NCBI GenBank assembly: GCA_012270065.1
Contig: JAAXJB010000090.1
Coordinates: forward strand, 1-64,000
Direction of reading: 5' to 3'
Length of the DNA: 64,000 nucleotides
DNA from: Rubripirellula sp.
GTDB taxonomy: Bacteria; Planctomycetota; Planctomycetia; Pirellulales; Pirellulaceae
Shown here: piece after piece, positions 1 through 64,000 of the stretch
How positions within the stretch are numbered: the stretch's first letter is position 1
How the letters are laid out: every line of letters starts with the position of its first letter
Notes under the pieces: model-generated
The model's database searches: none
Told to the model about the DNA's origin: nothing
Seen by the model: the letters and a program-made list of their open reading frames with translations, nothing else
Program-made: the position numbers and the translations under genes

Positions 1-1023
1 GTGGGGGGGCAGTTGGGTGGTCAAACTGCGAATGAAACCGGCGATCAACCTGCCGAATCCGTCGTCATCACACCTCAGGTCGGTGGATGTTTCGAGATTC
101 ATTGCCATGGAGGTCCTGCAGCCGGTGCCAGAATCGAAGGTGATCTGTTGGCGTGTGGTGCCAATCCCATCGAACATGCCAATCTCGGAAATCTGTCAAA
201 AAAAGCACTGCTCATCCAGGAAGCCGAGATGACTCTCACGCAATGCACAACGACCCGAACCGCCGCAATCGCGATGGATCAGGTTCGAGGCGCATTGGCC
301 AAGTGGGCCCTCGCATGGCAAACATCGCTGAACGCTGCCAATCTCGCCACATTCCGTAAAGAGCAGGAGGAGCTTCTCGAGTCAGCAGCTTGTACCACGC
401 GATTGACCGAGCCATTTCGTGTCGTTCTGACAGGCCCACCTAACGTGGGCAAAAGCAGCCTGCTCAACGCCCTTGTTGGGTTTGATCGGAGTATCACGCT
501 CGACATGGCTGGAACGACGCGAGATCTGCTCCATGCCAACACGGTCATTGCTGGGCTACCCGTCCGGCTGAGCGATACCGCCGGAATCCGTGAAGACGCA
601 ACCGTGGAAAGCATCGAACAGGAAGGTATCCGCATAGCGCGGCTCGCGATGGAACAAGCCGACCTGTTACTGCTGGTCTGCCAACCGATGCCAGATGGCA
701 GTTACAGCAGCATTCCAACGCACCCGCCAGAAATAGCTCAGCTGCGTATTCTCAATAAAATCGACAAAAAACCAGACTCTTGCCAGAGTCCGGATAATTC
801 CACGTACCCGTTCGACGTCAGCACAAACGCTTTGACAGGTCAGGGGCTGGCGGAATTGGTCGTTACAATTGGCTCAAGGCTGGGTGACAATCTACCGGAA
901 TCTGGCAAACCGGCGCTGCTCAACAAGCGGCAATGGGAAATCATGAAAGAGAGTTTGTGCACCGATTCTCCTGAACAGATATCCCAACACCTGGGGCATT
1001 TGCTCGGTCATCACCATGGGTAA
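1..1023 (+). CDS. MnmE-like (TrmE-type) GTPase, 5' end outside window
   Basis: A GTPase of the MnmE/TrmE family, which normally works with MnmG in modifying the tRNA wobble uridine. Visible: an MnmE N-domain-like EIHCHGG stretch (residues 32-38), a G1 P-loop GPPNVGKS (145-152), the switch segment AGTTRD (170-175), DTAG (192-195) and the G4 motif NKID (252-255). The reading frame is open to the first base and begins inside the tetrahydrofolate-binding region, so the true start lies upstream. The C-terminus ends GHHHG and lacks the FCIGK-type cysteine tail that MnmE needs for tRNA modification. This suggests a divergent paralogue rather than the housekeeping enzyme. The next gene starts 5 bp after the stop, so the two may be co-transcribed. 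Confidence 0.85.
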   Translation: MGGQLGGQTANETGDQPAESVVITPQVGGCFEIHCHGGPAAGARIEGDLLACGANPIEHANLGNLSKKALLIQEAEMTLTQCTTTRTAAIAMDQVRGALAKWALAWQTSLNAANLATFRKEQEELLESAACTTRLTEPFRVVLTGPPNVGKSSLLNALVGFDRSITLDMAGTTRDLLHANTVIAGLPVRLSDTAGIREDATVESIEQEGIRIARLAMEQADLLLLVCQPMPDGSYSSIPTHPPEIAQLRILNKIDKKPDSCQSPDNSTYPFDVSTNALTGQGLAELVVTIGSRLGDNLPESGKPALLNKRQWEIMKESLCTDSPEQISQHLGHLLGHHHG

Positions 1024-1028
1024 ACAAA

Positions 1029-2411
1029 ATGATTCGAACACTTATCCTGTCCACATCCTATCTGGGAATGTTTTTCATGCCGTTGTTAACGACTTCCGGG
1101 AACGAAAAACCCGACTGGGCCATTGTGATCCATGGTGGTGCAGGCAGTGATCCGCAAAACTGGACAGAGGACAAAACACGGATTCGTGAAGCCGGGCTCA
1201 AGCGTGCTCTCGAAGCGGGCAGCAAGGCCTTGGCAGATGGAAGAAGCGCGCTCGATACCGTCGAACTTGTGATTCGTATCCTTGAGGATGACGCTGCCTT
1301 CAATGCTGGGAAGGGTGCTGTTCTAACCAAAGAAGGAAAAGCCGAGCTGGATGCATCCATCATGGACGGGAAAACCCGTGCGTGTGGCGCCGTTGCAGGT
1401 CTGACCGCTACGAAAAACCCCATTCATCTGGCACGACGGGTCATGACAGAGACGCGACACGTGTTGCTTGCCGGACAAGGCGCTGATGAATTCGCACAGC
1501 AACAGAAGGTGCCTCTGGTGCCACCGGATTATTTCCTCAGCAAGGCACGCTTTGATGAAGACAAGCCTCACTTTGGCACCGTTGGCTGTGCCGTCCTGGA
1601 CGCCGAGGGAAATCTGGCTGCGGGCACCAGTACTGGTGGTACTTCCAGGAAACTGCCCGGCAGGGTGGGTGACTCACCCATTGTCGGAGCAGGAACTTAC
1701 GCTGCAAACGACACCTGTGCTGTATCCGGAACAGGAGTAGGTGAAGAATACATTCGCAATTCGGTAGCTTACGATGTGGCCGCAAGAATGCGTTATGCAA
1801 ATCAAAGTCTGCAAGAAGCCGTCACCACCATCATGCAACAGACGCTTCAGGCTGGTGTTGGTGGCATCATCGCACTTTCCAAAGATGGAAACATTGTGAT
1901 GCAACACAACACACCGGGAATGAGTTGTGGGGCGGCGGATAGTTCGGGGAGATTTGAAACTCATCTCGTTCTCGAGAACGGTGGATCGCCAGCCAAGGGT
2001 AAAGAGCCGGATTCATCATCGACAGCGGAACAGGAAATTTCGCAACTGCTTTCCCAGCAAGTGAAAGACTGGAATCAGGGTGACATTGATGCCTTCATGA
2101 AACCCTATTGGAACAGTGAAGACCTGACCTTTTCTTCGGGCGGAAAAGTCACCCGCGGTTACGCAAGTACGCTTGCTGGATACAAGGCCCGGTATCCTGA
2201 CGCAAAAACCATGGGAAAACTGGATTTCGAGCAACTTGAATTTCAGACTCTTGGAACTGATGCCATGCAAGTGCTTGGAATCTGGAAGCTCGCCAGAGAC
2301 GATCAACCTCTTCAAGGGCGCTTCACTCTGGTACTACGACGCTACCCGGAAGGCTGGAAGATTATCCATGACCATACATCGAAAACACCCGATGCTCCGG
2401 AACAACCTTGA
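1029..2411 (+). CDS. Secreted isoaspartyl peptidase/L-asparaginase fused to SnoaL/DUF4440-like domain
   Basis: A 460-residue protein. After a hydrophobic leader (about 1-24), residues 28-330 match the Ntn-hydrolase isoaspartyl peptidase/asparaginase-2 family: WAIVIHGGAG at the start, AFNAGKGAVLT in the middle, and GTVGCAVLD where Thr184 would become the N-terminal nucleophile after autocleavage. GTSTGGTSRKLPGRVGDSP and GAGTYA follow, as in active members. Residues about 338-455 form a second domain resembling SnoaL/DUF4440 (NTF2-like), with a WNQGDIDAFM start and an EGWKIIHDHTS end. The family is usually about 300-340 residues, so the C-terminal domain is an addition. It probably acts outside the cytoplasm on isoaspartyl peptides. 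The role of the extra domain is unknown. Confidence 0.9.
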   Translation: MIRTLILSTSYLGMFFMPLLTTSGNEKPDWAIVIHGGAGSDPQNWTEDKTRIREAGLKRALEAGSKALADGRSALDTVELVIRILEDDAAFNAGKGAVLTKEGKAELDASIMDGKTRACGAVAGLTATKNPIHLARRVMTETRHVLLAGQGADEFAQQQKVPLVPPDYFLSKARFDEDKPHFGTVGCAVLDAEGNLAAGTSTGGTSRKLPGRVGDSPIVGAGTYAANDTCAVSGTGVGEEYIRNSVAYDVAARMRYANQSLQEAVTTIMQQTLQAGVGGIIALSKDGNIVMQHNTPGMSCGAADSSGRFETHLVLENGGSPAKGKEPDSSSTAEQEISQLLSQQVKDWNQGDIDAFMKPYWNSEDLTFSSGGKVTRGYASTLAGYKARYPDAKTMGKLDFEQLEFQTLGTDAMQVLGIWKLARDDQPLQGRFTLVLRRYPEGWKIIHDHTSKTPDAPEQP

Positions 2412-2731
2412 AATCCGGCGCCCAAGATAATCGAACGAGAAGCAACGAATGTATTCGAGCCACCGTTTCTTGAATGACTTTCGTCGTGGAGAATTATCGG
2501 TTCTGCCCTGATTGATGGAAACGCCCGTAACACGCCACAGCATCCCCCGGCGATCACAGTACCCATGGCGACATTTGCCATGGTTCAGAAGATCACACAA
2601 CCCTCGTAGTCCGCACCGACACCGTTGCTGCTCTTCTCTTGTGTCTTGTCACGTGGTTCAGCATGAATCAGGCAGGCCAAATGGACGGTCAGCATGGTCG
2701 TTCTCTCCAATGAACGCATTGGCACAAGCGC
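2412..2731. other. Intergenic stretch, no supported gene
   Basis: 320 bp between the asparaginase-family gene and the release-factor-like gene. I see no convincing gene, tRNA or terminator. One + frame (2531-2713) is open for 60 codons and ends with a hydrophobic stretch, but it has no start codon near its beginning. It may be a decayed remnant or chance. Confidence 0.4.
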
Positions 2732-3343
2732 ATGTCTGATCCGTCTTCACAACGAAATGAGCCATCAGGCCATGAGCCACCGGAAATCCCGGAACCGGAA
2801 CAACGCTTACCGGTGGTCATAGTGGAGGGCCCTCATCCAGCGTTGCTTGATCCCGATCAATTGCTGGAGAGCTGTGACTTGCGTACTCAACGCCGCAGTG
2901 GGCCGGGTGGACAACACAGAAACAAGACCAGCAGTGGTGTGTTCCTCCACCACGCACCAACCAACACGATTGCGGAAGCCACGGAAAGGCGGAGCCAGGC
3001 AGATAATCGAAGAATCGCATTGGAACGCTTGAGACTGAGGTTGGCCATTGAGGTTCGCAGTCCTTCGCCCATGGACCAGCGGAAAATCCCTCCGCAGGAA
3101 CAAGAACTGAGAACCCGCTTTCACGGTCACCCGCTGAAACTCAATGATCGCAACGTTGACAAACCAGCTGTGCTGGCGCTGCTGCTGAATGATCTACACG
3201 TTGCAGGTGGGCAACCCAGTGCATTGGGTCCTGTTTGGAAAACCTCAACCAGTTCCATTGTCCGTTTAATCAAATCATGCCCTGCTGCATTCGCGTTCCT
3301 GAACCAGATCCGGCAACATCATGAACGTCTTCCCTTGAGATGA
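2732..3343 (+). CDS. Peptide chain release factor-like protein (RF-1 domain, GGQ)
   Basis: A 203-residue protein with the RF-1 peptidyl-tRNA hydrolysis domain. The catalytic motif GPGGQ is at 57-61 (Gln61), followed by HRNKTSSGV, the usual context of the GGQ loop. It lacks the stop-codon recognition domains of RF1/RF2, so it belongs with the ArfB/YaeJ/ICT1-like short proteins that hydrolyse peptidyl-tRNA on stalled ribosomes. Unlike ArfB, the C-terminal part (about 110-203) is long and does not end in an obvious lysine/arginine-rich tail. Ribosome rescue is therefore inferred from the domain only. It stands alone, with roughly 270-320 bp of non-coding DNA on both sides. Confidence 0.85.
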   Translation: MSDPSSQRNEPSGHEPPEIPEPEQRLPVVIVEGPHPALLDPDQLLESCDLRTQRRSGPGGQHRNKTSSGVFLHHAPTNTIAEATERRSQADNRRIALERLRLRLAIEVRSPSPMDQRKIPPQEQELRTRFHGHPLKLNDRNVDKPAVLALLLNDLHVAGGQPSALGPVWKTSTSSIVRLIKSCPAAFAFLNQIRQHHERLPLR

Positions 3344-3617
3344 AGAATCCTGTTCGGCCTGCCTTGGATGTGATTCATCATCAAAAGCCGCCGGCCAGCA
3401 AAACAGGCGGCCAAAAAACACGAATTCCGGCGCCATGTGAAGTCCAGCTAGAATTGGACTAAACTAGCCATATCGAGACCCATGCATGTGAATGTTGCAT
3501 GACGTTCAGCCACCTACCAGCGCAAGATTGATGAATTTCCAGCCCAACACCTCACCTTCTGGAACCTGCAGCCGAATCAGCAACCGGTATCCTTTGCATC
3601 TTCCGGTAGTCGATCGC

Positions 3618-5876
3618 ATGATTCGTACTCTGCTGCCACTCTGCTTTTGTATTCTGCCGATGGTGGGCCAGAGTGCTGATATCTTTGTGGAAGCAGAGAG
3701 TTTTCAGCAGCGCGGAGGCTGGAAACTGGACACTCAGTTCATCCAGCAAATGGGATCACCCTATCTGCTCGCCCATGGGTTGGGACGCCCCGTCGAAGAT
3801 GCAGTCACGACAATCAATGTGACTGAAGGCGGAAATTACCGTTTGTGGGTGCGAACCAAGGACTGGGTAGCACGTTGGAAAGCCAAAACTTCCCCCGGTA
3901 AGTTCCAGTTGATCATCAATGGAAAACCAGTGGAAACAACATTCGGCACACAAGGAGTCGAATGGGACTGGCACGACGGTGGAACCGTGTCGCTGAAAAA
4001 AGGAGCCACTGAACTGCGTTTGAAAGATCTGACCGGATTTGATGGACGTTGTGACTGCATCTACCTGAGCAAAAGTACCGATCAGGCACCTCCACCTGCC
4101 AAGCAGGTGCTATCCAGCTGGCGTCGGGAAAAACTTGGACTTGCCGCAGTCCCGGAAAATCGTGGTCCTTACGACCTCGTTGTCGTTGGTGGAGGATACG
4201 CTGGAATGGGCAGCGCCCTGTCCGCGGCCCGCATGGGGTGCCGTGTTGCTCTTGTACAGGACAGACCTGTACTCGGCGGCAATGGATCCAGTGAAGTGCG
4301 GGTTTGGGCCAAGGGCAATATTCGTCGTGGCAAGTTTCCACGGATCGGAGAAATCATCGAAGAGATTGCCGACAAGGCGACCAAGTCTCCGGGAACCTAT
4401 GAAGAATTCGGTGACGAGCTGAAAGAAAAGGTAATCCGCAATGAACCCAACATTGATCTGTTGCTCAACCACCATGCGCACCGGGTCGAAATGGAAAACA
4501 ACCGCATCAGTGCCGTGCATGCTCTGGACACACGCACCGGTCAGGAAGTCAGGATCATCGGAGACTATTTTGCTGATTGCACAGGTCACGGCTGGATCGG
4601 AACGTGGGCCAAAGCCGATCTGGAAATGTCACCCGATGGCCGCATGGGAATGAGCAACATGTGGGCGTGGGATGAACTGGAGACGCCCACCACTTTCCCC
4701 GAAACGCCGTGGGCTCTTGACCTCGAAATGGCGGATTTTCCTTACCCACGTGATCATCATGGTCAGTGGTTCTGGGAAAGCGGTTTTGACAAGGATGCAA
4801 TCGGAGATGCTGAAGGAATCCGTGACTGGAATCTTCGGGCGGTATTCGGTGCATTCAACGCCATGAAAAACCGTGATGGTGCCGACAAGCACTCAAAGGC
4901 AATTCTCACGTGGGTCGCATACATCGGGGGACCCCGGGAAAGTCGCCGTCTCATGGGTGATGTCGTATTGACGGAAGAAGACATCGTAGCCAAGAAAGAT
5001 TTTCCCGATGGTTGCGTTCCAAGCACGTGGTCGATTGATCTTCACTATCCAAAAGAACAGTATGCGAAGAAATACCCAGGTAATCCGTTCATTTCAAAAG
5101 CAGTCCACGGCAGGGGAGTGGACCGATCCTATGGATATCCTGTTCCGTATCGCTGCTTCTACAGTCGCAACATCGACAATCTATTCATGGCAGGACGCTG
5201 TATCAGCGTGACACACGAAGCATTGGGAACGGTACGTGTCATGAAAACCTGTGGAATGATGGGTGAAGTGGTTGGGAAGGCTGCTTCCATTTGTGCATTG
5301 AACGATTGCCAGCCACGCGAAGTCTATGAATCCCACCTCGATGAACTCCTGACACTGCTGAAACTGCCAGGCAAGGCTTACCGCAGTACACCATCTGCCG
5401 ACATCATCATCCCCGCCGATGCACTGCCATTGGCCGGACCGCGCGGTCCGGCCAATGGAATGGATATCAGTAAGCTCGCTGGTACCGTGGTCGATGATGA
5501 AGATGCCGAGATCAAGGGTAAATGGACCAACGGAACAGGCCTGAAAAACTACGTCCAATATGGCTACAAATACGCAGCAGGCGGCACGAATGCGTCAGTA
5601 ACATTCAAAATCAAAGCTCCGAAAACAGGGCGCTATTTCATTCAGGCATTCAGCCAGGCACACCCCAACCGATCCACCAAAACACCCGTGACGGTGCGTC
5701 ATGAGAATGCCGAAAACAGCTTCACCATCAACCAGAGGCTGAAAAGCAAAGATGATGTCGTGAATCTGACAGAGCTCAATCTCAAAAAACAGGATGAAGT
5801 CATTGTGACCATCGGCACCGAAGGAGCGGACGGAAACGTGCACGTTGATGCGGTTCGCCTTTTGGAAGTCGAGTAA
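3618..5876 (+). CDS. Secreted FAD-dependent oxidoreductase with N- and C-terminal beta-sandwich-like regions
   Basis: 752 residues from the chosen ATG, which gives a clean signal peptide (MIRTLLPLCFCILPMVGQSA). The frame is open upstream to 3492, but that extension is not leader-like. Residues about 22-150 resemble a carbohydrate-binding/golvesin-like sandwich (VEAESF start). The FAD-binding Rossmann motif is VVVGGGYAGMGSA (GGGYAG 191-196), followed by PVLGGNGSSEVRVWAKG, typical of the FAD_oxidored family common in planctomycetes. The C-terminal part (about 620-752) is a second sandwich-like domain. The substrate is unknown, and a carbohydrate or glycan-derived compound is only a guess from the flanking domains. 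It stands 17 bp upstream of the flavin/Fe-S membrane protein, so the two may be co-transcribed, which would link two flavoproteins. Confidence 0.85.
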   Translation: MIRTLLPLCFCILPMVGQSADIFVEAESFQQRGGWKLDTQFIQQMGSPYLLAHGLGRPVEDAVTTINVTEGGNYRLWVRTKDWVARWKAKTSPGKFQLIINGKPVETTFGTQGVEWDWHDGGTVSLKKGATELRLKDLTGFDGRCDCIYLSKSTDQAPPPAKQVLSSWRREKLGLAAVPENRGPYDLVVVGGGYAGMGSALSAARMGCRVALVQDRPVLGGNGSSEVRVWAKGNIRRGKFPRIGEIIEEIADKATKSPGTYEEFGDELKEKVIRNEPNIDLLLNHHAHRVEMENNRISAVHALDTRTGQEVRIIGDYFADCTGHGWIGTWAKADLEMSPDGRMGMSNMWAWDELETPTTFPETPWALDLEMADFPYPRDHHGQWFWESGFDKDAIGDAEGIRDWNLRAVFGAFNAMKNRDGADKHSKAILTWVAYIGGPRESRRLMGDVVLTEEDIVAKKDFPDGCVPSTWSIDLHYPKEQYAKKYPGNPFISKAVHGRGVDRSYGYPVPYRCFYSRNIDNLFMAGRCISVTHEALGTVRVMKTCGMMGEVVGKAASICALNDCQPREVYESHLDELLTLLKLPGKAYRSTPSADIIIPADALPLAGPRGPANGMDISKLAGTVVDDEDAEIKGKWTNGTGLKNYVQYGYKYAAGGTNASVTFKIKAPKTGRYFIQAFSQAHPNRSTKTPVTVRHENAENSFTINQRLKSKDDVVNLTELNLKKQDEVIVTIGTEGADGNVHVDAVRLLEVE

Positions 5877-5893
5877 CGAGCAAAACGTCTTCC

Positions 5894-7603
5894 ATGGCGA
5901 AAAAGCCGATTCAAAGGTATCCGTTACGCGCTGCAACCACTCATGTCATTCGCACATGTCTGGTCGTTGCGTTATTGCTTGCCATTCCCAAGCCGGCACA
6001 ACGGAGTACAGACTCAGCAGGCTTGGCACCCAGTATCGATGCCATCGAATTTCCTCCTGATCTTGCAAGTAAAATCCTGCACCTTGATGTGGAACCGGAC
6101 ACCAACGAGATGTGGCGAGTCCTGGACGAGAGTGAAAATACTGTCGGGCTGGTCGCACGCACATTACCAGCGGCCAAAGATGTCATTGGCTACCGTGGAC
6201 CAACCGAAGCGCTGTTGTTGTTTACTCCCGAGCTGCAGCTCAACTCGGTAACGCTGTTGAAAAGTGCTGACACTGAAGAACACGTTGCAGCAGTCAAGGC
6301 GGACAGGGATTTCTTCCGGCAATTCGAGGCATGGGATTGGGGTGGTCCTGAAGCAGACACCCGGATCGATGCTGTCTCGGGAGCCACACTCACATCTCTG
6401 GCACTTGCCGAAGGAATAATCAAGCGAATAGGAGGAGAACGACCGTCACTGGTATTCAGCAAACCGATCACGTTGGATGAAATTCTCGATTGGTTTCCCG
6501 AAGCCTCCAATATCGATGGTACATCTGGGAAAGTACGCGATAAGAGTGGCAAGTGGATTGGGACTGTACTGCGGACTGGCCCTCTTTCAGATGACCTCAG
6601 TGGTTATCAGGGCCCAACGGAACTGCTTCTGCGAATCGATACCGGAGGGAAAGTCGATGGGATCAGAATCCGGGCATCCTATGACAATGAACCGTACGTT
6701 GACTATGTCCGCACCGAAGCCGGCTTCTGGGCGATTTTTGAAAACCTGACTATCGCCGAACTATCTGAATTTGATCCACAGGCTGCTGGTGTCGAGGGAG
6801 TTTCCGGAGCGACCATGACCAGCCTTGCAGTAGCTGACACACTGGTTGAAGCGACCCGCCGTGCCCAACAGCAACAAGCCACCTCACCAACTGCTGCCCC
6901 AAGATGGTCCGGGTCGATTCGCTGGACGACTGCTGATGTCATTACCATTCTTACGATCCTGTTGGCCGTAATGCTGAAGTATTCAGGTGCATTCCGAAAT
7001 CGAACGTTTCGGCGCATCTGGCTGATTTGGGTCGCTACCACGATTGGTATATGGCTTGGCAATCTGCTTTCGATGGCACTGGTCGCAGGTTGGTCAGCCG
7101 AGGGAATAGCATGGCGTCTGGCACCTGGTTTGGCAGCGATCGCCTGTGTTGCCATGCTTGGCCCACCTTTGACAAAGAGTAATCCTTACTGCAATCACCT
7201 GTGCCCACATGGTGCCATACAACAACTGATACGCCCTCACCACAAATCAGGACGATACCGCAAACTGAAACCCAACCTGAGCCGATTCCTTCGATACGTT
7301 CCGGGTCTCACCCTTTGCATTGCGTACATTGCTCTGGTCATGTTCCCATCCATTGACTTGGCGTCATGGGAACCGTTTCATGCCTACCTGTTCCGAATCA
7401 CGGGCTGGGGCTCTCTGGTATTCGCATTCGCTACCCTTGCTATTTCTGCCGTGCTTCCGATGGGGTATTGCCGGTTTGGGTGTCCCACAGGTCGATTACT
7501 GGACTATTTGAAGCGAACTGCGAGGAGTGACCGATTGCAAGTCGGTGACGCAGTTGCCAGCAGCCTCCTGATCTTTGCACTGCTGATCCAGTACTGGCAA
7601 TGA
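5894..7603 (+). CDS. NosR/NirI-like membrane protein: two FMN-binding domains plus CxxxCP membrane domain
   Basis: 569 residues. An N-terminal membrane anchor (about 18-32) is followed by two FMN-binding domains in tandem. Their flavinylation-type motifs are DAVSGAT (159-165) and EGVSGAT (301-307), in which Thr165 and Thr307 would carry covalent FMN added by ApbE. The second motif has Glu where the first has Asp. Residues about 345-535 are a multi-helix membrane domain with two CxxxCP motifs (C433/C437 and C526/C530), as in NosR/NirI. The C-terminal ferredoxin-like two-cluster domain of full-length NosR is absent, since the protein ends shortly after the last CP. It probably moves electrons between membrane carriers and an extracytoplasmic partner. 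The FAD oxidoreductase just upstream is a possible partner. Confidence 0.85.
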   Translation: MAKKPIQRYPLRAATTHVIRTCLVVALLLAIPKPAQRSTDSAGLAPSIDAIEFPPDLASKILHLDVEPDTNEMWRVLDESENTVGLVARTLPAAKDVIGYRGPTEALLLFTPELQLNSVTLLKSADTEEHVAAVKADRDFFRQFEAWDWGGPEADTRIDAVSGATLTSLALAEGIIKRIGGERPSLVFSKPITLDEILDWFPEASNIDGTSGKVRDKSGKWIGTVLRTGPLSDDLSGYQGPTELLLRIDTGGKVDGIRIRASYDNEPYVDYVRTEAGFWAIFENLTIAELSEFDPQAAGVEGVSGATMTSLAVADTLVEATRRAQQQQATSPTAAPRWSGSIRWTTADVITILTILLAVMLKYSGAFRNRTFRRIWLIWVATTIGIWLGNLLSMALVAGWSAEGIAWRLAPGLAAIACVAMLGPPLTKSNPYCNHLCPHGAIQQLIRPHHKSGRYRKLKPNLSRFLRYVPGLTLCIAYIALVMFPSIDLASWEPFHAYLFRITGWGSLVFAFATLAISAVLPMGYCRFGCPTGRLLDYLKRTARSDRLQVGDAVASSLLIFALLIQYWQ

Positions 7604-7620
7604 GTTGCATCGCGAGCATG

Positions 7621-7641
7621 CACAATCACGAGACGATTGTG
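7621..7641. terminator. Possible hairpin between convergent genes
   Basis: CACAATC (7621-7627) and GATTGTG (7635-7641) form a perfect 7-bp stem with a 7-nt loop between the convergent 3' ends at 7603 (+) and 7675 (-). Neither side has a T-run, so it is a weak terminator candidate. Confidence 0.3.
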
Positions 7642-7674
7642 ACCTGACGATCAACCCGTTCCGCCGCGACCGAG

Positions 7675-9033
7675 TCATCCTTGAGTTCCACTTTCCCGCC
7701 TGAAGCGAGCGTAGGCATAGGTATGAACAGGTGCGAGGACGAGACACATGGCCGCAGCATAGCCAATCACGACACCGTCCGTTGAGTAATAATATCCTCC
7801 CATCCAAACGGCGGCGGATGTCGCGATGGAACCGATCAGCGAAGCTGCCAGCAGTGGATTTGCCCTTCTGGCGAGCACGTAATATCCCTGAACAGTCGCG
7901 ATGTGGCTGGCAAGGCAGCCGAGTCCGAGGACAGCCACCTGCCACGGCTCAATGAATCGGGCTTCATAGTTTTTTCCCAACCATGGCAGGCAGGAAACAG
8001 CGACTGTCAGAACAGAAAAACCTGTCACCAGAAGCACAGTTGAAAGAATGGCTGTGCGGCGCCAGATCGTCCCGGCTTTCTCCCGTTCACCTGAACCATG
8101 GTGCAGTGAAATCACCGGATACTGAGTTTGCACCCATGCAAGTGCCAGCATCTGGATTGCCGTTGTTACGCTCAGCGTCATGCCCAAAGGTGCTGCGTCA
8201 GCGTCACTGTGAAACATCAAAACGATGACGGTAAAAAACTGGGTGGCAAAATGGAAAGAGGCACCTATCAAGGCTACTCGCCACTGGACAGGCAACACCT
8301 GATGAATCCAATCAAAGTCAGACGGCTGACCTTGGATGCGCCGAAAACGCTGAAAGAACTTCGCCTGTCCTATAAACGTGATGTACATGAACATCAATGC
8401 CTGAACAGAAGCACTGAGAACAAGTGCCCACAGTTTCAATCCCATTTCCAATGACACCCACATGACCACACTGCCAATGACCATTTGCAAAAATCGAAAT
8501 CGGAAAATCGCTGCGCGGAATCCAGCACCCTCAAGAATCGACAGGCCCGGTGAAAGGCAGACCGAGATGGCTGCAATCGGCACGAGCACCAACAAGGGAC
8601 CTCGCCAGGCAACCTCGGAATCAGAAAGGGAATACCAGCCGAACACCAATGCTGCAATCACATAAAGAATGCTCGCGGCACTGAACCACCGAAACGAATC
8701 GCGAATCAGATCTCGCATGCGCGCGGCCGTTGCCAGCCACGCTGGATCAGATTCCTGTCCGGATTCCTCCTTCGAACAGGCCTCTATTTTGTTCAAGGCC
8801 GCTGTCTCATGGCCAGATTGACTTACCAGAACATTCAGCAGACCAAGTTCAAAGTAGGCCTGAATACCGACAATCCCGATGATCCCGTAATAAACACCCT
8901 GCTCTGATAAATCGAGTGAGCGAATCAGCAGCAGGATGGTAATCGGCCCTGATGCCGCCTGCCACAATCGGGTCAAGAGGGCATAGGCGAGAGGGCGGTC
9001 AAACTGGAAACGGGCACGAAGATTTTCAAACAT
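7675..9033 (-). CDS. Polysaccharide flippase-like membrane protein (Wzx/MATE-like)
   Basis: 452 residues from the ATG beginning MFENLRARFQFDR. An open extension to 9114 exists but looks like leader DNA. The protein has about a dozen hydrophobic segments spread over its length (for example PITILLLIRSLDLSEQGVYY and IHQVLPVQWRVALIGASFHF), as in Wzx-type lipid-linked oligosaccharide flippases and related polysaccharide export proteins. The family is recognised by topology and by its place behind a glycosyltransferase and a FkbM methyltransferase, not by a catalytic motif. It would move a lipid-linked glycan across the cytoplasmic membrane. It is the last gene of the three-gene minus-strand cluster, starting 98 bp after the glycosyltransferase stop. 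Confidence 0.75.
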   Translation of the reverse strand: MFENLRARFQFDRPLAYALLTRLWQAASGPITILLLIRSLDLSEQGVYYGIIGIVGIQAYFELGLLNVLVSQSGHETAALNKIEACSKEESGQESDPAWLATAARMRDLIRDSFRWFSAASILYVIAALVFGWYSLSDSEVAWRGPLLVLVPIAAISVCLSPGLSILEGAGFRAAIFRFRFLQMVIGSVVMWVSLEMGLKLWALVLSASVQALMFMYITFIGQAKFFQRFRRIQGQPSDFDWIHQVLPVQWRVALIGASFHFATQFFTVIVLMFHSDADAAPLGMTLSVTTAIQMLALAWVQTQYPVISLHHGSGEREKAGTIWRRTAILSTVLLVTGFSVLTVAVSCLPWLGKNYEARFIEPWQVAVLGLGCLASHIATVQGYYVLARRANPLLAASLIGSIATSAAVWMGGYYYSTDGVVIGYAAAMCLVLAPVHTYAYARFRRESGTQG

Positions 9034-9131
9034 GACGACCGCTTGTATTTTCGCGTGATGCCGATCGAACCTCAACCCTACATTCCGTTGGATGTAAGTC
9101 TGGATACCGGTCAACGAGTCGGGCGTTCATG

Positions 9132-10208
9132 CTAATGGTTCGCATTTCTGACTCCACGCCATCGTCGTCTGGCACGTACCAACCCACGTCCAGCGCGGTA
9201 AAAGGAAAGAAATGGCAATGAACGACTCTGCAGAGCTTGGCCGGGTGCAAATTTTCTTGTGCGGTTGCCCACGAAGATAATCATATCGGCGACTGAAACA
9301 AGAAATGCCAACCACAGGATCAACGACATGGGATGCCGTTTCAATGCTGGTCCCAACATCTGCAGCGCGGAAAGTGGATTGCCGGACTTCAGAGCAATGT
9401 TGATCCAGAATAACCTTCTGTTCCAGTCATCTTTATCGAGTTGCGGTATTGCATCCATGTCTTCACACACAGGTGGCAAACCACGTCTCCTTCTTGCTTC
9501 CTGATGTATCGCGTGCCCCTGCGTCCGTTGATCAATATTGAGCGTCCAGTTTGCCGAGGTTGCATGGACACGATAATAGAGATGGCACGCTGGCAAATTG
9601 GCAAGTTGGCCCACCTCTGCAAGACGTAACCACAGTGAATAGTCCTCAGCGCACGGATATCGTTCGTCGTAACCGCCGGCCTTCATCACAGCTGACTTTC
9701 TGACGAGTACGCACGACTGGAAAAAGGCGTTGGCTCCCCCGGACAAATGACGCTGATCTATCTCATCACCGTCAAGTGGATGCTGAATCGGCCCAATGGC
9801 GAGCCCGCTGGCCGTCATGGAATAACCTTGTCCCCCCACCGCCACACACTCAGGGTGTCTCTGCAAAAAGGTAATCTGGTCCGTCAACCAGCACGGCGAT
9901 GCAAGATCATCACCATCCAACCAGGCGATGAACTCAGTTTCAGCCAACTCAAGCAGCCGATTACGTGTCTTGGCACGACCTTGATTCGTCTGCGAAACGA
10001 CTTTCAGATTTGTGACTTTGTCTGCAAACTGATGGGCGACTTGCAGAGATTTGTCTGTCGAACCATCATCCAGGACAACGATCGAAACCGGACCCGCATA
10101 GTCCTGTTGCAAAACACTCTCAATGGCATCCGGCAAATAAGCATCAAGATTAAATACCGGAATCACAACCGTCACTGGATCGTCGAAAGTTCCAACAGTC
10201 ATGGTCAC
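9132..10208 (-). CDS. Family 2 glycosyltransferase
   Basis: 358 residues. The GT-A fold begins with TVVIPVFNLDAYLPDAIESV, and VVLDDGSTDKS is the nucleotide-sugar-binding Asp pair. WLDGDD supplies the metal-binding DxD-type motif, and CAEDYSLWLRL is the usual ED acceptor-side motif. The C-terminal third (about 260-358) is less conserved and includes a hydrophobic segment (MSLILWLAFLVSVADMIIFV) that may anchor it to the membrane. The start is a GTG overlapping the previous stop (GTGA at 10208-10205). An ATG two codons later is an alternative. The overlap indicates translational coupling with the FkbM methyltransferase. It probably adds a sugar to a surface glycan. Confidence 0.92.
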   Translation of the reverse strand: MTMTVGTFDDPVTVVIPVFNLDAYLPDAIESVLQQDYAGPVSIVVLDDGSTDKSLQVAHQFADKVTNLKVVSQTNQGRAKTRNRLLELAETEFIAWLDGDDLASPCWLTDQITFLQRHPECVAVGGQGYSMTASGLAIGPIQHPLDGDEIDQRHLSGGANAFFQSCVLVRKSAVMKAGGYDERYPCAEDYSLWLRLAEVGQLANLPACHLYYRVHATSANWTLNIDQRTQGHAIHQEARRRRGLPPVCEDMDAIPQLDKDDWNRRLFWINIALKSGNPLSALQMLGPALKRHPMSLILWLAFLVSVADMIIFVGNRTRKFAPGQALQSRSLPFLSFYRAGRGLVRARRRWRGVRNANH

Positions 10209-11149
10209 ACATCCGCCCCACCGTCCACCGTGCCGGTGGCAGGGACATCAGGTTGCAGGCTTGACCCGAACATCACAACTGGATCGTGACCAAGCACATC
10301 TTTGATGGCATCGATGGCGGTCTGATCCTCACGGGGTGCCCACAGAATTGGTAGGGTTGTCTTTTGGTCAGTCAACAATATCGCCTGATAGTTCAATTTG
10401 CAAAGTATCTCTGCACATGCCAACGCCTCATAAATACCGTGCAACTCAACCAGTATCCTGGGCTGATGCCTGGAGATCAGTTCGAGTCCTGCACCCATGA
10501 TGGCTGCCTCGGCACCCTCCGCATCAATTTTCATGAATTGCACCGAAGGGACGGTGCCCAGCAAAGAGTCCAACGTGACGGCGCTGACGGTAGTACGAGA
10601 GAAGTTGCGGTAGTGTTCATGTGCAGCCTGCGTATCAACACCACCGTACGCATCAAGAAAAGCCATGGAGTCATCACCTCCCTCAGCTTCTGCAAAGCGC
10701 AGGGTCATCTCCCCATTCTGACCAGCCACTGCCACCTGATGCACTTGCACGTGATTCAGCTTTGATTTCTGTGTGGCTTGACGAATTCTCTCAGCGTGCG
10801 CCGGCACAGGCTCAAACGTATGGATCTTCCCGTCTTTCACCAATTTTGCGAGCGAAAGAGTGTAGCAACCATAATGTCCACCAATATCGAAACAGGTATC
10901 CGTTTTGGACACCAGAGCCTCGACCACCTGCAAGACTTTCTGATCATAGCTGCCTGTCGTGATCGCATCAGCGATCGGCGTGTTGAGGGGCACCATGACA
11001 TTGGCTCCGGCTGCTGGCCCAGCCTCAATCGTCTTCCACCCAAATTCGACGGGTGGCTCGGTCGGAGTCAGTAACGTCCTGACCATGCGTGCCACTGGCC
11101 GCAATGCGGCGCGACACCCGTCCTGCATTTGCTTTTTGAACTGGCCCAT
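10205..11149 (-). CDS. FkbM family methyltransferase
   Basis: 314 residues. The SAM-binding core includes CFDIGGHYGCYTLSLAKLV (motif I), IHTFEPVPAHAERI (acidic motif II) and the FkbM hallmark VQFMKIDAEGAEAAIMGAG, then QPRILVELHG. These enzymes usually O-methylate sugars or polyketide-like hydroxyls. Here the neighbours (GT2, flippase) suggest methylation of a surface glycan sugar. It is the first gene of the minus-strand cluster, and 140 bp separates it from the divergent DUF389 gene, so the cluster promoter should lie in 11150-11289. The 4-bp overlap with the glycosyltransferase makes co-expression very likely. Confidence 0.9.
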   Translation of the reverse strand: MGQFKKQMQDGCRAALRPVARMVRTLLTPTEPPVEFGWKTIEAGPAAGANVMVPLNTPIADAITTGSYDQKVLQVVEALVSKTDTCFDIGGHYGCYTLSLAKLVKDGKIHTFEPVPAHAERIRQATQKSKLNHVQVHQVAVAGQNGEMTLRFAEAEGGDDSMAFLDAYGGVDTQAAHEHYRNFSRTTVSAVTLDSLLGTVPSVQFMKIDAEGAEAAIMGAGLELISRHQPRILVELHGIYEALACAEILCKLNYQAILLTDQKTTLPILWAPREDQTAIDAIKDVLGHDPVVMFGSSLQPDVPATGTVDGGADV

Positions 11150-11289
11150 AAGCTTTCGTGGAGGTGCAAAAAGAAATAATCACCGCATTGATTCTCGATC
11201 GCGGTCGCCCGTTATAGTTTATCCAACTCCAGGCTCGATGACTTGAGCGTATATCATGGGTGCACCACTGTTTTTGAGGATGAAATAAA

Positions 11290-12837
11290 ATGCGGATTCT
11301 GCTTGCTGTAGGTTCAGAGGAGCAAATCAACTCGGGAGCGGCGTGGTGCGCTTCGATGGATGGTGTTTCCGCTGATAACCTCAGACTGGCAATTCTCGGG
11401 GCTGACCGTAAAGCACTGGCAGAATATGGCCGCAAAACGCTCGCTGCTGAACTCAAAAGCGATCCTGCCGATCTTCAAGTGGATACAATTGCGGCTGAAT
11501 CAGCTGCGATTCTCGCCCATGCTGAAGAACATCATTGCAGGAGTCTTATCCTGCTTTACGAAGCAAATCAGTCAGAACTTCAAAAAGAAGTATTCCAGAC
11601 TTTCAAGCACCCCACCCTGTGGCTCCGGATCACCGGTCACCCACCATGCTCAGAGTCCAAAATCGTTTCTGCGTTTCAGAAATCGAGCCAAGTCACATCG
11701 GTTGTATCACAAAAACTGCTAGGTTTTTCTCCGGCCACCACACTCTGCAACGAAGTCGACCTGAAACACGACAATCTTTCAGAAGCCGTCAAAACGGCGA
11801 TCAAGGAACATCAGATCACGGAGAATGAACTGATCCTGTTTGGCATCGATGACCCGGATTCATCTGACCGTGTTTACAAAACAGCACTGACTTTGATTGA
11901 TTCCAAGATCACCACATCTCTGGGTCTTCTGCATGATGGCTATACGTTACCGGAAAGGATCGCCAGTCAGATTTATCACTGGGCAGCCAATGTAGCACCC
12001 CCAATGGACCGGCAGGAAAGAATCGATCTTTCAGAGGATCTGCGCTCAGGCTCTGCGCCCAACCTCGAGTTTTTTGGACTGATCTCGGCGGCGGCGATGT
12101 TGGCTGCGTTTGGACTCATTCAGGATTCGGCGGCAGTCATCATCGGTGCCATGCTGATCGCTCCACTGATGACCCCAATCATCGGTGCTGGTTTAGCGCT
12201 GGCACAGGGTAATCGGCCACTTTTCCGCTCTGCGGTCAGTACGATTGTCCTGGGTTTCTTCTGTGCACTGATCGCGAGCATGCTCTTCGGGTGGCTGGTG
12301 CTATTATTCCGAGATCCAACCATGACATCTGAAATGCGTGCCAGATGCAGTCCCTCGCCGATTGACTTCTGTGTTGGCCTGGTGGGTGGATTTGCAGCAA
12401 CCTACGCTCGAACCCGCCGGCACCTGTCAGCAGCGCTGGCCGGAGCCGCAATCGCGGCAGCTTTGGTACCACCGATCTCAACAGCCGGACTTCAGCTCGC
12501 ATTCCACACCTGGACGTGGGATGTTCAACAGATCGGAATACCCGTTCTCGGGCCCATTCTATTGGTACTGGTGAATGTATTGATGATCATGGGAGGATCC
12601 GCTTTTGTTCTCTGGGCACGTGGCATGCGCACCGATCGAACACTCACGATTCAAGATCGTTGGACGGTAAGAATTGCCGCCTTCCTCTGCACAATCACTC
12701 TGTTGATCATGACCTGGCTATTGCTGCCCCTGACGAATCCGAGTGAGACTCCTGAAGGTAGTCAGGAAAAAATCAACGCTATTCAACAGGAAGTGCAGGC
12801 AACCGGAATCAATTTATCTGCCACGCAAAATACTTGA
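11290..12837 (+). CDS. DUF389 (TIGR00341-type) membrane protein with stress-protein-like N-terminus
   Basis: 515 residues. Residues 1 to about 240 are soluble and look like one or two degenerate universal-stress-protein-like segments (MRILLAVGSEEQINSG at the start). Residues about 250-500 match DUF389: APNLEFFGLISAAAMLAAFG, then the conserved AAVIIGAMLIAPLMTPIIG and further helices up to ITLLIMTWLLLPLTN. The function of DUF389 is unknown, and transport or stress sensing has been suggested only from the fold. The start is supported by GAGGATGAAATAAA immediately upstream. It is divergent from the glycan cluster and followed by almost 0.5 kb of non-coding DNA. Confidence 0.88.
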   Translation: MRILLAVGSEEQINSGAAWCASMDGVSADNLRLAILGADRKALAEYGRKTLAAELKSDPADLQVDTIAAESAAILAHAEEHHCRSLILLYEANQSELQKEVFQTFKHPTLWLRITGHPPCSESKIVSAFQKSSQVTSVVSQKLLGFSPATTLCNEVDLKHDNLSEAVKTAIKEHQITENELILFGIDDPDSSDRVYKTALTLIDSKITTSLGLLHDGYTLPERIASQIYHWAANVAPPMDRQERIDLSEDLRSGSAPNLEFFGLISAAAMLAAFGLIQDSAAVIIGAMLIAPLMTPIIGAGLALAQGNRPLFRSAVSTIVLGFFCALIASMLFGWLVLLFRDPTMTSEMRARCSPSPIDFCVGLVGGFAATYARTRRHLSAALAGAAIAAALVPPISTAGLQLAFHTWTWDVQQIGIPVLGPILLVLVNVLMIMGGSAFVLWARGMRTDRTLTIQDRWTVRIAAFLCTITLLIMTWLLLPLTNPSETPEGSQEKINAIQQEVQATGINLSATQNT

Positions 12838-13085
12838 AGAACCAAGAGCGAAACCGTCAGTGACTGCCTGATCCACGGATCATCCTGTGTATCATTTTTT
12901 GCAGAAAACATGACGGTGTTTCAGATCGATTTACGTTGACAGGTTCGCCAGCGTGCATCCTGCATTTTGTACTTTTCGTATTACATCTTATGATGGATTC
13001 CAGGATCGCAGCACGGACCTGCATGAAAGCGAATTCAACATTTTTCTCTGTTGGAGAAAATCACCATCAGCCGGAATCAAAGTTT

Positions 13086-13119
13086 CATCTTTGTCAGCAT
13101 CGCATCTTTGTCAGCATCG
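13086..13119. repeat. Tandem direct repeat, 2 x 17 bp
   Basis: CATCTTTGTCAGCATCG occurs twice with no spacer (13086-13102 and 13103-13119). It lies about 190 bp upstream of the gene at 13311. It could be a replication-slippage duplication or a pair of binding sites on successive helical turns. The sequence alone does not decide. Confidence 0.9.
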
Positions 13120-13215
13120 ATGGGACGCAAGCTGATGGTGGCGATATTTCCCGGTATTCGTTCCATCAATCTGGTTCGAATAGGAGCGGATTGTCCAGAT
13201 CATGGAAAAACAGCC

Positions 13216-13244
13216 TTGACCTGACAAGTTTCCCGTATTATTTG
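13216..13244 (+). promoter_or_regulatory. Weak sigma70-like promoter candidate
   Basis: TTGACC (13216-13221) is followed after 17 nt by TATTTG (13239-13244), about 70 bp before the ATG at 13311. The -35 is good and the -10 poor. An overlapping TATTAT has only 14-nt spacing. Confidence 0.3.
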
Positions 13245-13310
13245 TGGAATATGAGGCGCGGCGAGTGAAAGACAAACGCCGGCATGGAGGCTTACCTGAG
13301 GAGGCTTAAC

Positions 13311-13859
13311 ATGAAGCCTGAGAAAAGCTCAGATAATTCACCCAACCGCTCAACCATTGAACGGTTCTTCAGCGGTTTAAGCGAATACATCTTCCAGTCA
13401 AAACTGGGTGTGGTAGATGTACAACTGATTGACTACATCAGTGACATGCTTCTCCGGTTCGTGCGAATGGATACCGTCCACCGGGTCCGTCGTAACAATG
13501 GACGGCCAGCTACTGAACTCCTTCAGATGATGGTCGAAGCCGAGAAACGGATTGGGCTTGCCAAGCGTGATGTTCATCGCCATATCGGTGACGTGAGTCT
13601 GTTCTGGTCCGGCATGTACCCCGAGCGTTTGCGCCGCCTGAAACCCGAAAGATCCCCGGACGGTTTTCTGGATTTCTGCAAACAGGGCAAAAAAGCCTAT
13701 GCGATGGCCGCCGAGATCAAGGGAGACGAAAACAGGCCCTCCAGCGATCTGCTGCATCAACTCAGCAGCGAATTCGAAATGTGCGCGTACGGATTACGCG
13801 AAGTACGCCGCGAGTGGGAGCGGGGATCCTCTGAGGGTGGGCCGCTTCTGCTATCCTGA
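13311..13859 (+). CDS. Unknown protein, 182 residues
   Basis: I do not recognise this family. The start is fixed by GAGGAGG six bases upstream of ATG. An in-frame ATG at 13284 lacks such a site. The protein is soluble, rich in Arg, Lys and Glu, and predicted mostly helical by eye, for example in VQLIDYISDMLLRFVRMD and TELLQMMVEAEKRIGLAKRD. It has no signal peptide, membrane segment or metal motif, with few cysteines. The strong ribosome site and coding-like composition argue that it is real. It stands alone, between 0.47 kb and 0.36 kb of non-coding DNA. A DNA- or RNA-associated or regulatory role is possible but unsupported. Confidence 0.75.
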   Translation: MKPEKSSDNSPNRSTIERFFSGLSEYIFQSKLGVVDVQLIDYISDMLLRFVRMDTVHRVRRNNGRPATELLQMMVEAEKRIGLAKRDVHRHIGDVSLFWSGMYPERLRRLKPERSPDGFLDFCKQGKKAYAMAAEIKGDENRPSSDLLHQLSSEFEMCAYGLREVRREWERGSSEGGPLLLS

Positions 13860-14224
13860 GGTTGCAAATCAACCCCAATTCCACTGCTCCATTCCTCCAC
13901 TGCTCGATTGCGTGCAACGGCGATCCAAACTCAGTGTGATCACACCAATACGGTAAAAGGCTGTTGATCGACACTCAACCATCAAATCCGCTGATTGTCA
14001 GTCGCAATGTCTGGGAAATGACGATTGATTGATACAAATGTCTCTTGTATCGCGGCTTTGTCAAATGGGACAATTCCGTAGGTTTTCAACTGCAGCCCAT
14101 GATTGCGCTTCATGCTACCAGCTGTGTCTCGTTCCTCTGATTTGGTGCCATGATGGCATACTCGACAACAGGGGTTACGCTGCAGATGTTCAAGGATCAG
14201 CTGTTGAAAGGAAGAATACAGAAT
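13860..14224. other. Intergenic region, nothing recognised
   Basis: 365 bp upstream of the carboxypeptidase gene. Open frames running into that gene from 14150 lack a ribosome site. No repeat, hairpin or RNA gene stands out. The promoter of the carboxypeptidase presumably lies here. Confidence 0.4.
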
Positions 14225-15754
14225 ATGTCAGCCAGCCAGGAACGTTTTGATTCAGTATGCGCGAAGGCACGCGAGGCCATGGTACTGCACTCAACAGCTG
14301 ACACGCTTGAATGGGACGAGCGCACCGGCATGCCCATTGCCGCCGGAGATTATCGTGCGCAACAAATCTCGATGCTGCGTGCGCTTGTGCATGAACTGCG
14401 TACTGATGCCGGGTATGGTGAAAACCTTCAACAACTCGTTGAGGACCTCAAAGATGAAGATCCGCACGAACCACGCGTGGCAACAGTGCGACAACTTCAT
14501 CGAGACTGGCAACGCGATTGCAAATTGCCCACCGCCCTGGTCGAACAAATTTCGCAGGCAACGGTCCGTGGACAACAAAAATGGGATGCCGCCCGTCAGG
14601 CCGACGATTTCTCGATTTTTGAAAATACACTCGAAAACATTGTCGATCTGAAACGCGAAGCAGGAAGCCGCCTTAGTGAAGGCACCAACCAGAGTGTTTA
14701 TGAAGCACTGCTTGACGAGTATGAACCGGGCGCCAAAGTAGATGAAATCCAGCAGGTCTTTGATGATCTCAGAACACCTCTCGTTCAATTGATTGCAGCA
14801 ATCAGAGATGCACCAAAACAGCCGGACACCGGCATTCTTGAACGAACTTATTGCATTGATGACCAACGTGATTTCAGTCATCACGTAGCAGAACAGATAG
14901 GGTTTGATTTCGAACGTGGGCGTTTGGATGAAACATCTCATCCATTCTGCACGACACTGGGTCCACATGACTGCCGCATTCTGACTCGATACGATCCTCA
15001 CTGGCTACCCGCGGGACTGTTTGGGACGATGCATGAAGCCGGGCACGGCATGTATGAACAGGGCTTGCGATCTGACTGGTTCGGTCTGCCACCTGGCTCG
15101 TATGCTTCGCTGGGGATACACGAGTCCCAGTCACGGTTGTGGGAGAATCAAGTCGGCCGCAGTCGGTCATTCTGGGAATGGCTTTATCCACAGACAAGCG
15201 ACACGTTCCAGTCGCAACTGGAAGGTGTTTCTTTAGACGCGTTTTACTTTGCGATCAATACGGTACGCCCGAGTTTGATTCGAGTGGAAGCGGATGAAGC
15301 AACCTATAACCTGCACATCATCATTCGCTTCGATCTCGAAAGGCAGTTGATTGACGGATCCTTGAGCGTCAAAGATCTACCTGAAGCATGGAACACCCGC
15401 TATGAGAGTGATCTTGGGATTCGTCCCCCATCGGATGCAGACGGAGTTTTGCAGGATGTTCACTGGAGTGCAGGCTTGATTGGTTATTTCCCAACCTACA
15501 CGCTGGGAAATGCGGCCGCCGCACAACTATTCGCGGCGGCAAGTGAGCAAATTGGAGATCTCGATGAGTTATTTGCACGTGGTGAATTCCGACTTTTGCT
15601 CGATTGGCTACGGGAACGCATCCACTTTGATGGACAGTGTTATAGCGGCACTGAGTTGATTGAAAGGGCAACCGGGAAACCCCTCAATGCCACCGATCTG
15701 GTCAAATATCTGCAGGCGAAATTGGAACCGCTATACGGAATCGCGGGAAGTTGA
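14225..15754 (+). CDS. Carboxypeptidase Taq-type metallopeptidase (M32)
   Basis: 509 residues from the ATG of MSASQERFD, close to the usual size of about 500 for family M32. AAAGGAAG lies just upstream and supports this start over the ATG at 14150. The zinc motif HEAGH is at 270-274 (His270, Glu271, His274), in the family context GTMHEAGHGMYEQGL, followed by GIHESQSRLWENQVGRS, which supplies the third ligand Glu. TVRPSLIRVEADE and AGLIGYFPTYTLGN are also M32 signatures. It is cytoplasmic (no leader) and removes C-terminal amino acids broadly, except near proline. It appears monocistronic. Confidence 0.95.
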   Translation: MSASQERFDSVCAKAREAMVLHSTADTLEWDERTGMPIAAGDYRAQQISMLRALVHELRTDAGYGENLQQLVEDLKDEDPHEPRVATVRQLHRDWQRDCKLPTALVEQISQATVRGQQKWDAARQADDFSIFENTLENIVDLKREAGSRLSEGTNQSVYEALLDEYEPGAKVDEIQQVFDDLRTPLVQLIAAIRDAPKQPDTGILERTYCIDDQRDFSHHVAEQIGFDFERGRLDETSHPFCTTLGPHDCRILTRYDPHWLPAGLFGTMHEAGHGMYEQGLRSDWFGLPPGSYASLGIHESQSRLWENQVGRSRSFWEWLYPQTSDTFQSQLEGVSLDAFYFAINTVRPSLIRVEADEATYNLHIIIRFDLERQLIDGSLSVKDLPEAWNTRYESDLGIRPPSDADGVLQDVHWSAGLIGYFPTYTLGNAAAAQLFAAASEQIGDLDELFARGEFRLLLDWLRERIHFDGQCYSGTELIERATGKPLNATDLVKYLQAKLEPLYGIAGS

Positions 15755-15842
15755 CGGATGATGGCTCGCCCATTGTCGACCTGATTTTTTTCGGTTGTTC
15801 CGCTACACTCTGGTTCTCATCCACTGTTTTGAAAAGGTCACC

Positions 15843-17339
15843 ATGATTATCTCAACTTGCCCGAGGTGTCAGGAAGTTTTCCGCGTTCCGCTTGGAACGA
15901 TGCCCCAAGACGCCTATGCGATGTGTCCCTGGTGTCACGAGACCTTTCCTCTCACCGAAGTGCTTGATCAACTTCCACCCCCGTTACAGATCCTGACAGC
16001 TGATGGGGAACCCATCACCGTCATGGAGCCTGTTGCAGCACATTCCACAGCCGGCATTGACTCGCTGACAGGTGCGACCACAGGTTCTCTGGCCAACCTG
16101 TCTGCCGGCGACGATCTTGTTGGTAATGATCAGTGGGATCCCGCCGCTCTGGATTTCGGTACAGAAAGCGGAAATGGAAATACGGACACTGGGTGGAGTC
16201 CAGGTACCGCGACGCAAACGGCACCCATGAAGGTATCACCGCGTCCAAATCGAAGAAAGAAAAGTGGTTCCGGAATCCGTTCCATGATTCAGGTCGTTGT
16301 TGGTGGGCTACTTTCGGTACCTATCGCTCTTGGAATTCTTCTGGCAGTTGGACGCGCTCCTGATCTCGGGTTTTGGCCCTTCGACGGACAATCAAGATCT
16401 GCGCAGGAACTGCTTCCATTTCTCAATGGCGAAACAGAAACCGATTCTGATACAGAGCCAGAAGACTTCGGAGGCCAACTGCTCGACACAAGTCAATTCG
16501 ACAAAGCCATGCAGGAAACTGAAGATCCAGCGCAAGCCGTACTCGATGAACTCCTGCAACCTGAACCCTCTGCTGATGACGACAATGACCAGAGCAATCT
16601 TGACCAAAACAAGTCAACGCCAGGATCCGGTGCATCTTCTCTGAATCTGGCAGAAATGTCCCCAGATTCATCGGCATCGGAAAACAACGAAATCCCGCCG
16701 GAACTGCCCAGAACATCATCGGACGCAACTGCAGCGAACCAGAATGCAGCGAGCCAGAACCCTGGGGAGAAAACCGAGTCCGGAATTTCACCACCTGTCA
16801 GCGGAAATACAGGAATACCGGCCACAACGATCGCCGCCAGCCAGACAAAACCTTCCTTGAAGACCGACGAATCCATCACGCAATCAAGTCAGAGTCAAAC
16901 ACTTCCTGCAGAGGTAATGGTGCAAGTCACGGAAGCAATTCAGGCGCTCGAAAAACTTGAAACGGCTGATCAGCAGTCCGATACTGATCGGTTGGCTGAA
17001 GCGTATGAACGGCTGGCAGAAGCTTGCGAAACTTCAAAGACCTATCCCAAAGCACTCAATGCGCTCGCGACCTCGATTCAGCAGTCCGGTGCCTCAACCC
17101 AACTTCAGGAAGCAGCGGTCACGTGGCTGGAATATCCTCAACGATCCTCCCAGGGTATCGTGTTATTTGGCAAGCCAGGAACAACCGCCAAGAGCCAGAT
17201 ACTCACTCTGGACTCAGGGCGTGTTCTGACCATGAAAGGGAACCTGACGTTACCGCTATCAGAACAGGTCATGGTACTGGGACAGATTACGAAAGAGGCT
17301 GACGTAATCGAAATCAGTTTTACTGTTCCGCTGCCCTGA
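15843..17339 (+). CDS. MJ0042-type zinc-finger, single-pass membrane protein
   Basis: 498 residues. The N-terminus is a zinc ribbon with two CxxC pairs: STCPRCQEVFRVP and AMCPWCHETFPL. A membrane helix follows at about 137-160 (VVVGGLLSVPIALGILLAVG) after a basic patch (RPNRRKKSG). The next 200 residues are acidic and rich in Ser, Thr, Asn and Gln with low complexity, so probably disordered. The C-terminal 130 residues look folded and helical, with a possible TPR-like segment (TDRLAEAYERLAEACETSKT). The finger would face the cytoplasm and the rest the periplasm. No enzymatic motif is seen. Planctomycetes encode many such proteins of unknown role. The ATG at 15843 places the finger at the very start. 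Confidence 0.75.
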   Translation: MIISTCPRCQEVFRVPLGTMPQDAYAMCPWCHETFPLTEVLDQLPPPLQILTADGEPITVMEPVAAHSTAGIDSLTGATTGSLANLSAGDDLVGNDQWDPAALDFGTESGNGNTDTGWSPGTATQTAPMKVSPRPNRRKKSGSGIRSMIQVVVGGLLSVPIALGILLAVGRAPDLGFWPFDGQSRSAQELLPFLNGETETDSDTEPEDFGGQLLDTSQFDKAMQETEDPAQAVLDELLQPEPSADDDNDQSNLDQNKSTPGSGASSLNLAEMSPDSSASENNEIPPELPRTSSDATAANQNAASQNPGEKTESGISPPVSGNTGIPATTIAASQTKPSLKTDESITQSSQSQTLPAEVMVQVTEAIQALEKLETADQQSDTDRLAEAYERLAEACETSKTYPKALNALATSIQQSGASTQLQEAAVTWLEYPQRSSQGIVLFGKPGTTAKSQILTLDSGRVLTMKGNLTLPLSEQVMVLGQITKEADVIEISFTVPLP

Positions 17340-17564
17340 AACCTGTGTCTCTGCTCTTTGATTCATGAGTCAGCTGAAATGTCCAATCAAACAGGCATCT
17401 CAAGCACGCTGCACTGGCATTCCCGACTTGGACGTTGCCAGGAACCACAGGTTTCTGATGGCGAGTCCGGACAACAAGTCCTCCCCACGACTTGATGCAC
17501 TTGTACACTCTCTCCGGCAAGTCCATTGCATTGGCCGGTACGGTGATGATCAGTTTTTCTGTCC

Positions 17565-18476
17565 ATGAAGATCTATTACACAGACCATTTTGATCTGCCA
17601 CTTCCAGATGGCCATCGGTTTCCGATGGGCAAATATCGCCGCCTTCGCAAACACGTGGTGCAAAGTGAGCACCACCTGAAAGATACACTGGTTGTGCCAC
17701 CCGCAGCGACTGACGATCAACTGCTATCCTGTCATACCAATCGGTATGTGGATGCTGTTTGCAATGGAAATCTCAGTCCCAAGGAAATACGTCGCATCGG
17801 ATTTCCATGGTCAAAAAAAATGGTGGAACGCTCACGCCGCAGTACTGGGGCAACACTTGCTGCAAGTCGGGCAGCGCTGACAGATGGCGTTTCGGTGAAT
17901 TTGGCAGGGGGAACGCACCATGCGATGCGGGATGCCGGCGAAGGGTACTGCGTTTTCAATGATGCTGCTGTGGCCATTCGTGCATTGCAGCAGGAACAAC
18001 TGATTGGACGTGCCTGCGTCATTGATCTGGATGTGCATCAGGGAAATGGCACTGCTGAAATATTCGCAGCCGATCCAACGGTCTTCACATTGTCGATTCA
18101 TGGTGTAAAGAATTTTCCGCTTCGGAAATCACCGAGCGATCTGGATGTCAATCTCGAAGATGGAACGTCAGATCAACGATACATGTGTGCTCTGCATGAC
18201 GCACTTCAACACATGGAAAAATCAGGACCCTATGACCTGGCAATTTATCTGGCGGGAGCCGACCCTTACGAGGGTGACCGACTTGGGCGTCTCAGCCTTT
18301 CAAAACAGGGACTTGCGGAGCGTGATATTACCGTGATGCAGTGGTGTCTCCATCACCATCTGCCGCTCGCCATTGCAATGGCGGGTGGTTATGCCCCAAA
18401 TGTGGATGATATTGTCGAAATCCATGGAATGACCGTCCAGCTCGCCAGCTTGCACTCAAGAAAAGTCACGCGTTAA
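17565..18476 (+). CDS. Histone deacetylase family amidohydrolase
   Basis: 303 residues, the usual length of bacterial class II-type histone deacetylase/acetylpolyamine amidohydrolase relatives. Active-site features are GGTHHA (His118-His119), the zinc ligands in VIDLDVHQGNGT (Asp156, His158) and LAGADPYEGD for the third ligand Asp. The characteristic GYCVFNDAAVA is present. It hydrolyses an acetylated amine, and the natural substrate in bacteria (acetylpolyamine, acetoin-utilisation AcuC-like or protein acetyl-lysine) cannot be told from sequence. It is cytoplasmic, with no leader. No deacetylation-pathway genes are adjacent. Confidence 0.93.
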   Translation: MKIYYTDHFDLPLPDGHRFPMGKYRRLRKHVVQSEHHLKDTLVVPPAATDDQLLSCHTNRYVDAVCNGNLSPKEIRRIGFPWSKKMVERSRRSTGATLAASRAALTDGVSVNLAGGTHHAMRDAGEGYCVFNDAAVAIRALQQEQLIGRACVIDLDVHQGNGTAEIFAADPTVFTLSIHGVKNFPLRKSPSDLDVNLEDGTSDQRYMCALHDALQHMEKSGPYDLAIYLAGADPYEGDRLGRLSLSKQGLAERDITVMQWCLHHHLPLAIAMAGGYAPNVDDIVEIHGMTVQLASLHSRKVTR

Positions 18477-18680
18477 GGCAGTCCGATCAATGCGGATCCC
18501 AACGTGCTGCAGAACAACCAGCCAAAGAGATGAAATCGCGCGACAAGAATAGCTTCCCCGCACTGGACGCATTATGCTGTTCCGTAGAAGAAAGCGCTGT
18601 TTTTGGCAGGTCAATCACTACGTGACCCGTCACAATTCGTTTCCCGTTTCTTCCAGATACCATCGTCCGAGGAACAAGAC

Positions 18681-19604
18681 TTGCGATTTTTCATTTTTCT
18701 GCTGACCGTCATCACCTTTTGCCACGGCTTCGAAACTCGAAAAGCAACTGCAAAAGAAGCAAAAATAATCCTCGTTGCGGGTAAGCCGTCGCATCCACCA
18801 CGGATGCACGAATTCAACGCGGGTGTTCAATTGATGACTGATTGCCTGAAGGATACACCCAACATCGATGTTCAGTTTGTTCTCAATGGCTGGCCCAAAG
18901 ACGAATCGGTTTTTGATGGTGCCAGTGCTGTGATCTTTTTCATGGACGGAGGGCGACGGCACGAAGTCGTGCAGGAAAACGGAAGACGTCTGAAATTGGT
19001 AGATCAATGGGCTTCGAAAGGCGTTGGACTCGGTTTCATGCACTTTGGTGTCGAAGTGATTGCAGATCAGGCCGGAAGCGAATTCAAACGTTGGATTGGA
19101 GGGCACTATGAGCACATGCACTCCTGTAATCCGATTTGGGAACCCAACTTCACAGTGTTTCCCGACCACCCGATCAGCAGGGGCGTCAAACCTTTTCAAG
19201 CAAAAGATGAATGGTATTTCAACATGCGGTTTGTCGGTGACATGTCAGGTGAGAAAGCAAGCGAAATCGAGGGATTGAAATTCGTACCAATCCTGACCGC
19301 AGTACCCTCCAACGAAGTGCGTGATGGTCCCTACGTATATCCAAAGGGTCCCTATCCTCATATTCAGGCGTCCAAGGGGCGTGCCGAAGCCATGATGTGG
19401 ACTGTCGAACGCCCTGATGGTGGTCGAGGCTTTGGATTCACAGGCGGGCACTTCCATGACAACTGGGCAAACGACAACTACCGCCGGGTCGTTCTCAATG
19501 CGATCCTCTGGGCAGCCAAGGTGGAGGTTCCCGAAGGCGGCGTGACATCCTCCGTGTCAAATGAACAGCTCAATGCCAACCTCGATCCCAAAAACCGGCG
19601 ATAA
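18681..19604 (+). CDS. Secreted ThuA-like (trehalose-utilisation type) domain protein
   Basis: 307 residues. The domain begins AKIILVAGKPSHPPRMHEFNAG and continues with ASAVIFFMDGGRRH and GLGFMHFGVEV, a glutamine-amidotransferase-like fold of the ThuA family that planctomycetes use widely in secreted form. RGFGFTGGHFHDNW near the end carries the family's conserved GGHxH. I chose the TTG at 18681 because it gives a compact leader (LRFFIFLLTVITFCHG) and has GAGGA about 7 nt upstream. The open frame from 18603 would add 26 non-leader residues. The biochemical role is unknown. ThuA is linked to sugar metabolism in rhizobia, but that cannot be transferred here. Confidence 0.85.
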   Translation: MRFFIFLLTVITFCHGFETRKATAKEAKIILVAGKPSHPPRMHEFNAGVQLMTDCLKDTPNIDVQFVLNGWPKDESVFDGASAVIFFMDGGRRHEVVQENGRRLKLVDQWASKGVGLGFMHFGVEVIADQAGSEFKRWIGGHYEHMHSCNPIWEPNFTVFPDHPISRGVKPFQAKDEWYFNMRFVGDMSGEKASEIEGLKFVPILTAVPSNEVRDGPYVYPKGPYPHIQASKGRAEAMMWTVERPDGGRGFGFTGGHFHDNWANDNYRRVVLNAILWAAKVEVPEGGVTSSVSNEQLNANLDPKNRR

Positions 19605-19707
19605 TCCCAGATCGTCGTTACTTTGGAAACAGGTTTTGCCTGGCCTTGGAACCATCCGCTGTTCCCGGGCCCGTAGAGACGCTCACTGGATGGCTTCCCG
19701 ATGCGGT

Positions 19708-20718
19708 TCAGTCACCTTTTTCAGGAACATTTTCCAGAATGTCCAGCAGAATCTGATCGGCATCAATGCCTTCCGCTTGAGCTTCAAAATTCATGAGAAC
19801 CCTATGGCGCATCGCAGGTAAAAACACGCGACGCACATCCTCGAAACTCACGTTGTAACGCCCTTCGAGCAATGCTCTTACTTTCGACGCCAGAGCAAGC
19901 GTCTGGGCTCCACGCGGACTGGCACCCCAACGCACGTAATTGTTGGTTGCGGCAACGGAGTGTGGGCCATCAGGATGCGTTGCCAGATTCAACCGAACCA
20001 GATAGTCCTGCACATGTGGTGCGAGGATGACGTTTCGCACCATTTCCTGCCACCTTTGAATCTCTTCACCATTCATCACCTTTTCCAGATCAGCCTGATG
20101 ACCTTGGGTGGTGCGTTCTACAATCAGATTCAAATCCTCGCGGCTGCTGTAACCAACAACCAGTTTGAACAGGAAGCGGTCCAACTGCGCTTCGGGCAAC
20201 GGGTAAGTACCCTCCTGTTCAATCGGATTCTGCGTCGCAAGTACGAAGAAGGGCTTTTCGAGAACGAATCGCGTACCTCCCGCCGTTACAGTTCCTTCCT
20301 GCATGGTTTCCAGCATGGCAGATTGAGTCTTGGGTGTAGCGCGGTTGATCTCATCAGCCAACAGAATCTGGGTAAAGACCGGTCCTCGCTGGAACTCGAA
20401 TCCTCGCCGACCATTCTCGTCCTCAACAATCATGTTGGTACCAAGAATATCAGCAGGCATCAGGTCGGGTGTGAACTGGATCCGACTGTAGTTCAAGTCC
20501 ATGACTTCCGACAGCGTACGGACCAGCATGGTTTTTCCCAAACCGGGCACGCCCTCAAGCAAACAATGACCTCCACAGAAAATAGCGGTCAACACTCCAT
20601 GCACGATATCATCGTGCCCAACAATGACCCGTCCAATCATTTCGCGGACTGCGTTGTAGCGTTGCCCAAACTCTTCTGCTTCGGCCTGCATTGACTCGAC
20701 TGTGTTACTCATCTGCAT
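19708..20718 (-). CDS. MoxR-type AAA+ ATPase
   Basis: 336 residues, typical for MoxR. Walker A GVPGLGKT is at 56-63, Walker B ILLADEI at 118-124 and the following NRATPKTQSAMLE is the MoxR hallmark. Sensor 1 is ATQNPIEQEGTYPLPEAQLDRF. MoxR proteins act as chaperones that help activate metal-containing or secreted complexes, usually together with a DUF58 and VWA-domain protein encoded downstream. Here no DUF58 or VWA gene follows, and the next gene (-) is beyond the convergent ThuA gene. The initiator could be ATG at 20718 or at 20712 (MSNTVE). Partners must be encoded elsewhere. Confidence 0.95.
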   Translation of the reverse strand: MQMSNTVESMQAEAEEFGQRYNAVREMIGRVIVGHDDIVHGVLTAIFCGGHCLLEGVPGLGKTMLVRTLSEVMDLNYSRIQFTPDLMPADILGTNMIVEDENGRRGFEFQRGPVFTQILLADEINRATPKTQSAMLETMQEGTVTAGGTRFVLEKPFFVLATQNPIEQEGTYPLPEAQLDRFLFKLVVGYSSREDLNLIVERTTQGHQADLEKVMNGEEIQRWQEMVRNVILAPHVQDYLVRLNLATHPDGPHSVAATNNYVRWGASPRGAQTLALASKVRALLEGRYNVSFEDVRRVFLPAMRHRVLMNFEAQAEGIDADQILLDILENVPEKGD

Positions 20719-20908
20719 TCATCAAGGGGTTGGTGCTGCACCGTTCAATCTGTTTTCAATACCGCAAATATGTGGATTGTAAAGGACTGCAGGATCAACG
20801 CCGGAAACCGGTGAACATGCAGCACCTCAAGTCCCAATGATAGCCGAAATGAAACCACTTGGGTGGGGGCTCCTACGGTGTTGATTTGTTCAATTCCTGA
20901 TATCCACT

Positions 20909-22180
20909 CTACTTTTGCGACGTCAAGCGGCGGGAAACCTTCTCTGCCTGTTCAAATACCCGCATGATATTTGCACCCAGAATCTTCCGTATTTCTGACT
21001 CGGTATAGCCGCGATCCAATAAACCCTGAGTGATCACTGGATAGGTGCTGACGTCTTCGAGTTGCCGGGGAAGAGCAGAAACACCATCGAAATCCGAACC
21101 CAAACCAACATGATCAATTCCGGCAATGTCAACGATGTGATCAATGTGATCGAGCAAATCGTGTACGGTACACCGCTTGGATCTTGGATTTTTGAGCTCC
21201 CATTGCCGCAATTCCGAATCGGCTTTTTCTGAATCGTCGGGGTACAGCTTCTTCAACTCTTCACGACGTTGCGTCCTTTTCAGAGATCGGGCGGCATCGA
21301 GGGGATTCACGTAATCGGAATAGAAGTTCACCATCACCACACCACCATTCTGCTTTGTCAACGACAGCACATCGTCGGGAACATTTCGCGGGTGATCCGC
21401 AATGCCCCGTGCTGACGAATGGGAAAAAATTACCGGTGCTCTGGCAATCTTCAGGGTTGCTCGCATGCATGCTGCCGAAACATGAGATAGATCAACAAGC
21501 ATTCCCAGACGATTCATTTCATGAATGATTTCCTCACCGAATGGTGACAGACCGCCGGAAATTGAATCATCGCTACAGGAATCGGCCCAGTCGAGTGACA
21601 TCGAATGAGTCAAAGTCATGTACCGCGCTCCCTCCCGATACAGTTGACGCAACACATTGATCGAATTTTCGATTGAGTGTCCCCCTTCTACACCAATCAA
21701 CGATGCAATTTTTCCCTGTTCGTTGATTCTTTTGACATCCTTGACTGTCAGGGCCAACTCAAACACATCGCCATATTGTTTCGTCAATTCCCGCACAACT
21801 GCAATCTGTTCAAGAGTCGCCGTAAGCGCATTATTCTGCGATGCTGTGGAAACCGGTACATACACCGACCAGAATTGAGCACCAACACCACCCGCACGCA
21901 AACGTGGAATATCCGTATGCAGTTCAGGCTGGTTCTTGCGCAAGTCGATCTTGCCGATGACCCCACCACTCTTCCGAAGCGCCCAGGGCAAATCGTTGTG
22001 ACCATCAAACACCGGTGCTGTCTTGTGAATCCGGATCGCATCATCTGTCACAACAATTGAATCTCGCGAGCCTGCGGATACCTTCTCCTTTGCTTGACCT
22101 GTAGCATCACGATCAGCGCCGGAAACAGGACAAACAAAAAGGGACGCAGCGGCACAGAGCGCATTTCGCAGGTGAATCAC
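20909..22180 (-). CDS. Secreted membrane-dipeptidase family protein (M19)
   Basis: About 423 residues. Zinc ligands of the renal-dipeptidase family are visible: FDGHNDLPWAL (HxD), IGVEGGHSIEN (bridging Glu), and later LVDLSHVSAAC and IFSHSSARGIADHPRN. The end has HVGLGSDFDGV, a conserved family signature. The start is uncertain. The GTG at 22180 gives a clear signal peptide (IHLRNALCAAASLFVCPVSGA), and a TTG at 22201 would add seven residues. It would hydrolyse dipeptides (possibly including D-amino-acid or peptidoglycan-derived ones) outside the cytoplasm. It is monocistronic, with 190 bp before the MoxR gene. Confidence 0.93.
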   Translation of the reverse strand: MIHLRNALCAAASLFVCPVSGADRDATGQAKEKVSAGSRDSIVVTDDAIRIHKTAPVFDGHNDLPWALRKSGGVIGKIDLRKNQPELHTDIPRLRAGGVGAQFWSVYVPVSTASQNNALTATLEQIAVVRELTKQYGDVFELALTVKDVKRINEQGKIASLIGVEGGHSIENSINVLRQLYREGARYMTLTHSMSLDWADSCSDDSISGGLSPFGEEIIHEMNRLGMLVDLSHVSAACMRATLKIARAPVIFSHSSARGIADHPRNVPDDVLSLTKQNGGVVMVNFYSDYVNPLDAARSLKRTQRREELKKLYPDDSEKADSELRQWELKNPRSKRCTVHDLLDHIDHIVDIAGIDHVGLGSDFDGVSALPRQLEDVSTYPVITQGLLDRGYTESEIRKILGANIMRVFEQAEKVSRRLTSQK

Positions 22181-22335
22181 AACGTCAAACTCACAGCTCA
22201 ATGGAACGATCTAGTGTAAGGCTATGATGATGACACATGCCGCAGTCCTGCTCTACCCACCATTTCCGAAAATCCAATCACAATGAAATGGGAAGCATTT
22301 CCCACCTGATTTTGTCATCGCACCTGCGATGCCGA

Positions 22336-23757
22336 TCAAGTACTTTTTTTATACTGCTTCAATCGTTCATGTTCCTCTCGAACCTTGTAAAACGGGTCGA
22401 GAGGGTAACAGCCACTGACAATGCCATTGCGTGGAGCCGTCGTACAATCACTGAAAGTACGACACACTTTCTTTCGAGTCAGTTGGTGTCCCGACAATAC
22501 ATCAGCAGGCAACTCGGGATAGGAAAGTACGATTCGGCCCAAACCCACGGAATCCACCCAATGCTCACGAACAAGGGCTTGGGCAGCATGCGGTAACCAA
22601 TCCTGAAGATAGCTGTACCCAGACCCGATAAAGACCAGCTCAGGGTACTGCTGTTTCAACTCAGCTGTGGCCCGCAATTGACGGGCCACACCCACCAGCG
22701 GGTCTTCAGGAGGCTTGTACCCATCACTGGGTGGAAAATACGCCGGTCGCTGGATATGTGGGTTGTAATAGGGACTTCCCGCAGTCGTACAAACAAGCTT
22801 GATCCCAAGACTTTTTAAAAGCTCCATCAGTTTGGAAGGTTCACTTAAATCGACTTCACAACCGGAGTCATCACTGCCGAACGCCAAACGGGCCAGCGCA
22901 TTGGGGGCCGCAACACCAACCTGACCATCCCCTGGCTGGAACGGTAGAAAATCGAAAACACTAACCCGCACACCAATCGCCAGCCCGGGTGCGGCGGCGT
23001 TGATCCCCTGGACAATATCACGAAGAAAACGGGTGCGATTTTCGAAACAACCACCAAACCGCCCGGGCCGATCTACCCCACTCAATAACTCGTGTCCGAG
23101 ATAGCCATGGCAATGCTTGATGTCAACGAATTGAAATCCTGCCTTGTTCGCAAGCACTGCCGCATCAATGAAGTCATCTACCAGTTTCTGCAATTCATCG
23201 TCCGAGAAAATTGTTGAATCATCATCAATATCAAGTCTGCAATCCAATATCGGGTTTCGTTGCACCGTTCGTGGCTCGCTTACACTCTTTTGGTTGGGTC
23301 GCGCATATCGGCCAGAATGGGTCAACTGCAAGCCCACCAACAAATCATCGTCCTGCCCGAACGCGTTTTGATGGGTGTTCACCAATTCCAATCTGAGTGA
23401 CTCGATGTCCTCAAGATTAGCTTCAGAAATCAGCAGCTGATTTGGATTGGCGCGACCATCGTGTCTCACGGCCACTGCCTCTCCACCCCATATCAACTTT
23501 GCACCACTAAGTCCAAAGTTTCGCCAACGCCTGCGTGTCAAATCGGTAGGCTTTCCATCAGTCGTTCCGTCCCAACCCTCCATGGGAAGAATGCAGAACC
23601 GGTTCCCGATTTTTCGACCATCCACCTGCAATGGATCAGCAAGAGGGTTGCTGTTTGCTGCGATCTGGTCATCACAGGGAAACTGGATCCCCAGACCAGC
23701 TAGATGATTCACAAAGTTGTCATAATTTTTAAAACTTGCCACTCGCGGGTAAACCAT
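22336..23757 (-). CDS. Old yellow enzyme-like NADH:flavin oxidoreductase
   Basis: 473 residues with the FMN-binding TIM barrel. Visible are GNRFCILPMEGWDG near the start, GLQLTHSGRYARP (His of the substrate pocket), and FVDIKHCHGYLGHELLSG, the core signature of the family, with the following PGRFGG. The C-terminal tail has cysteines in CRTFSDCTTAPRNG and SGCYP. These could be a remnant or variant of the Fe-S site of 2,4-dienoyl-CoA reductase-type relatives, but the spacing is not canonical. The ATG overlaps the upstream stop as TGATG (23759-23755), so it is translated with the DapA-like gene. It probably reduces an activated double bond of a catabolic intermediate. Confidence 0.9.
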   Translation of the reverse strand: MVYPRVASFKNYDNFVNHLAGLGIQFPCDDQIAANSNPLADPLQVDGRKIGNRFCILPMEGWDGTTDGKPTDLTRRRWRNFGLSGAKLIWGGEAVAVRHDGRANPNQLLISEANLEDIESLRLELVNTHQNAFGQDDDLLVGLQLTHSGRYARPNQKSVSEPRTVQRNPILDCRLDIDDDSTIFSDDELQKLVDDFIDAAVLANKAGFQFVDIKHCHGYLGHELLSGVDRPGRFGGCFENRTRFLRDIVQGINAAAPGLAIGVRVSVFDFLPFQPGDGQVGVAAPNALARLAFGSDDSGCEVDLSEPSKLMELLKSLGIKLVCTTAGSPYYNPHIQRPAYFPPSDGYKPPEDPLVGVARQLRATAELKQQYPELVFIGSGYSYLQDWLPHAAQALVREHWVDSVGLGRIVLSYPELPADVLSGHQLTRKKVCRTFSDCTTAPRNGIVSGCYPLDPFYKVREEHERLKQYKKST

Positions 23758-24722
23758 CAATGCTCCTCCCTCATCATGCGTTGGAGGTCACTGGCAATCA
23801 ATTCCAACACTTCTGCATCAGAAGCAGAACGATGGGGCGAATCAGGATGTGTCTGGTCACATCCCAACATGCCTCTGATTTTCAAAAACATCGCGGCAGA
23901 ATGTTTATAGGCAGGCGCTGGATCCCGAAAGGTGAAACTTCCAAGGTACTGCAATAAATCATTCAACTCGTAAAACCGCGGATCCCCAGTTTCCCACATG
24001 GCGTCACGCCGAGCAAACGCATCAGGCGCAAAAGTACTAAGGCCCAGCAGATAATCACTGCCATACATCACCATATCGATGGCAAGATCATTGCCAGTAA
24101 AGACTTTGAAGTCAGGCCGTATACGATTTCGCAACTCAAGACGTTGCCATTCGGGCAAGCGGTGAAGCGATGAATGTTTTGCACCCACCGCATTTGAAAT
24201 CAGCATCAATTGCTGATAAACCTCCAGTGAATAAATTCTTCCAAAAGGAGCAAATACCTTACCCAATTCAAAGAACAGAAACTTTTCACACTCACGGGCG
24301 AGTGCCTGATATGCTTCAACCAATTGGTCATCCGGCAATTCGATCAAGCCGTAGGACTGAAAAAAGATCGGTGTACCACCGTGCCGCTGAATCTGCTCAA
24401 TTCCGATCCGGTACGAATCACTGTCGAAACCTGCCTGTGGTTGATCACCAACAAAAACTCCCGCCACAAACGATTGACCATCGGCGATTCGTCTGGAACG
24501 CAACAGTACTTCTTCTCGGACAGCATCATCAATCAGATTGCCATAGCCGGTATCCATGTTGACTGCGGGGATCAAGCCAGCCTCCAACGTACGCTGGACA
24601 TGTGCATCGAAGCCTTCCCAATCAACTTCTCCTCCCGCATGGTATGGCAGAAGGATGGCAGAAATGCCCATAATCTTCCGTCGAGGCTGCAACAGCTTTG
24701 TGGGATCCATCAATTCAATCAT
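23757..24722 (-). CDS. DapA-like (dihydrodipicolinate synthase/N-acetylneuraminate lyase family) aldolase
   Basis: 321 residues. The (beta/alpha)8 family is recognised by [23 protein letters not shown] at the start, and by the Schiff-base lysine segment [11 protein letters not shown] (Lys182). [20 protein letters not shown] corresponds to the region after it. It is not the housekeeping lysine-biosynthesis DapA: the SSLHR after the lysine and the lack of a canonical GTTGE motif point to a catabolic lyase or dehydratase. It is the first gene of a two-gene unit with the old-yellow-enzyme-like gene and is divergent from an AraC regulator. A pathway that cleaves or dehydrates a sugar-acid-like compound is plausible. 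The substrate is not known. Confidence 0.88.
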
Positions 24723-24813
24723 GCTCTTTCATCCGTAACAATTATTAACCATTTCGACTGTACTTCAGATCGGGCCAAGTGTCTTGGCGAATTGGGCACA
24801 CTTGGACCTTGCA

Positions 24814-25698
24814 ATGCAGGCAAGGAAATCTCTCTTGGATTATCAACTCACTGACAAGGCGCTCCCTGAAAATCTCCCTGCATGGGGCGTTCTTGTTCTG
24901 GAAAGTCATCACAGCCCAACCTTTGCGATGAATTGGCGTACTCATGAGTTTGTCAAAATTGTCTATGTATGGAAGGGCAGGGGAGAATTCCACATTGGGG
25001 ACTCAATTCACGAATTTCATGCCAATGACGTGATTATCATTCCCCCCCACACACGCAATCGTATTGTTGATGATGCCTCTGAGGCCGCAAGTCTTTACGT
25101 GTGCTGCATTGCAACGGAATTACTCGCTTTTGAATCTTGCCTGATCCAATCACTCAAGGTCCGGTTGGAACACCATCGCCATGGATTCACCAATCGCGTC
25201 ACATCGCTACTGCGACGTCTGATTCACTCTCAGCAAAAGCCGACCTCTACCCAATCTATCTCGATGGTTGCCGACGCATTGCGGCTATTGCAGCTCCTGC
25301 TGGAACTCGAATCCAGACCGCAAATAACCCAACAACCAGACAGTCATGAACGTGCCATCCTACGCCGTTACATCAAAGATCTTCCCAATCGTTTTTTTGA
25401 AGAATCATCTATCGATTCCACCAGTCGTCAATTGGGTATTCCCCGACGCACCTTTACTCAACTGTTTCACGAATTGACGGGTGAGACATGGCTCTCACAC
25501 ACTCGCCGCCTGGCTGTCGAACATGCCCAACAACGACTTCGACAAACAGATCTCCCCATCACATCCATCGCTTTCGAATGTGGCTTCGGCGACCTGTCCA
25601 CTTTCTATCGGCGGTTCAAAAAATTGTCGGGAATGTCTCCTGGTGAGTACCGATCGGCAAACAACTCATCCAACGCAGCTGATATTGATCAGTCTTGA
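24814..25698 (+). CDS. AraC family transcriptional regulator with cupin sensor domain
   Basis: About 294 residues. The N-terminal half is a cupin-like ligand-binding domain (MNWRTHEFVKIVYVWKGRGE, IHEFHANDVIIIPP). The C-terminal 100 residues hold two helix-turn-helix motifs of the AraC type: TSRQLGIPRRTFTQLFHELTG, and ITSIAFECGFGDLSTFYRRF with the classic GMSPGEYR end. The start is uncertain. I use ATG 24814, though a TTG at 24784 or 24835 is possible. Divergent orientation with the DapA-like/OYE operon, less than 100 bp apart, suggests it controls that operon in response to its substrate. Its 3' end overlaps the convergent PQQ-propeller gene by 10 bp. Confidence 0.92.
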   Translation: MQARKSLLDYQLTDKALPENLPAWGVLVLESHHSPTFAMNWRTHEFVKIVYVWKGRGEFHIGDSIHEFHANDVIIIPPHTRNRIVDDASEAASLYVCCIATELLAFESCLIQSLKVRLEHHRHGFTNRVTSLLRRLIHSQQKPTSTQSISMVADALRLLQLLLELESRPQITQQPDSHERAILRRYIKDLPNRFFEESSIDSTSRQLGIPRRTFTQLFHELTGETWLSHTRRLAVEHAQQRLRQTDLPITSIAFECGFGDLSTFYRRFKKLSGMSPGEYRSANNSSNAADIDQS

Positions 25699-26951
25699 AT
25701 GCGATACAACGCCGTTGCCGTTCTCAACAGGATCGAATCACCAAGCACAGCGAGTGATGCAAGCGTTCGCTCCTCAAGTGCATTTGAACCAACTTCTTCA
25801 AAATCCTGGCCCGCGCGTACAACTGTTGTCACGCCCTCCTCACTTGTGAAATACAGTTTGTCTCCTGCCAACAAGGGTGAGGCTGAATAATTGCCGCCGA
25901 TGCGTTTTCGATAAACCAGCTCACCCGATTCAGCTTCCACGCAGGTAGCAATCCCATCATCACTGATCGAATAAACCAAGCCATCGTGGGCAATCATGGA
26001 GGGTGTTTTCGGTACATTTCTATCAAGCTGCCATGCAACATGAGTTTCGGTGACAATACCTTTTCCCGTAGGTCTGATGGCCAGCATTTTACTGTTGTCA
26101 AAACTCGTCGAGATAAAGACGAGACCACGGTGGTAAACCGGCTTGGGAACGACTGAATATCCCTCATATCGCACGTCCCAAATCGTTTCTCCGGTTGCCG
26201 GATCAAGTGCAAGGACACAATCGCTCCCAGGCGCAACTACCTGAAGCTGACCGGCAACTTCGATCACACTCGGTGTGCAAAACGAAAAAGTTTTCTTTGC
26301 CGAAACAGGTCGTGGAGTTGACCACGCCAACTTTCCGGTGGCTGCATTGAGAGCCACGATCTTTGGTTCAGAATCACCGTCACACGTGAAGATCAAATTC
26401 CCGGCAGCAAGGACTGGACTTCCGCCATTACCATGAGTGGGTTTGAAGTACAGGTCACGGTTCATCCAGAGAACGTCACCACTCAATGAAAGACATGCGG
26501 TTCCCTGATAACCGAAATGTACGTAGATCCTATTACCGTCAATCACCGGCGTAGGGCTGGCATGACTGTTCTTGCGGTGGATTCTTGCGGGACGTTCTCC
26601 GGTCTGTTCCATGATTGGAACCGACCTGGTTATACGGCCGGAGGATGCATCAAGGATCAGCATTGAGAGAGTGTATTCCTGATTCTTCCCGTCCTCAGGA
26701 ACTTCACCGGAAGGGATCGCTGTTGTCAGGTAAATCTGATCACCAACCGTAACAGGTGACGACCATCCCTCACCCGGAATCTCTGTTCTCCACGCAATGT
26801 TCGTGGCCGAATCCCATTCCACAGGAAGGAAACGGGAAACCACGCCATCGCCACCGGGACCGCGAAAAACAGGCCATGAATCAGCTGCTGAAGCAATTGG
26901 AAGAATGATGTACAGGGCACAGCAGGAAATGATCAATCGAGCGGGAACCAT
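25689..26951 (-). CDS. Secreted PQQ-type beta-propeller protein
   Basis: 420 residues from the ATG that gives a signal peptide (MVPARLIISCCALYIILPIASA), followed by DSWPVFRGPGGDG, the usual planctomycete opening of these propellers. Repeated blades are visible: GDQIYLTTAIPSGE, IYVHFGYQGTACLSLSGDVLW, GNLIFTCDGDSEPKIVALNAATGKLAW and VLALDPATGETIWDV. Whether PQQ is bound is unknown. No calcium- or PQQ-binding dehydrogenase residues are evident, so a structural or binding (YncE/BamB-like) role is as likely as catalysis. A longer open frame reaches 27122, without a leader. A related protein is encoded at 48949. Confidence 0.88.
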   Translation of the reverse strand: MVPARLIISCCALYIILPIASAADSWPVFRGPGGDGVVSRFLPVEWDSATNIAWRTEIPGEGWSSPVTVGDQIYLTTAIPSGEVPEDGKNQEYTLSMLILDASSGRITRSVPIMEQTGERPARIHRKNSHASPTPVIDGNRIYVHFGYQGTACLSLSGDVLWMNRDLYFKPTHGNGGSPVLAAGNLIFTCDGDSEPKIVALNAATGKLAWSTPRPVSAKKTFSFCTPSVIEVAGQLQVVAPGSDCVLALDPATGETIWDVRYEGYSVVPKPVYHRGLVFISTSFDNSKMLAIRPTGKGIVTETHVAWQLDRNVPKTPSMIAHDGLVYSISDDGIATCVEAESGELVYRKRIGGNYSASPLLAGDKLYFTSEEGVTTVVRAGQDFEEVGSNALEERTLASLAVLGDSILLRTATALYRIQD

Positions 26952-27184
26952 CGACTTTCTCAGTGGAAACCGGGGTGGAATTTGATCCAACAATCCAACG
27001 CGAATCGGGAATCTCTGATACAGACTAGCAGGAAGGATGCTGACAGACCATCGTCTTATCAACAGGAATGAATCGAAGCCGCGAGTCGATGGTGGAAACA
27101 TGCTCGTAGGCAATACTCCCATTCAGCAATTGCAAGCACTCAACCGTATCCCTTGACCGTGTTGGATAGTTCCGTGGCCACTGA

Positions 27185-27400
27185 ATGAACAAAGGAACAA
27201 TGAAAGATTCCGCTGCATCTCCGTCATCCCAATCTCCTTGCATCGGCATTTGCGCTCTGGACTCAAGTGGTGTTTGTATCGGTTGCGCTCGCAAAATGCA
27301 GGAGATCTATGCGTGGGCGAATGCATCCCAGCAGGAACGTGAAGAAATCAACCGCAGGGCAGGTCTACGGAAGAAGAAGATGCAGTCGCGACCTTCCTAA
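27185..27400 (+). CDS. DUF1289 small cysteine protein
   Basis: 71 residues. The pattern SPCIGICALD (Cys19, Cys23) ... VCIGCARKMQEIYAWANAS (Cys31, Cys34) matches DUF1289, a short zinc-finger-like family often found as a stand-alone gene. The four cysteines probably bind a metal. The function is unknown. A second possible ATG lies at 27200. It overlaps the convergent hydrolase gene by 4 bp and lies divergent to the PQQ-propeller gene, so it is the only + strand gene in this minus-strand stretch. Confidence 0.88.
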   Translation: MNKGTMKDSAASPSSQSPCIGICALDSSGVCIGCARKMQEIYAWANASQQEREEINRRAGLRKKKMQSRPS

Positions 27401-29568
27401 TCCAGACTCTTCAACGCAGCCACCAGTCCCTCGTCCTCAACCGTAACGGCTCTGACTTTGATATCTCCCGACAGGTCGTGAGCTTCATAAACCTGCTGCG
27501 TTAAGGGAAATCCGGTCCCGAAAATGACACCGGGAACCGGTGCAGCAAGTGAAGTCAGGCCATCAAGGTCCAGATACTTCACAGCGCCGGGTACAAACAT
27601 GGGGTCGTCGTGCCGCTGAATGGAAGCAAACTGGAAATTCTGACATTCAATGATGTACCGATTCACCTCGTTTCTCGCCTGACTACAAGCAGCCACGACC
27701 AATGGCCCCGCAACTTTACCCAACCCGACCATGCCTACCTCACCCTGCTGTCGTCCATACTTGATCACCGAAAGCAGGTCATGAGTACGTTGGGCGAATA
27801 GACAGTGGTTGAAACCATAGGTGTATCCTGAAAATTTATGCCAACCCTTGTCTCCACCTCGCTGAAACCACATTCGCTGGCATTGCTCCTTTTCAACCGC
27901 ACGCGATAATTCACCTTGCCCGAACAGATCCGGCACAATGACGTTGTATCCGGCATTCACGAGCGACAGGATTCCAGTCCGCACCTGATCATTTTCAAAT
28001 GCGCTGTTCTTGCCTTCATCAGTGACCCATACGACTGTACCATGCTTTGCCGGCGATTCAGGCGACACGAATTTGAGAATGGGAAACTCCTCCTCATGGT
28101 CCATATTCCTGATCACCCCGGCATGGATCACAACTTGCGTTGTCCGCTGACTTGATTTTTCACGGTAGACAACTGCACCAATCCGATCGTATCGACGCCC
28201 CAACACGGTTTCCCATGCGCCGCCGATGATTTTTCGATAAGCCGCCAATTCGTCACGTGATTCTGGCACAAGATGACTGATCGTCTGATCGGAATCATGT
28301 GCAGCAGCAGCGAGCAGTTTTGTTTCATGCGAATCACCGACCAAAGCACCCTCTGGCTCCGGGTATGTGTGATTCCAAACAGTTGACTCAGCGCGAGTCA
28401 AAGGCAAAAAGTCCTTTTCCTCGATCGAGTCGAATCCCAGGTCAAAATGCCGGTTAAAAAAATCGTACATGGCCGCACGATTGACCTGGTTATAGTTGTG
28501 GGGAAACTGAGTATGAAAAACTGCTGTCAGCCTGTCTTCTGCTCCCATCATTCCATAGACACGCTGAAGATCCGGAAAACCGAGTGTTCGCAGCTCGATG
28601 GTCCAGTCATCAGCGGCAGTGAGTCCCAAAGGTCTTGGTGCGGTTGCGGCTGCAATATCAATGTTGCCCTGGTCGATGCGTAACAAGGGTGCATTTTCAC
28701 ACGTGCACCCACCCTGCATGGCGGTAGAAACCATGACGCAAGGCATCGAAGCGGCAATCCGTTCGTCAACAGCGCTGAGAATCATTGACTGAGTTCCACC
28801 CCCACTGGCACCAGTCACTCCGATGCGGGATGGATCTACGTCATCCAGTTGCAACACAAAATCAACAGCACGGATCGAATTCCATGTCTGCAGTCCCATC
28901 ATGTTCTGTAACCGCAGATCCGCCTGAACGCTCATGAAGCCCCAATCCTTCGAGCGGTCAAGGTGCTTCCATTTTTCAGGTCGGTGGTCAAGTTGAGTGG
29001 AATCTGCATACCCTGTCATGTCATAGTGAAACACCACGCAACCCATTCGCGCCAATTGCACTGCTCGCGCCTGCAGCGGATACCGTCCACCCTGAATGAA
29101 TTGTTCGGCTCCCGTTTCGATCTGTTTTCTGACCGTTTCGATACCGGCATCGTAAAACCGACCATCCTGCCAATGCCCATGAGGGGAGAGGATGACTGGG
29201 AATGGACCCTTTCTGTTTTTTGGCCTGTAGAGGCTACCCGCTACATAATTGCCGGGAATCGACTCAAAAAAAACACGATCAACAACATAATCATCACGCT
29301 CAACACGCCCGTGAATCACTGCGTTCAGTGGTGTTCTCGTTGGAAGTGGCCACAACCCCTGTGAAACGAGAATACGGCGTTTGATCTCAGTTTGCCGCCG
29401 CTTCCACTCATTGAGATCCTTGACTGGCTTGAATGGAAAAAAACCGTTCAGTGTTTTCAGATCCCCCAACCGGGAATCCTGCGGCTGATCACCACTGAAA
29501 ACAACCGGCGCCTCTGCGTACGCGAGACCCGACAGCAAGGCAGTACACAAAACAAGCAAATAGCGCAT
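27397..29568 (-). CDS. Secreted acetyl-xylan-esterase-like alpha/beta hydrolase, two-domain
   Basis: 723 residues with a signal peptide (MRYLLVLCTALLSGLAYA). The first half is an alpha/beta hydrolase resembling the AXE1/Abhydrolase_7 type: PFPVILSPHGHWQDG (oxyanion region) and IGVTGASGGGTQS with the nucleophile Ser255. It is followed by DDWTIELRTLGFPDLQRVYGM. The second half (about 430-723) repeats a hydrolase-like fold (TVVWVTDEGKN, NVIVPDLFGQGE, GMVGLGKVAGP), but the nucleophile position is Lys in GLGKVAG, so this copy is probably inactive. The substrate is likely an ester on a polysaccharide, by analogy with similar planctomycete proteins. An ATG at 29586 would add six residues. Confidence 0.82.
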   Translation of the reverse strand: MRYLLVLCTALLSGLAYAEAPVVFSGDQPQDSRLGDLKTLNGFFPFKPVKDLNEWKRRQTEIKRRILVSQGLWPLPTRTPLNAVIHGRVERDDYVVDRVFFESIPGNYVAGSLYRPKNRKGPFPVILSPHGHWQDGRFYDAGIETVRKQIETGAEQFIQGGRYPLQARAVQLARMGCVVFHYDMTGYADSTQLDHRPEKWKHLDRSKDWGFMSVQADLRLQNMMGLQTWNSIRAVDFVLQLDDVDPSRIGVTGASGGGTQSMILSAVDERIAASMPCVMVSTAMQGGCTCENAPLLRIDQGNIDIAAATAPRPLGLTAADDWTIELRTLGFPDLQRVYGMMGAEDRLTAVFHTQFPHNYNQVNRAAMYDFFNRHFDLGFDSIEEKDFLPLTRAESTVWNHTYPEPEGALVGDSHETKLLAAAAHDSDQTISHLVPESRDELAAYRKIIGGAWETVLGRRYDRIGAVVYREKSSQRTTQVVIHAGVIRNMDHEEEFPILKFVSPESPAKHGTVVWVTDEGKNSAFENDQVRTGILSLVNAGYNVIVPDLFGQGELSRAVEKEQCQRMWFQRGGDKGWHKFSGYTYGFNHCLFAQRTHDLLSVIKYGRQQGEVGMVGLGKVAGPLVVAACSQARNEVNRYIIECQNFQFASIQRHDDPMFVPGAVKYLDLDGLTSLAAPVPGVIFGTGFPLTQQVYEAHDLSGDIKVRAVTVEDEGLVAALKSLD

Positions 29569-29617
29569 AGAAAACTGTCCCATCAAGTCTGCCTATGGAA
29601 TGAAAGGTTCATTCACC

Positions 29618-30502
29618 TCATCGCAGATCATCAACCAATGCATCCAGGCCTTTCAAGTTTTGCATCAGCGATTTTTCCGCATCCAATTCGTTACGATGAT
29701 CGAGGATACCAATCGGCCCCCGATAACCCTGCCGCAGGACTTCCTTGATCAGACTCTTTTCGTGTAAACCCTGACCAATCGGCAATATTTTATTCTGACC
29801 ACGGGATACGCTGGCGGGCTCAGCCATGCCATTGAGATTCAGACAGAAGAGATATGGCTTGATGGCATGAAACGCTGCTGGAAATCGCTCAATGTGTTCA
29901 TGACCGTGATGGAAATTGTAAACAATTCCAACATGCTCAGCTTTGAAATGCTCGCGAAGATGTTTGCAGACCGCCGCAAGATTCTCCGGCTCACCACCCC
30001 AACCGCCATGATTGTACAGACCCAGCCTCAAACCCAATCTGGCTGTTTTTTCGACCATCGGACGAAGCCTTTCTGCCGCCACCCGCACCTTTTCTGAGTC
30101 AGCTATGTCCCCGACACCCGGAACCATCAACCAGATCTGAGGTTGAATTCCATGTTTGGCAATGAGCGGTTCCAATGCATCGTGCCAGCTCCAGAACGCA
30201 AAGAATTCAATGCCGTGCTTCTTGTATTGTTCCACCTCCTCTTCAAAGGTCGGGACATGCTCTGCCCGCCAATCATATGCAACCCGTGACATGCCGAGCC
30301 GGTTAACCATCTCAGCTCGTTGCTTTGGTGTTCGCTTGCGAGCATCAAACGGCACAATGCACCACGCCACCAGCCGGTCACGTTTGAACATCGCATTCAC
30401 ATCGGAATCATCAGCGAAGGTCAGCCCGCACGGCAGCACCATCCAACAACACATCAACAGCAAAAGTAACGATGGCAGATTTTCTGATTTATGCACGATC
30501 AC
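29618..30502 (-). CDS. Secreted sugar phosphate isomerase/epimerase-like TIM-barrel protein
   Basis: 294 residues with an N-terminal signal peptide (SLLLLLMCCWMVLPCGLTFA). The xylose-isomerase-like TIM barrel shows VNRLGMSRVAYDWRAEHVP, EFFAFWSWHD, LGLYNHGGWGGEPENL and VGIVYNFHHGHEHIERFP. LFCLNLNGMA follows. Residues His, Glu and Asp near the barrel ends could bind a metal as in relatives. Such proteins are common in planctomycete catabolic loci, and the reaction here cannot be named. It reads in the same direction as the hydrolase 31 bp downstream, so the two are probably co-expressed. The start codon is GTG. Confidence 0.82.
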   Translation of the reverse strand: MIVHKSENLPSLLLLLMCCWMVLPCGLTFADDSDVNAMFKRDRLVAWCIVPFDARKRTPKQRAEMVNRLGMSRVAYDWRAEHVPTFEEEVEQYKKHGIEFFAFWSWHDALEPLIAKHGIQPQIWLMVPGVGDIADSEKVRVAAERLRPMVEKTARLGLRLGLYNHGGWGGEPENLAAVCKHLREHFKAEHVGIVYNFHHGHEHIERFPAAFHAIKPYLFCLNLNGMAEPASVSRGQNKILPIGQGLHEKSLIKEVLRQGYRGPIGILDHRNELDAEKSLMQNLKGLDALVDDLR

Positions 30503-30520
30503 GACCTCAACTTTTTGAAT

Positions 30521-31378
30521 TCACTTGACCGCCACGATGTAGCAAATCCAGCTGGCATCGCTGGGTGCTGATTCCTGCCGTTCCCAGCTGCTGTATTCAT
30601 CTTCATCCAAGTCTTCATCGTCATTTTCCCAGTAAATATGACTTTCTCGAAAACCTGCTTCTGCCAGCATTTCACGCACTTCAGGAATAGTCCAGAACCG
30701 CCAATGATACTCAAACGCCCTTTTCAATTTGCTGCCATCTGCAAATTTGAAACTGATCGCAAAGCTGGCATCGGCATTGATCGGATTGAAACTGATCTGC
30801 TCCCAGTGATAGTTGAACCCCTTCTTGCCTTTCACAATCTTACGTTTGTCCACCAATCCTTCTTCGTAGCACTCTCCACCCCCCATCATGTCCATCACCA
30901 TCACCCCCTTTGATTTGAGGTTGGATCGGGCAATCCGGAAGTAATCGATCACTTCATCACGTGTCTTGAAAATCCAGAAGGAAAAGTTCTGTGCGGCCAA
31001 CACGTCGACAGCTGGTCGATTTCGCTTTCGCACGTCCTGTTCGATCAAGCGGACGCGTTGTTGCTGGGATTTTTTCAACTTTGCCAGATTGTTCTCACGC
31101 CCCCATTGCAATGTTTCCGGACACAAATCGACGCCAATCGCTGTGCGTTTTGCTTTCGAAGCCACCCAGTCACAGCAGATTGCAAAGGTCCCGCAAAAAT
31201 CTTCCCGTAAATCCAAGGGTGTGGTCCCATACGCATCCCGATATGCCTGATCAAAAAACACCACTTCGTGGTCAGGTGTTTGTACCGATTTTTGATAACA
31301 GTCAAATCTGTCGGCAACGGCTGCCATGTTCGTCCCATCGGACTTTTTATTCTTGTTCTTGTTCTTGGATTTGGACAT
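30521..31378 (-). CDS. Class I SAM-dependent methyltransferase
   Basis: 285 residues. After a lysine/asparagine-rich N-terminus (SKSKNKNKNKKSDGTNM), the methyltransferase core includes LREDFCGTFAICCDWV (motif I region), AIGVDLCPETLQWGREN (acidic loop) and VMVMDMMGGGECYEEG. The substrate is unknown. The C-terminus (MLAEAGFRESHIYWEND) ends with an acidic stretch EDLDEDEY. Relatives occur in many planctomycetes as stand-alone genes. The stop is 18 bp before the start of the sugar-isomerase-like gene, in the same direction, so coupling is likely. Confidence 0.85.
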   Translation of the reverse strand: MSKSKNKNKNKKSDGTNMAAVADRFDCYQKSVQTPDHEVVFFDQAYRDAYGTTPLDLREDFCGTFAICCDWVASKAKRTAIGVDLCPETLQWGRENNLAKLKKSQQQRVRLIEQDVRKRNRPAVDVLAAQNFSFWIFKTRDEVIDYFRIARSNLKSKGVMVMDMMGGGECYEEGLVDKRKIVKGKKGFNYHWEQISFNPINADASFAISFKFADGSKLKRAFEYHWRFWTIPEVREMLAEAGFRESHIYWENDDEDLDEDEYSSWERQESAPSDASWICYIVAVK

Positions 31379-31703
31379 TCGCGTGTTGCTTGAATCTTGA
31401 GGTTAAATATCTTGCGGCTGCACCAGTGAAACTCGTACCAATGATGACACTACCAATGATGACTACGTTCAGCCCAATGAAGGCCTTCGTCAGGTGATGC
31501 ACGGTTCAGGTATGGCATCACTCTGCGGGTTCCCGATCGTACAGATCCGAATTTCAATTTTAAATGAAGGAAACTGCACTCCAACGAAATTCTGATCAAC
31601 TGGCACGTTCCATTTGGCCCAACAGCCTAGCACCTCGGCCAGACAGATTCGAGAATCAAGTTATCGGTTTCTTCAAGGAATGCCTTTCACTGTGTCGGGC
31701 AAT
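31379..31703. other. Intergenic region with short tandem repeat
   Basis: 325 bp between two minus-strand genes. It contains a short tandem repeat (31436-31463). No gene or RNA is recognised. The promoter of the methyltransferase should lie near its proximal end. Confidence 0.4.
31436..31463. repeat. Short tandem repeat, 15-bp unit
   Basis: TACCAATGATGACAC (31436-31450) is followed directly by TACCAATGATGAC (31451-31463), a partial second copy. Upstream of the methyltransferase start it could be a pair of binding sites or slippage. Confidence 0.7.
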
Positions 31704-32282
31704 TCACGCTCCGCGGGATCTGGAGAATACAAAACCAGCTAAAACCCCGGACAAGAGGCCACCTAAATGGCCATCCCATGAAACACCGGACTGCCAATGA
31801 GGAATGATTCCAGCCAGCATGGTACCGCCGTAGAGGACCGTCACCAGAATCGCAATCGTGGCCGAAATGATGCGACGTTCGCGAATCCCGACGGTCATTA
31901 AAAAGGAACACAGACCGAATATCAGTCCGCTTGCTCCGATATGAATCGCTGGACGACCAATGACCCATAACAAGCTGCCACTGAGCGCGACGAGCACGAG
32001 CACGATCAGGACTGAATCTTCACGCGAGCTAACGAGCAAAAAGAGAAGGAGAAGGAGAGGTAATGTATTTCCCGCCAAATGCTCAAAACTGGCATGCAAG
32101 AAGGGACTCAGTGGAATCCCGATCAATCCGCTCAGACTTCTCGGTTGCAAGCCCCAACGGTTGAGATCAAGTGGCAAGAGCTGATTGACGAGCAACACGA
32201 CCCACATCGCTGCCACACACAGCCCCATGACGTAATAGCTCTGTTTTCCGGGCTTACCTGAAAAGCGAAATAAGCCAGACAT
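31704..32282 (-). CDS. Rhomboid family intramembrane serine protease
   Basis: 192 residues with about six membrane helices. The catalytic dyad is conserved: Ser118 in GASG (116-119) and His172 in WDGHLGG. The upstream helix has FEHLAGN (His68, Asn72), the oxyanion pair typical of rhomboids. It would cleave single-pass membrane proteins within the membrane. Substrates are unknown. It lies just upstream, in the same direction, of the methyltransferase, with 325 bp between, so operon membership is unlikely. The 131-bp gap to the divergent DUF1501 gene probably holds both promoters. Confidence 0.92.
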   Translation of the reverse strand: MSGLFRFSGKPGKQSYYVMGLCVAAMWVVLLVNQLLPLDLNRWGLQPRSLSGLIGIPLSPFLHASFEHLAGNTLPLLLLLFLLVSSREDSVLIVLVLVALSGSLLWVIGRPAIHIGASGLIFGLCSFLMTVGIRERRIISATIAILVTVLYGGTMLAGIIPHWQSGVSWDGHLGGLLSGVLAGFVFSRSRGA

Positions 32283-32413
32283 GTCGAACCAATCCTATCG
32301 GTGTAAAATGGAAGAAGAGACGGGGAGATTAATCAAGGTGATTGATTTCCACCGTGCGTGAAGCAATGAATGGAAATGCGGGTAGCACGGCGACCCAGAA
32401 GTAGTGAGAACGA

Positions 32414-33850
32414 ATGCAACCAAGTCAAATACAAAGACTGAAAACCAGCAACCGCAGGCAGTTTTTCCATACTTGCGGAATTGGACTTGGAAAAATGGCC
32501 CTCGCATCCATGCTCGCTCACGACGGGGGAACGAACAATGTTCGCGCCTCCTCAGCCGGAGCAAAAGGCTATCACCACCCACCACGCATCAAACGTGTCA
32601 TCTACTTGTTCATGGCTGGAGCACCCAGCCAATTGGACCTCTTTGATCATAAGCCAAAATTGACCGAACTGGAGGGCAGAGCACTGCCACCCTCGGTGAT
32701 TGCGGGTCAAAGATACGCATTCATCCAACCCGACGCCGCCGTACTTGCTCCGCGATTCAAGTTCAAGAAGCACGGTGACTCAGGTGCAGAACTTTCAGAA
32801 GTTTTGCCTCACCTCGCCAAGGTGGCTGATGACCTGGCCATCATCCGGACCGTTCACACCGATCAATTCAATCACTCACCCGCCCAACTGTTTGTTAATA
32901 CCGGTAGTCCCATTCCCGGACGACCAGCGATGGGATCCTGGTTGAGCTACGGCATCGGGAGTGAAGCCAGGGATCTACCCGGCTTTGTCGTCCTGAAGAG
33001 TGGTGGCAATTTATCGGGTGGCGCCGCTATGTGGAGCTCTGGATTTCTGCCGGGCGAACATCAGGGAGTTCCCTTCCGTTCCAGTGGCGATCCCATTCTC
33101 AACGTGGCCAATCCTCCGGGTATTGACCGCCAGACCCAGCGAGACACTCTTGATCTCATCAGAAACCTGAACCAACAGAAACTCGACCAAACGGGTCTCG
33201 AGGAAATCACCACCCGTATTGAGAGCTATGAGATGGCCTATCGGATGCAGGCACGTGCACCCGAACTCATGGATTTGAGCAAGGAAGATACCGCGACACT
33301 CAGGCTTTACGGGACATCAGCAAACGATCGTGGTTCTTTTGCAAAGAATTGCCTTCTGGCCAGACGCCTCGCAGAACGCGGTGTCCGATTCATCCAGCTC
33401 TACCACTCCGGCTGGGATCATCACAGCAATGTTGAAAATGGAATCAGGAAGCAGTGTCTTCAGACGGATCAGGCCTGTGCAGCGTTAATTCAGGACCTGA
33501 AACAGAGGGGGATGCTCGACGACACTCTGGTTGTTTGGGGTGGAGAATTTGGAAGAACGCCAATGGTGGAAGCAAGTGCAGCCTTGGGACGAAAGCTGGG
33601 CCGCGATCACCATCCACAAGCCTTCACAATGTGGATGGCGGGTGGCAAAATCCAGAATGGGCAAACCCTCGGCAAAACCGATGAACTAGGTTTTCGACCA
33701 GTGACGAATCCCGTCCACGTTCACGACATCCAGGCCACTATCCTGCACCAGCTTGGCATTGATCATGAGAAGCTGACCTTCACATACGCTGGTCGACCAT
33801 TCCGTTTGACAGATGTTCATGGCCAAGTCATCACATCACTCGTTGGTTAA
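32414..33850 (+). CDS. DUF1501 family protein, twin-arginine leader
   Basis: 478 residues. SNRRQFFHTCGIGLGKMALAS is a twin-arginine-type leader. Then HPPRIKRVIYLFMAGAPSQLDLFDHKP is the DUF1501 opening, LAIIRTVHTDQFNHSPAQ the middle and VVWGGEFGRTPMVE near the end, where conserved residues resemble alkaline-phosphatase/sulfatase-fold metal ligands. The family is abundant and secreted in planctomycetes. It is usually paired with a DUF1549/DUF1553 gene, but here it is alone. No enzymatic activity is assigned to the family. A second copy with partners is at 37599. Confidence 0.92.
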   Translation: MQPSQIQRLKTSNRRQFFHTCGIGLGKMALASMLAHDGGTNNVRASSAGAKGYHHPPRIKRVIYLFMAGAPSQLDLFDHKPKLTELEGRALPPSVIAGQRYAFIQPDAAVLAPRFKFKKHGDSGAELSEVLPHLAKVADDLAIIRTVHTDQFNHSPAQLFVNTGSPIPGRPAMGSWLSYGIGSEARDLPGFVVLKSGGNLSGGAAMWSSGFLPGEHQGVPFRSSGDPILNVANPPGIDRQTQRDTLDLIRNLNQQKLDQTGLEEITTRIESYEMAYRMQARAPELMDLSKEDTATLRLYGTSANDRGSFAKNCLLARRLAERGVRFIQLYHSGWDHHSNVENGIRKQCLQTDQACAALIQDLKQRGMLDDTLVVWGGEFGRTPMVEASAALGRKLGRDHHPQAFTMWMAGGKIQNGQTLGKTDELGFRPVTNPVHVHDIQATILHQLGIDHEKLTFTYAGRPFRLTDVHGQVITSLVG

Positions 33851-33977
33851 CTCCACCACCTCCACTGACTCTGAACCGTTTTTAAACCTGATCACCCATT
33901 GCCCAGTGCCGCTTCACCAGTGCAAACATCCTTTGCATGACTCGGACAACCCGCCACAAACAGCTATCATCTCTGGC

Positions 33978-34982
33978 ATGAGCCAAGCATCTTTTTTACC
34001 GCTAGTCGATTCATTTGGACGCGTACACAACAGTCTGCGACTGAGTGTGACTGATCGCTGTAATATCCGTTGTTTCTACTGCATGCCGGAAAACGGTGCC
34101 CAGTTCGTAGACAGGAACCACATCCTGTCTTTCGAAGAGATTCATCGACTGGTTCGCTTACTGGTTGAGCAAGCAGGAATTCGCGATCTTCGCATCACGG
34201 GGGGAGAACCACTGGTTCGAAAACAAATCCCCTGTTTGATCGAAATGCTTGCAGGAATTGAAGGTCTGGAAGATCTTTCTCTGACAACAAACGGAATGCT
34301 TCTTGCCGAACACGCCCAAGCACTCAAGCACGCGGGTTTGCGACGCCTGAATATCAGCCTCGACACATTGAATGAAACCGTCTTTCGGAAGATCACTCGA
34401 AGAGAGGGACTCGATAAAACACTTCAAGGCATCGATTCGGCAATTCAATGTGGATTTGAATCCGTCAAACTCAATACGCTTGCCATCAAAGGAATCACTG
34501 AACCCGAAGTGACACAACTGGTCCAGTATGCTCTGGATCGCGATGTGATGCTCCGATTCATCGAATTCATGCCATTGGATACGGATCGCGCATGGCAACA
34601 GGACCAGGTACTCACCGGCGATCAACTGTTGGCAATTCTTCAGAAAGTATTCGGAAACGTGAAACCGATTTCCCGTCCAGACCCCTCGCAACCGGCGGAG
34701 GAGTTCCAGATTTCAAACGGGCGAATCGGCATTATCCGCTCTATCACAGCCCCATTTTGCCAAGCCTGTAATCGAATTCGGATCACTGCTGACGGGGCAG
34801 TCCGAAACTGTCTGTTTGCCACCAGCGAGACTCCACTCCGCATTTTGATGCGTGAAGGCGTATCGGACGCGGATCTGCTATCCACGATACGTGCATGTGT
34901 AGCTGGCAAAGCGAAGGCGCACGGTATCAACGAGGATGGCTTTCAACCACCTGACCGACCGATGTACGCAATTGGTGGGTGA
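33978..34982 (+). CDS. moaA: GTP 3',8-cyclase (molybdenum cofactor biosynthesis)
   Basis: 334 residues. The radical-SAM cluster motif is TDRCNIRCFYC (Cys28, Cys32, Cys35). The second cluster of MoaA is present (Cys261, Cys264 and Cys278 in CQACNRIRITADGAVRNC). GGEPLVR, DLSLTTNGMLLAEHA and RRLNISLDTL are the usual family blocks, and the protein ends with the conserved C-terminal Gly-Gly. It converts GTP to (8S)-3',8-cyclo-7,8-dihydroguanosine 5'-triphosphate, the first step of molybdopterin synthesis. The ATG at 33978 is chosen because an open extension to 33813 has no leader or homology and overlaps the preceding gene. Other moa genes are not in the window. Confidence 0.97.
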   Translation: MSQASFLPLVDSFGRVHNSLRLSVTDRCNIRCFYCMPENGAQFVDRNHILSFEEIHRLVRLLVEQAGIRDLRITGGEPLVRKQIPCLIEMLAGIEGLEDLSLTTNGMLLAEHAQALKHAGLRRLNISLDTLNETVFRKITRREGLDKTLQGIDSAIQCGFESVKLNTLAIKGITEPEVTQLVQYALDRDVMLRFIEFMPLDTDRAWQQDQVLTGDQLLAILQKVFGNVKPISRPDPSQPAEEFQISNGRIGIIRSITAPFCQACNRIRITADGAVRNCLFATSETPLRILMREGVSDADLLSTIRACVAGKAKAHGINEDGFQPPDRPMYAIGG

Positions 34983-35038
34983 TCCGGATCACCGTGTTTG
35001 ACTCTGGCCCCGTCGATGTACCGATTCTCGATGGTCAA

Positions 35039-35057
35039 GCCGCAGCTGTTCTGCGGC
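35039..35057 (-). terminator. GC-rich hairpin directly after the anti-sigma gene stop
   Basis: GCCGCAG (35039-35045) and CTGCGGC (35051-35057) form a perfect 7-bp stem with a 5-nt loop, immediately beyond the stop codon at 35058-35060 on the minus strand. No T-run follows, so it may be a stabilising stem or a factor-assisted terminator between the convergent operon ends. Confidence 0.4.
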
Positions 35058-36992
35058 TCACGGTTTCATCAACCACCATGCCCGATGCAACAACAAATTC
35101 GGTTCAACCTCTGCCTTGACCATCGCTTTGACCGACTCTTGCACGTAAGCGGGCACCTCGTTTTGTCCTGACAGGTAACCGAGATGTTCAATTTGGCGGT
35201 TGCGATCCTCGATCAACTTCAACCACTGGACTGGCAACAACTCCGTTTTCACAGGAAAGTCAGCTGCCAAAGTTGTGCTGTTCTTGGCCTTGCCCGCAGT
35301 ACCACCCTCATCAATCTGGGCCAAAGCGTCGCCTGAGATGCTCTCAATTTGAGCCCCACTTCCGCGCAGAACCTGATCGACGCGTTGAGATGGTGTCAGA
35401 GGGACACGAGGCGGCAGTGCAGCCGCGAATGCGTCAACAGCGTTCATTGCTGCATCGGTTTCCGACTGATCTGCCACCCATACATTCTCCGGCAGCAATG
35501 ATTCAGGTACGGAACGGCGTGACGCCGGGGACGCAATGATCAAAGCAAGAGTCCGCGCCAAATCAAATCGCGACTCCACCAAGTCCTGGGTCAGCTTGTC
35601 TTCCAGGCGTTGCAAAGCTTCATTGTGGGGAGCGCTGATCGGGTCAACTACACGGCCTCGCAACGGTTGACCGTGCACCAGCTGCCAAAGCGAATTGACA
35701 ACCCCGCTCGCCAACTGGGGTGAACCCACCAATCCACGCGCGAATCTTTGCATTCGCTGGTATCCATCCGAACCGGCTGCCGCTATCCATTCAGGAGATA
35801 CAAGCGGAGTCGCTACCCTCTGTCGCCCATCGGACAATTCGTAAAAAACGGGATCCGCAACTTCGTCTCCGACGCGAACGCTGTATTCACCACCGGCACC
35901 TTTCTTCACACCCCGGTTCAGGAAGGCAACAAAATTCCAATAGTCTTTCTGCTTACCAGATCCCTCGATGTACGAATCATGACAACGGGTGCATCTGACG
36001 TCGACGTTCAATGTCAATGCAGCCAGACTCCTCGCCATTGCGTGTTCACCACCAGCTGACCTTGGACCTGATGCCAAAGCAGTCAAGAATGCGCCAGAAT
36101 TGCCGCTGGTCCCGCTGAGCCATCCTAGAATGACCTCATCGAAACGGCTGCCGGTCTGTATGCAATCGGCCAGTTCGCTGATCAGCGCTTCTCTCTTTTT
36201 GGCATCCATCGACCTGCTTCGCCGACTGGTGATCTGACTCAACCACCTTGCTGCTATCGCCTCGGCGTTCAAACTCTGTGCCAGCTCGGCCTCAAGCCGG
36301 TCAGGATCTCCAACAGTGTCCACAGGAAGCTCGGTTCCGAGCACTTCTCGCAGTCTCTCTACCGTTTCCTCCGCAGTCGCCTCGACGGTAGGATCGATTC
36401 CAACTGCTTCCCAATAACTTTCCAGTTCTGTTTTCACATCAACTGAGACAAGGGCCAGTTCGGCCGCCTGAGACTCATCGGGATGGTTGACATCATGCTG
36501 CTCGTTGGGGGATTCATCCACATCCACACCGTTCGAGTCTGGGGTCTGCACCATCATTGGAATGCCCTTCGGTGGATTGCGTCGAGGGCTCTTTTTTCGG
36601 TCGGGCTCTGCCTTCTTCTGCTCCTGTTCCGCATCAACAGTTGACGCCAAACTGCGATTTTCATTGTTGTCTCGCGCGTTCTCCACGATTTCGGTGACGT
36701 TATCCGTCACATCATGATCCGGCTGAAGCAAGATCAGACCAGCAAACATGGCAGCCAGTGCAGTGACTGTCACAGCTATCGCTGCCACCTGTTTTGCATG
36801 TGAGTTGTTGCCCCGGGTGGTTCGGCGCGAGCGTGAAGGCTGGAAAGCTTTTTCCAACTGAGGCGCCGTGTTGTAATACCGGGCCAGAATTTCACTGGTG
36901 AGGTCAGGCGGCCGTGCACCTCCCAACGCTTCATCGAGCATCGCGTCTAGCGCCCGCTCTTCCTCAGCTGTGTAGTTGTTATTACTCATCAT
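35058..36992 (-). CDS. Membrane anti-sigma-like protein fused to DUF1549/DUF1553-like domain with CxxCH motif
   Basis: 644 residues. Residues 1-65 are a charged cytoplasmic N-terminus (YTAEEERALDAMLDEALGG, LTSEILARYYNTAP) suited to sigma binding. A single membrane helix follows at about 69-90, then a 95-residue linker rich in Asp, Glu and Asn. From about 187 the protein resembles a DUF1549/DUF1553 region: ELESYWEAVGID, later the c-type heme motif CTRCH (334-338), and VVNSLWQLVHGQPLRGRVVDP in the DUF1553 position. There is no signal peptide, so the TM keeps the N-terminus in the cytoplasm and the CxxCH domain outside. The upstream ECF sigma gene overlaps it by 11 bp. I infer an anti-sigma factor with a cytochrome-like sensor. 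Confidence 0.8.
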   Translation of the reverse strand: MMSNNNYTAEEERALDAMLDEALGGARPPDLTSEILARYYNTAPQLEKAFQPSRSRRTTRGNNSHAKQVAAIAVTVTALAAMFAGLILLQPDHDVTDNVTEIVENARDNNENRSLASTVDAEQEQKKAEPDRKKSPRRNPPKGIPMMVQTPDSNGVDVDESPNEQHDVNHPDESQAAELALVSVDVKTELESYWEAVGIDPTVEATAEETVERLREVLGTELPVDTVGDPDRLEAELAQSLNAEAIAARWLSQITSRRSRSMDAKKREALISELADCIQTGSRFDEVILGWLSGTSGNSGAFLTALASGPRSAGGEHAMARSLAALTLNVDVRCTRCHDSYIEGSGKQKDYWNFVAFLNRGVKKGAGGEYSVRVGDEVADPVFYELSDGRQRVATPLVSPEWIAAAGSDGYQRMQRFARGLVGSPQLASGVVNSLWQLVHGQPLRGRVVDPISAPHNEALQRLEDKLTQDLVESRFDLARTLALIIASPASRRSVPESLLPENVWVADQSETDAAMNAVDAFAAALPPRVPLTPSQRVDQVLRGSGAQIESISGDALAQIDEGGTAGKAKNSTTLAADFPVKTELLPVQWLKLIEDRNRQIEHLGYLSGQNEVPAYVQESVKAMVKAEVEPNLLLHRAWWLMKP

Positions 36993-37593
36993 TCATTTGC
37001 CAGAGTTTTTCTTCTACGCACCTGCGTAGTTGCTGCTTGGCCCGCTGCATCAGATTCCGAGCCCCGTGGTCCGTTATGCTCAACGCCTCTCCTATCTCAA
37101 CGCGACTCGCCTGCTCGGCGAACCGCATTCGAAGAGCTGTCTGTGCTCTTTCAGTCAAAGTTGCAAGACAGTTTCTCAACGATTCGACCGCCGTATCGCC
37201 GGAAAGATCCTTTCCGGCCCAACGGTCCCAAATTTCATCCAGCAACCCTGGTTCACAGAGTGTTTGGACTTTCCGCTGTTTGCGGTGCATGGACACAAGC
37301 AAGTTGTATGCCGTGCGTCTCAAGTAACTGGATGTTGCCGCATCGCTGTGCTGGACAAAACTATCCCGTCGCAATACCCGCAGGAACGTTTCCTGCGTCA
37401 GATCATCAGCCGTGGAAGAGTCACAGCCGAGCATCCTCAGATACCGCCAAATCCCGTTTTGATGTCGCGCAATGAGTTCGGCGGGCCCCAATTCGACCTG
37501 GGCATCACAAGCATTGCCGTTGTGATGTCCGGGCGTGACCGAATCGAAGCCAGTATTCGCAGTTTGACTTTCCGAACTCTGCGGCGACACCAC
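36982..37593 (-). CDS. ECF-type RNA polymerase sigma factor
   Basis: 203 residues. Region 2 is AELIARHQNGIWRYLRMLGC and DDLTQETFLRVLRRDSFV. Region 4 is LATLTERAQTALRMRFAEQASRVEIGEALSITDHGARNLMQRAKQQLR, with the usual helix-turn-helix. It lacks an anti-sigma-like or C-terminal extension. It starts with GTG GTG; the last codons of the preceding DUF1501 gene provide GTGGGG upstream, and the start is 5 bp beyond that gene's stop. Its 3' end overlaps the membrane anti-sigma gene by 11 bp, the normal arrangement for an ECF sigma factor and its cognate regulator. A target promoter sequence could not be defined here. Confidence 0.95.
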   Translation of the reverse strand: MVSPQSSESQTANTGFDSVTPGHHNGNACDAQVELGPAELIARHQNGIWRYLRMLGCDSSTADDLTQETFLRVLRRDSFVQHSDAATSSYLRRTAYNLLVSMHRKQRKVQTLCEPGLLDEIWDRWAGKDLSGDTAVESLRNCLATLTERAQTALRMRFAEQASRVEIGEALSITDHGARNLMQRAKQQLRRCVEEKLWQMNDE

Positions 37594-37598
37594 CGCAA

Positions 37599-38873
37599 TT
37601 ACCCCACAAGTTCGCTGATGATCTTTCCACCACCTGCGATCTTCATGGGACGACCGTTTTTACTCGTGAAGGTTTTCTCGGTGGAAATCCCAAGTCCCTT
37701 GCACACGGTGGTCATCAAATCCTCACTACTGAATGGCTCAGTCTCAACCGCTGTACCATCACTGCTGGTTTCACCGACAGCGAGGCCACCTTTGATGTCA
37801 CCGCCACCCACGACACATGACCATGAACGGGCCCAGTGATCACGACCAGCATTCTGGTTGATCCGCGGTGTCCGACCGAACTCGCCCATCCAGATCACTA
37901 CGGTGTCCTTCAACAATTCCCTCTGGTTGAGGTCTTCGACCAGCGCGCTCATAGCGCGGTCCAATTGCGGCAACTTGGTGTCTTTGAAGAGAGCGTGAAT
38001 CCCATTGTGGTTATCCCAGCCACCGAGATCGACCTCAACAAATGGCACTCCGGCCTCAACAAGACGTCGTGCCAGCAGACAACCCTGACCGAAACGGTCG
38101 GTGCCGTAACGCTCCTTGACTTCTTCTGGCTCCTTCTCGACACGGAAGGCCTCCATTTGATCACTGGTCATCAAATCAAATGTCTTTTTGAGGACTTTCG
38201 CATGCTCACTGGCTGGAAGATCGCGTGTTCTCTTGGAGAACCCACTCTCAATGGTGTCCAAAGCGGCCATCCGCTGAAGCAAGCGATTGTCGTCGAGATT
38301 CATTTTCAGGTTACGGATTTGACCGTTACTGGTCACGGAGAATGGTGACCATGCCATTCCCAGGAAACCGGGGCCAGCACTGGCACCACCAACCGAAACG
38401 AATGGAGGAATTTCAAGATCGGGGCGCTGATCCATCACTTCATGAGCAATCACTGATCCATAACTGGGGTGCTCAATGTTTGGATTGGGCACATAGCCAG
38501 TGTGCATGTAGTATCGACCACGCATGTGATCGGCCTCTCTTGTCGACATGCTGCGAACGATAGAGAGATGTTTCATCTGCTGGGCGACCAACGGCATATG
38601 CTCACAGATCTGCATATCACCAGTCGTTGAAATCGGCTTGAATGGCCCGCCGGTGGGTGCACCTGGCTTGAGATCCCAAATGTCAATCGTCGCAGGACCA
38701 CCACCCATCCACAGCAAGATGGCTGACTTGCCATTCTTTCGCAACTCGTCGGCGTTGGCCTTGATTGCACCGCCCATTGTCATGGATGCGGTAGCAACCG
38801 CAGAAGAACCTGCGAGATGCTGCATGAAATGCCGACGTGACATTCCGCTCGGTGTTTGCCAGTTGTTGATCAT
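37599..38873 (-). CDS. DUF1501 family protein, twin-arginine leader
   Basis: 424 residues. GMSRRHFMQHLAGSSAVATAS is a twin-arginine-type leader. SAILLWMGGGPATIDIWDLKPG and RGYYMHTGYVPNPN-like segments, ADHMRGRYYMHTGY and VVIWMGEFGRTPRINQNAGRDHW mark DUF1501. It is secreted and probably metal-binding by analogy with the alkaline-phosphatase-like fold. It follows the DUF1549/DUF1553 gene by 77 bp and precedes the sigma gene by 5 bp, so it belongs to the same transcription unit as the sigma/anti-sigma pair. No activity is known. Confidence 0.95.
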   Translation of the reverse strand: MINNWQTPSGMSRRHFMQHLAGSSAVATASMTMGGAIKANADELRKNGKSAILLWMGGGPATIDIWDLKPGAPTGGPFKPISTTGDMQICEHMPLVAQQMKHLSIVRSMSTREADHMRGRYYMHTGYVPNPNIEHPSYGSVIAHEVMDQRPDLEIPPFVSVGGASAGPGFLGMAWSPFSVTSNGQIRNLKMNLDDNRLLQRMAALDTIESGFSKRTRDLPASEHAKVLKKTFDLMTSDQMEAFRVEKEPEEVKERYGTDRFGQGCLLARRLVEAGVPFVEVDLGGWDNHNGIHALFKDTKLPQLDRAMSALVEDLNQRELLKDTVVIWMGEFGRTPRINQNAGRDHWARSWSCVVGGGDIKGGLAVGETSSDGTAVETEPFSSEDLMTTVCKGLGISTEKTFTSKNGRPMKIAGGGKIISELVG

Positions 38874-38950
38874 AGGAATTCAGCCTTTAAAGAGAAGTAT
38901 TGTTTCGTTCGGAGTTGTAAGTAATTGAAAGTGTGCGGTCGTCGCAGTAT

Positions 38951-40612
38951 CTAATGCTGCATGATGAACTCATTGCTGTTGAGGATTGCCCACCACATGT
39001 CCTGAAGCATTTCTTTCTCGTTCCCCTTCCGTGCCGCCATCAGTTTCCCCGCGATGGTGATTTCTTTCTTGCTGGGACGCCGTGCCAAGCCTGCAAGAAA
39101 CAGATCATTGACCCGATCACGCGGTGACCTTCCGGTTTTCGACAACCGATCAATGAAACTGCCACTTGAGGTGCTGATCGCTTTCTTGGTGAGATCTCCA
39201 TTGAACAGCATCAACGCTTGCGGGATGGAACCGTTGAAAGTGGTCGCCTCATCTCCCTCGTCGGTACCGAAGGCCACAACGAATTGCTGCAGCCAGCGGT
39301 TTCTCTGACGCTCCTGCTCTTCATAGCTTCCCTGAGAGGAAGCATCCGTTGCCGTAACAAGCGACTGGTACAGTTGCTCTGCACTCATCTGACGCAGATA
39401 GAAGCGGGAGAACTTTGGCATCTCTCCGATCGAAGGATCGTCGATCTCGTTACTCGAACCCAGCACGGGAGCAAGGTTGTAAGGACGGCTCAAAGTGATC
39501 CAGGTGATCAGCTGTTTCAGGTCATAACTGTTCTTCCGGAACTCAGCACCCAGCTTGGATAACAGCTCAGGGTGAGAGGCAGGGTTGTGTGGTCCGAGAT
39601 CGTCAACTGGTTTTGTGAATCCGAACCCGAGGAACAGGGACCACATGCGGTTCACACCCATCTTGTCCATGTTTTCACTGGCCAGCATCATACGGCCCAG
39701 TTCATCCCGGCGTTTCACATCACTCACAAAACCGCTCACGCCAATTGCAGTTCCATCAGTGAATACCGGATAGGCAACCCGAGTGAGTCCATTTCGAAGC
39801 TCATAGAAAACCAGAGCATCTTCGGGATCATTCGCTTCACCAGCAAAATCCTGGTCGATGAGTTCCGCGTGATCGATATCTCGCGTTCCGTCTACAAAAC
39901 GCCTCAATGAACGAGTCTGACGGAAGAAGGAGTTGAACTCCCAGAACATCTGCTGTTTCCACTGGTTGAACGGATGATTATGACACTGTGTGCATTGCAC
40001 CTGCTGACCAAGGAAAATACGTGAAGTGCTGCTGGTCGCCAGAACACCTTTTTCTTCATTGACTTTGTCGATCAGGAAGTTCACCGCACCATTGAACCTC
40101 TCGGTTCCCGGCTTGGTCGATCCTGTCGCAGTCACCAGCTCGTAAACCATTCGATCGTACGGCTTGTTTCTCGCAAAAGAATCGCGGAGGTACTTCTGCA
40201 TACCCGGGCGGCTGATCATCGAATCCCGATCATTCCCGCCGGACTGGCCGATCAGAATGTTCGTCCACACAGTTGACCAATGACTGGCATACTCCTCGGT
40301 ATACCGGTCGTCGTGAAGAAGCGTGTCCACCAGATCAGCACGCTTGGACTTGCTTTTAGCAGCCAGGAATTCTGACAACTCTTCCTGATTGGGTACACGA
40401 CCAATGACATCGAGGAAAACACGGCGACACCAAGTCGAATCGTCCGCTTCAGCAGCAGGCCGAATTTCGAAATCCCGCCAGCCCTGCTCGATGATCTCGT
40501 TGATCATCTTCACTTGACTGGGAGCCGCTGCCTCGGCAGCCCGCAGGACCTGGGGGCACAACAGAGATCCAAAGATGATCAAGGTGGTAAGGATCGTTGA
40601 ATATCGCGTCAT
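38951..40612 (-). CDS. Secreted DUF1549/DUF1553 protein with c-type heme motif
   Basis: 553 residues from the ATG giving a signal peptide ([25 protein letters not shown]). DUF1549 is visible as [22 protein letters not shown], with CTQCHNHPF (CTQCH 207-211), a single c-type heme-binding site. DUF1553 follows as [20 protein letters not shown], and its end as [18 protein letters not shown]. The N-terminal cytochrome-c-like PSD1 domain found in many longer relatives is absent. It is the first gene of the four-gene minus-strand operon, and a good promoter candidate lies upstream at 40709-40737. It probably works with the DUF1501 protein, a pairing typical of planctomycetes. Function unknown. Confidence 0.92.
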
Positions 40613-40708
40613 CGTCGCTGATTTCCTTGGCGGTAAATTCTTGTTCGTCTGTACGCTGAACGAACCATGCCGGGGCATGTACCCACAACATGGAGCAAAA
40701 CGCCTTTT

Positions 40709-40737
40709 ATTCTATTCGAGCGTGCAGGAGCTCTCAA
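40709..40737 (-). promoter_or_regulatory. Sigma70-like promoter of the DUF1549-DUF1501-sigma operon
   Basis: On the minus strand TTGAGA (40737-40732), a 17-nt spacer and TAGAAT (40714-40709) match the housekeeping consensus well. Transcription would start near 40702, giving a leader of about 90 nt before the ATG at 40612. Confidence 0.55.
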
Positions 40738-40957
40738 ACAGAGATCCCACGGGGAACAGAAGATATAGGTTCGGGAAATGCCGGCTTTTCCGGTAAGTCG
40801 GCCCAAATGGCCTTTCATCCGCATACGAACCACCCATCAGGTGCTAAAACCCTGTTTTTTGGCAAAAAACCGGTTTCGGCGGGTACCAGATGGAGACGGA
40901 GGCCTACAGCCTGCGATCCAGCCCGAAATAAGAATGACTTGGTTCGGCCAAATGGGG

Positions 40958-41002
40958 GCAAACAAACAAACGCCAGCGAAATGGGGCCATTCCAAATCTG
41001 GC
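40958..41002 (-). terminator. Possible terminator downstream of phosphatase-like gene
   Basis: On the minus strand, GCCAG (41002-40998) pairs with CTGGC (40976-40972), with an inner ATGG/CCAT pairing. It is followed by a T-rich GTTTGTTTGTTTG stretch (40971-40958). The stem is short and the T-run interrupted, so it is a weak candidate, 17 bp past the stop. Confidence 0.4.
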
Positions 41003-41018
41003 GTCCACACGCAAAGAA

Positions 41019-41612
41019 TCACTCCAGCTTGCCAACGGTGGACTCAAGCAAGTCCCAACTGGCACCATCCGTCTCAGCCTTCCATAGATCCGAGAGTTCT
41101 TCCCCACTGATCAGACTTTGGACCACGCATGCCATGGGATCCGGGATCACAATTGCAATCATTTCCGAGCCACTCTTTCGCAGAACTTTGCGAATTGCCT
41201 TGGCTACCCGTTCTCGAGCCTCACGAATTGACTCCCCCCCAGGCGGGCAAACCTCAGAAGGAGCTTCTTGACCCTGCCGGTAAACCTTGGGGTGATTGCG
41301 TTTCACTTCCTCAATCAGCTTCCCATGCCATAGTCCATGATCCACATTTCGAAACGCATCAATCACTTTGATCTTCAGGTCACGCCCAGCGGCTACCTGC
41401 TGGGCAGTTTCACGAGCTGACTCGCAGGGGGCCACGTAAATCGTTCCCAGGGAGAAATCGGAGAGTTGTTCTGCCAACACATTGGCCTGCTCGCGGCCAC
41501 GCTCACTCATGGGCATGTCCAGTGTTCCCTTGATACGTCCCTGATCATCGAAATCAGTCGCACCGGGTCGGATCAGCAGCACTCGGGACGCTTGCGGAGT
41601 TCGAACAATCAC
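41019..41612 (-). CDS. Histidine-phosphatase-superfamily protein lacking catalytic histidines
   Basis: 197 residues. The fold is recognisable as a phosphoglycerate-mutase-like protein: LLIRPGATDFDDQGRIKGT at the start, MSERGREQA, and IYVAPCESARETAQQVA. However, the phosphorylated His of the RHG motif is replaced by Pro16 (RPG, 15-17), and the second histidine (SHG) is replaced in IPDPMA (156-161). Catalysis by the usual phosphohistidine mechanism is therefore not possible. It is probably a pseudoenzyme or a binding protein. The GTG start overlaps the rpe stop (GTGA at 41612-41609), so it is translationally coupled to rpe. Confidence 0.85.
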   Translation of the reverse strand: MIVRTPQASRVLLIRPGATDFDDQGRIKGTLDMPMSERGREQANVLAEQLSDFSLGTIYVAPCESARETAQQVAAGRDLKIKVIDAFRNVDHGLWHGKLIEEVKRNHPKVYRQGQEAPSEVCPPGGESIREARERVAKAIRKVLRKSGSEMIAIVIPDPMACVVQSLISGEELSDLWKAETDGASWDLLESTVGKLE

Positions 41613-42319
41613 GATTCTTCCTCCCGATTCTCACCAGCTGCCGCAATCGCCGCGTTCAAGTCAGCGACGGCTTTCCTGTAACTGTCACGCCGGAAGATCG
41701 CGGAACCAACCACAAACAGATCACATCCCGCAGCACGGGCAAGCGTTATGGTCTCGACATCAATGCCTCCATCGATCTCAAGCAACAAGTCCGGATAGTC
41801 ATGTCGCAATGAGCGCAATTTTTCCAGAGCAATGGGGTTGAAAGATTGACCACCAAAGCCCGCATCAACACTCATCACAAGAGCCATATCGACCATCGGA
41901 ATAGCTTCCCTGATCATCGCCAAGGGTGTCTCTGGATTCAACGCAATGCCCACACCGACGCCCAAATCCCTCAGTTGGCCTGCCGTTTCTATTGGATCGC
42001 GAACGGCTTCGACATGGAAAGTCAGCATATCGGCGCCGGCTTCCACCATTGGCTTCGCATAGGCCACCGGGTCACTGATCATCAAATGAACGTCCAGCGG
42101 AAGATCCGAGTGTCGCCGAACGCCCTCGACAATCGGCATGCCGTAAGACAAGTTGGGAACGAAATGCCCGTCCATGACATCCAGGTGCAGTGCACCAACA
42201 CCCACATCAGACAGTTCTGCCAATTCGTGACGCAGATCACCAAAATCGCACAGCAGCAAGCTGGGCAGCACTGACGGAGCGGAATCTCGAATCGCTTGGA
42301 ATGCGGCTTTCGTCGCCAT
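41609..42319 (-). CDS. rpe: Ribulose-phosphate 3-epimerase
   Basis: 236 residues from MATKAAFQAI, the usual length. LPSLLLCDFGDLRHEL opens the barrel, ALHLDVMDGHFVPN is the family signature (45-57) with the metal-binding His and Asp, and LVMSVDAGFGGQSFNP is the second. LEIDGGIDVETI and FVVGSAIF complete the motif set. It interconverts ribulose-5-phosphate and xylulose-5-phosphate in the pentose phosphate pathway. A longer frame to 42394 exists, but the ATG at 42319 fits family length. It overlaps the pseudo-phosphatase gene by 4 bp. Confidence 0.97.
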   Translation of the reverse strand: MATKAAFQAIRDSAPSVLPSLLLCDFGDLRHELAELSDVGVGALHLDVMDGHFVPNLSYGMPIVEGVRRHSDLPLDVHLMISDPVAYAKPMVEAGADMLTFHVEAVRDPIETAGQLRDLGVGVGIALNPETPLAMIREAIPMVDMALVMSVDAGFGGQSFNPIALEKLRSLRHDYPDLLLEIDGGIDVETITLARAAGCDLFVVGSAIFRRDSYRKAVADLNAAIAAAGENREEES

Positions 42320-42702
42320 GCAGGTTGTTCTCGTTGAGTTACGAACGCTCAGAGCAAGCAGCGCCGCTGGCACGTTGGATTGCCTCTGAACCAAATTCGG
42401 GCTGCACAGGTTGCACGCAACTGGTACCGGTTGTCAATTCCGCGGCCATGACCCCGAAACCCCTCTACAGAGGCATACACATCCTTGTTTCTCATCATAA
42501 GCAACATTTGGATGGGCCGAATTTCTCATGAAGGGCCAGTAATCTTCCATTAAATTTTGGAATTTTCACCGTTCGCGAGAGGCTCTCGTGATCCGAGGCA
42601 ACGACCAGACGTCAGGATGCGACGAAAACCATTGTTCTGATTGATGGTGCACCGTTGACGATGAACCGCAGCCTGCCAGCAGGCACCTGCATGCTGATCT
42701 TG
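42320..42702. other. Intergenic region
   Basis: 383 bp between the SDR gene and rpe, both on the minus strand. The rpe promoter probably lies here but no clear -10/-35 pair was found. The only structure noted is the inverted repeat at its distal end (42683-42724). Confidence 0.4.
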
Positions 42703-42724
42703 TCAGGCAGGCCTGTGCAGGTGC
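42683..42724 (-). other. Inverted repeat at the end of the SDR gene
   Basis: GCACCTGCA (42683-42691) and TGCAGGTGC (42716-42724) are perfect 9-bp inverted arms with 24 nt between, spanning the stop of the SDR gene at 42703. No T-run follows, so it may stabilise the mRNA 3' end rather than terminate. Confidence 0.4.
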
Positions 42725-43695
42725 TGCTCTCTCAGCCAAACCGCAGCATCATCGAGTGTCTCCTGTACATCCCGATTCCGATAACCCAATTCCTGCGCGG
42801 CTCGCGAGCTGTCATACCAGTGATATTGAGCGGACATTCTCATCGCAGCACTATTGAAATCTGGCTCATCGCGGATCTGGCCGATGCAATCGCCCGCCGC
42901 TGCTGCAATCCATCTTTGCAATGGACCAGCACGCATGATCGGAGCACGTCTGCCGAATTTCCCGGCCATGTCTGCCCACAGTCGCAAGTAAGTCATATTT
43001 TCCCCGGCAAGGATGAACTCCCGACCACTGGGCAGAGTTGTCTGGGCCGCATGGACTGTCGCCTCGGCAACATCCCGCACATCGCATACGCTACAGCCGC
43101 CGCTGGGGGCGATGGCTTTCCAACCTTTGCTCAAGGCCATCATCATCCGACCACTGCTTGGCTTCCAATCCCACGGACCAAGCATGAAACCCGGTGCAAG
43201 GATCACCGCTTGCAGCCCTTGGGAAACACCCTTCTTCACAGCATCAACACCAGCGCGTTTGCTCACAACATAGCTACATGGAACCTGCCCCCCAGCATTG
43301 TCGAGCGGAGTAGTTTCGTTTGCTGGCTGCATTCGGGTCCCTACCGCGAGTGCATTGACCGTTCCGACATGGACCAGTTTGCGCCCATACCGCAAACAGG
43401 CATCAACGAGTACCTGAGTACCTTCGGCGTTCACCCTCATGGATTCCTGCAGCTTTTTCCATCCCAGATGTATCATTCCAGCAGCGTGGATCACCACATC
43501 ACAATCCTCTACTGCCCGAAACATCACTTCACGGTCAAGCAGGTCACCTGTAACAAATTCAGTTTCAATTCCCTCAAAAACGATGGGCTCATAGGCAGAT
43601 CGCACCAACGCGACCGATTCATGGCCCGCAGTTTTCAACTGACGCAAAATTGCATTTCCAAGTAACCCGGTTCCCCCGGTTACGAACACTTTCAT
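42703..43695 (-). CDS. NAD-dependent epimerase/dehydratase (extended SDR)
   Basis: 330 residues. The Rossmann motif is VFVTGGTGLLGNAI (TGGTGLLG) and CDVVIHAAGMIH follows. The active site YxxxK is YVVSKRAG, in the context PCSYVVSKRAGVDAV. LAPGFMLGPWDWKP is the substrate-domain segment common in dihydroflavonol-reductase-like extended SDRs. It reduces or epimerises an unknown substrate, with NAD(P). The frame also opens four codons upstream (43707). A structured sequence with inverted repeats lies just upstream of the start (43715-43787). Confidence 0.92.
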   Translation of the reverse strand: MKVFVTGGTGLLGNAILRQLKTAGHESVALVRSAYEPIVFEGIETEFVTGDLLDREVMFRAVEDCDVVIHAAGMIHLGWKKLQESMRVNAEGTQVLVDACLRYGRKLVHVGTVNALAVGTRMQPANETTPLDNAGGQVPCSYVVSKRAGVDAVKKGVSQGLQAVILAPGFMLGPWDWKPSSGRMMMALSKGWKAIAPSGGCSVCDVRDVAEATVHAAQTTLPSGREFILAGENMTYLRLWADMAGKFGRRAPIMRAGPLQRWIAAAAGDCIGQIRDEPDFNSAAMRMSAQYHWYDSSRAAQELGYRNRDVQETLDDAAVWLREQHLHRPA

Positions 43696-44211
43696 CGACT
43701 TGTCCAAAACAGAAAAGTGAATTGACCCATGTTGAAAGACGGTCGAAGCATTGACAACGGTCGACCCCTTGAAGGGTCAACCCACTTATCGGTGCATCTC
43801 CAAAACCAAGAAAACCGGCAGTATGACTCAAAGAAGAATGAGAAAGATGGCTGCCCTCCCAACGAAACATCCCTTCATTCTAGTCCGGTGACTGACACAA
43901 TCACTACCAGTCTTTGCTATGCCTGAGCCTCTAGCTCCGCTGAAAACTCAACTGATTCAAGGCTTCCCCGAGAACTACGCCGATCAGCGTAACATCACAA
44001 CATGCGGCCCAATCCAAGGAGCCAACGAGCATCCGGAAATCGCAGTCAGGCTCCATAATTGCAAGCATTAGCGGGTTCCCGTTGAACCGATCGTTCCATT
44101 GGCAGGTACCACAAAGTCAGAGGCCAAATCAATCTTGGGCTCAACAGGTACCTGTCGCTAGACTTGCTGGGTGGTGATGATTTTCAAATCGGGTGTGGTG
44201 AGGATGTGAAC
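43696..44211. other. Divergent intergenic region
   Basis: 516 bp between the SDR gene (-) and the AsmA-like gene (+). It holds the inverted-repeat block at 43715-43787. A 50-codon open frame (43919-44071, MPEPLAPLKT...) is free of stops, but no ribosome site precedes it, and I do not call it a gene. Confidence 0.4.
43715..43787 (-). promoter_or_regulatory. Inverted-repeat block upstream of the SDR gene
   Basis: AAGTGAATTGACCC (43715-43728) is partly complementary to GGGTCAACCCACTT (43774-43787), with GGTCGA (43741-43746) and TCGACC (43761-43766) as an inner pair, giving a nested stem. It starts about 20 bp upstream of the SDR start and could be a structured 5' leader or an operator. Confidence 0.4.
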
Positions 44212-47200
44212 GTGACAACCGACGATTTCAGCTTGGAGCAGGAAGCGCGTTCACAACAAAGAAAAACTGAACGAAGGCAGCGCGAGCGGTTGAAGCGGAA
44301 GAAACTGGTTTTCCTTGCCAGTATCGCATCGCTGCTAGGCGTCCTCTTTTTCCTGCCGAGTATGATCAGCCAATCAGGGATTGGGCGCAACTACCTTGTG
44401 ACCTATCTTGGCTCAAAGGGTCTGCAAGCGGATGTTGGCTCTCTGCGAATCGGTTGGTTGACCCCACTTCGGGTCAAGGACTTGAAGATCAATGGCGAAA
44501 CTGGCAGCCAGCTTGCAGTCGAACAACTGGACGTGAATCTAACGGTCAGTGATCTGTGGGGATTGCCGGAGGATCTCGGGAAGATTCAACTTCGTGGAGT
44601 GGCCGTCGCCTGTTCAATGAGTGAAGGCCAGTGCAGTCTGGAACATGATTTTGCAACGTTACTCAAGTCGGACACGGAGCAGGCTACAAGCGTGGCTGAG
44701 TTACAGCTGCAAGATGTTGCGATATCGGTAACGAAATCCACCACCAGTGAATGCTGGACACTGACGCAATCCAATGTAGTTGTGTCAATCATGCCAGACT
44801 CCACCGAAGTCTCGGTAGCTGGCGTTTTGAGTGAACCTGAGGGTAACCACGGATCGATGCAGAGCTCGATCCAACTGGCAACAGCAAGTGCCGACCAGGA
44901 TGGCATCCATTGGTCCCTGACGCTCAACTGTGAATCGTTACCAATCTCCGTCGCCGAACTTTTGTTGACCAGATTCCCTGAAATGGCAACCGGAATCCCC
45001 GGCAAAATTCGTGGTGATGCAACAGGGATCATCAGTGCAGCTGGCAAGTCCAACGGTGACGTCTCAGCAGATCTCCAGAATTTCGATATCCGTAACCTTG
45101 TCGCCTCCAGACATGGAGATCTCGTCTGGCAGAATGCGCGGGCCAGCCTGAACGGGCAGTTGTTGATCGAAGGGAACCAACTCATTGGTAAATCTCTTAG
45201 CGCTCATACGGATTTTGCATCTGCCACCATCGATGGATCGTTTGCTCGCAGCTTTTCGTGGACGGGTACCGAAAACAATCCTATCCAATGGCTCGAAGCG
45301 ATTGACGGAAGTGCATCAGCGGAAATCGATATCGCGGCGATGGAACGGGCGTTACCAGGTCTGCTTCCAATACGCTCGGATGTATCCATCGAGTCTGGCC
45401 GTGCTGTCGCCCATCTGGTGTCAATTCCCAACGGCAATCTTCAGCAAAAAAAGCTTCACATCGATTGTGACAACATCCGGGCAGTGTCAGCTGGTAGAAA
45501 GTTTTCAATTGATCCGATCACACTCTCTGCCACTGTCTCCAGCAAGAACAGTCAACTGACGGCAGATCACTTCGAGTGGCGAAGTGCTTTTGGATCCGCC
45601 ATCGGGAGTGGTGACCTCGAGAAAGGGAATGCAGATTTCAACATTGACTTCGGTCAACTCAATGAGATGTTGAGTCCCATTTTCGACATGACCGAAACAC
45701 GTTTTTCTGGCAATGCCAATGGTCACGTGGAATGGACGAGTGGCAACCGGAACCTATGGCACCTCGTGGGAACAGGACAAACGACCAACCTGCTGGTTCA
45801 ATTGCCGGGTGGACGCACTCTCCAGCGAAACGCGATGCAAGCGTCAATTGAAGCCGAGGGAAGATGGCAGAACGGAGGGATCCGGGAACTCACTCAAACC
45901 CATATGGCCATCAGCAGTCGCGGCTTGAACATCGACGCGACGCTTGATGGCTCTGTCAATGGTCTGTCGCGAAATGTGAAACTTCCATTCAACATACAGA
46001 CCAATGGCAGACTCGAAACCGTCGAGGGGATTCTGAAGCCGTGGATGCCACAGAAACTCGATCAACTTTCCGGAGAATTCTCAGGAGATTTCAGAGCTTC
46101 GATTGGCTTGAATCAGGCAACGGTTACCAGTGGTGCGATCGAGCTTACTGAACCAGGCTTGTACTACAACGCACGGGAGTTCCAGCAGCCTTTGGTAAAA
46201 ATCCAATTTGATGGAAATTACAACTGGCCTGCCAATACGGTGCAAGCACGATCGATGACGCTCGTGGGCAATGCTTTCTCTTTCGCTGCCCAAGGTACTG
46301 CGAACCCTGATGATCTCAACGTGCAGGTCAAATATCGGGCAAAACTTGATCGTCTTCAGCAGAGCTTCGGTCAGCAGCTGACAGCAAATGATGTCGCAAA
46401 TCCAGGAATCAATATCTCACCTCAATTTCCGGTATCAGACCCATGGATGGTGCTCGGTGACTGTGAAGGAAGTCTCTCTCTCCGGTCCGATGAAAGCGAC
46501 TTGCTGATTGAATTCAACACCATTGGTCAGAACATTGCCTGTGTACAACCCGCAAGTCAGCATGCTTCATTGCAGACCGTTGGGCCGCAGCGTGAGAACG
46601 TGGCAGCGATACGACCAGAAGCAACCATCGTATGGCACGAACCCAATTTGACGTTGGATGTTCAGTTGCGGCATCAGGGGTCATCAAACACGCTCATTGC
46701 TGAACAGGTCAATATTGCGGGTGATTGGTTCGCAGCGAGCCTTTCGGGTGAAGTGACCGAGGTGACGAATTCGATTGCATTGCACCTTGCCGGAGCTTCC
46801 CGCGTGAAGATGACGGAAGTCGCAAAACGTGTCTCCAAATTGGCCAAAATGGATATCACAGCCAAGGGTGTTCACAAAACGGATCTCACCCTCGATATCA
46901 TTGGCCAAACCGATGGTGGACTCGGTTTCTCGTTACAAACTGATCTCGGTCTGGAGTCAGGCCAAATCGCCGGAATGGAACTCGGTAAAACAACCGTGCC
47001 GATTGTGCTGACTGAGACGAGTCTCGATGTTCAACAGGCACGAATTCCCCTCAATGGTGGCAACCTCGAATGTAAAGCCCAACTTCATTATCGACCCGGA
47101 CCGGTCTGGATGCACATCGAGCCCGGAGCGACGGCTCGTTCGATTCAATTGACGCCGGAGATGACTAACCGGTGGCTGAAATATGTGGCGCCGCTGATTG

Positions 47201-47790
47201 CGAATGCTACAAAGATTCAAGGAACTTTGGGCGCAGAACTCGACGAAACGGCGATCGTGTTTGATCATCCGGAGCGAACTCAGGGTTCTGGCAGAATTAA
47301 CATCAGCAGCGCGGAAATGTCGGCAGGACCGCTCGCATCACAGATCATCGAAGGCATCAGCAATCTGGCATCGGTAGCAAACGGACTCAGCCCACAACCC
47401 GGACCGCGATTTGGCACGACCAACCTGGTGACCATGCCACCGCAAACGGTCGATTTTTCGGTTCAAAATGGCATTATCAGCCACGAAAGACTGTACCTCA
47501 ATCTGGATCGGGCACAGGTCATCACGAGCGGTCAAGTTGGATTTGATGGAAGCTTGAACATGACGGCTCAGGTTCCCTTGGACGCTCGATGGCTTGGACG
47601 GGACCTGCGACAACTCGCGGGTCAGGTAGTCACGTTACCCATCGATGGAACAATCTCACGCCCCAGCCTCGATTCCAATGGGATGCGCAGAATTGCGACT
47701 CAGCTCGGAACCGAGGCGATTCAGACAACCGCAGAGAACTATCTTCAAGAGCAATTGAATAAAGGTCTCAACAAGATTTTCCGCTGGTAG
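44212..47790 (+). CDS. Large AsmA/TamB-like membrane-anchored protein
   Basis: 1192 residues. A basic, coiled-coil-like N-terminus (QEARSQQRKTERRQRERLKRKK) is followed by one membrane helix (LVFLASIASLLGVLFFLPS). The rest is long and beta-rich with repeats of the AsmA/TamB kind: VGSLRIGWLTPLRVKDLKI at the start, GNANGHVEWTSGNRN and GSGRINISSAEMSAGPLASQI at the end. Such proteins span the periplasm and are thought to bridge lipids between membranes. The GTG at 44212 is chosen because GAGGA (44200-44204) lies 7 nt upstream. Other in-frame starts (GTG 44206, TTG 44164) have none. Role inferred from architecture only. Confidence 0.75.
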   Translation: MTTDDFSLEQEARSQQRKTERRQRERLKRKKLVFLASIASLLGVLFFLPSMISQSGIGRNYLVTYLGSKGLQADVGSLRIGWLTPLRVKDLKINGETGSQLAVEQLDVNLTVSDLWGLPEDLGKIQLRGVAVACSMSEGQCSLEHDFATLLKSDTEQATSVAELQLQDVAISVTKSTTSECWTLTQSNVVVSIMPDSTEVSVAGVLSEPEGNHGSMQSSIQLATASADQDGIHWSLTLNCESLPISVAELLLTRFPEMATGIPGKIRGDATGIISAAGKSNGDVSADLQNFDIRNLVASRHGDLVWQNARASLNGQLLIEGNQLIGKSLSAHTDFASATIDGSFARSFSWTGTENNPIQWLEAIDGSASAEIDIAAMERALPGLLPIRSDVSIESGRAVAHLVSIPNGNLQQKKLHIDCDNIRAVSAGRKFSIDPITLSATVSSKNSQLTADHFEWRSAFGSAIGSGDLEKGNADFNIDFGQLNEMLSPIFDMTETRFSGNANGHVEWTSGNRNLWHLVGTGQTTNLLVQLPGGRTLQRNAMQASIEAEGRWQNGGIRELTQTHMAISSRGLNIDATLDGSVNGLSRNVKLPFNIQTNGRLETVEGILKPWMPQKLDQLSGEFSGDFRASIGLNQATVTSGAIELTEPGLYYNAREFQQPLVKIQFDGNYNWPANTVQARSMTLVGNAFSFAAQGTANPDDLNVQVKYRAKLDRLQQSFGQQLTANDVANPGINISPQFPVSDPWMVLGDCEGSLSLRSDESDLLIEFNTIGQNIACVQPASQHASLQTVGPQRENVAAIRPEATIVWHEPNLTLDVQLRHQGSSNTLIAEQVNIAGDWFAASLSGEVTEVTNSIALHLAGASRVKMTEVAKRVSKLAKMDITAKGVHKTDLTLDIIGQTDGGLGFSLQTDLGLESGQIAGMELGKTTVPIVLTETSLDVQQARIPLNGGNLECKAQLHYRPGPVWMHIEPGATARSIQLTPEMTNRWLKYVAPLIANATKIQGTLGAELDETAIVFDHPERTQGSGRINISSAEMSAGPLASQIIEGISNLASVANGLSPQPGPRFGTTNLVTMPPQTVDFSVQNGIISHERLYLNLDRAQVITSGQVGFDGSLNMTAQVPLDARWLGRDLRQLAGQVVTLPIDGTISRPSLDSNGMRRIATQLGTEAIQTTAENYLQEQLNKGLNKIFRW

Positions 47791-47827
47791 TGCAAGCGAT
47801 TTCAAAATGGTTTGATCAACCCGCATC

Positions 47828-48829
47828 TCACATCTGCATTTCGCAGATTTTCAATGCATCCACTGCATTCTGCGCATCGAGAATTGGCGATGTCTCCCCA
47901 TGATCGACACAGCGTGCAGCAGCATCAATCTCGGCAACAAAAGAGTTGACGGGATCTCCGTCACCGAACTCTGGTCGTTCCAGACTGCCATCCCGTTTCA
48001 TCACGGTGACTGGCAACAATGTGGTTGACCCATCTGCGTACCCCGCAAACTCAAAACGCACAGTTGCATTTTCGAAGCTGACTTCGTAGCCGTGGGTGAA
48101 GCTTCTCGCTGGCGACTCAATCACACCGCCACCACAGGCAACGGCCAGATCTTCCTGTTCAAATTCAAAAACGGTCTCATAAAACATGGGAATCCCCTCT
48201 TTCTTCCGACTGACACTGTGCGCGGCCGAAGGCATTCCAAAAAGCAAGCGAATCAAATGGGCATCATGCACGTGTAGATCCACCAGAGGACCACCAACAC
48301 TGGACCGATCGTAAAAATCGGGAATCCAATCGGGAGGACCAATGGTTCTCATGAATCGACCTGCTACAGGTTTTCCCCAACGACCATCATGAGCCGCATC
48401 AACCAGCAATTTGAATTCAGGCATCAACGGCAGGATATGGGCCACCATCAATTTCCCCGGCTCAGCAGCGTCAGCAAGCCTCTGAGCAGTAGCCGCATCC
48501 AAGGCAAGCGGCTTCTCACAAAGTACATATTTGCCTGCAGCGAGGCATTTCTCGATGGCCTCGGGATGCAACTTGGGAGGAAGACAAATGTCGATCAGAT
48601 CGAGAGTTTCATCTTCGAGCATGGCATCAAGAGTTTCATAGACATTCAGCCCCGAAATATCGATTTGCTCGCCCGGCGGGCCAAAATTGCCTTTCACCCC
48701 ACGCCAGTCTCCGGCTCTCTTACCCGGGTCACGGCTGGAAAATGCCGCCAGTTCAGCAGTTTCGCTTCGCTGATACGCCAAGTAGTGTATCCAACTCATG
48801 AAGCCAACGCCGACGATTCCAGCCCGCAT
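47828..48829 (-). CDS. Gfo/Idh/MocA family oxidoreductase
   Basis: 333 residues. The NAD-binding Rossmann domain begins MRAGIVGVGFMSWIHYLAY, a GxGxxx motif. YVLCEKPLALDAATAQRLA is the hallmark EKP sequence of the family, and the C-terminal alpha/beta domain includes SVGGPLVDLHVHDAHLIRLLFG. It is cytoplasmic and oxidises or reduces a sugar-like substrate with NAD(P). Planctomycetes have many copies, and the substrate cannot be deduced. It stands back to back with the PQQ-propeller gene, separated by 119 bp. Confidence 0.95.
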   Translation of the reverse strand: MRAGIVGVGFMSWIHYLAYQRSETAELAAFSSRDPGKRAGDWRGVKGNFGPPGEQIDISGLNVYETLDAMLEDETLDLIDICLPPKLHPEAIEKCLAAGKYVLCEKPLALDAATAQRLADAAEPGKLMVAHILPLMPEFKLLVDAAHDGRWGKPVAGRFMRTIGPPDWIPDFYDRSSVGGPLVDLHVHDAHLIRLLFGMPSAAHSVSRKKEGIPMFYETVFEFEQEDLAVACGGGVIESPARSFTHGYEVSFENATVRFEFAGYADGSTTLLPVTVMKRDGSLERPEFGDGDPVNSFVAEIDAAARCVDHGETSPILDAQNAVDALKICEMQM

Positions 48830-48948
48830 GTCGATTCTCCAGATTTCGGGATTGAATGATTACTAGGATTGATGTGGGGTATGATCGTCGATCCGGTGCC
48901 GCTAAGAAAGACGGCGTCTGAACGATTCCTTTCACTTTAATCGCTGCC

Positions 48949-50253
48949 ATGAAATCAGAATATCACCGTTGCCTTCATGCCATCCTGTGTTTTGCAGTTC
49001 TGCTGACAATGCCTGTCATGTGTCAGGCAGAAGATTGGCCTGGTTGGCGCGGTGCAACAGGAAACAATCATGCTGCCGACAGCACAGACGTTCCTCTCCG
49101 CTGGGACATCGCAACAGGAACCAACATTGTCTGGAAAACAGCCATCCCAGGCCGGGGACACTCTTCTCCGGTCGTGGTGAAGGATGCCATTTTTTTAACA
49201 ACGGCTGAAGCAGACAAGCAGACTCAATCGCTTTTGAAGTTCAACCGTGAAAGTGGACGGTTGACCGATCAGTGGGTATTGCACCGTGGAACGTTGCCCC
49301 GGCGCATTCACCCCAACAACTCCCATGCTTCACCCACTCCCGTATTTGATGGCGAAAACCTGTTCATCGCATTTCATACTGATAATGCGATCTGGCTGAC
49401 TGCGATGACGACCAGTGGCCAGAAAATCTGGAGCGTGCGTGTCTGCGATTTTAAACCTGGTGCGTTCCAATTCGGCTACGGAGCCAGTCCCCTGATCGAA
49501 GACGATGTGGTGATCATCGCAGCCGAATATGATGGAGCCGCAAGTGGCATTTACGCCCTCAGTCGACGAACGGGAAAACAGGTCTGGAAGAGAACACGTC
49601 CGGAAAATCTCAATTTCTCCTCACCAGTCGTCGCAACAATCACCGGCCAAAGGCAACTATTGCTCGCTGGCGCCAACACCATCACGTCCTACGATCCTCA
49701 GACAGGGCGAACCATATGGTCACTTGAGGCTGGTACCGAGGCCATGTGCGGCACAGTCGCATGGGATGGTCGACGTGTTCTGTTCAGCGGTGGCAATCCG
49801 ATCGCCGGCACTTGGTGTGTCAGTGGTGATGGCTCACAGAAACTACTCTGGGAAAACCCGGTCATGTGCTATGAGCAGTCTCTTCTCACCATCAGAAACT
49901 ACGTCTTTGCCGTAGCAGACACCGGCGTAGCATACTGCTGGCGAACACAGGATGGGATCGAAATGTGGAAGAAACGACTGTTCGGTGGCCGTATCAGCGC
50001 ATCCCCACTTCTTGTCGATCAGCGTATCTACATCGCGGCACAGGATGGAATGGTCTATATCATCTCTGCCATTCCGGACCGGTTTGACCTGCTCGCAGAG
50101 AACAAGACAGGAGACTCAATCTTCGCCAGCCCGGTGGCGGTTGATGACCGGTTGTACCTGCGATGTGGAATCGGACAGGGCGACGATCGTCAGGAGTATC
50201 TCGTAGCAGCGGGCGAAGTTACTGTGGAAAAGAAAAGCAGTAACGGCCGATAA
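48949..50253 (+). CDS. Secreted PQQ-type beta-propeller protein
   Basis: 434 residues. Signal peptide SEYHRCLHAILCFAVLLTMPVMCQA, then EDWPGWRGATGNN, the same opening as the protein at 25689. Blade repeats are visible: VLHRGTLPRRIHPNNSHASPTP, AMTTSGQKIWSVRV, YALSRRTGKQVWKRT and ITSYDPQTGRTIWSLEAG. The end lacks a conserved catalytic site. It is probably a secreted binding or dehydrogenase-like propeller, with PQQ binding unproven. It has a short divergent promoter region with the Gfo/Idh/MocA gene. Confidence 0.9.
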   Translation: MKSEYHRCLHAILCFAVLLTMPVMCQAEDWPGWRGATGNNHAADSTDVPLRWDIATGTNIVWKTAIPGRGHSSPVVVKDAIFLTTAEADKQTQSLLKFNRESGRLTDQWVLHRGTLPRRIHPNNSHASPTPVFDGENLFIAFHTDNAIWLTAMTTSGQKIWSVRVCDFKPGAFQFGYGASPLIEDDVVIIAAEYDGAASGIYALSRRTGKQVWKRTRPENLNFSSPVVATITGQRQLLLAGANTITSYDPQTGRTIWSLEAGTEAMCGTVAWDGRRVLFSGGNPIAGTWCVSGDGSQKLLWENPVMCYEQSLLTIRNYVFAVADTGVAYCWRTQDGIEMWKKRLFGGRISASPLLVDQRIYIAAQDGMVYIISAIPDRFDLLAENKTGDSIFASPVAVDDRLYLRCGIGQGDDRQEYLVAAGEVTVEKKSSNGR

Positions 50254-50807
50254 TTTAATCGGATCCGGATGAACAAAAGGAACTGCAGGAAATCATTCTC
50301 GATGGCCCAACCTGCACAGCGACATTTGATTTCCGTCGGTCCTCAGTAATCCGTACCTACACTAATCCGTCGTCTGCAATGAGCTCTCTGCAAACTCCCC
50401 CCGCCTGATAATCAATAGTTCAACAGTTTTTCATGAATTTTACGCGCAGCGGCTGATGAGACGCACGCAGGCAATTTCGCTCCCGACTTGATGATGCCGC
50501 TGTGAAGCGGAAAGCATACTGAACAATCATTTCTCTATCGGATTCCGGCCTTTCTCTTTTCAGATACAGCAATCGTTCGCAGTTCTTTCCAGATTCTACT
50601 GGCATGCAGCAATTACCCTGAAGTTCAGCTGTCGCGGTTTTGCCCTGGCAAATGTAAACCCGAGTAAAAGTAAAACTGGTCCCTCCTGTTATTTACAGGT
50701 CTTGACTATCCTGATGAGCCCCCGTTCCATGAGCCCAATGGAATGAAGCTTGATGCTCACTAGTCAACCGTGTTTCCATGTCCATCTCGCAAATCGAGTT
50801 ACCGTCA
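50254..50807. other. Intergenic region, no supported gene
   Basis: 554 bp between the PQQ propeller and the alkaline phosphatase gene. A 61-codon minus-strand frame (50420-50605) has no homology or ribosome site. No RNA gene or clear repeat is seen. The phosphatase promoter should lie near its end. A TTGACT at about 50701 has no matching -10. Confidence 0.4.
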
Positions 50808-52586
50808 ATGCCAAGATACCTCATCATTCCGGTCTATCTCATCTGTCTGATTGGCGTCAGCGAATGCGGGGAAAAGGATTTCCAGAAAGCAGCACCAACG
50901 GCCACATCAACAAATCAGGCTGACGACAAAACATCGAGTGCAACAACTACTCAGGACAAGAATGAGGAACCTGCCAAGAAGATCGCTGTCGATTTGGATC
51001 AGGATGATGCTGATGATCCGCTACGACGGATGCAGAGGTTGGCGACACAAAACCAGACAGCAACGTGGGGACATTGGGGGAATCAACCCGAAAAATACAT
51101 GACTTGGGATCAACACAGCAATCGTCTGATTCCCGTCTATACATTTGGAATCACCTTGGACAACCTCCGTGCAGAGGGCAGTGCTTACGCTGATCCGGAG
51201 CGATTGAAAAAACTCTACGGCAAGGTACCCGAGGGAACACTCAATCCCAAAGCGCTTTATTTTGATCAAACCGATGTTTTCCGTCTTCAAACAGCGGCAC
51301 TTGAGGCCGGATACACGAACATCATCTTGATGGTGTTCGATGGGATGGATTGGCAGACGACTCGTGCAGCGAGCCTCTATAAACAGAACCGCTACAGCAG
51401 TGGTCGGGGTACCGGACTTGCGTTTCAGGATGATCGACGGGTCGAAACGGACTATGGGCTGATTTGCACAAGCCCAATGGCTGACATCCTGAAGCACGAC
51501 ACCAACTCACAGGTGGTATTGGAGTGGTCTGGTGAGCCAACTGGCGGTTATGATCCGAGTCGTGGTGGACAGGCACCTTGGCTCGAACAGAGCAAACGCA
51601 ATTATCTCCTGGGCAAAGACCGTGAGCAGCCACACACGGTGACCGACTCTGCCGCTTCCGCAACAAGCATGATGTCGGGATACAAAACCTACAACGCCGC
51701 TATCAATGTACTGGTCGACGGCAGGCAGGTTGTTCCCCTGGGGCGTACACTTCAGTATGAAGACGGTTTCAAGATTGGAATTGTCACCAGTGTACCCGTC
51801 ACCCATGCAACACCTGCCTGTGCCTATGCCAACAATGTCACACGAAAAGACTATCAGGATATAGGCCGCGATCTGCTTGGTCTGCCATCCGCATCGCACC
51901 GGGATGAACCGTTACAGGGTGTCGATGTTTTGCTGGGTGGAGGCTGGGGAGAAAACAAGAAGACCGATATCAACCAGGGTGAAAATTTCCTGCCCGGAAA
52001 CCCCTATTTACATGAAGAAGACATCCACCGCGCGGATATAAAAAATGGTGGCAAGTACGTGGTTGTACAACGCACTGCGGGTAAAGATGGAAAAAAACAT
52101 CTGATGGCCGGTGCCATGAAGGCAATCGATCATGACCACCGTCTGCTTGGCTTCTTCGGCACCAAAGGCGGCCACCTGCCCTATCAAACCGCAGATGGCC
52201 AATACAACCCGACGATCGACAACAAAGAAGAGAAAGAACATTACTTGCCCGCGGACCTGACTGAAAATCCAACGCTCGCGGAAATGACCAGAGCGGCGCT
52301 GCTGGTGCTGGAACAGGCAATTGATGGATTCTGGTTGCTGGTTGAGGCTGGCGACGTCGACTGGGCCAATCATGCCAATAACGCCGACAACGCGATTGGC
52401 TCGGTATTCAGTGGCGACGATGCCTTTCGAGTTGTCATGGACTGGGTCGATGAGAACGATGCATGGGATTACACCGTAGTGATCGTGACCGCGGATCATG
52501 GACATTACCTGGTCATCGAAGATGACGAACGCTTCATTGAAGCTGGTAAAAAGTCAAAAGCCTCACTGAAACTGCCAAAAAACTGA
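50808..52586 (+). CDS. Secreted alkaline phosphatase family protein
   Basis: 592 residues from the ATG of a hydrophobic leader (MPRYLIIPVYLICLIGVSEC). An upstream ATG (50778) is also possible. The catalytic Ser281 is in HTVTDSAASATSMMSG, as in the alkaline phosphatase nucleophile motif. Metal ligands are in LMVFDGMDW (Asp178), EAGDVDWANHANN and VTADHGHYLV. The protein ends 28 residues after VTADHGHYL, so the C-terminal segment with the last zinc His of classical enzymes (such as HTG) is not present. A similar ending may be typical for this subgroup, or the activity is altered. It would hydrolyse phosphomonoesters outside the cytoplasm. Confidence 0.88.
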   Translation: MPRYLIIPVYLICLIGVSECGEKDFQKAAPTATSTNQADDKTSSATTTQDKNEEPAKKIAVDLDQDDADDPLRRMQRLATQNQTATWGHWGNQPEKYMTWDQHSNRLIPVYTFGITLDNLRAEGSAYADPERLKKLYGKVPEGTLNPKALYFDQTDVFRLQTAALEAGYTNIILMVFDGMDWQTTRAASLYKQNRYSSGRGTGLAFQDDRRVETDYGLICTSPMADILKHDTNSQVVLEWSGEPTGGYDPSRGGQAPWLEQSKRNYLLGKDREQPHTVTDSAASATSMMSGYKTYNAAINVLVDGRQVVPLGRTLQYEDGFKIGIVTSVPVTHATPACAYANNVTRKDYQDIGRDLLGLPSASHRDEPLQGVDVLLGGGWGENKKTDINQGENFLPGNPYLHEEDIHRADIKNGGKYVVVQRTAGKDGKKHLMAGAMKAIDHDHRLLGFFGTKGGHLPYQTADGQYNPTIDNKEEKEHYLPADLTENPTLAEMTRAALLVLEQAIDGFWLLVEAGDVDWANHANNADNAIGSVFSGDDAFRVVMDWVDENDAWDYTVVIVTADHGHYLVIEDDERFIEAGKKSKASLKLPKN

Positions 52587-52839
52587 CAGCTTTGTAACCT
52601 GTTCAATAGCCACTCAGAGCGGTAAACTGGTGACCAGTCGTTCACCGGCGTTCGGGTTCCAGAGAAGATTCCACTGGATGATTCCATTGAAAGTGGAGAG
52701 TGAGTCGCAAGTCTCATTGCTTACCACGGGCAACCCGGCCACCGGTGTGTGACACGGTTTAATTCACTCTGTCAGTGCCACGCCCCAGAAAGAAGAGGCG
52801 GGATCCCTACTTGTCGTTGGGTTCCCACTTTTCAGAATC

Positions 52840-53688
52840 ATGGGTCTGGCAATTCGCTGTCCCGGTCACACCGTGAGTCCATCGGATCCCAGAGCCACCA
52901 ATACCTCCCTGGACATCCATCTTGTGGATGGAACCGGTGATATTGATGGTACCGATCAAGGTTCCAAACTCGAGCGATGTCAGGAAATCATTGACTATCG
53001 CTTTCAAGATCAATCTCTGCTTTTATCTGCCTTGACCCACGCCTCAGGGGCATCGCACCGCCTCGCCAGCAATGAGAGGCTTGAGTTTCTGGGAGACGCT
53101 GTTCTGGGCCTGACAGTCTGTCAATGGCTCTACGAAGATTACCCCGAGTACAACGAAGGTGATCTGACAAAAATCAAATCAGCTGTCGTGAGCAGGCGTT
53201 CCTGTGGCAAGGCAGCCTGTGCTCTGGGGCTCGATCGATGCCTGATCGTCGGCCGGGGTGTCACGCGAAATCGCAGCTTTCCGAGATCGTTGGTGAGCGA
53301 TGTGTTTGAGTCGGTCGTGGCAGCACTGTATCTGGATGGCGGCAGTGAAATCGTAAAGACACGAATAAAACAGTGGTTAGCAGACGAGGTTCATACAGCG
53401 GTCGAGAACCAAGGGGCAAGCAACTACAAATCTTCGCTGCAGCAATATGCACAACGTGAGTTGTCCAACACACCCATTTACCGTCTGGTACGCGAATCCG
53501 GTCCCGATCATCGGAAATCGTTTCTGATCTCAGCGGTTATCGCAGAACGCGAATTCGCTGCCGCGTGGGGGAGCAATAAAAAAGATGCTGAACAGCGGGC
53601 AGCGTCCAATGCATTGGCGGAACTGCACAGCCAACCCCTGCCGTTTCCGAGCGACTCGCAGGACAATGATTGTTCGAGCGAAACCTGA
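52840..53688 (+). CDS. rnc: Ribonuclease III
   Basis: 282 residues. The RNase III signature NERLEFLGD is at 78-86, and SDVFESVVAALYLDGG supplies Asp154 and Glu157, the two metal-binding acidic residues near the active site. The double-stranded RNA-binding domain occupies about 202-272 (YKSSLQQYAQRELSNTPIYRLV to DAEQRAASNALAEL). It processes rRNA and other structured RNAs in the cytoplasm. It has an N-terminal extension of about 45 residues before CQEIIDYRF. A GTG at residue 12 is an alternative start. A terminator for the convergent gene follows directly. Confidence 0.95.
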   Translation: MGLAIRCPGHTVSPSDPRATNTSLDIHLVDGTGDIDGTDQGSKLERCQEIIDYRFQDQSLLLSALTHASGASHRLASNERLEFLGDAVLGLTVCQWLYEDYPEYNEGDLTKIKSAVVSRRSCGKAACALGLDRCLIVGRGVTRNRSFPRSLVSDVFESVVAALYLDGGSEIVKTRIKQWLADEVHTAVENQGASNYKSSLQQYAQRELSNTPIYRLVRESGPDHRKSFLISAVIAEREFAAAWGSNKKDAEQRAASNALAELHSQPLPFPSDSQDNDCSSET

Positions 53689-53699
53689 TAAAACGAATG

Positions 53700-53732
53700 A
53701 AAAAGACGCATTTGCTTGTGCAAACGCGTCTT
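53700..53732 (-). terminator. Rho-independent terminator of the TPR lipoprotein gene
   Basis: On the minus strand a stem GACGCGTTTGC / GCAAATGCGTC (one mismatch; arms 53720-53730 and 53705-53715) with a TTGT-type loop is followed by a T5 run (53704-53700). It lies about 45 bp past the stop of the minus-strand gene at 53777, between convergent genes. On the plus strand no T-run follows. Confidence 0.75.
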
Positions 53733-53776
53733 CAAAAATCATCGTCGTGAGCCTGATTCGCTTTGAGCCTGATCAA

Positions 53777-54982
53777 CTAGGGCAACTCAGGCAGTGAAAG
53801 TCCGCCTGCATTTGCCGGTGCAGAAGCAGGACTCGCCACAGGTGCAGTTGATGCGGATGGCAAACCGGCGGCAGCACCTGACGCCTGGCCAACTGGCTGT
53901 GCAGGTGGTGTTGCAGGGCTGGCAGTTGCAGCAGGTGTCGCGGATATCTGCGGAACCGGGCTGCTGCGTTGAGCGATGGTCGCTTGAGGTGCGGGCTGGG
54001 CAACGGGTCCAAGCGTCGCATCAATTTGGGCGAGAAGACTGCGCGAACGGTCGACTGCCAACTTAACCGCAGCATCTGCGGCACCCTCTTGCTGGGATTG
54101 CAATGCCTGATTCAGGAAGCCACGGGCACCCGCTGCCTGTCCGTTGCTGTACAACAGATAGGCCATGTTGTAGTTCGCAATTGCAGGCTTATTGTTCGCA
54201 AGAAGCACCTGGTAAGCTGCAGAAGCATCTCCACCACCAAAGCGAACACTCGCCAGACTGTTGGCGTATTTGGAAGTTCCAGGAGCCAGCTCGAGAGATT
54301 TCTCTAAAGCGGCAACAGCCTGTGGGTAATCACCTGCTGAATTCAGGGCCAGACCCAACTCATTGTAGAGTTTGGCATCATCTGGGGTTTTTGCCTTGAG
54401 CAATGCCTGCTGGAAATATTCAATCGCCTGCTTCTGGTTCCCCTGGCGTAAATGCAGTCGGGCAATGCTCGCGAGAGCCTCTGGATTGCCTGGCTCGCTC
54501 TGCAACGCCTTGCCATAACTCTCCATGGCCTTGCTGTTGTCACCAGTTGATTCCCAGAGCCGTCCATTGGCCACATACACCTCGGGACCAACACTGGCAG
54601 GCTTGTTAGCCAAGCTCAATGGATCGCTATTCACCTCTTCTTCGGCCTGCTTGGCTTTCCCAAAGCTGAATGCGTCTGTGACCGCACTGGTCGTCTTTGT
54701 GAAGACTTTTTTCGCGCTGCCACCAAAAGAAGCCAGCTGGCTTTTCGTGCCCTCTGCTGACTCGGCAATCGCTTCCGTGATTCCCGGTGTTTTCTCGACC
54801 GTGGCTTCCTGCTTCGAAAACGGGTTCATGGACGAAATTGAAAAACCCCCGCTGGTGCAACCGGTCATGGTAACCGTTGTTCCAACCACAAGGCTTGTGA
54901 ACAGAACTTGTCGAAGTTTGGGCACTGAATTCACGGCTCGTTTCTTTCTTCCCCGTATCACGCTGATCAACTCAGTCAGCAT
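53777..54982 (-). CDS. TPR-repeat lipoprotein
   Basis: 401 residues. The leader ends VTMTGCTSGG, close to a lipobox, so it is probably a lipoprotein. Residues about 120-300 contain several TPR units with the usual spacing (AMESYGKALQSEPGNPEALASIARLHLRQG, EYFQQALLKAKTPDDAKLY, QAVAALEKSLELAPGTSKYANSLA). The C-terminus (about 325-401) is a low-complexity Pro/Ala/Ser/Thr/Gln stretch. It likely scaffolds protein complexes at the membrane. Its function is not more specific. The gene is alone, followed by a terminator at 53700-53732. Confidence 0.85.
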   Translation of the reverse strand: MLTELISVIRGRKKRAVNSVPKLRQVLFTSLVVGTTVTMTGCTSGGFSISSMNPFSKQEATVEKTPGITEAIAESAEGTKSQLASFGGSAKKVFTKTTSAVTDAFSFGKAKQAEEEVNSDPLSLANKPASVGPEVYVANGRLWESTGDNSKAMESYGKALQSEPGNPEALASIARLHLRQGNQKQAIEYFQQALLKAKTPDDAKLYNELGLALNSAGDYPQAVAALEKSLELAPGTSKYANSLASVRFGGGDASAAYQVLLANNKPAIANYNMAYLLYSNGQAAGARGFLNQALQSQQEGAADAAVKLAVDRSRSLLAQIDATLGPVAQPAPQATIAQRSSPVPQISATPAATASPATPPAQPVGQASGAAAGLPSASTAPVASPASAPANAGGLSLPELP

Positions 54983-55084
54983 GAAATTGGATTGATGGAA
55001 TGATCCCTATCTACTTATAGAATCGGATCGACCGGATCGATCGCTAAACTTTAAACCCATTCACCAAAACAGATTGAAGAAACG

Positions 55085-55117
55085 AAAAAAGGATGGTTCC
55101 GTTTTTGGGAACCATCC
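55085..55117 (-). terminator. Rho-independent terminator of the small secreted protein gene
   Basis: On the minus strand a perfect 10-bp stem GGATGGTTCC / GGAACCATCC (arms 55117-55108 and 55100-55091) is followed by T6 (55090-55085). It lies about 120 bp past the stop of the minus-strand gene at 55236. Confidence 0.85.
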
Positions 55118-55217
55118 TCGTCGGTGAAAATCAGGTGTTTTTATCGGGTTTCACGCCAGATCGACCAGTCGATCTGGCGTCTGCGGACCGCGGATAAGAA
55201 TCGTTGCCCCTGCCCGG

Positions 55218-55251
55218 CGTCACTGGGTTGCCACGTCACTGGGTTGCCACG
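55218..55251. repeat. Tandem repeat of 16 bp over a gene end
   Basis: CGTCACTGGGTTGCCA occurs twice in tandem (55218-55233, 55234-55249), followed by CG. On the minus strand it duplicates the last codons and stop (GTGGCAACCCAGTGA) of the gene ending at 55236. A recent duplication is likely. Confidence 0.9.
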
Positions 55252-55802
55252 CCAGGAGTACCACCTGCACTGCTGGTCGGCAATCGTGGTGCAGCCAGGT
55301 TCTGCAGCCAATCACGGTTGATTTTGGTTGCCCATGCACCCGATGAGTGGTGAGGCTCAACATCCGTGACGCGAACTTCTGGCACGGCGCCCTGCACATT
55401 GATGCGGCTGATGGTATCCCGGACTGCCGCAACGCGAGCGGCAGTTTCACGTTCGCTGCCTCCCCTCAGCACATAGACGGTACGTCGTGCCTGTGGCGCC
55501 TGCGTAGCAATCCAATACACGCGTTTATTACCTGATGCCATCAAGGCACCATCATCAGGCCGAAACAGCTCGTGCCCAATCGTGTTGTGCATCCGCCACC
55601 CATTCGCTTTCATCAGTTCGAAGGGGGCAACCACGTTCATCGCATCTGCCTCGTTAAACGGAGCAGGCCAGGCATTATTGCGGTTATATCCCACATGCAC
55701 GTTGTGCCAAAACTCGTTCCAGTCTGCCGAGACCGATGTCCCCGTCGTCACCACAGCAACAATAGCGATCACCAGTTGGGCAAATTTGCGGTTCAATTTC
55801 AT
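55236..55802 (-). CDS. Small secreted protein of unknown function
   Basis: 188 residues from the ATG of MKLNRKFAQLVIAIVAVVTTGTSVSA, a clear signal peptide. The upstream GGAAGGAAC fits a ribosome site, whereas the frame from 55868 would add a non-leader stretch. The mature part begins DWNEFWHNVHVGYNRNNAWPAPF and contains RVYWIATQAPQARRTVYVLRGG, an Arg-rich core, ending with a variable SSAGGTPGVATQ tail. I do not recognise a catalytic motif. Similar short secreted proteins occur in planctomycetes, so the family may be lineage-specific. It has its own strong terminator. Confidence 0.8.
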   Translation of the reverse strand: MKLNRKFAQLVIAIVAVVTTGTSVSADWNEFWHNVHVGYNRNNAWPAPFNEADAMNVVAPFELMKANGWRMHNTIGHELFRPDDGALMASGNKRVYWIATQAPQARRTVYVLRGGSERETAARVAAVRDTISRINVQGAVPEVRVTDVEPHHSSGAWATKINRDWLQNLAAPRLPTSSAGGTPGVATQ

Positions 55803-55977
55803 GACAGGCAGTTCCTTCCGCCTCGATCGCGGGCAAACATCGTCGTCTGCGATTGAATGGATTGACACATGAACGATGCCTCAGTGCACCGCTCCTCATT
55901 CCTGAACATCGGACACAGAACCTCACTGACTGCTACAACGCTCTGAGCTTCCATCCATTCGGAAAAACCGGAAAAGT

Positions 55978-56193
55978 TTAATCATCAAAGGGAGCAACTG
56001 TCAGCACGTGCCCCATGAATTCGACAATATCTCCCACAGCCAGTTGCTTACGTCTTCGAGTCTCAACGCTACCATTGACAGTGACCTCACCGCCCTGAAT
56101 GTAGATTTTCGCCTCGCCGCCGGTGCCGACCAAACCACTGTGTTTGATAAAGTCATCCAGCCGTATCACGGAATCAGCAGATTGTGGTGCCAT
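55978..56193 (-). CDS. S4-domain RNA-binding protein
   Basis: 71 residues from MAPQSADS. The S4 fold is visible in VIRLDDFIKHSGLVGTGGEAKIY and VNGSVETRRRKQLAVGDIVEF, the typical helix-loop-beta RNA-binding pattern. It resembles YbcJ/YaaA-type stand-alone S4 proteins. It likely binds structured RNA, possibly rRNA. The longer frame to 56247 is not needed for the domain. It stands alone, divergent from the enolase-superfamily gene. Confidence 0.88.
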   Translation of the reverse strand: MAPQSADSVIRLDDFIKHSGLVGTGGEAKIYIQGGEVTVNGSVETRRRKQLAVGDIVEFMGHVLTVAPFDD

Positions 56194-56381
56194 GTCACAC
56201 GTTTTCCATTGGAAACTTACTTCCCGCCTTTTTTGCCCCGCAAGCATTCATGATGGTTTTGCAAAACAATCCGGTATACCGGAGGCCATATAAACAAATG
56301 TCATACTGTCTCTTCATTCTCCCGGCAAGCAACCATGCGGAATGAGATTCATCAAATCCCATTGACGGTTGAGATTACTTG

Positions 56382-57824
56382 ATGAGCATGCAAGTCCATC
56401 AGATTGAGTTTTACCGACTCGACATGCGTACCCGATTTCCATTTCGTTATGGAATCGCAAGCATGTCTGAAGTACCCCATCTATTTGTCCGGATGCACGT
56501 CGAAATCGATCATAAATCATGGACAGGCTTGGCATCGGAAGGTCTGCCGCCAAAGTGGTTCACCAAGAATCCCGTAACTGATTTCACCAAGCACGACCTG
56601 CCCGAAATGCTGTCGGTCATCAAACAGGCAGCAGACTTCAGCATGTCAGGAAAAAACCATCCCGACTTTTTCTCCTGGTGGATGGATCTCTACCAGCAGC
56701 AAAACTCATGGGCACGAGAGAACCTGGTGCCACCCCTGTTGGCAAACCTCGGTGTCAGCTTGATGGAACGGGCTGCATTGGATGCTACCTGCCGTCAGCA
56801 AGAAACATCCTTGTCTCAAGTTCTCGCCCAAAATCGACTGGGGATCGACCTCGCTGCACTTCGGAGAGATTTAAACGAACTTCAACCCTCCGACGTTCTA
56901 CCCGCAGTGCCACTGCGGAATGTCAAACTCCGTCACACGGTTGGACTGGGTGATCCCTTGGTCGAATCAGATATCAGGCCCCATGAGCGACTGAATGATC
57001 ATTTGCCGCACTCATTGACAAGCAACATCGACCAATATGGTCTCCAGTATTTCAAGATCAAACTTTCAGGCAATCTGGACAGCGATCTGAAGCGACTGAG
57101 AAAACTATCACTGGTACTGCGAGAACGTGTTGGCAAAACCATGCGTTTTACGCTCGATGGTAACGAACAATACCCCAGCATGGCGGTTTTCCGTGAACAT
57201 TGGGACGAATTGTATTCCGATACTGCAACACGGCGGATGGTAGATGAGTCCTTGTTGTTCGTGGAACAGCCAGTTCATCGCGACTCTGCGTTGCTTGACG
57301 AAGTGAAGGAAACGTTTTTGAAATGGCAAAATGCTCCCCCCATCATCATTGATGAATCCGATGCAGATTTGACATCACTGCCAAGGGCATTGAAACTCGG
57401 CTATCAAGGTACCAGTCACAAGAACTGCAAGGGAATCATCAAGAGCATTGCCGCTTTGGCCACGATTCAATCCGGTCAATCAACCAATCGACGTTTGATA
57501 CTTTCAGCAGAAGATCTGGGGAACATTGGACCAGTTGCCCTGTTGCAGGATCTGGCAGTCGTCGCTGCATTGGGGATTCCACATGTGGAAAGAAATGGCC
57601 ATCATTACTTTGCCGGGTTGAGCATGTTTCCTGAATCGATACAGAAGCAGATCGCCATTGACCACGCTGACCTGTATCAACGGGATGAAACCGGGTTATT
57701 GGCTTTACGACCTTCCACTGGCCGTATTCCGCTCGATACCGTGAACGCCGCTCCTATGGGACTCCGTCATCAGATTGACCTGAGTCAGTTTGATCCATGG
57801 CACCTCGAAAAAGCTCACTTGTGA
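56382..57824 (+). CDS. Enolase-superfamily (muconate-lactonizing/epimerase type) protein
   Basis: 480 residues. The capping domain starts VHQIEFYRLDMRTRFPFRYG. In the barrel the catalytic residues appear in order: the KxK of YFKIKLSG, TLDGNEQY (metal Asp), VEQPVHRD (metal Glu), IIDESDAD (metal Asp) and GTSHKNCKG (second catalytic Lys). These fit the muconate-lactonizing/dipeptide epimerase subgroup. The length is longer than the usual 350-400. The substrate is unknown. TTG at 56379 is adjacent but ATG 56382 is preferred. The Nramp-like gene follows, 79 bp after its stop. Confidence 0.88.
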   Translation: MSMQVHQIEFYRLDMRTRFPFRYGIASMSEVPHLFVRMHVEIDHKSWTGLASEGLPPKWFTKNPVTDFTKHDLPEMLSVIKQAADFSMSGKNHPDFFSWWMDLYQQQNSWARENLVPPLLANLGVSLMERAALDATCRQQETSLSQVLAQNRLGIDLAALRRDLNELQPSDVLPAVPLRNVKLRHTVGLGDPLVESDIRPHERLNDHLPHSLTSNIDQYGLQYFKIKLSGNLDSDLKRLRKLSLVLRERVGKTMRFTLDGNEQYPSMAVFREHWDELYSDTATRRMVDESLLFVEQPVHRDSALLDEVKETFLKWQNAPPIIIDESDADLTSLPRALKLGYQGTSHKNCKGIIKSIAALATIQSGQSTNRRLILSAEDLGNIGPVALLQDLAVVAALGIPHVERNGHHYFAGLSMFPESIQKQIAIDHADLYQRDETGLLALRPSTGRIPLDTVNAAPMGLRHQIDLSQFDPWHLEKAHL

Positions 57825-57903
57825 TCCTGCAGTTGCGTTGCAACGTGATGCCGAGTCGTCCACACTATGTTGTCCTTCCACCCGCCTCCATCTCACCAAT
57901 CGC

Positions 57904-59256
57904 ATGCCTGACTCACCTCCCCATCTCCGTCCGTGGTATCAACGCATCGGCCCTGGCTTGATTACAGCTTGTGTTGTGATTGGCCCCGGAAGCATCCTGA
58001 CCAGCTCCAAGGTGGGAGCCAACGATGGATATTCGAAGCTCTGGATCGTACTCGCATCAGTCGCATTCATGCTGGTTTACATGACTCTTGGAGCCAAGCT
58101 GGGAGCGGTTGCCAAAACATCGCCGGGAAATTTAATTCGGCAGAAAGCTGGCAGGTGGCTTGCCATTATCCTTGGCTGTTGCGTCTTTTTCATTTCTGCG
58201 GCATTTCAGTCTGGCAACAACCTGGGTGTTGCTGCAGCATTCGACGCATTCATTGATTCCGACAGCATCATCACTTGTCTGGTGGTCGCGTTCAATGTGC
58301 TAGCCATTGCTTTTCTGTTCGCGTTTCAGAATCTCTATCGAGTTCTCGAACGCCTGATGATGTGTCTCGTTGCCTTGATGTTACTGAGTTTCGCAATCAA
58401 TCTGATTGTGCTCAAACCGGATCTCGGCGAACTGATCATGGGTTTCATCCCGTTTCAGGAGTCGAGTGAGGTTGCCACTACATCTGAATCCGGAATGGAC
58501 AATCTGATTGCAGTGCTCGGATTGATCGGGACAACATTTGTCATTACCGCTGCCTTCTATCAGGCATACCTCGTGCAACAAAAAGGCTGGGATGAAAATG
58601 AAGTCCGCAACGGAATCATGGACGCCCGTGTAGGAGCAATCCTCATGATGCTCATTACGGTCATGCTTGTATCAACAGCAGCTGCGGGGCTGTATACGGG
58701 ATCTGAAGTGAAACTGGATGATCCAGTGCAAGTGGCCGAGGCACTGGAACCGGGTTTTGGTGTTTTCGGAAAATACATCTTCTGTCTGGGGCTTTTCTCT
58801 GCAGCTTTCTCATCTTTTCTCGTCAACTCCATGATTGGTGGTTTCATCGTTTCGGATTGTCTTGGTTTCGGAAGCGATCCCAAGGGAAGTGCACCACGAG
58901 TGATGACCACAGTCGCACTGTTGACAGGTATGTCTGTTGCTGTGGCATGCCTGCTGATCGGATTTGATCGAACGCCAACCATCATTGCTGCTCAGGCCGT
59001 TACCGTTGTCGGTGCACCGCTAGTTGCTGGAGTTTTACTCTGGTTATCAAGTAGCAGAGATGTCATGGGATCACATGCAGCAGGCACACCGACAAAAATT
59101 TTCGCAGGCATTGGACTTGTTGTGCTGCTTGCAATCGCGGCAAACCTTGCGATCAACAAGTTGCCCGCCAGCATCAACAAGTATCTGGATGACTCAGCGG
59201 CAGAAACGACACCCGAATCGACTGGCGAGCCCCCGGTTCAGCCGACCAGTGATTGA
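57904..59256 (+). CDS. Nramp-family transporter with non-canonical metal-binding residues
   Basis: 450 residues from the ATG of MPDSPPHLRPWYQRIGPG. About 11 membrane helices are visible by hydropathy. The Nramp fold is recognised at the start (GPGLITACVVIGPG), but the metal site is altered: the canonical DPGN of TM1 is IGPGSI (26-31), with Gly and Ser in place of Asp and Asn. The TM6 MPH is replaced by Phe-Tyr-Gln in AAFYQAYLVQ (about 216-225). It therefore probably does not carry divalent iron or manganese in the usual way, and another substrate is possible. It lies 79 bp after the enolase-superfamily gene, on the same strand. Confidence 0.85.
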   Translation: MPDSPPHLRPWYQRIGPGLITACVVIGPGSILTSSKVGANDGYSKLWIVLASVAFMLVYMTLGAKLGAVAKTSPGNLIRQKAGRWLAIILGCCVFFISAAFQSGNNLGVAAAFDAFIDSDSIITCLVVAFNVLAIAFLFAFQNLYRVLERLMMCLVALMLLSFAINLIVLKPDLGELIMGFIPFQESSEVATTSESGMDNLIAVLGLIGTTFVITAAFYQAYLVQQKGWDENEVRNGIMDARVGAILMMLITVMLVSTAAAGLYTGSEVKLDDPVQVAEALEPGFGVFGKYIFCLGLFSAAFSSFLVNSMIGGFIVSDCLGFGSDPKGSAPRVMTTVALLTGMSVAVACLLIGFDRTPTIIAAQAVTVVGAPLVAGVLLWLSSSRDVMGSHAAGTPTKIFAGIGLVVLLAIAANLAINKLPASINKYLDDSAAETTPESTGEPPVQPTSD

Positions 59257-59382
59257 CACAACTCACCCAGCAACAACCCATCAGAACAGGCCTTCAACGT
59301 TCGGGAATGGCGAACAACATCAACGGTGCAATCTGTTCCGCGCCCGCCCGATCCATCTTCCTCAAGACTCAGAACTGCTGTG

Positions 59383-60132
59383 ATGTCCACTTCATCGTTC
59401 ACCGTAAAAGAAATGGAGGAATTTCGGAGAACAGGTCACATCACGCGCCGGAATCTGTTTGATCGTGCAATGATTCAATCCGTCCTCGAAGATCTGGATG
59501 TCTGGAGCAAGCAATTCATTGCCGAATTAAGTCCAGAAGATCAACAATGGTACCTGGAACACGACACGCCACACCGAAAGGCATTGCGAAAGCTTGATCA
59601 TCCCGCGTTCCATCGAGAAAGATTCCGCAGTCTGGCAACACATACCTCGCTACGCGATTTGATTCAGCAGATCATGGGTTCCCCATGCCACGTGTTTTTC
59701 AGTCAGGTTTTCATGAAACCCCCGGAAGCAGGCAGTTCCAAACCCGTCCATCAGGACAATTTCTACTTCGGTCCTGATGACCTCGACGCAACCCTGACTG
59801 TCTGGATTGCGCTCGACGATGCAACCTTGACCAATGGCTGCCTGCACTACTGCAATCAGCATCAACACACCGTACTGCCGCACTTTGCTCCTGAAAACGA
59901 ACCGTACAATCTGCAGATTGATCCAACACACCTGGACCATCTTGAATTGACACCAACTCCCATTGATAGCGGTGGTGTCTCGTTCCATCATGGCAACACA
60001 CCGCATTTTTCCAACGCAAACCACAGTACCACATCGCGCCGCGCGGTAGCGTTTCATTACCTGCGTAATGATGCAACTCTGACAGACCCGGGTTTGAATT
60101 ATGATTCGGCAATGCGAGTGGATTTTGTCTGA
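59383..60132 (+). CDS. Phytanoyl-CoA dioxygenase (PhyH) family protein
   Basis: 249 residues from MSTSSFTVKE; the frame from 59326 has no leader. The Fe(II)/2-oxoglutarate motif is KPVHQDNFYFG (His123, Asp125), with the distal His in VSFHHGNTPHFS (202 or 203) and the 2-oxoglutarate-binding Arg in TTSRRAVAFHY (219/220). PCHVFFSQVFMKPP is a typical family block. It hydroxylates an unknown substrate using oxygen and 2-oxoglutarate. It is cytoplasmic. The GNAT gene follows 70 bp later. Confidence 0.93.
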   Translation: MSTSSFTVKEMEEFRRTGHITRRNLFDRAMIQSVLEDLDVWSKQFIAELSPEDQQWYLEHDTPHRKALRKLDHPAFHRERFRSLATHTSLRDLIQQIMGSPCHVFFSQVFMKPPEAGSSKPVHQDNFYFGPDDLDATLTVWIALDDATLTNGCLHYCNQHQHTVLPHFAPENEPYNLQIDPTHLDHLELTPTPIDSGGVSFHHGNTPHFSNANHSTTSRRAVAFHYLRNDATLTDPGLNYDSAMRVDFV

Positions 60133-60202
60133 CTGTTGATCCTCGCAATGCACGAATCCGACGTTTCCATCCACATTCGCAAATCACCTGACTATCCAAA
60201 AA

Positions 60203-61039
60203 GTGAATCACGAAATTCGTCCTCTCAATGCGTCGGACATCCCTGCAGCACTGAAACTGTGTCGGGCCTCGGGTTGGAACCAGCTTTCAGAGGACTGGGA
60301 GCGTTTGATCGAGCATGAACCCGGAGGATGTTTCTGTGTGGAGGTCGATTCGGAGCTCATCGCTACTGCCACAACAACTTGCTACGGATCCGATCTGGCA
60401 TGGATTGGCATGATGTTGGTCCACGAACAACATCGCCGCCAAGGCATCGCAAACGCTCTGATCACAACATGCGTTGATTACCTGCGTTCGCGTAACATCC
60501 GCTGCATCAAACTCGACGCCACACCCGAAGGAAAACTCGTTTACTGCAAACTGGGCTTCCGCGACGAATGGTCTTTCCACCGCTGGCGACGGGAAGGTAC
60601 GGACAACGGATCGCACCATTTTCTTTCCCGGAAAAGACCACCCGAGTCTGATTCATCGGAAGGCTGGAATCTGGAGCTCGACAGATTGGCTTTTGGTGTT
60701 GAAAGATCACAATGGCTAAGTCGACTGGCCGCTCATTCAAGAGTAAGGAACCTCAGTCAGGCATCTGGCATGATTCGCGAAGGCTATCTGGCTGATTACC
60801 TTGGTCCGGTCGTTGCCTCAACACCCGAGCGTGCACAGCAGATCCTGCACGAACTCCTGTCTGCTACCAGGCGAACCACCTTCTGGGATATTCCCCAACC
60901 AAACTCCCATGCCACCAGTTTTGCGCGAAGCTACAACTTTGAACCGGTAAGAAATCTGACTCGCATGTGGACAGGACAGGAGCTTGTTCCTTGCGATCTC
61001 AGTCTGCAATATGCCATTTCCGACCCTGGTACTGGTTGA
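60203..61039 (+). CDS. GNAT family N-acetyltransferase
   Basis: 278 residues. The GTG start follows AAAAA directly, with weak ribosome-site support. The acetyl-CoA-binding motif is MMLVHEQHRRQGIANALI (the R/Q-x-x-G-x-A pattern), preceded by a typical beta-strand IATATTTCYGSDLAWIG. The C-terminal half (about 150-278) is an extra domain, as in two-domain GNATs (SCP2-like or similar), including ATPEGKLVYCKLGF. The substrate is unknown. It is 70 bp after the PhyH gene, and the sulfatase-esterase gene follows 35 bp later, suggesting one transcript. Confidence 0.88.
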   Translation: MNHEIRPLNASDIPAALKLCRASGWNQLSEDWERLIEHEPGGCFCVEVDSELIATATTTCYGSDLAWIGMMLVHEQHRRQGIANALITTCVDYLRSRNIRCIKLDATPEGKLVYCKLGFRDEWSFHRWRREGTDNGSHHFLSRKRPPESDSSEGWNLELDRLAFGVERSQWLSRLAAHSRVRNLSQASGMIREGYLADYLGPVVASTPERAQQILHELLSATRRTTFWDIPQPNSHATSFARSYNFEPVRNLTRMWTGQELVPCDLSLQYAISDPGTG

Positions 61040-61074
61040 AGGAATGACCATCCACGGATTCCCTTGCACGATCG

Positions 61075-63648
61075 ATGAAGATGACTCCTCTCCTCCGAAT
61101 TTTTGCGTATCTGACCCTTCTGGTTGTGTTCACATCACAGTCGTGGGCCAACGAAGAGCAACGCAGCGTCCAACGTCCCAACATCGTTTTCATTCTGCTC
61201 GACAACGTGGGCAAGGACTGGTTGCGATGCTATGGAAGTCAGGAGAACCAGACGCCCAATATCGACAGACTCTGTAACACGGGAATGAAATTTCGCAATT
61301 TCTATGTCACACCTGTGTGTAGCACGACCCGTACCATGCTGCTGACAGGTCGATATCCATTTCGAACCGGTTGGCACACCCACCACGATTCAGCGATCTA
61401 CGGTGGCGGTTTTCTCGATTGGAACCGGGAAATCTGTTTCGCACGATTGTTGCGTGATGCGGGCTATCGGACCTGTATCTCCGGCAAATGGCAAATCAAT
61501 GATCTGTTCGATGCCCAGCAGGCGACTGCACTTGCAGATCATGGCTTTGAAGAACACTGCATCTGGCCCGAGGCCAAGCCCGGGCTCCCTGCACACAAGA
61601 AGCGTTACTGGGACCCCTATGTCATTCGCAATGGTCAGAAAATCGAAGCCGGTGGCAAATTCGGCCCTGATATCTTTACTGACCATTCAATTGACTTCAT
61701 GAAGCGCAACCGTGACAGGCCTTTTCTGATTTATCAATCTGCGATCCTGACCCACATCCCGGTCACGACCACTCCACTCAACCCCGATCCGAATGCCACT
61801 GTCCGGGAAAAGTTTGCCGGCATGGTGCGCTATGCAGACCACTTGATCGGCCGAATGGTAGGGACACTCACCGATCTGGGAATCCGTGACAACACTCTGA
61901 TCTTCATTGCTACTGACAACGGCACCGACAACGGTTCGGATCAAGGGATGGCAGAAAGCCTCGGTGGAATGCGTCATGGCCGAATCTCGGATGAGGGGAT
62001 CTACTCACTCGCCGAGCAGGGTATCAATATGCCGTTGATCGTCAATTGTCCGGGCTGGATCCGTGAGGCCTGCGAAAGTGATGCCTTACTGAACGCCGCA
62101 GATATCCTGCCGACTCTTGCCGATGTCACCGGCGCATCCATTCCCAAATCTCTTGAAATTGATGGCCTTAGCTTCGCTAACATTCTTCGCGAACAGAGCG
62201 ACAACTCGTGGACCCGACCATGGACCTTTACGCAATACGCCGAGGACCGCGTTGTTCGCGACCAAAGGTACAAACTCTACTCAAATGGAAGTTTCTTCGA
62301 CCTTGCCGTTGATCCTTCCGAACAAAGAGTGATTTCGCCCGACGCAGAGCAAAAATCCGAATCGAAGAGGCGACTGGAATTACAACGTGTTCTTGACGGA
62401 TTTCCTGAAAACAACCGTTGGCCTTGGGCGTTCCGGAGCATTTCGGCCCGCAAAGCACGTGCTGCGGCTGATGCGTCTCGCAGAGCAAAATGGATCACAA
62501 AGGACGTGATTCCACCTCCATCATTAGCATCATTCTTTGAGTGCCCAAACAACTACAGATCAAAGATGGGTGACTACCATTCACCGTTGGATTGGAAAAA
62601 TGGTTCTGTGGTGAGCACACCTCAACAGTGGCAAAAGAGACGCAAGGAAATCCTTGATACATGGCATAAGATCATGGGTCCATGGCCAGAACTGTTCACC
62701 GAACCGGCGTTTGAACAAATTGCAGTGTCACGCCGCGAAGACATCACGCAACGACAGTTGAAACTGGGAATCGGCATTGGTGGGGAAATGGTCGATGCCT
62801 TCATGTTGATCCCCGATGGCGACGGTCCATTTCCTGCAGTCGTCGTACCTTATTACGATGCCCAGACTGGGATTGGCAAAGGTATACCACTTCGAGATTT
62901 TGGCTGGCAATTGGCAAAACGTGGTTTTGTAACGCTGTCGATCGGGAAACCCAATTCAGGCGTGAACTTTGACAATCCGCGTGAAGCGGGCCACCGTGGA
63001 CAATACTTCGGAAGCGAAGAAAAGGTTGTCACAACGCAACCGTTATCAGCTCTTGCCTTCGCCGCTGCGAACGCTCACACGTTTCTGGCATCGCGACCTG
63101 AAGTCTATCCGGATCGGATCGGCATTGTCGGACATTCGTTCGGAGGCAAATGGTCACTGTTTGCATCATGTCTTCACGAAAAATTTGCATGTGCTGCCTG
63201 GTCAGACGCGGGGATTGTCTTCGACGAACGTGATCGCAGAAAAGAGAATCCGGGAGGTTCAGTGAATTACTGGGATCGGTGGTACCTCGGATTCACTTTG
63301 GGTGACCGGAATACCTCGAATCAATCACAGCGTTTTCGAAAACTACCCAGTGAAGGCGAACCGCGGACAGGATCGTACAAGGAATTAATCGAGGGAGGCC
63401 ATGATTTAGTCGAGTTGCATGCGTTGATGGCCCCGAGACCTCTGCTGGTTTCGGGTGGCACGGCTGATCGGCCCGAGCGTTGGGCGGCGCTAAATCACCT
63501 GATCGCTCTCAACAAAATGCTCGGATTCAAAAACCGTGTCGCGATGACCAATCGGGATACACACGCACCCAATGAAGAATCAAATGAACAGATCTACGAT
63601 TTTTTTGAATGGTGGCTGAAAGAAAAACCGGCCCAGACGGCTCCCTGA
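61075..63648 (+). CDS. Secreted sulfatase fused to alpha/beta hydrolase (esterase)
   Basis: 857 residues with a signal peptide (PLLRIFAYLTLLVVFTSQSWA). Residues about 33-420 are a sulfatase: RPNIVFILLDNVGKDW, the formylglycine site PVCSTTRTMLLTGR (Cys82), SGKWQ, and FIATDNGTDNG. The site is CxTxR rather than CxPxR or CxAxR. From about 495 there is an esterase of the acetyl-xylan-esterase/dienelactone-hydrolase-like type found alone in planctomycetes: YHSPLDWKNGSVVSTPQQW, GIVGHSFGGKW (nucleophile Ser688), GGTADRPERW (Asp798) and DTHAP (His830). Both catalytic sets are complete. The linker at 430-490 is basic and Ala-rich. It would remove sulfate and acyl groups from polysaccharides outside the cell. 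Confidence 0.9.
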   Translation: MKMTPLLRIFAYLTLLVVFTSQSWANEEQRSVQRPNIVFILLDNVGKDWLRCYGSQENQTPNIDRLCNTGMKFRNFYVTPVCSTTRTMLLTGRYPFRTGWHTHHDSAIYGGGFLDWNREICFARLLRDAGYRTCISGKWQINDLFDAQQATALADHGFEEHCIWPEAKPGLPAHKKRYWDPYVIRNGQKIEAGGKFGPDIFTDHSIDFMKRNRDRPFLIYQSAILTHIPVTTTPLNPDPNATVREKFAGMVRYADHLIGRMVGTLTDLGIRDNTLIFIATDNGTDNGSDQGMAESLGGMRHGRISDEGIYSLAEQGINMPLIVNCPGWIREACESDALLNAADILPTLADVTGASIPKSLEIDGLSFANILREQSDNSWTRPWTFTQYAEDRVVRDQRYKLYSNGSFFDLAVDPSEQRVISPDAEQKSESKRRLELQRVLDGFPENNRWPWAFRSISARKARAAADASRRAKWITKDVIPPPSLASFFECPNNYRSKMGDYHSPLDWKNGSVVSTPQQWQKRRKEILDTWHKIMGPWPELFTEPAFEQIAVSRREDITQRQLKLGIGIGGEMVDAFMLIPDGDGPFPAVVVPYYDAQTGIGKGIPLRDFGWQLAKRGFVTLSIGKPNSGVNFDNPREAGHRGQYFGSEEKVVTTQPLSALAFAAANAHTFLASRPEVYPDRIGIVGHSFGGKWSLFASCLHEKFACAAWSDAGIVFDERDRRKENPGGSVNYWDRWYLGFTLGDRNTSNQSQRFRKLPSEGEPRTGSYKELIEGGHDLVELHALMAPRPLLVSGGTADRPERWAALNHLIALNKMLGFKNRVAMTNRDTHAPNEESNEQIYDFFEWWLKEKPAQTAP

Positions 63649-63820
63649 AAACCCCCACATCTGTTGCCGTTACTCCAATGGCAAGTTGCGCGGGCATCCT
63701 CCCAGTGTGAGGTTAACTGTACGGCAACGTCAGGGCTGGATATGATTCTGAAATTCTGGATCACCGACAGTCCAAGGCGGGCTCCTTGTGTCGCGTGAAC
63801 ACCACCAAACTCCAGCAGCA

Positions 63821-64000
63821 ATGCGACCGAACCTGATGGATGGGAAAGAATCTGTCTCCTTCAAGTCACTGGTTAACGATGCGATCGTCCTCACTGGCCC
63901 CACTGCATCGGGAAAAAGTACGATAGCGATTGCCTTGGCACAACTGATCGACGGGGAAATTCTCTCACTCGATTCGATTGCCGTTTATCGTGGCATGGAT
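63821..64000 (+). CDS. miaA: tRNA dimethylallyltransferase, 3' part outside window
   Basis: The first 60 codons, cut by the window edge. The ATP-binding-type P-loop is [18 protein letters not shown], followed by [16 protein letters not shown], the conserved MiaA block. The gene adds a dimethylallyl group to A37 of tRNAs reading UNN codons. The ATG at 63821 or the ATG at 63836 could be the start. Ribosome-site support is weak for both. It does not belong to the sulfatase transcript, from which it is separated by 172 bp. Confidence 0.85.

Follow-up and report, generated by a model that had tools for sequence, protein, structure and literature searches.

On the forward strand of the window (the whole stretch of DNA analyzed here, 64,000 nucleotides from a Rubripirellula sp.), positions 61075-63648 form a single uninterrupted ORF of 857 codons with a sulfatase and an esterase domain in the same frame. 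The initial annotation had described both enzymes in one 857-residue protein, which the uninterrupted ORF and its intact homologues bear out, and the residues it named lie where it had placed them—i.e. Cys82 (in VCSTTR), TDNGT, Ser688 (in GHSFGGK), Asp798, and His830. Only one apparent signal peptide is visible by eye, as had also been proposed, and a helix is predicted at residues 5-25, inside a low-confidence region of the structure model. Pfam recognizes Sulfatase (PF00884; residues 35-353, 1.9e-38) and the C-terminal domain SGSH_C (residues 313-427), while the sole match on the C-terminal half is a sub-threshold one to BAAT_C (alpha/beta-hydrolase). The full-length AlphaFold model has a whole-model mean pLDDT of 62, is poor over the sulfatase half, and was left unused for the active site. 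All features are located in Table 1.

Table 1. Features of the fused gene, with positions in the window
Feature	Position	Strand	Evidence
Whole fused ORF, 857 aa, stop included	61075..63648	+	Homologues of both halves in one frame, stop-free, in 12/241 family genomes including the window
Putative signal peptide, aa about 1-26	61075..61152	+	Hydrophobic N-terminus; cleavage near SWA/NE by eye
Sulfatase-fold half, aa 31-455, atypical subfamily	61165..62439	+	PF00884 1.9e-38; S1_16 kappa-carrageenan sulfatase 9fo1 1e-35; 30-row subfamily 100/99
Asp43-Asn44, calcium-site pair (usual Asp-Asp)	61201..61206	+	Asn44 in 29/29 subfamily rows; Asp in 19/19 outgroup rows
Cys82-Ser-Thr-Thr-Arg86 replacing CxPxR	61318..61332	+	Cys82, Ser83, Thr84, and Arg86 in 29/29 subfamily rows
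Lys138-Trp-Gln140 (GKWQ; usual GKWH)	61486..61494	+	Gln140 in 29/29 subfamily and 19/19 outgroup rows
His227, H211 equivalent, retained	61753..61755	+	29/29 subfamily, 19/19 outgroup
Asp281-Asn282, second calcium-site pair, retained	61915..61920	+	29/29 subfamily, 19/19 outgroup
Ile309 at the K375-equivalent Lys position	61999..62001	+	Alignment read by eye
Junction, aa 456-485: native sulfatase C-terminus (around RSISARK), then esterase start	62440..62529	+	Comparison with standalone L051/L024
CE15-like alpha/beta-hydrolase half, aa 486-857	62530..63645	+	CE15 structure profile matches, best 7e-18; Foldseek ranks 1-21 glucuronoyl esterases
Ser688, predicted nucleophile, in GHSFGGK	63136..63138	+	Invariant in 10/10 hydrolase halves, 12/12 fused
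Asp798, predicted triad acid	63466..63468	+	Invariant in 10/10 hydrolase halves, 12/12 fused
His830, predicted triad base	63562..63564	+	Invariant in 10/10 hydrolase halves, 12/12 fused

The gene order enolase, Nramp, PhyH, GNAT, fusion, miaA is conserved between the window and four genomes of the same genus (G005, G006, G009, and G020). At the same locus of G019, also of this genus, Nramp, GNAT, and miaA lie together and neither half is present. None of these neighbors occurs in the stretches around the fused gene of G109 (2.3 kb upstream only), G240, and G144. Going by their N-termini, read by eye, the ORFs next to the G144 gene resemble a protein of BNR/sialidase type, an oxidoreductase of Gfo/Idh type, and a transporter of MFS type; such a set would be compatible with glycan breakdown but proves nothing. 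For the sulfated, acylated algal glycan that the initial annotation had proposed as a substrate, gene context gives only weak hints.

An Nramp gene stands directly before the standalone sulfatase at L051-L053, L133, and L142 (the last in the genome of L052), and directly before the esterase in G017 and G014. An Nramp-like transporter as functional partner is nonetheless a weakened candidate, with an Nramp relative in 112 of the 241 family genomes at 1e-60. In 10 Nramp neighborhoods, neither the sulfatase subfamily nor the esterase adjoins (contigs end after GNAT in G015 and after Nramp in G109), and three of these ten stretches hold other sulfatases (25-36% identity). The fused gene and the Nramp gene of G144 and G240 have different neighbors (in G240, they are on different contigs).

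The same two-domain order, for which the initial annotation had suggested a database search, is found intact and without internal stop in 12 of 241 family genomes from four genera, the window included; the 11 other fused homologues show 64-81% identity. A thirteenth genome, G157, carries the protein in two pieces at contig ends. A first search, over the window's genome and its relatives (99 in all), had both halves in frame in G002, G005, G006, G008, G009, G011, G013, and G020. Within the genus, 9 of 22 genomes have the fusion, counting the window, and G109, G240, and G144 are the intact cases from other genera among the 241. A phylum-wide draw of 392 genomes contained the fusion only in the window's own, and a class-wide draw of 397 (threshold 1e-110) in the window's genome and G020. 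Among the genomes searched, the fusion is confined to the window's family and standalone relatives of each half occur in many genomes, in line with the earlier remark that such parts are usually separate proteins.

Could an assembly or frame artefact have united two neighboring genes? Most fusion genomes are in many contigs, and the six with names are metagenome-assembled. However, the same stop-free fusion recurs in 12 genomes at 64-81% identity, six of the 12 cases lie in separately named MAGs, and the 30 codons of the junction have a dN/dS of 0-0.29 in five usable pairs. We reject such an artefact, whose probability is negligible, and take it as refuted by the recurrence across genomes and the constraint on the junction; the linker frame error that had been flagged for checking is excluded by the same 12 in-frame, stop-free genes.

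A tree of the sulfatase halves (56 rows) places the 12 fused rows in one clade (100/98), nested in a 30-row subfamily (100/99) whose other 18 rows are standalone proteins; 12 of these 18 form a clade of their own, a Gimesia contig among them. The 56 rows remain from 66 after L007-L014, L073, and L087 were left out as too short, and 15 duplicate loci (L045-L050 and L075-L083, L076/L077 among them) were left out of the alignment and trees. The subfamily of the sulfatase half is older than the fusion.

In the esterase-half tree (also 56 rows), the fused group also takes in the standalone esterases of G017 and G014. The clade excluding G144, G240, and G157 has 96/96, and inner forks are weaker (89/76 and 86/49). 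Three changes of fused state are required when L087 is scored "no group", as was done even though some of the sulfatase half is present in its ORF. G017 and G014 share the same locus, with neighbors conserved on both sides, but no enolase, PhyH, GNAT, or sulfatase half was detected at it. The simplest reading would be one fusion, with two species later losing the sulfatase half; the inner forks have only moderate support.

The standalone sulfatase L051 terminates shortly after RSISARR and the standalone esterase L024 bears its own hydrophobic N-terminus; the fusion therefore united two whole proteins, the second of which no longer has its signal peptide. Among the 12 fused proteins, 11 of 30 junction positions are invariant. 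Adjacent unfused genes of both halves, i.e. a fossil of the fusion, were not found among the loci examined. At a separate locus, L042 (G068), a different sulfatase (24-36% identity, two pieces) directly follows a standalone esterase.

The dN/dS values for five usable close pairs are 0.061-0.118 in the sulfatase half and 0.055-0.076 in the esterase half, ratios that are rough because four of these five pairs have a dS close to or exceeding 1. Of the eight pairs computed, three had a saturated synonymous count in the sulfatase half, one of them in the esterase half as well. Purifying selection maintains both halves.

The sulfatase had been called a complete S1-type enzyme, which holds for the length of the domain and fails for the active site: the protein misses the FGly catalytic and Ca-binding-1 patterns and has no Lys equivalent to K375. 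We compared 29 subfamily rows, without L052, whose sequence equals that of L103, with 19 related canonical outgroup rows; another 7 rows, more distant, were assigned to neither group. Eight residues are identical in all 29 subfamily rows (Asp43, Cys82, Arg86, Lys138, Gln140, His227, Asp281, and Asn282), and the equivalents of Lys113 and His211 are present in 29 of 29 each. Gln140 is also found in the outgroup and is therefore a trait of a wider group. Some of these helper residues are lost in degenerate relatives (L007 and, in part, L073).

The departures concern other positions. The nucleophile motif of the subfamily reads CSTTR or CSTSR instead of CxPxR, where the outgroup has Thr at position 83 (19/19) and Pro at 84 (18/19, with Ser in one). 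The K375 column, read by eye, has no Lys in 30 of 30 subfamily rows vs. Lys in all 18 outgroup rows holding the stretch; L026, L088, and L089 have insertions near this column with a Lys nearby, which may be a shifted Lys in these three. Ala107-Ile108-Tyr109 occurs in 29/29 subfamily rows vs. Pro-Arg-Trp in 19/19 of the outgroup. The five best solved sulfatases among the matches listed have Asp at the Asn44 position, His after GKW, and the pocket Lys.

Motif tests used updated patterns from PMC5066984 on 12 fused, 18 standalone, 19 outgroup, and 34 other own-genome sulfatases. The catalytic pattern ([CS]-x-[PA]-x-R) matches 0/12, 0/18, 7/19, and 22/34 of these, respectively, the window protein missing it once, with Thr at the Pro/Ala position. 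Given only 7 of 19 matches in the outgroup, this pattern alone is non-diagnostic, and it is the individual residues that are diagnostic. Ca-binding 1 (Asp13-Asp14) matches 0/12, 0/18, 18/19, and 24/34, and is a weak criterion because Asp14 is only 76% conserved in the alignment published in PMC5066984. That alignment gives, for 4058 sulfatases, conservation of 87% for Pro53 (Ala in 369 sequences, every other residue <1%), 96% for Lys375, and 99% for His211. Ca-binding 2 (Asp317-Asn318) matches 0/12, 3/18, 8/19, and 23/34, with the ligands Asp281-Asn282 in 29/29 subfamily rows. The updated PS00149 pattern (GK...W-H region) matches 0/12, 0/18, 0/19, and 27/34, and fails because Gln follows GKW, as in the outgroup. 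The supplementary pattern ending in His211 matches 1/12, 17/18, 7/19, and 17/34, with His227 in 29/29.

A survey of the genome's own sulfatases covered 35 of 187 matches, and 32 of the 35 have CxPxR or CxAxR. The three others are the window protein, L007 (degenerate), and L160, with CCSTR in an otherwise canonical active site. The genome holds 18 FGE-family matches (some being two pieces of one frame), which are candidate, predicted maturation enzymes. The anSME family TIGR03942 has no match in this genome; in control genomes, the same search matched 12 of 14, over the cut-off in 2. Exceptions such as L160, together with the FGE-family matches, thus suggest that some tolerance at the proline position exists. 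The invariant Cys, Arg, and helper residues and the purifying selection make sulfatase activity possible, if unproven, and with both the Pro of CxPxR and the K375-type Lys missing, that activity may be weak, changed, or absent.

The three subfamily-wide departures—CST(T/S)R, Asn44, and the missing K375-equivalent Lys—could mean that the sulfatase-fold half no longer catalyzes anything and serves for binding or targeting, guiding the esterase to a glycan that is sulfated or anionic. Related esterases point the same way, with NHL, a PQQ-type propeller, or a BNR-like domain in the place that the sulfatase fold occupies here. We nevertheless find this rather doubtful, as all 29 rows, including standalone proteins that have no esterase to target, preserve Cys82, Arg86, Lys138, His227, and three calcium ligands, whereas a domain kept for binding alone could have shed them, as L007 did and L073 did in part. 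It is unlikely, to a still greater degree, that this half is an active hydrolase of another ester (e.g. a phosphoester) within the alkaline phosphatase superfamily. The positive charge gone at the K375 position, the changed calcium ligand, and Ala-Ile-Tyr in place of Pro-Arg-Trp at residues 107-109, whose placement in the pocket is putative, would together reshape the anion pocket, with the nucleophile residue retained; yet the closest solved relatives among the matches listed are sulfatases, and the substrate is purely hypothetical. We also consider, as a tentative proposal at best, that the N-terminal half represents a distinct branch of the sulfatase fold, with the proline, a calcium ligand, and the sulfate-binding Lys swapped, the nucleophile kept, and perhaps a non-canonical chemistry, fused to a CE15-like uronoyl esterase.

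For the esterase half, a complete alpha/beta-hydrolase with Ser688, Asp798, and His830 had been proposed, and this triad is invariant in 10 of 10 hydrolase halves and in all 12 fused proteins. Whether homologues keep the triad had been named as the check on this half, and a mere C-terminal fragment is rejected, as standalone relatives are whole and cover the same stretch, which in L024 begins after its own hydrophobic N-terminus. A profile built from 10 esterase halves matches CE15 structures best (7nn3 at 7e-18, 6hsw at 1.1e-11, 8q6s at 4.7e-11, and 6ehn at 9.3e-10); acetyl xylan esterases reach 4.7e-5 at best. A model of this half alone has a mean pLDDT of 76 and a pTM of 0.84; in Foldseek, glucuronoyl esterases take the first 21 ranks (query TM 0.53-0.65), and acetyl xylan esterase-type entries start at rank 22. 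Pfam AXE1 gives weak matches in 3 of 10 members (best E 0.0023), the window's own half not among them. The CE15 motif G-x-S-R-x-G-K is absent from the query, which reads GHSFGGK, the Arg being present in 5 of 5 CE15 proteins among the matches listed. The half is best described as CE15-like, with CE15 membership itself putative. Acetyl, named earlier as a target ester, is less likely, since the nearest solved relatives are CE15 glucuronoyl esterases and the acetyl xylan esterases are further off.

In a domain scan of five longer esterase relatives, the stretch preceding the esterase holds NHL repeats (L031), a PQQ-type propeller (L037), or a BNR-like domain (L041, over the cut-off; L038, under it); no N-terminal domain was seen in L115. 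The esterase module has therefore been joined to other domains more than once.

Taken together, the fusion is real and conserved, most simply of single origin, and we lean, with modest confidence, towards an exported two-domain enzyme that arose by a single end-to-end fusion and whose halves—a still-working atypical sulfatase and a CE15-like esterase—act in sequence. The points we count for this are the recurrence of the intact fusion, the fused clade (100/98), the low dN/dS, the unchanged Cys82 and helper residues, the invariant triad, the 18 FGE-family matches, the CE15 top matches, and the precedent of P36 (described below). Points against it are the rarity of Thr at the CxPxR proline among published sulfatases, the missing K375-type Lys, the poor model of the sulfatase half, and Phe in place of the CE15 Arg. 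An ancestor within the window's family would have fused, once, a complete atypical sulfatase-fold protein to a complete CE15-like serine esterase. The sulfatase half would most likely still be a hydrolase, working through Cys82 converted to formylglycine, with a rebuilt sulfate/leaving-group pocket beside it in which the usual Lys is gone and Asn stands in the calcium site. The esterase half would form an acyl-enzyme at Ser688 and cleave a carboxylic ester on a sugar, more probably a uronic-acid ester, as in CE15, than an acetyl one. Both would act one after the other on the same exported substrate, held together by the tether; in G017 and G014 the esterase persists on its own, and the tether is therefore dispensable.

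The sulfatase-like branch with its changed active site is the more interesting part; the initial annotation had taken the sulfatase as standard. A conserved branch with an altered formylglycine signal, in a genome with no anSME-family match, would test FGE tolerance of CxTxR. Should the sulfatase half prove inactive, the name "sulfatase" that automatic annotation gives this branch would be wrong. The tethered CE15-like esterase would point to a substrate bearing both an acidic ester and a sulfate-like group, and so narrow the field of candidates; to our knowledge, most planctomycete sulfatase genes have no known substrate. Planctomycete genomes may contain more than a hundred sulfatase genes, with 122 and 129 in two strains of PMC4807772. 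For strains P1 and P2, that paper puts the estimated number of multi-domain sulfatases at 34 and 21, and esterase/lipase domains occur in some of them. With such proteins in print, this kind of fusion is not new; the likeness is one of description, as that text comes without sequences. No published sulfatase-CE15 fusion, and no report of this sulfatase subfamily, was found among the matches listed, in a search that most subscription journals lay outside.

Compared with known systems, the N-terminal half has the fold of S1 formylglycine sulfatases (SulfAtlas S1; S1_16 9fo1 and GALNS 4fdi are the closest solved among the matches listed), together with their Cys and Arg of the nucleophile motif, Lys138, His227, Asp43, Asp281, and Asn282. 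Unlike these enzymes, it has CST(T/S)R, Asn44, Gln140, and no Lys at the K375 position. The GKWQ-type planctomycete sulfatases (19 outgroup rows, e.g. L044 and L057) are 35-41% identical and have GKWQ and His227 in common with the fusion, but differ in their Asp-Asp pair (19/19), Pro84 (18/19), and pocket Lys (18/18 of those holding the stretch). For the esterase half, CE15 proteins (7nn3, 8q6s, 6gry, OtCE15A, and MZ0003 6ehn) are the best profile and fold matches. They share G-x-S-x-x-G-K, Lys included, and the C-terminal Asp and His align with 7nn3; by contrast, Phe689 stands where the 5 CE15 proteins listed have Arg, and identity is about 15-20% in fold alignments. As for the architecture, P36 of Formosa agariphila joins an S1_25 sulfatase and a GH78 rhamnosidase that perform consecutive steps (PMC8511951). 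P36 is a precedent for sequential action in a sulfatase fusion. It resembles the fusion in uniting a sulfatase domain with a second sugar-acting domain in one protein, and differs in that its partner is a glycosidase and its sulfatase has been shown to be active.

A total of 187 matches to the fused-protein query are found across the window's own genome, and some genes account for more than one match. Among the matches listed, and setting aside the window's own gene, all are to the sulfatase half but one, and the single match to the esterase half lies at C109:1315-2007.

In alignments, the active site of one sulfatase-fold protein from this genome (L007) is degenerate, with the Cys, Arg, and calcium-site residues gone. 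That of another (L073, from genome G009) retains CVPSR and is also degenerate: neither the residues of the calcium site nor the active-site His is left, and the pocket Lys is gone as well. Judging from sequence, both are likely pseudo-sulfatases. Two other sulfatases combine an Asp-Asn calcium site with an intact CTPSR motif, i.e. L154, which also lacks the pocket Lys, and a sulfatase in L051 (935-2413, minus strand), a locus that also holds a standalone sulfatase of the fused protein's subfamily.

Relatives of the esterase half are preceded in the same ORF by NHL, PQQ-type, or BNR-like domains at four loci of other genomes (L031, L037, L038, and L041; the L038 domain match falls under Pfam's cut-off). 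Elsewhere, a standalone relative is followed by a different sulfatase (see table).

Features near the fusion gene and beside a standalone esterase relative
Feature	Location	Strand	Remark
Nramp-family transporter	window 57904-59253	+	aligned to MntH 8e5s
PhyH dioxygenase	window 59383-60129	+	two genes upstream of the fused protein with the altered sulfatase-fold half
Different sulfatase	L042 (G068) 2676-3986	+	24-36% identity; immediately follows the standalone esterase relative

The PhyH dioxygenase matches methylphosphonate hydroxylase weakly (60 bits, far under the 500-bit cut-off). Relatives of the Nramp-family protein are present in 112 of the 241 family genomes. Its alignment to MntH reveals GPGS in place of DPGN, and other residues at the MPH positions. 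The protein thus seems to lack the usual metal-site residues of Nramp-family transporters.
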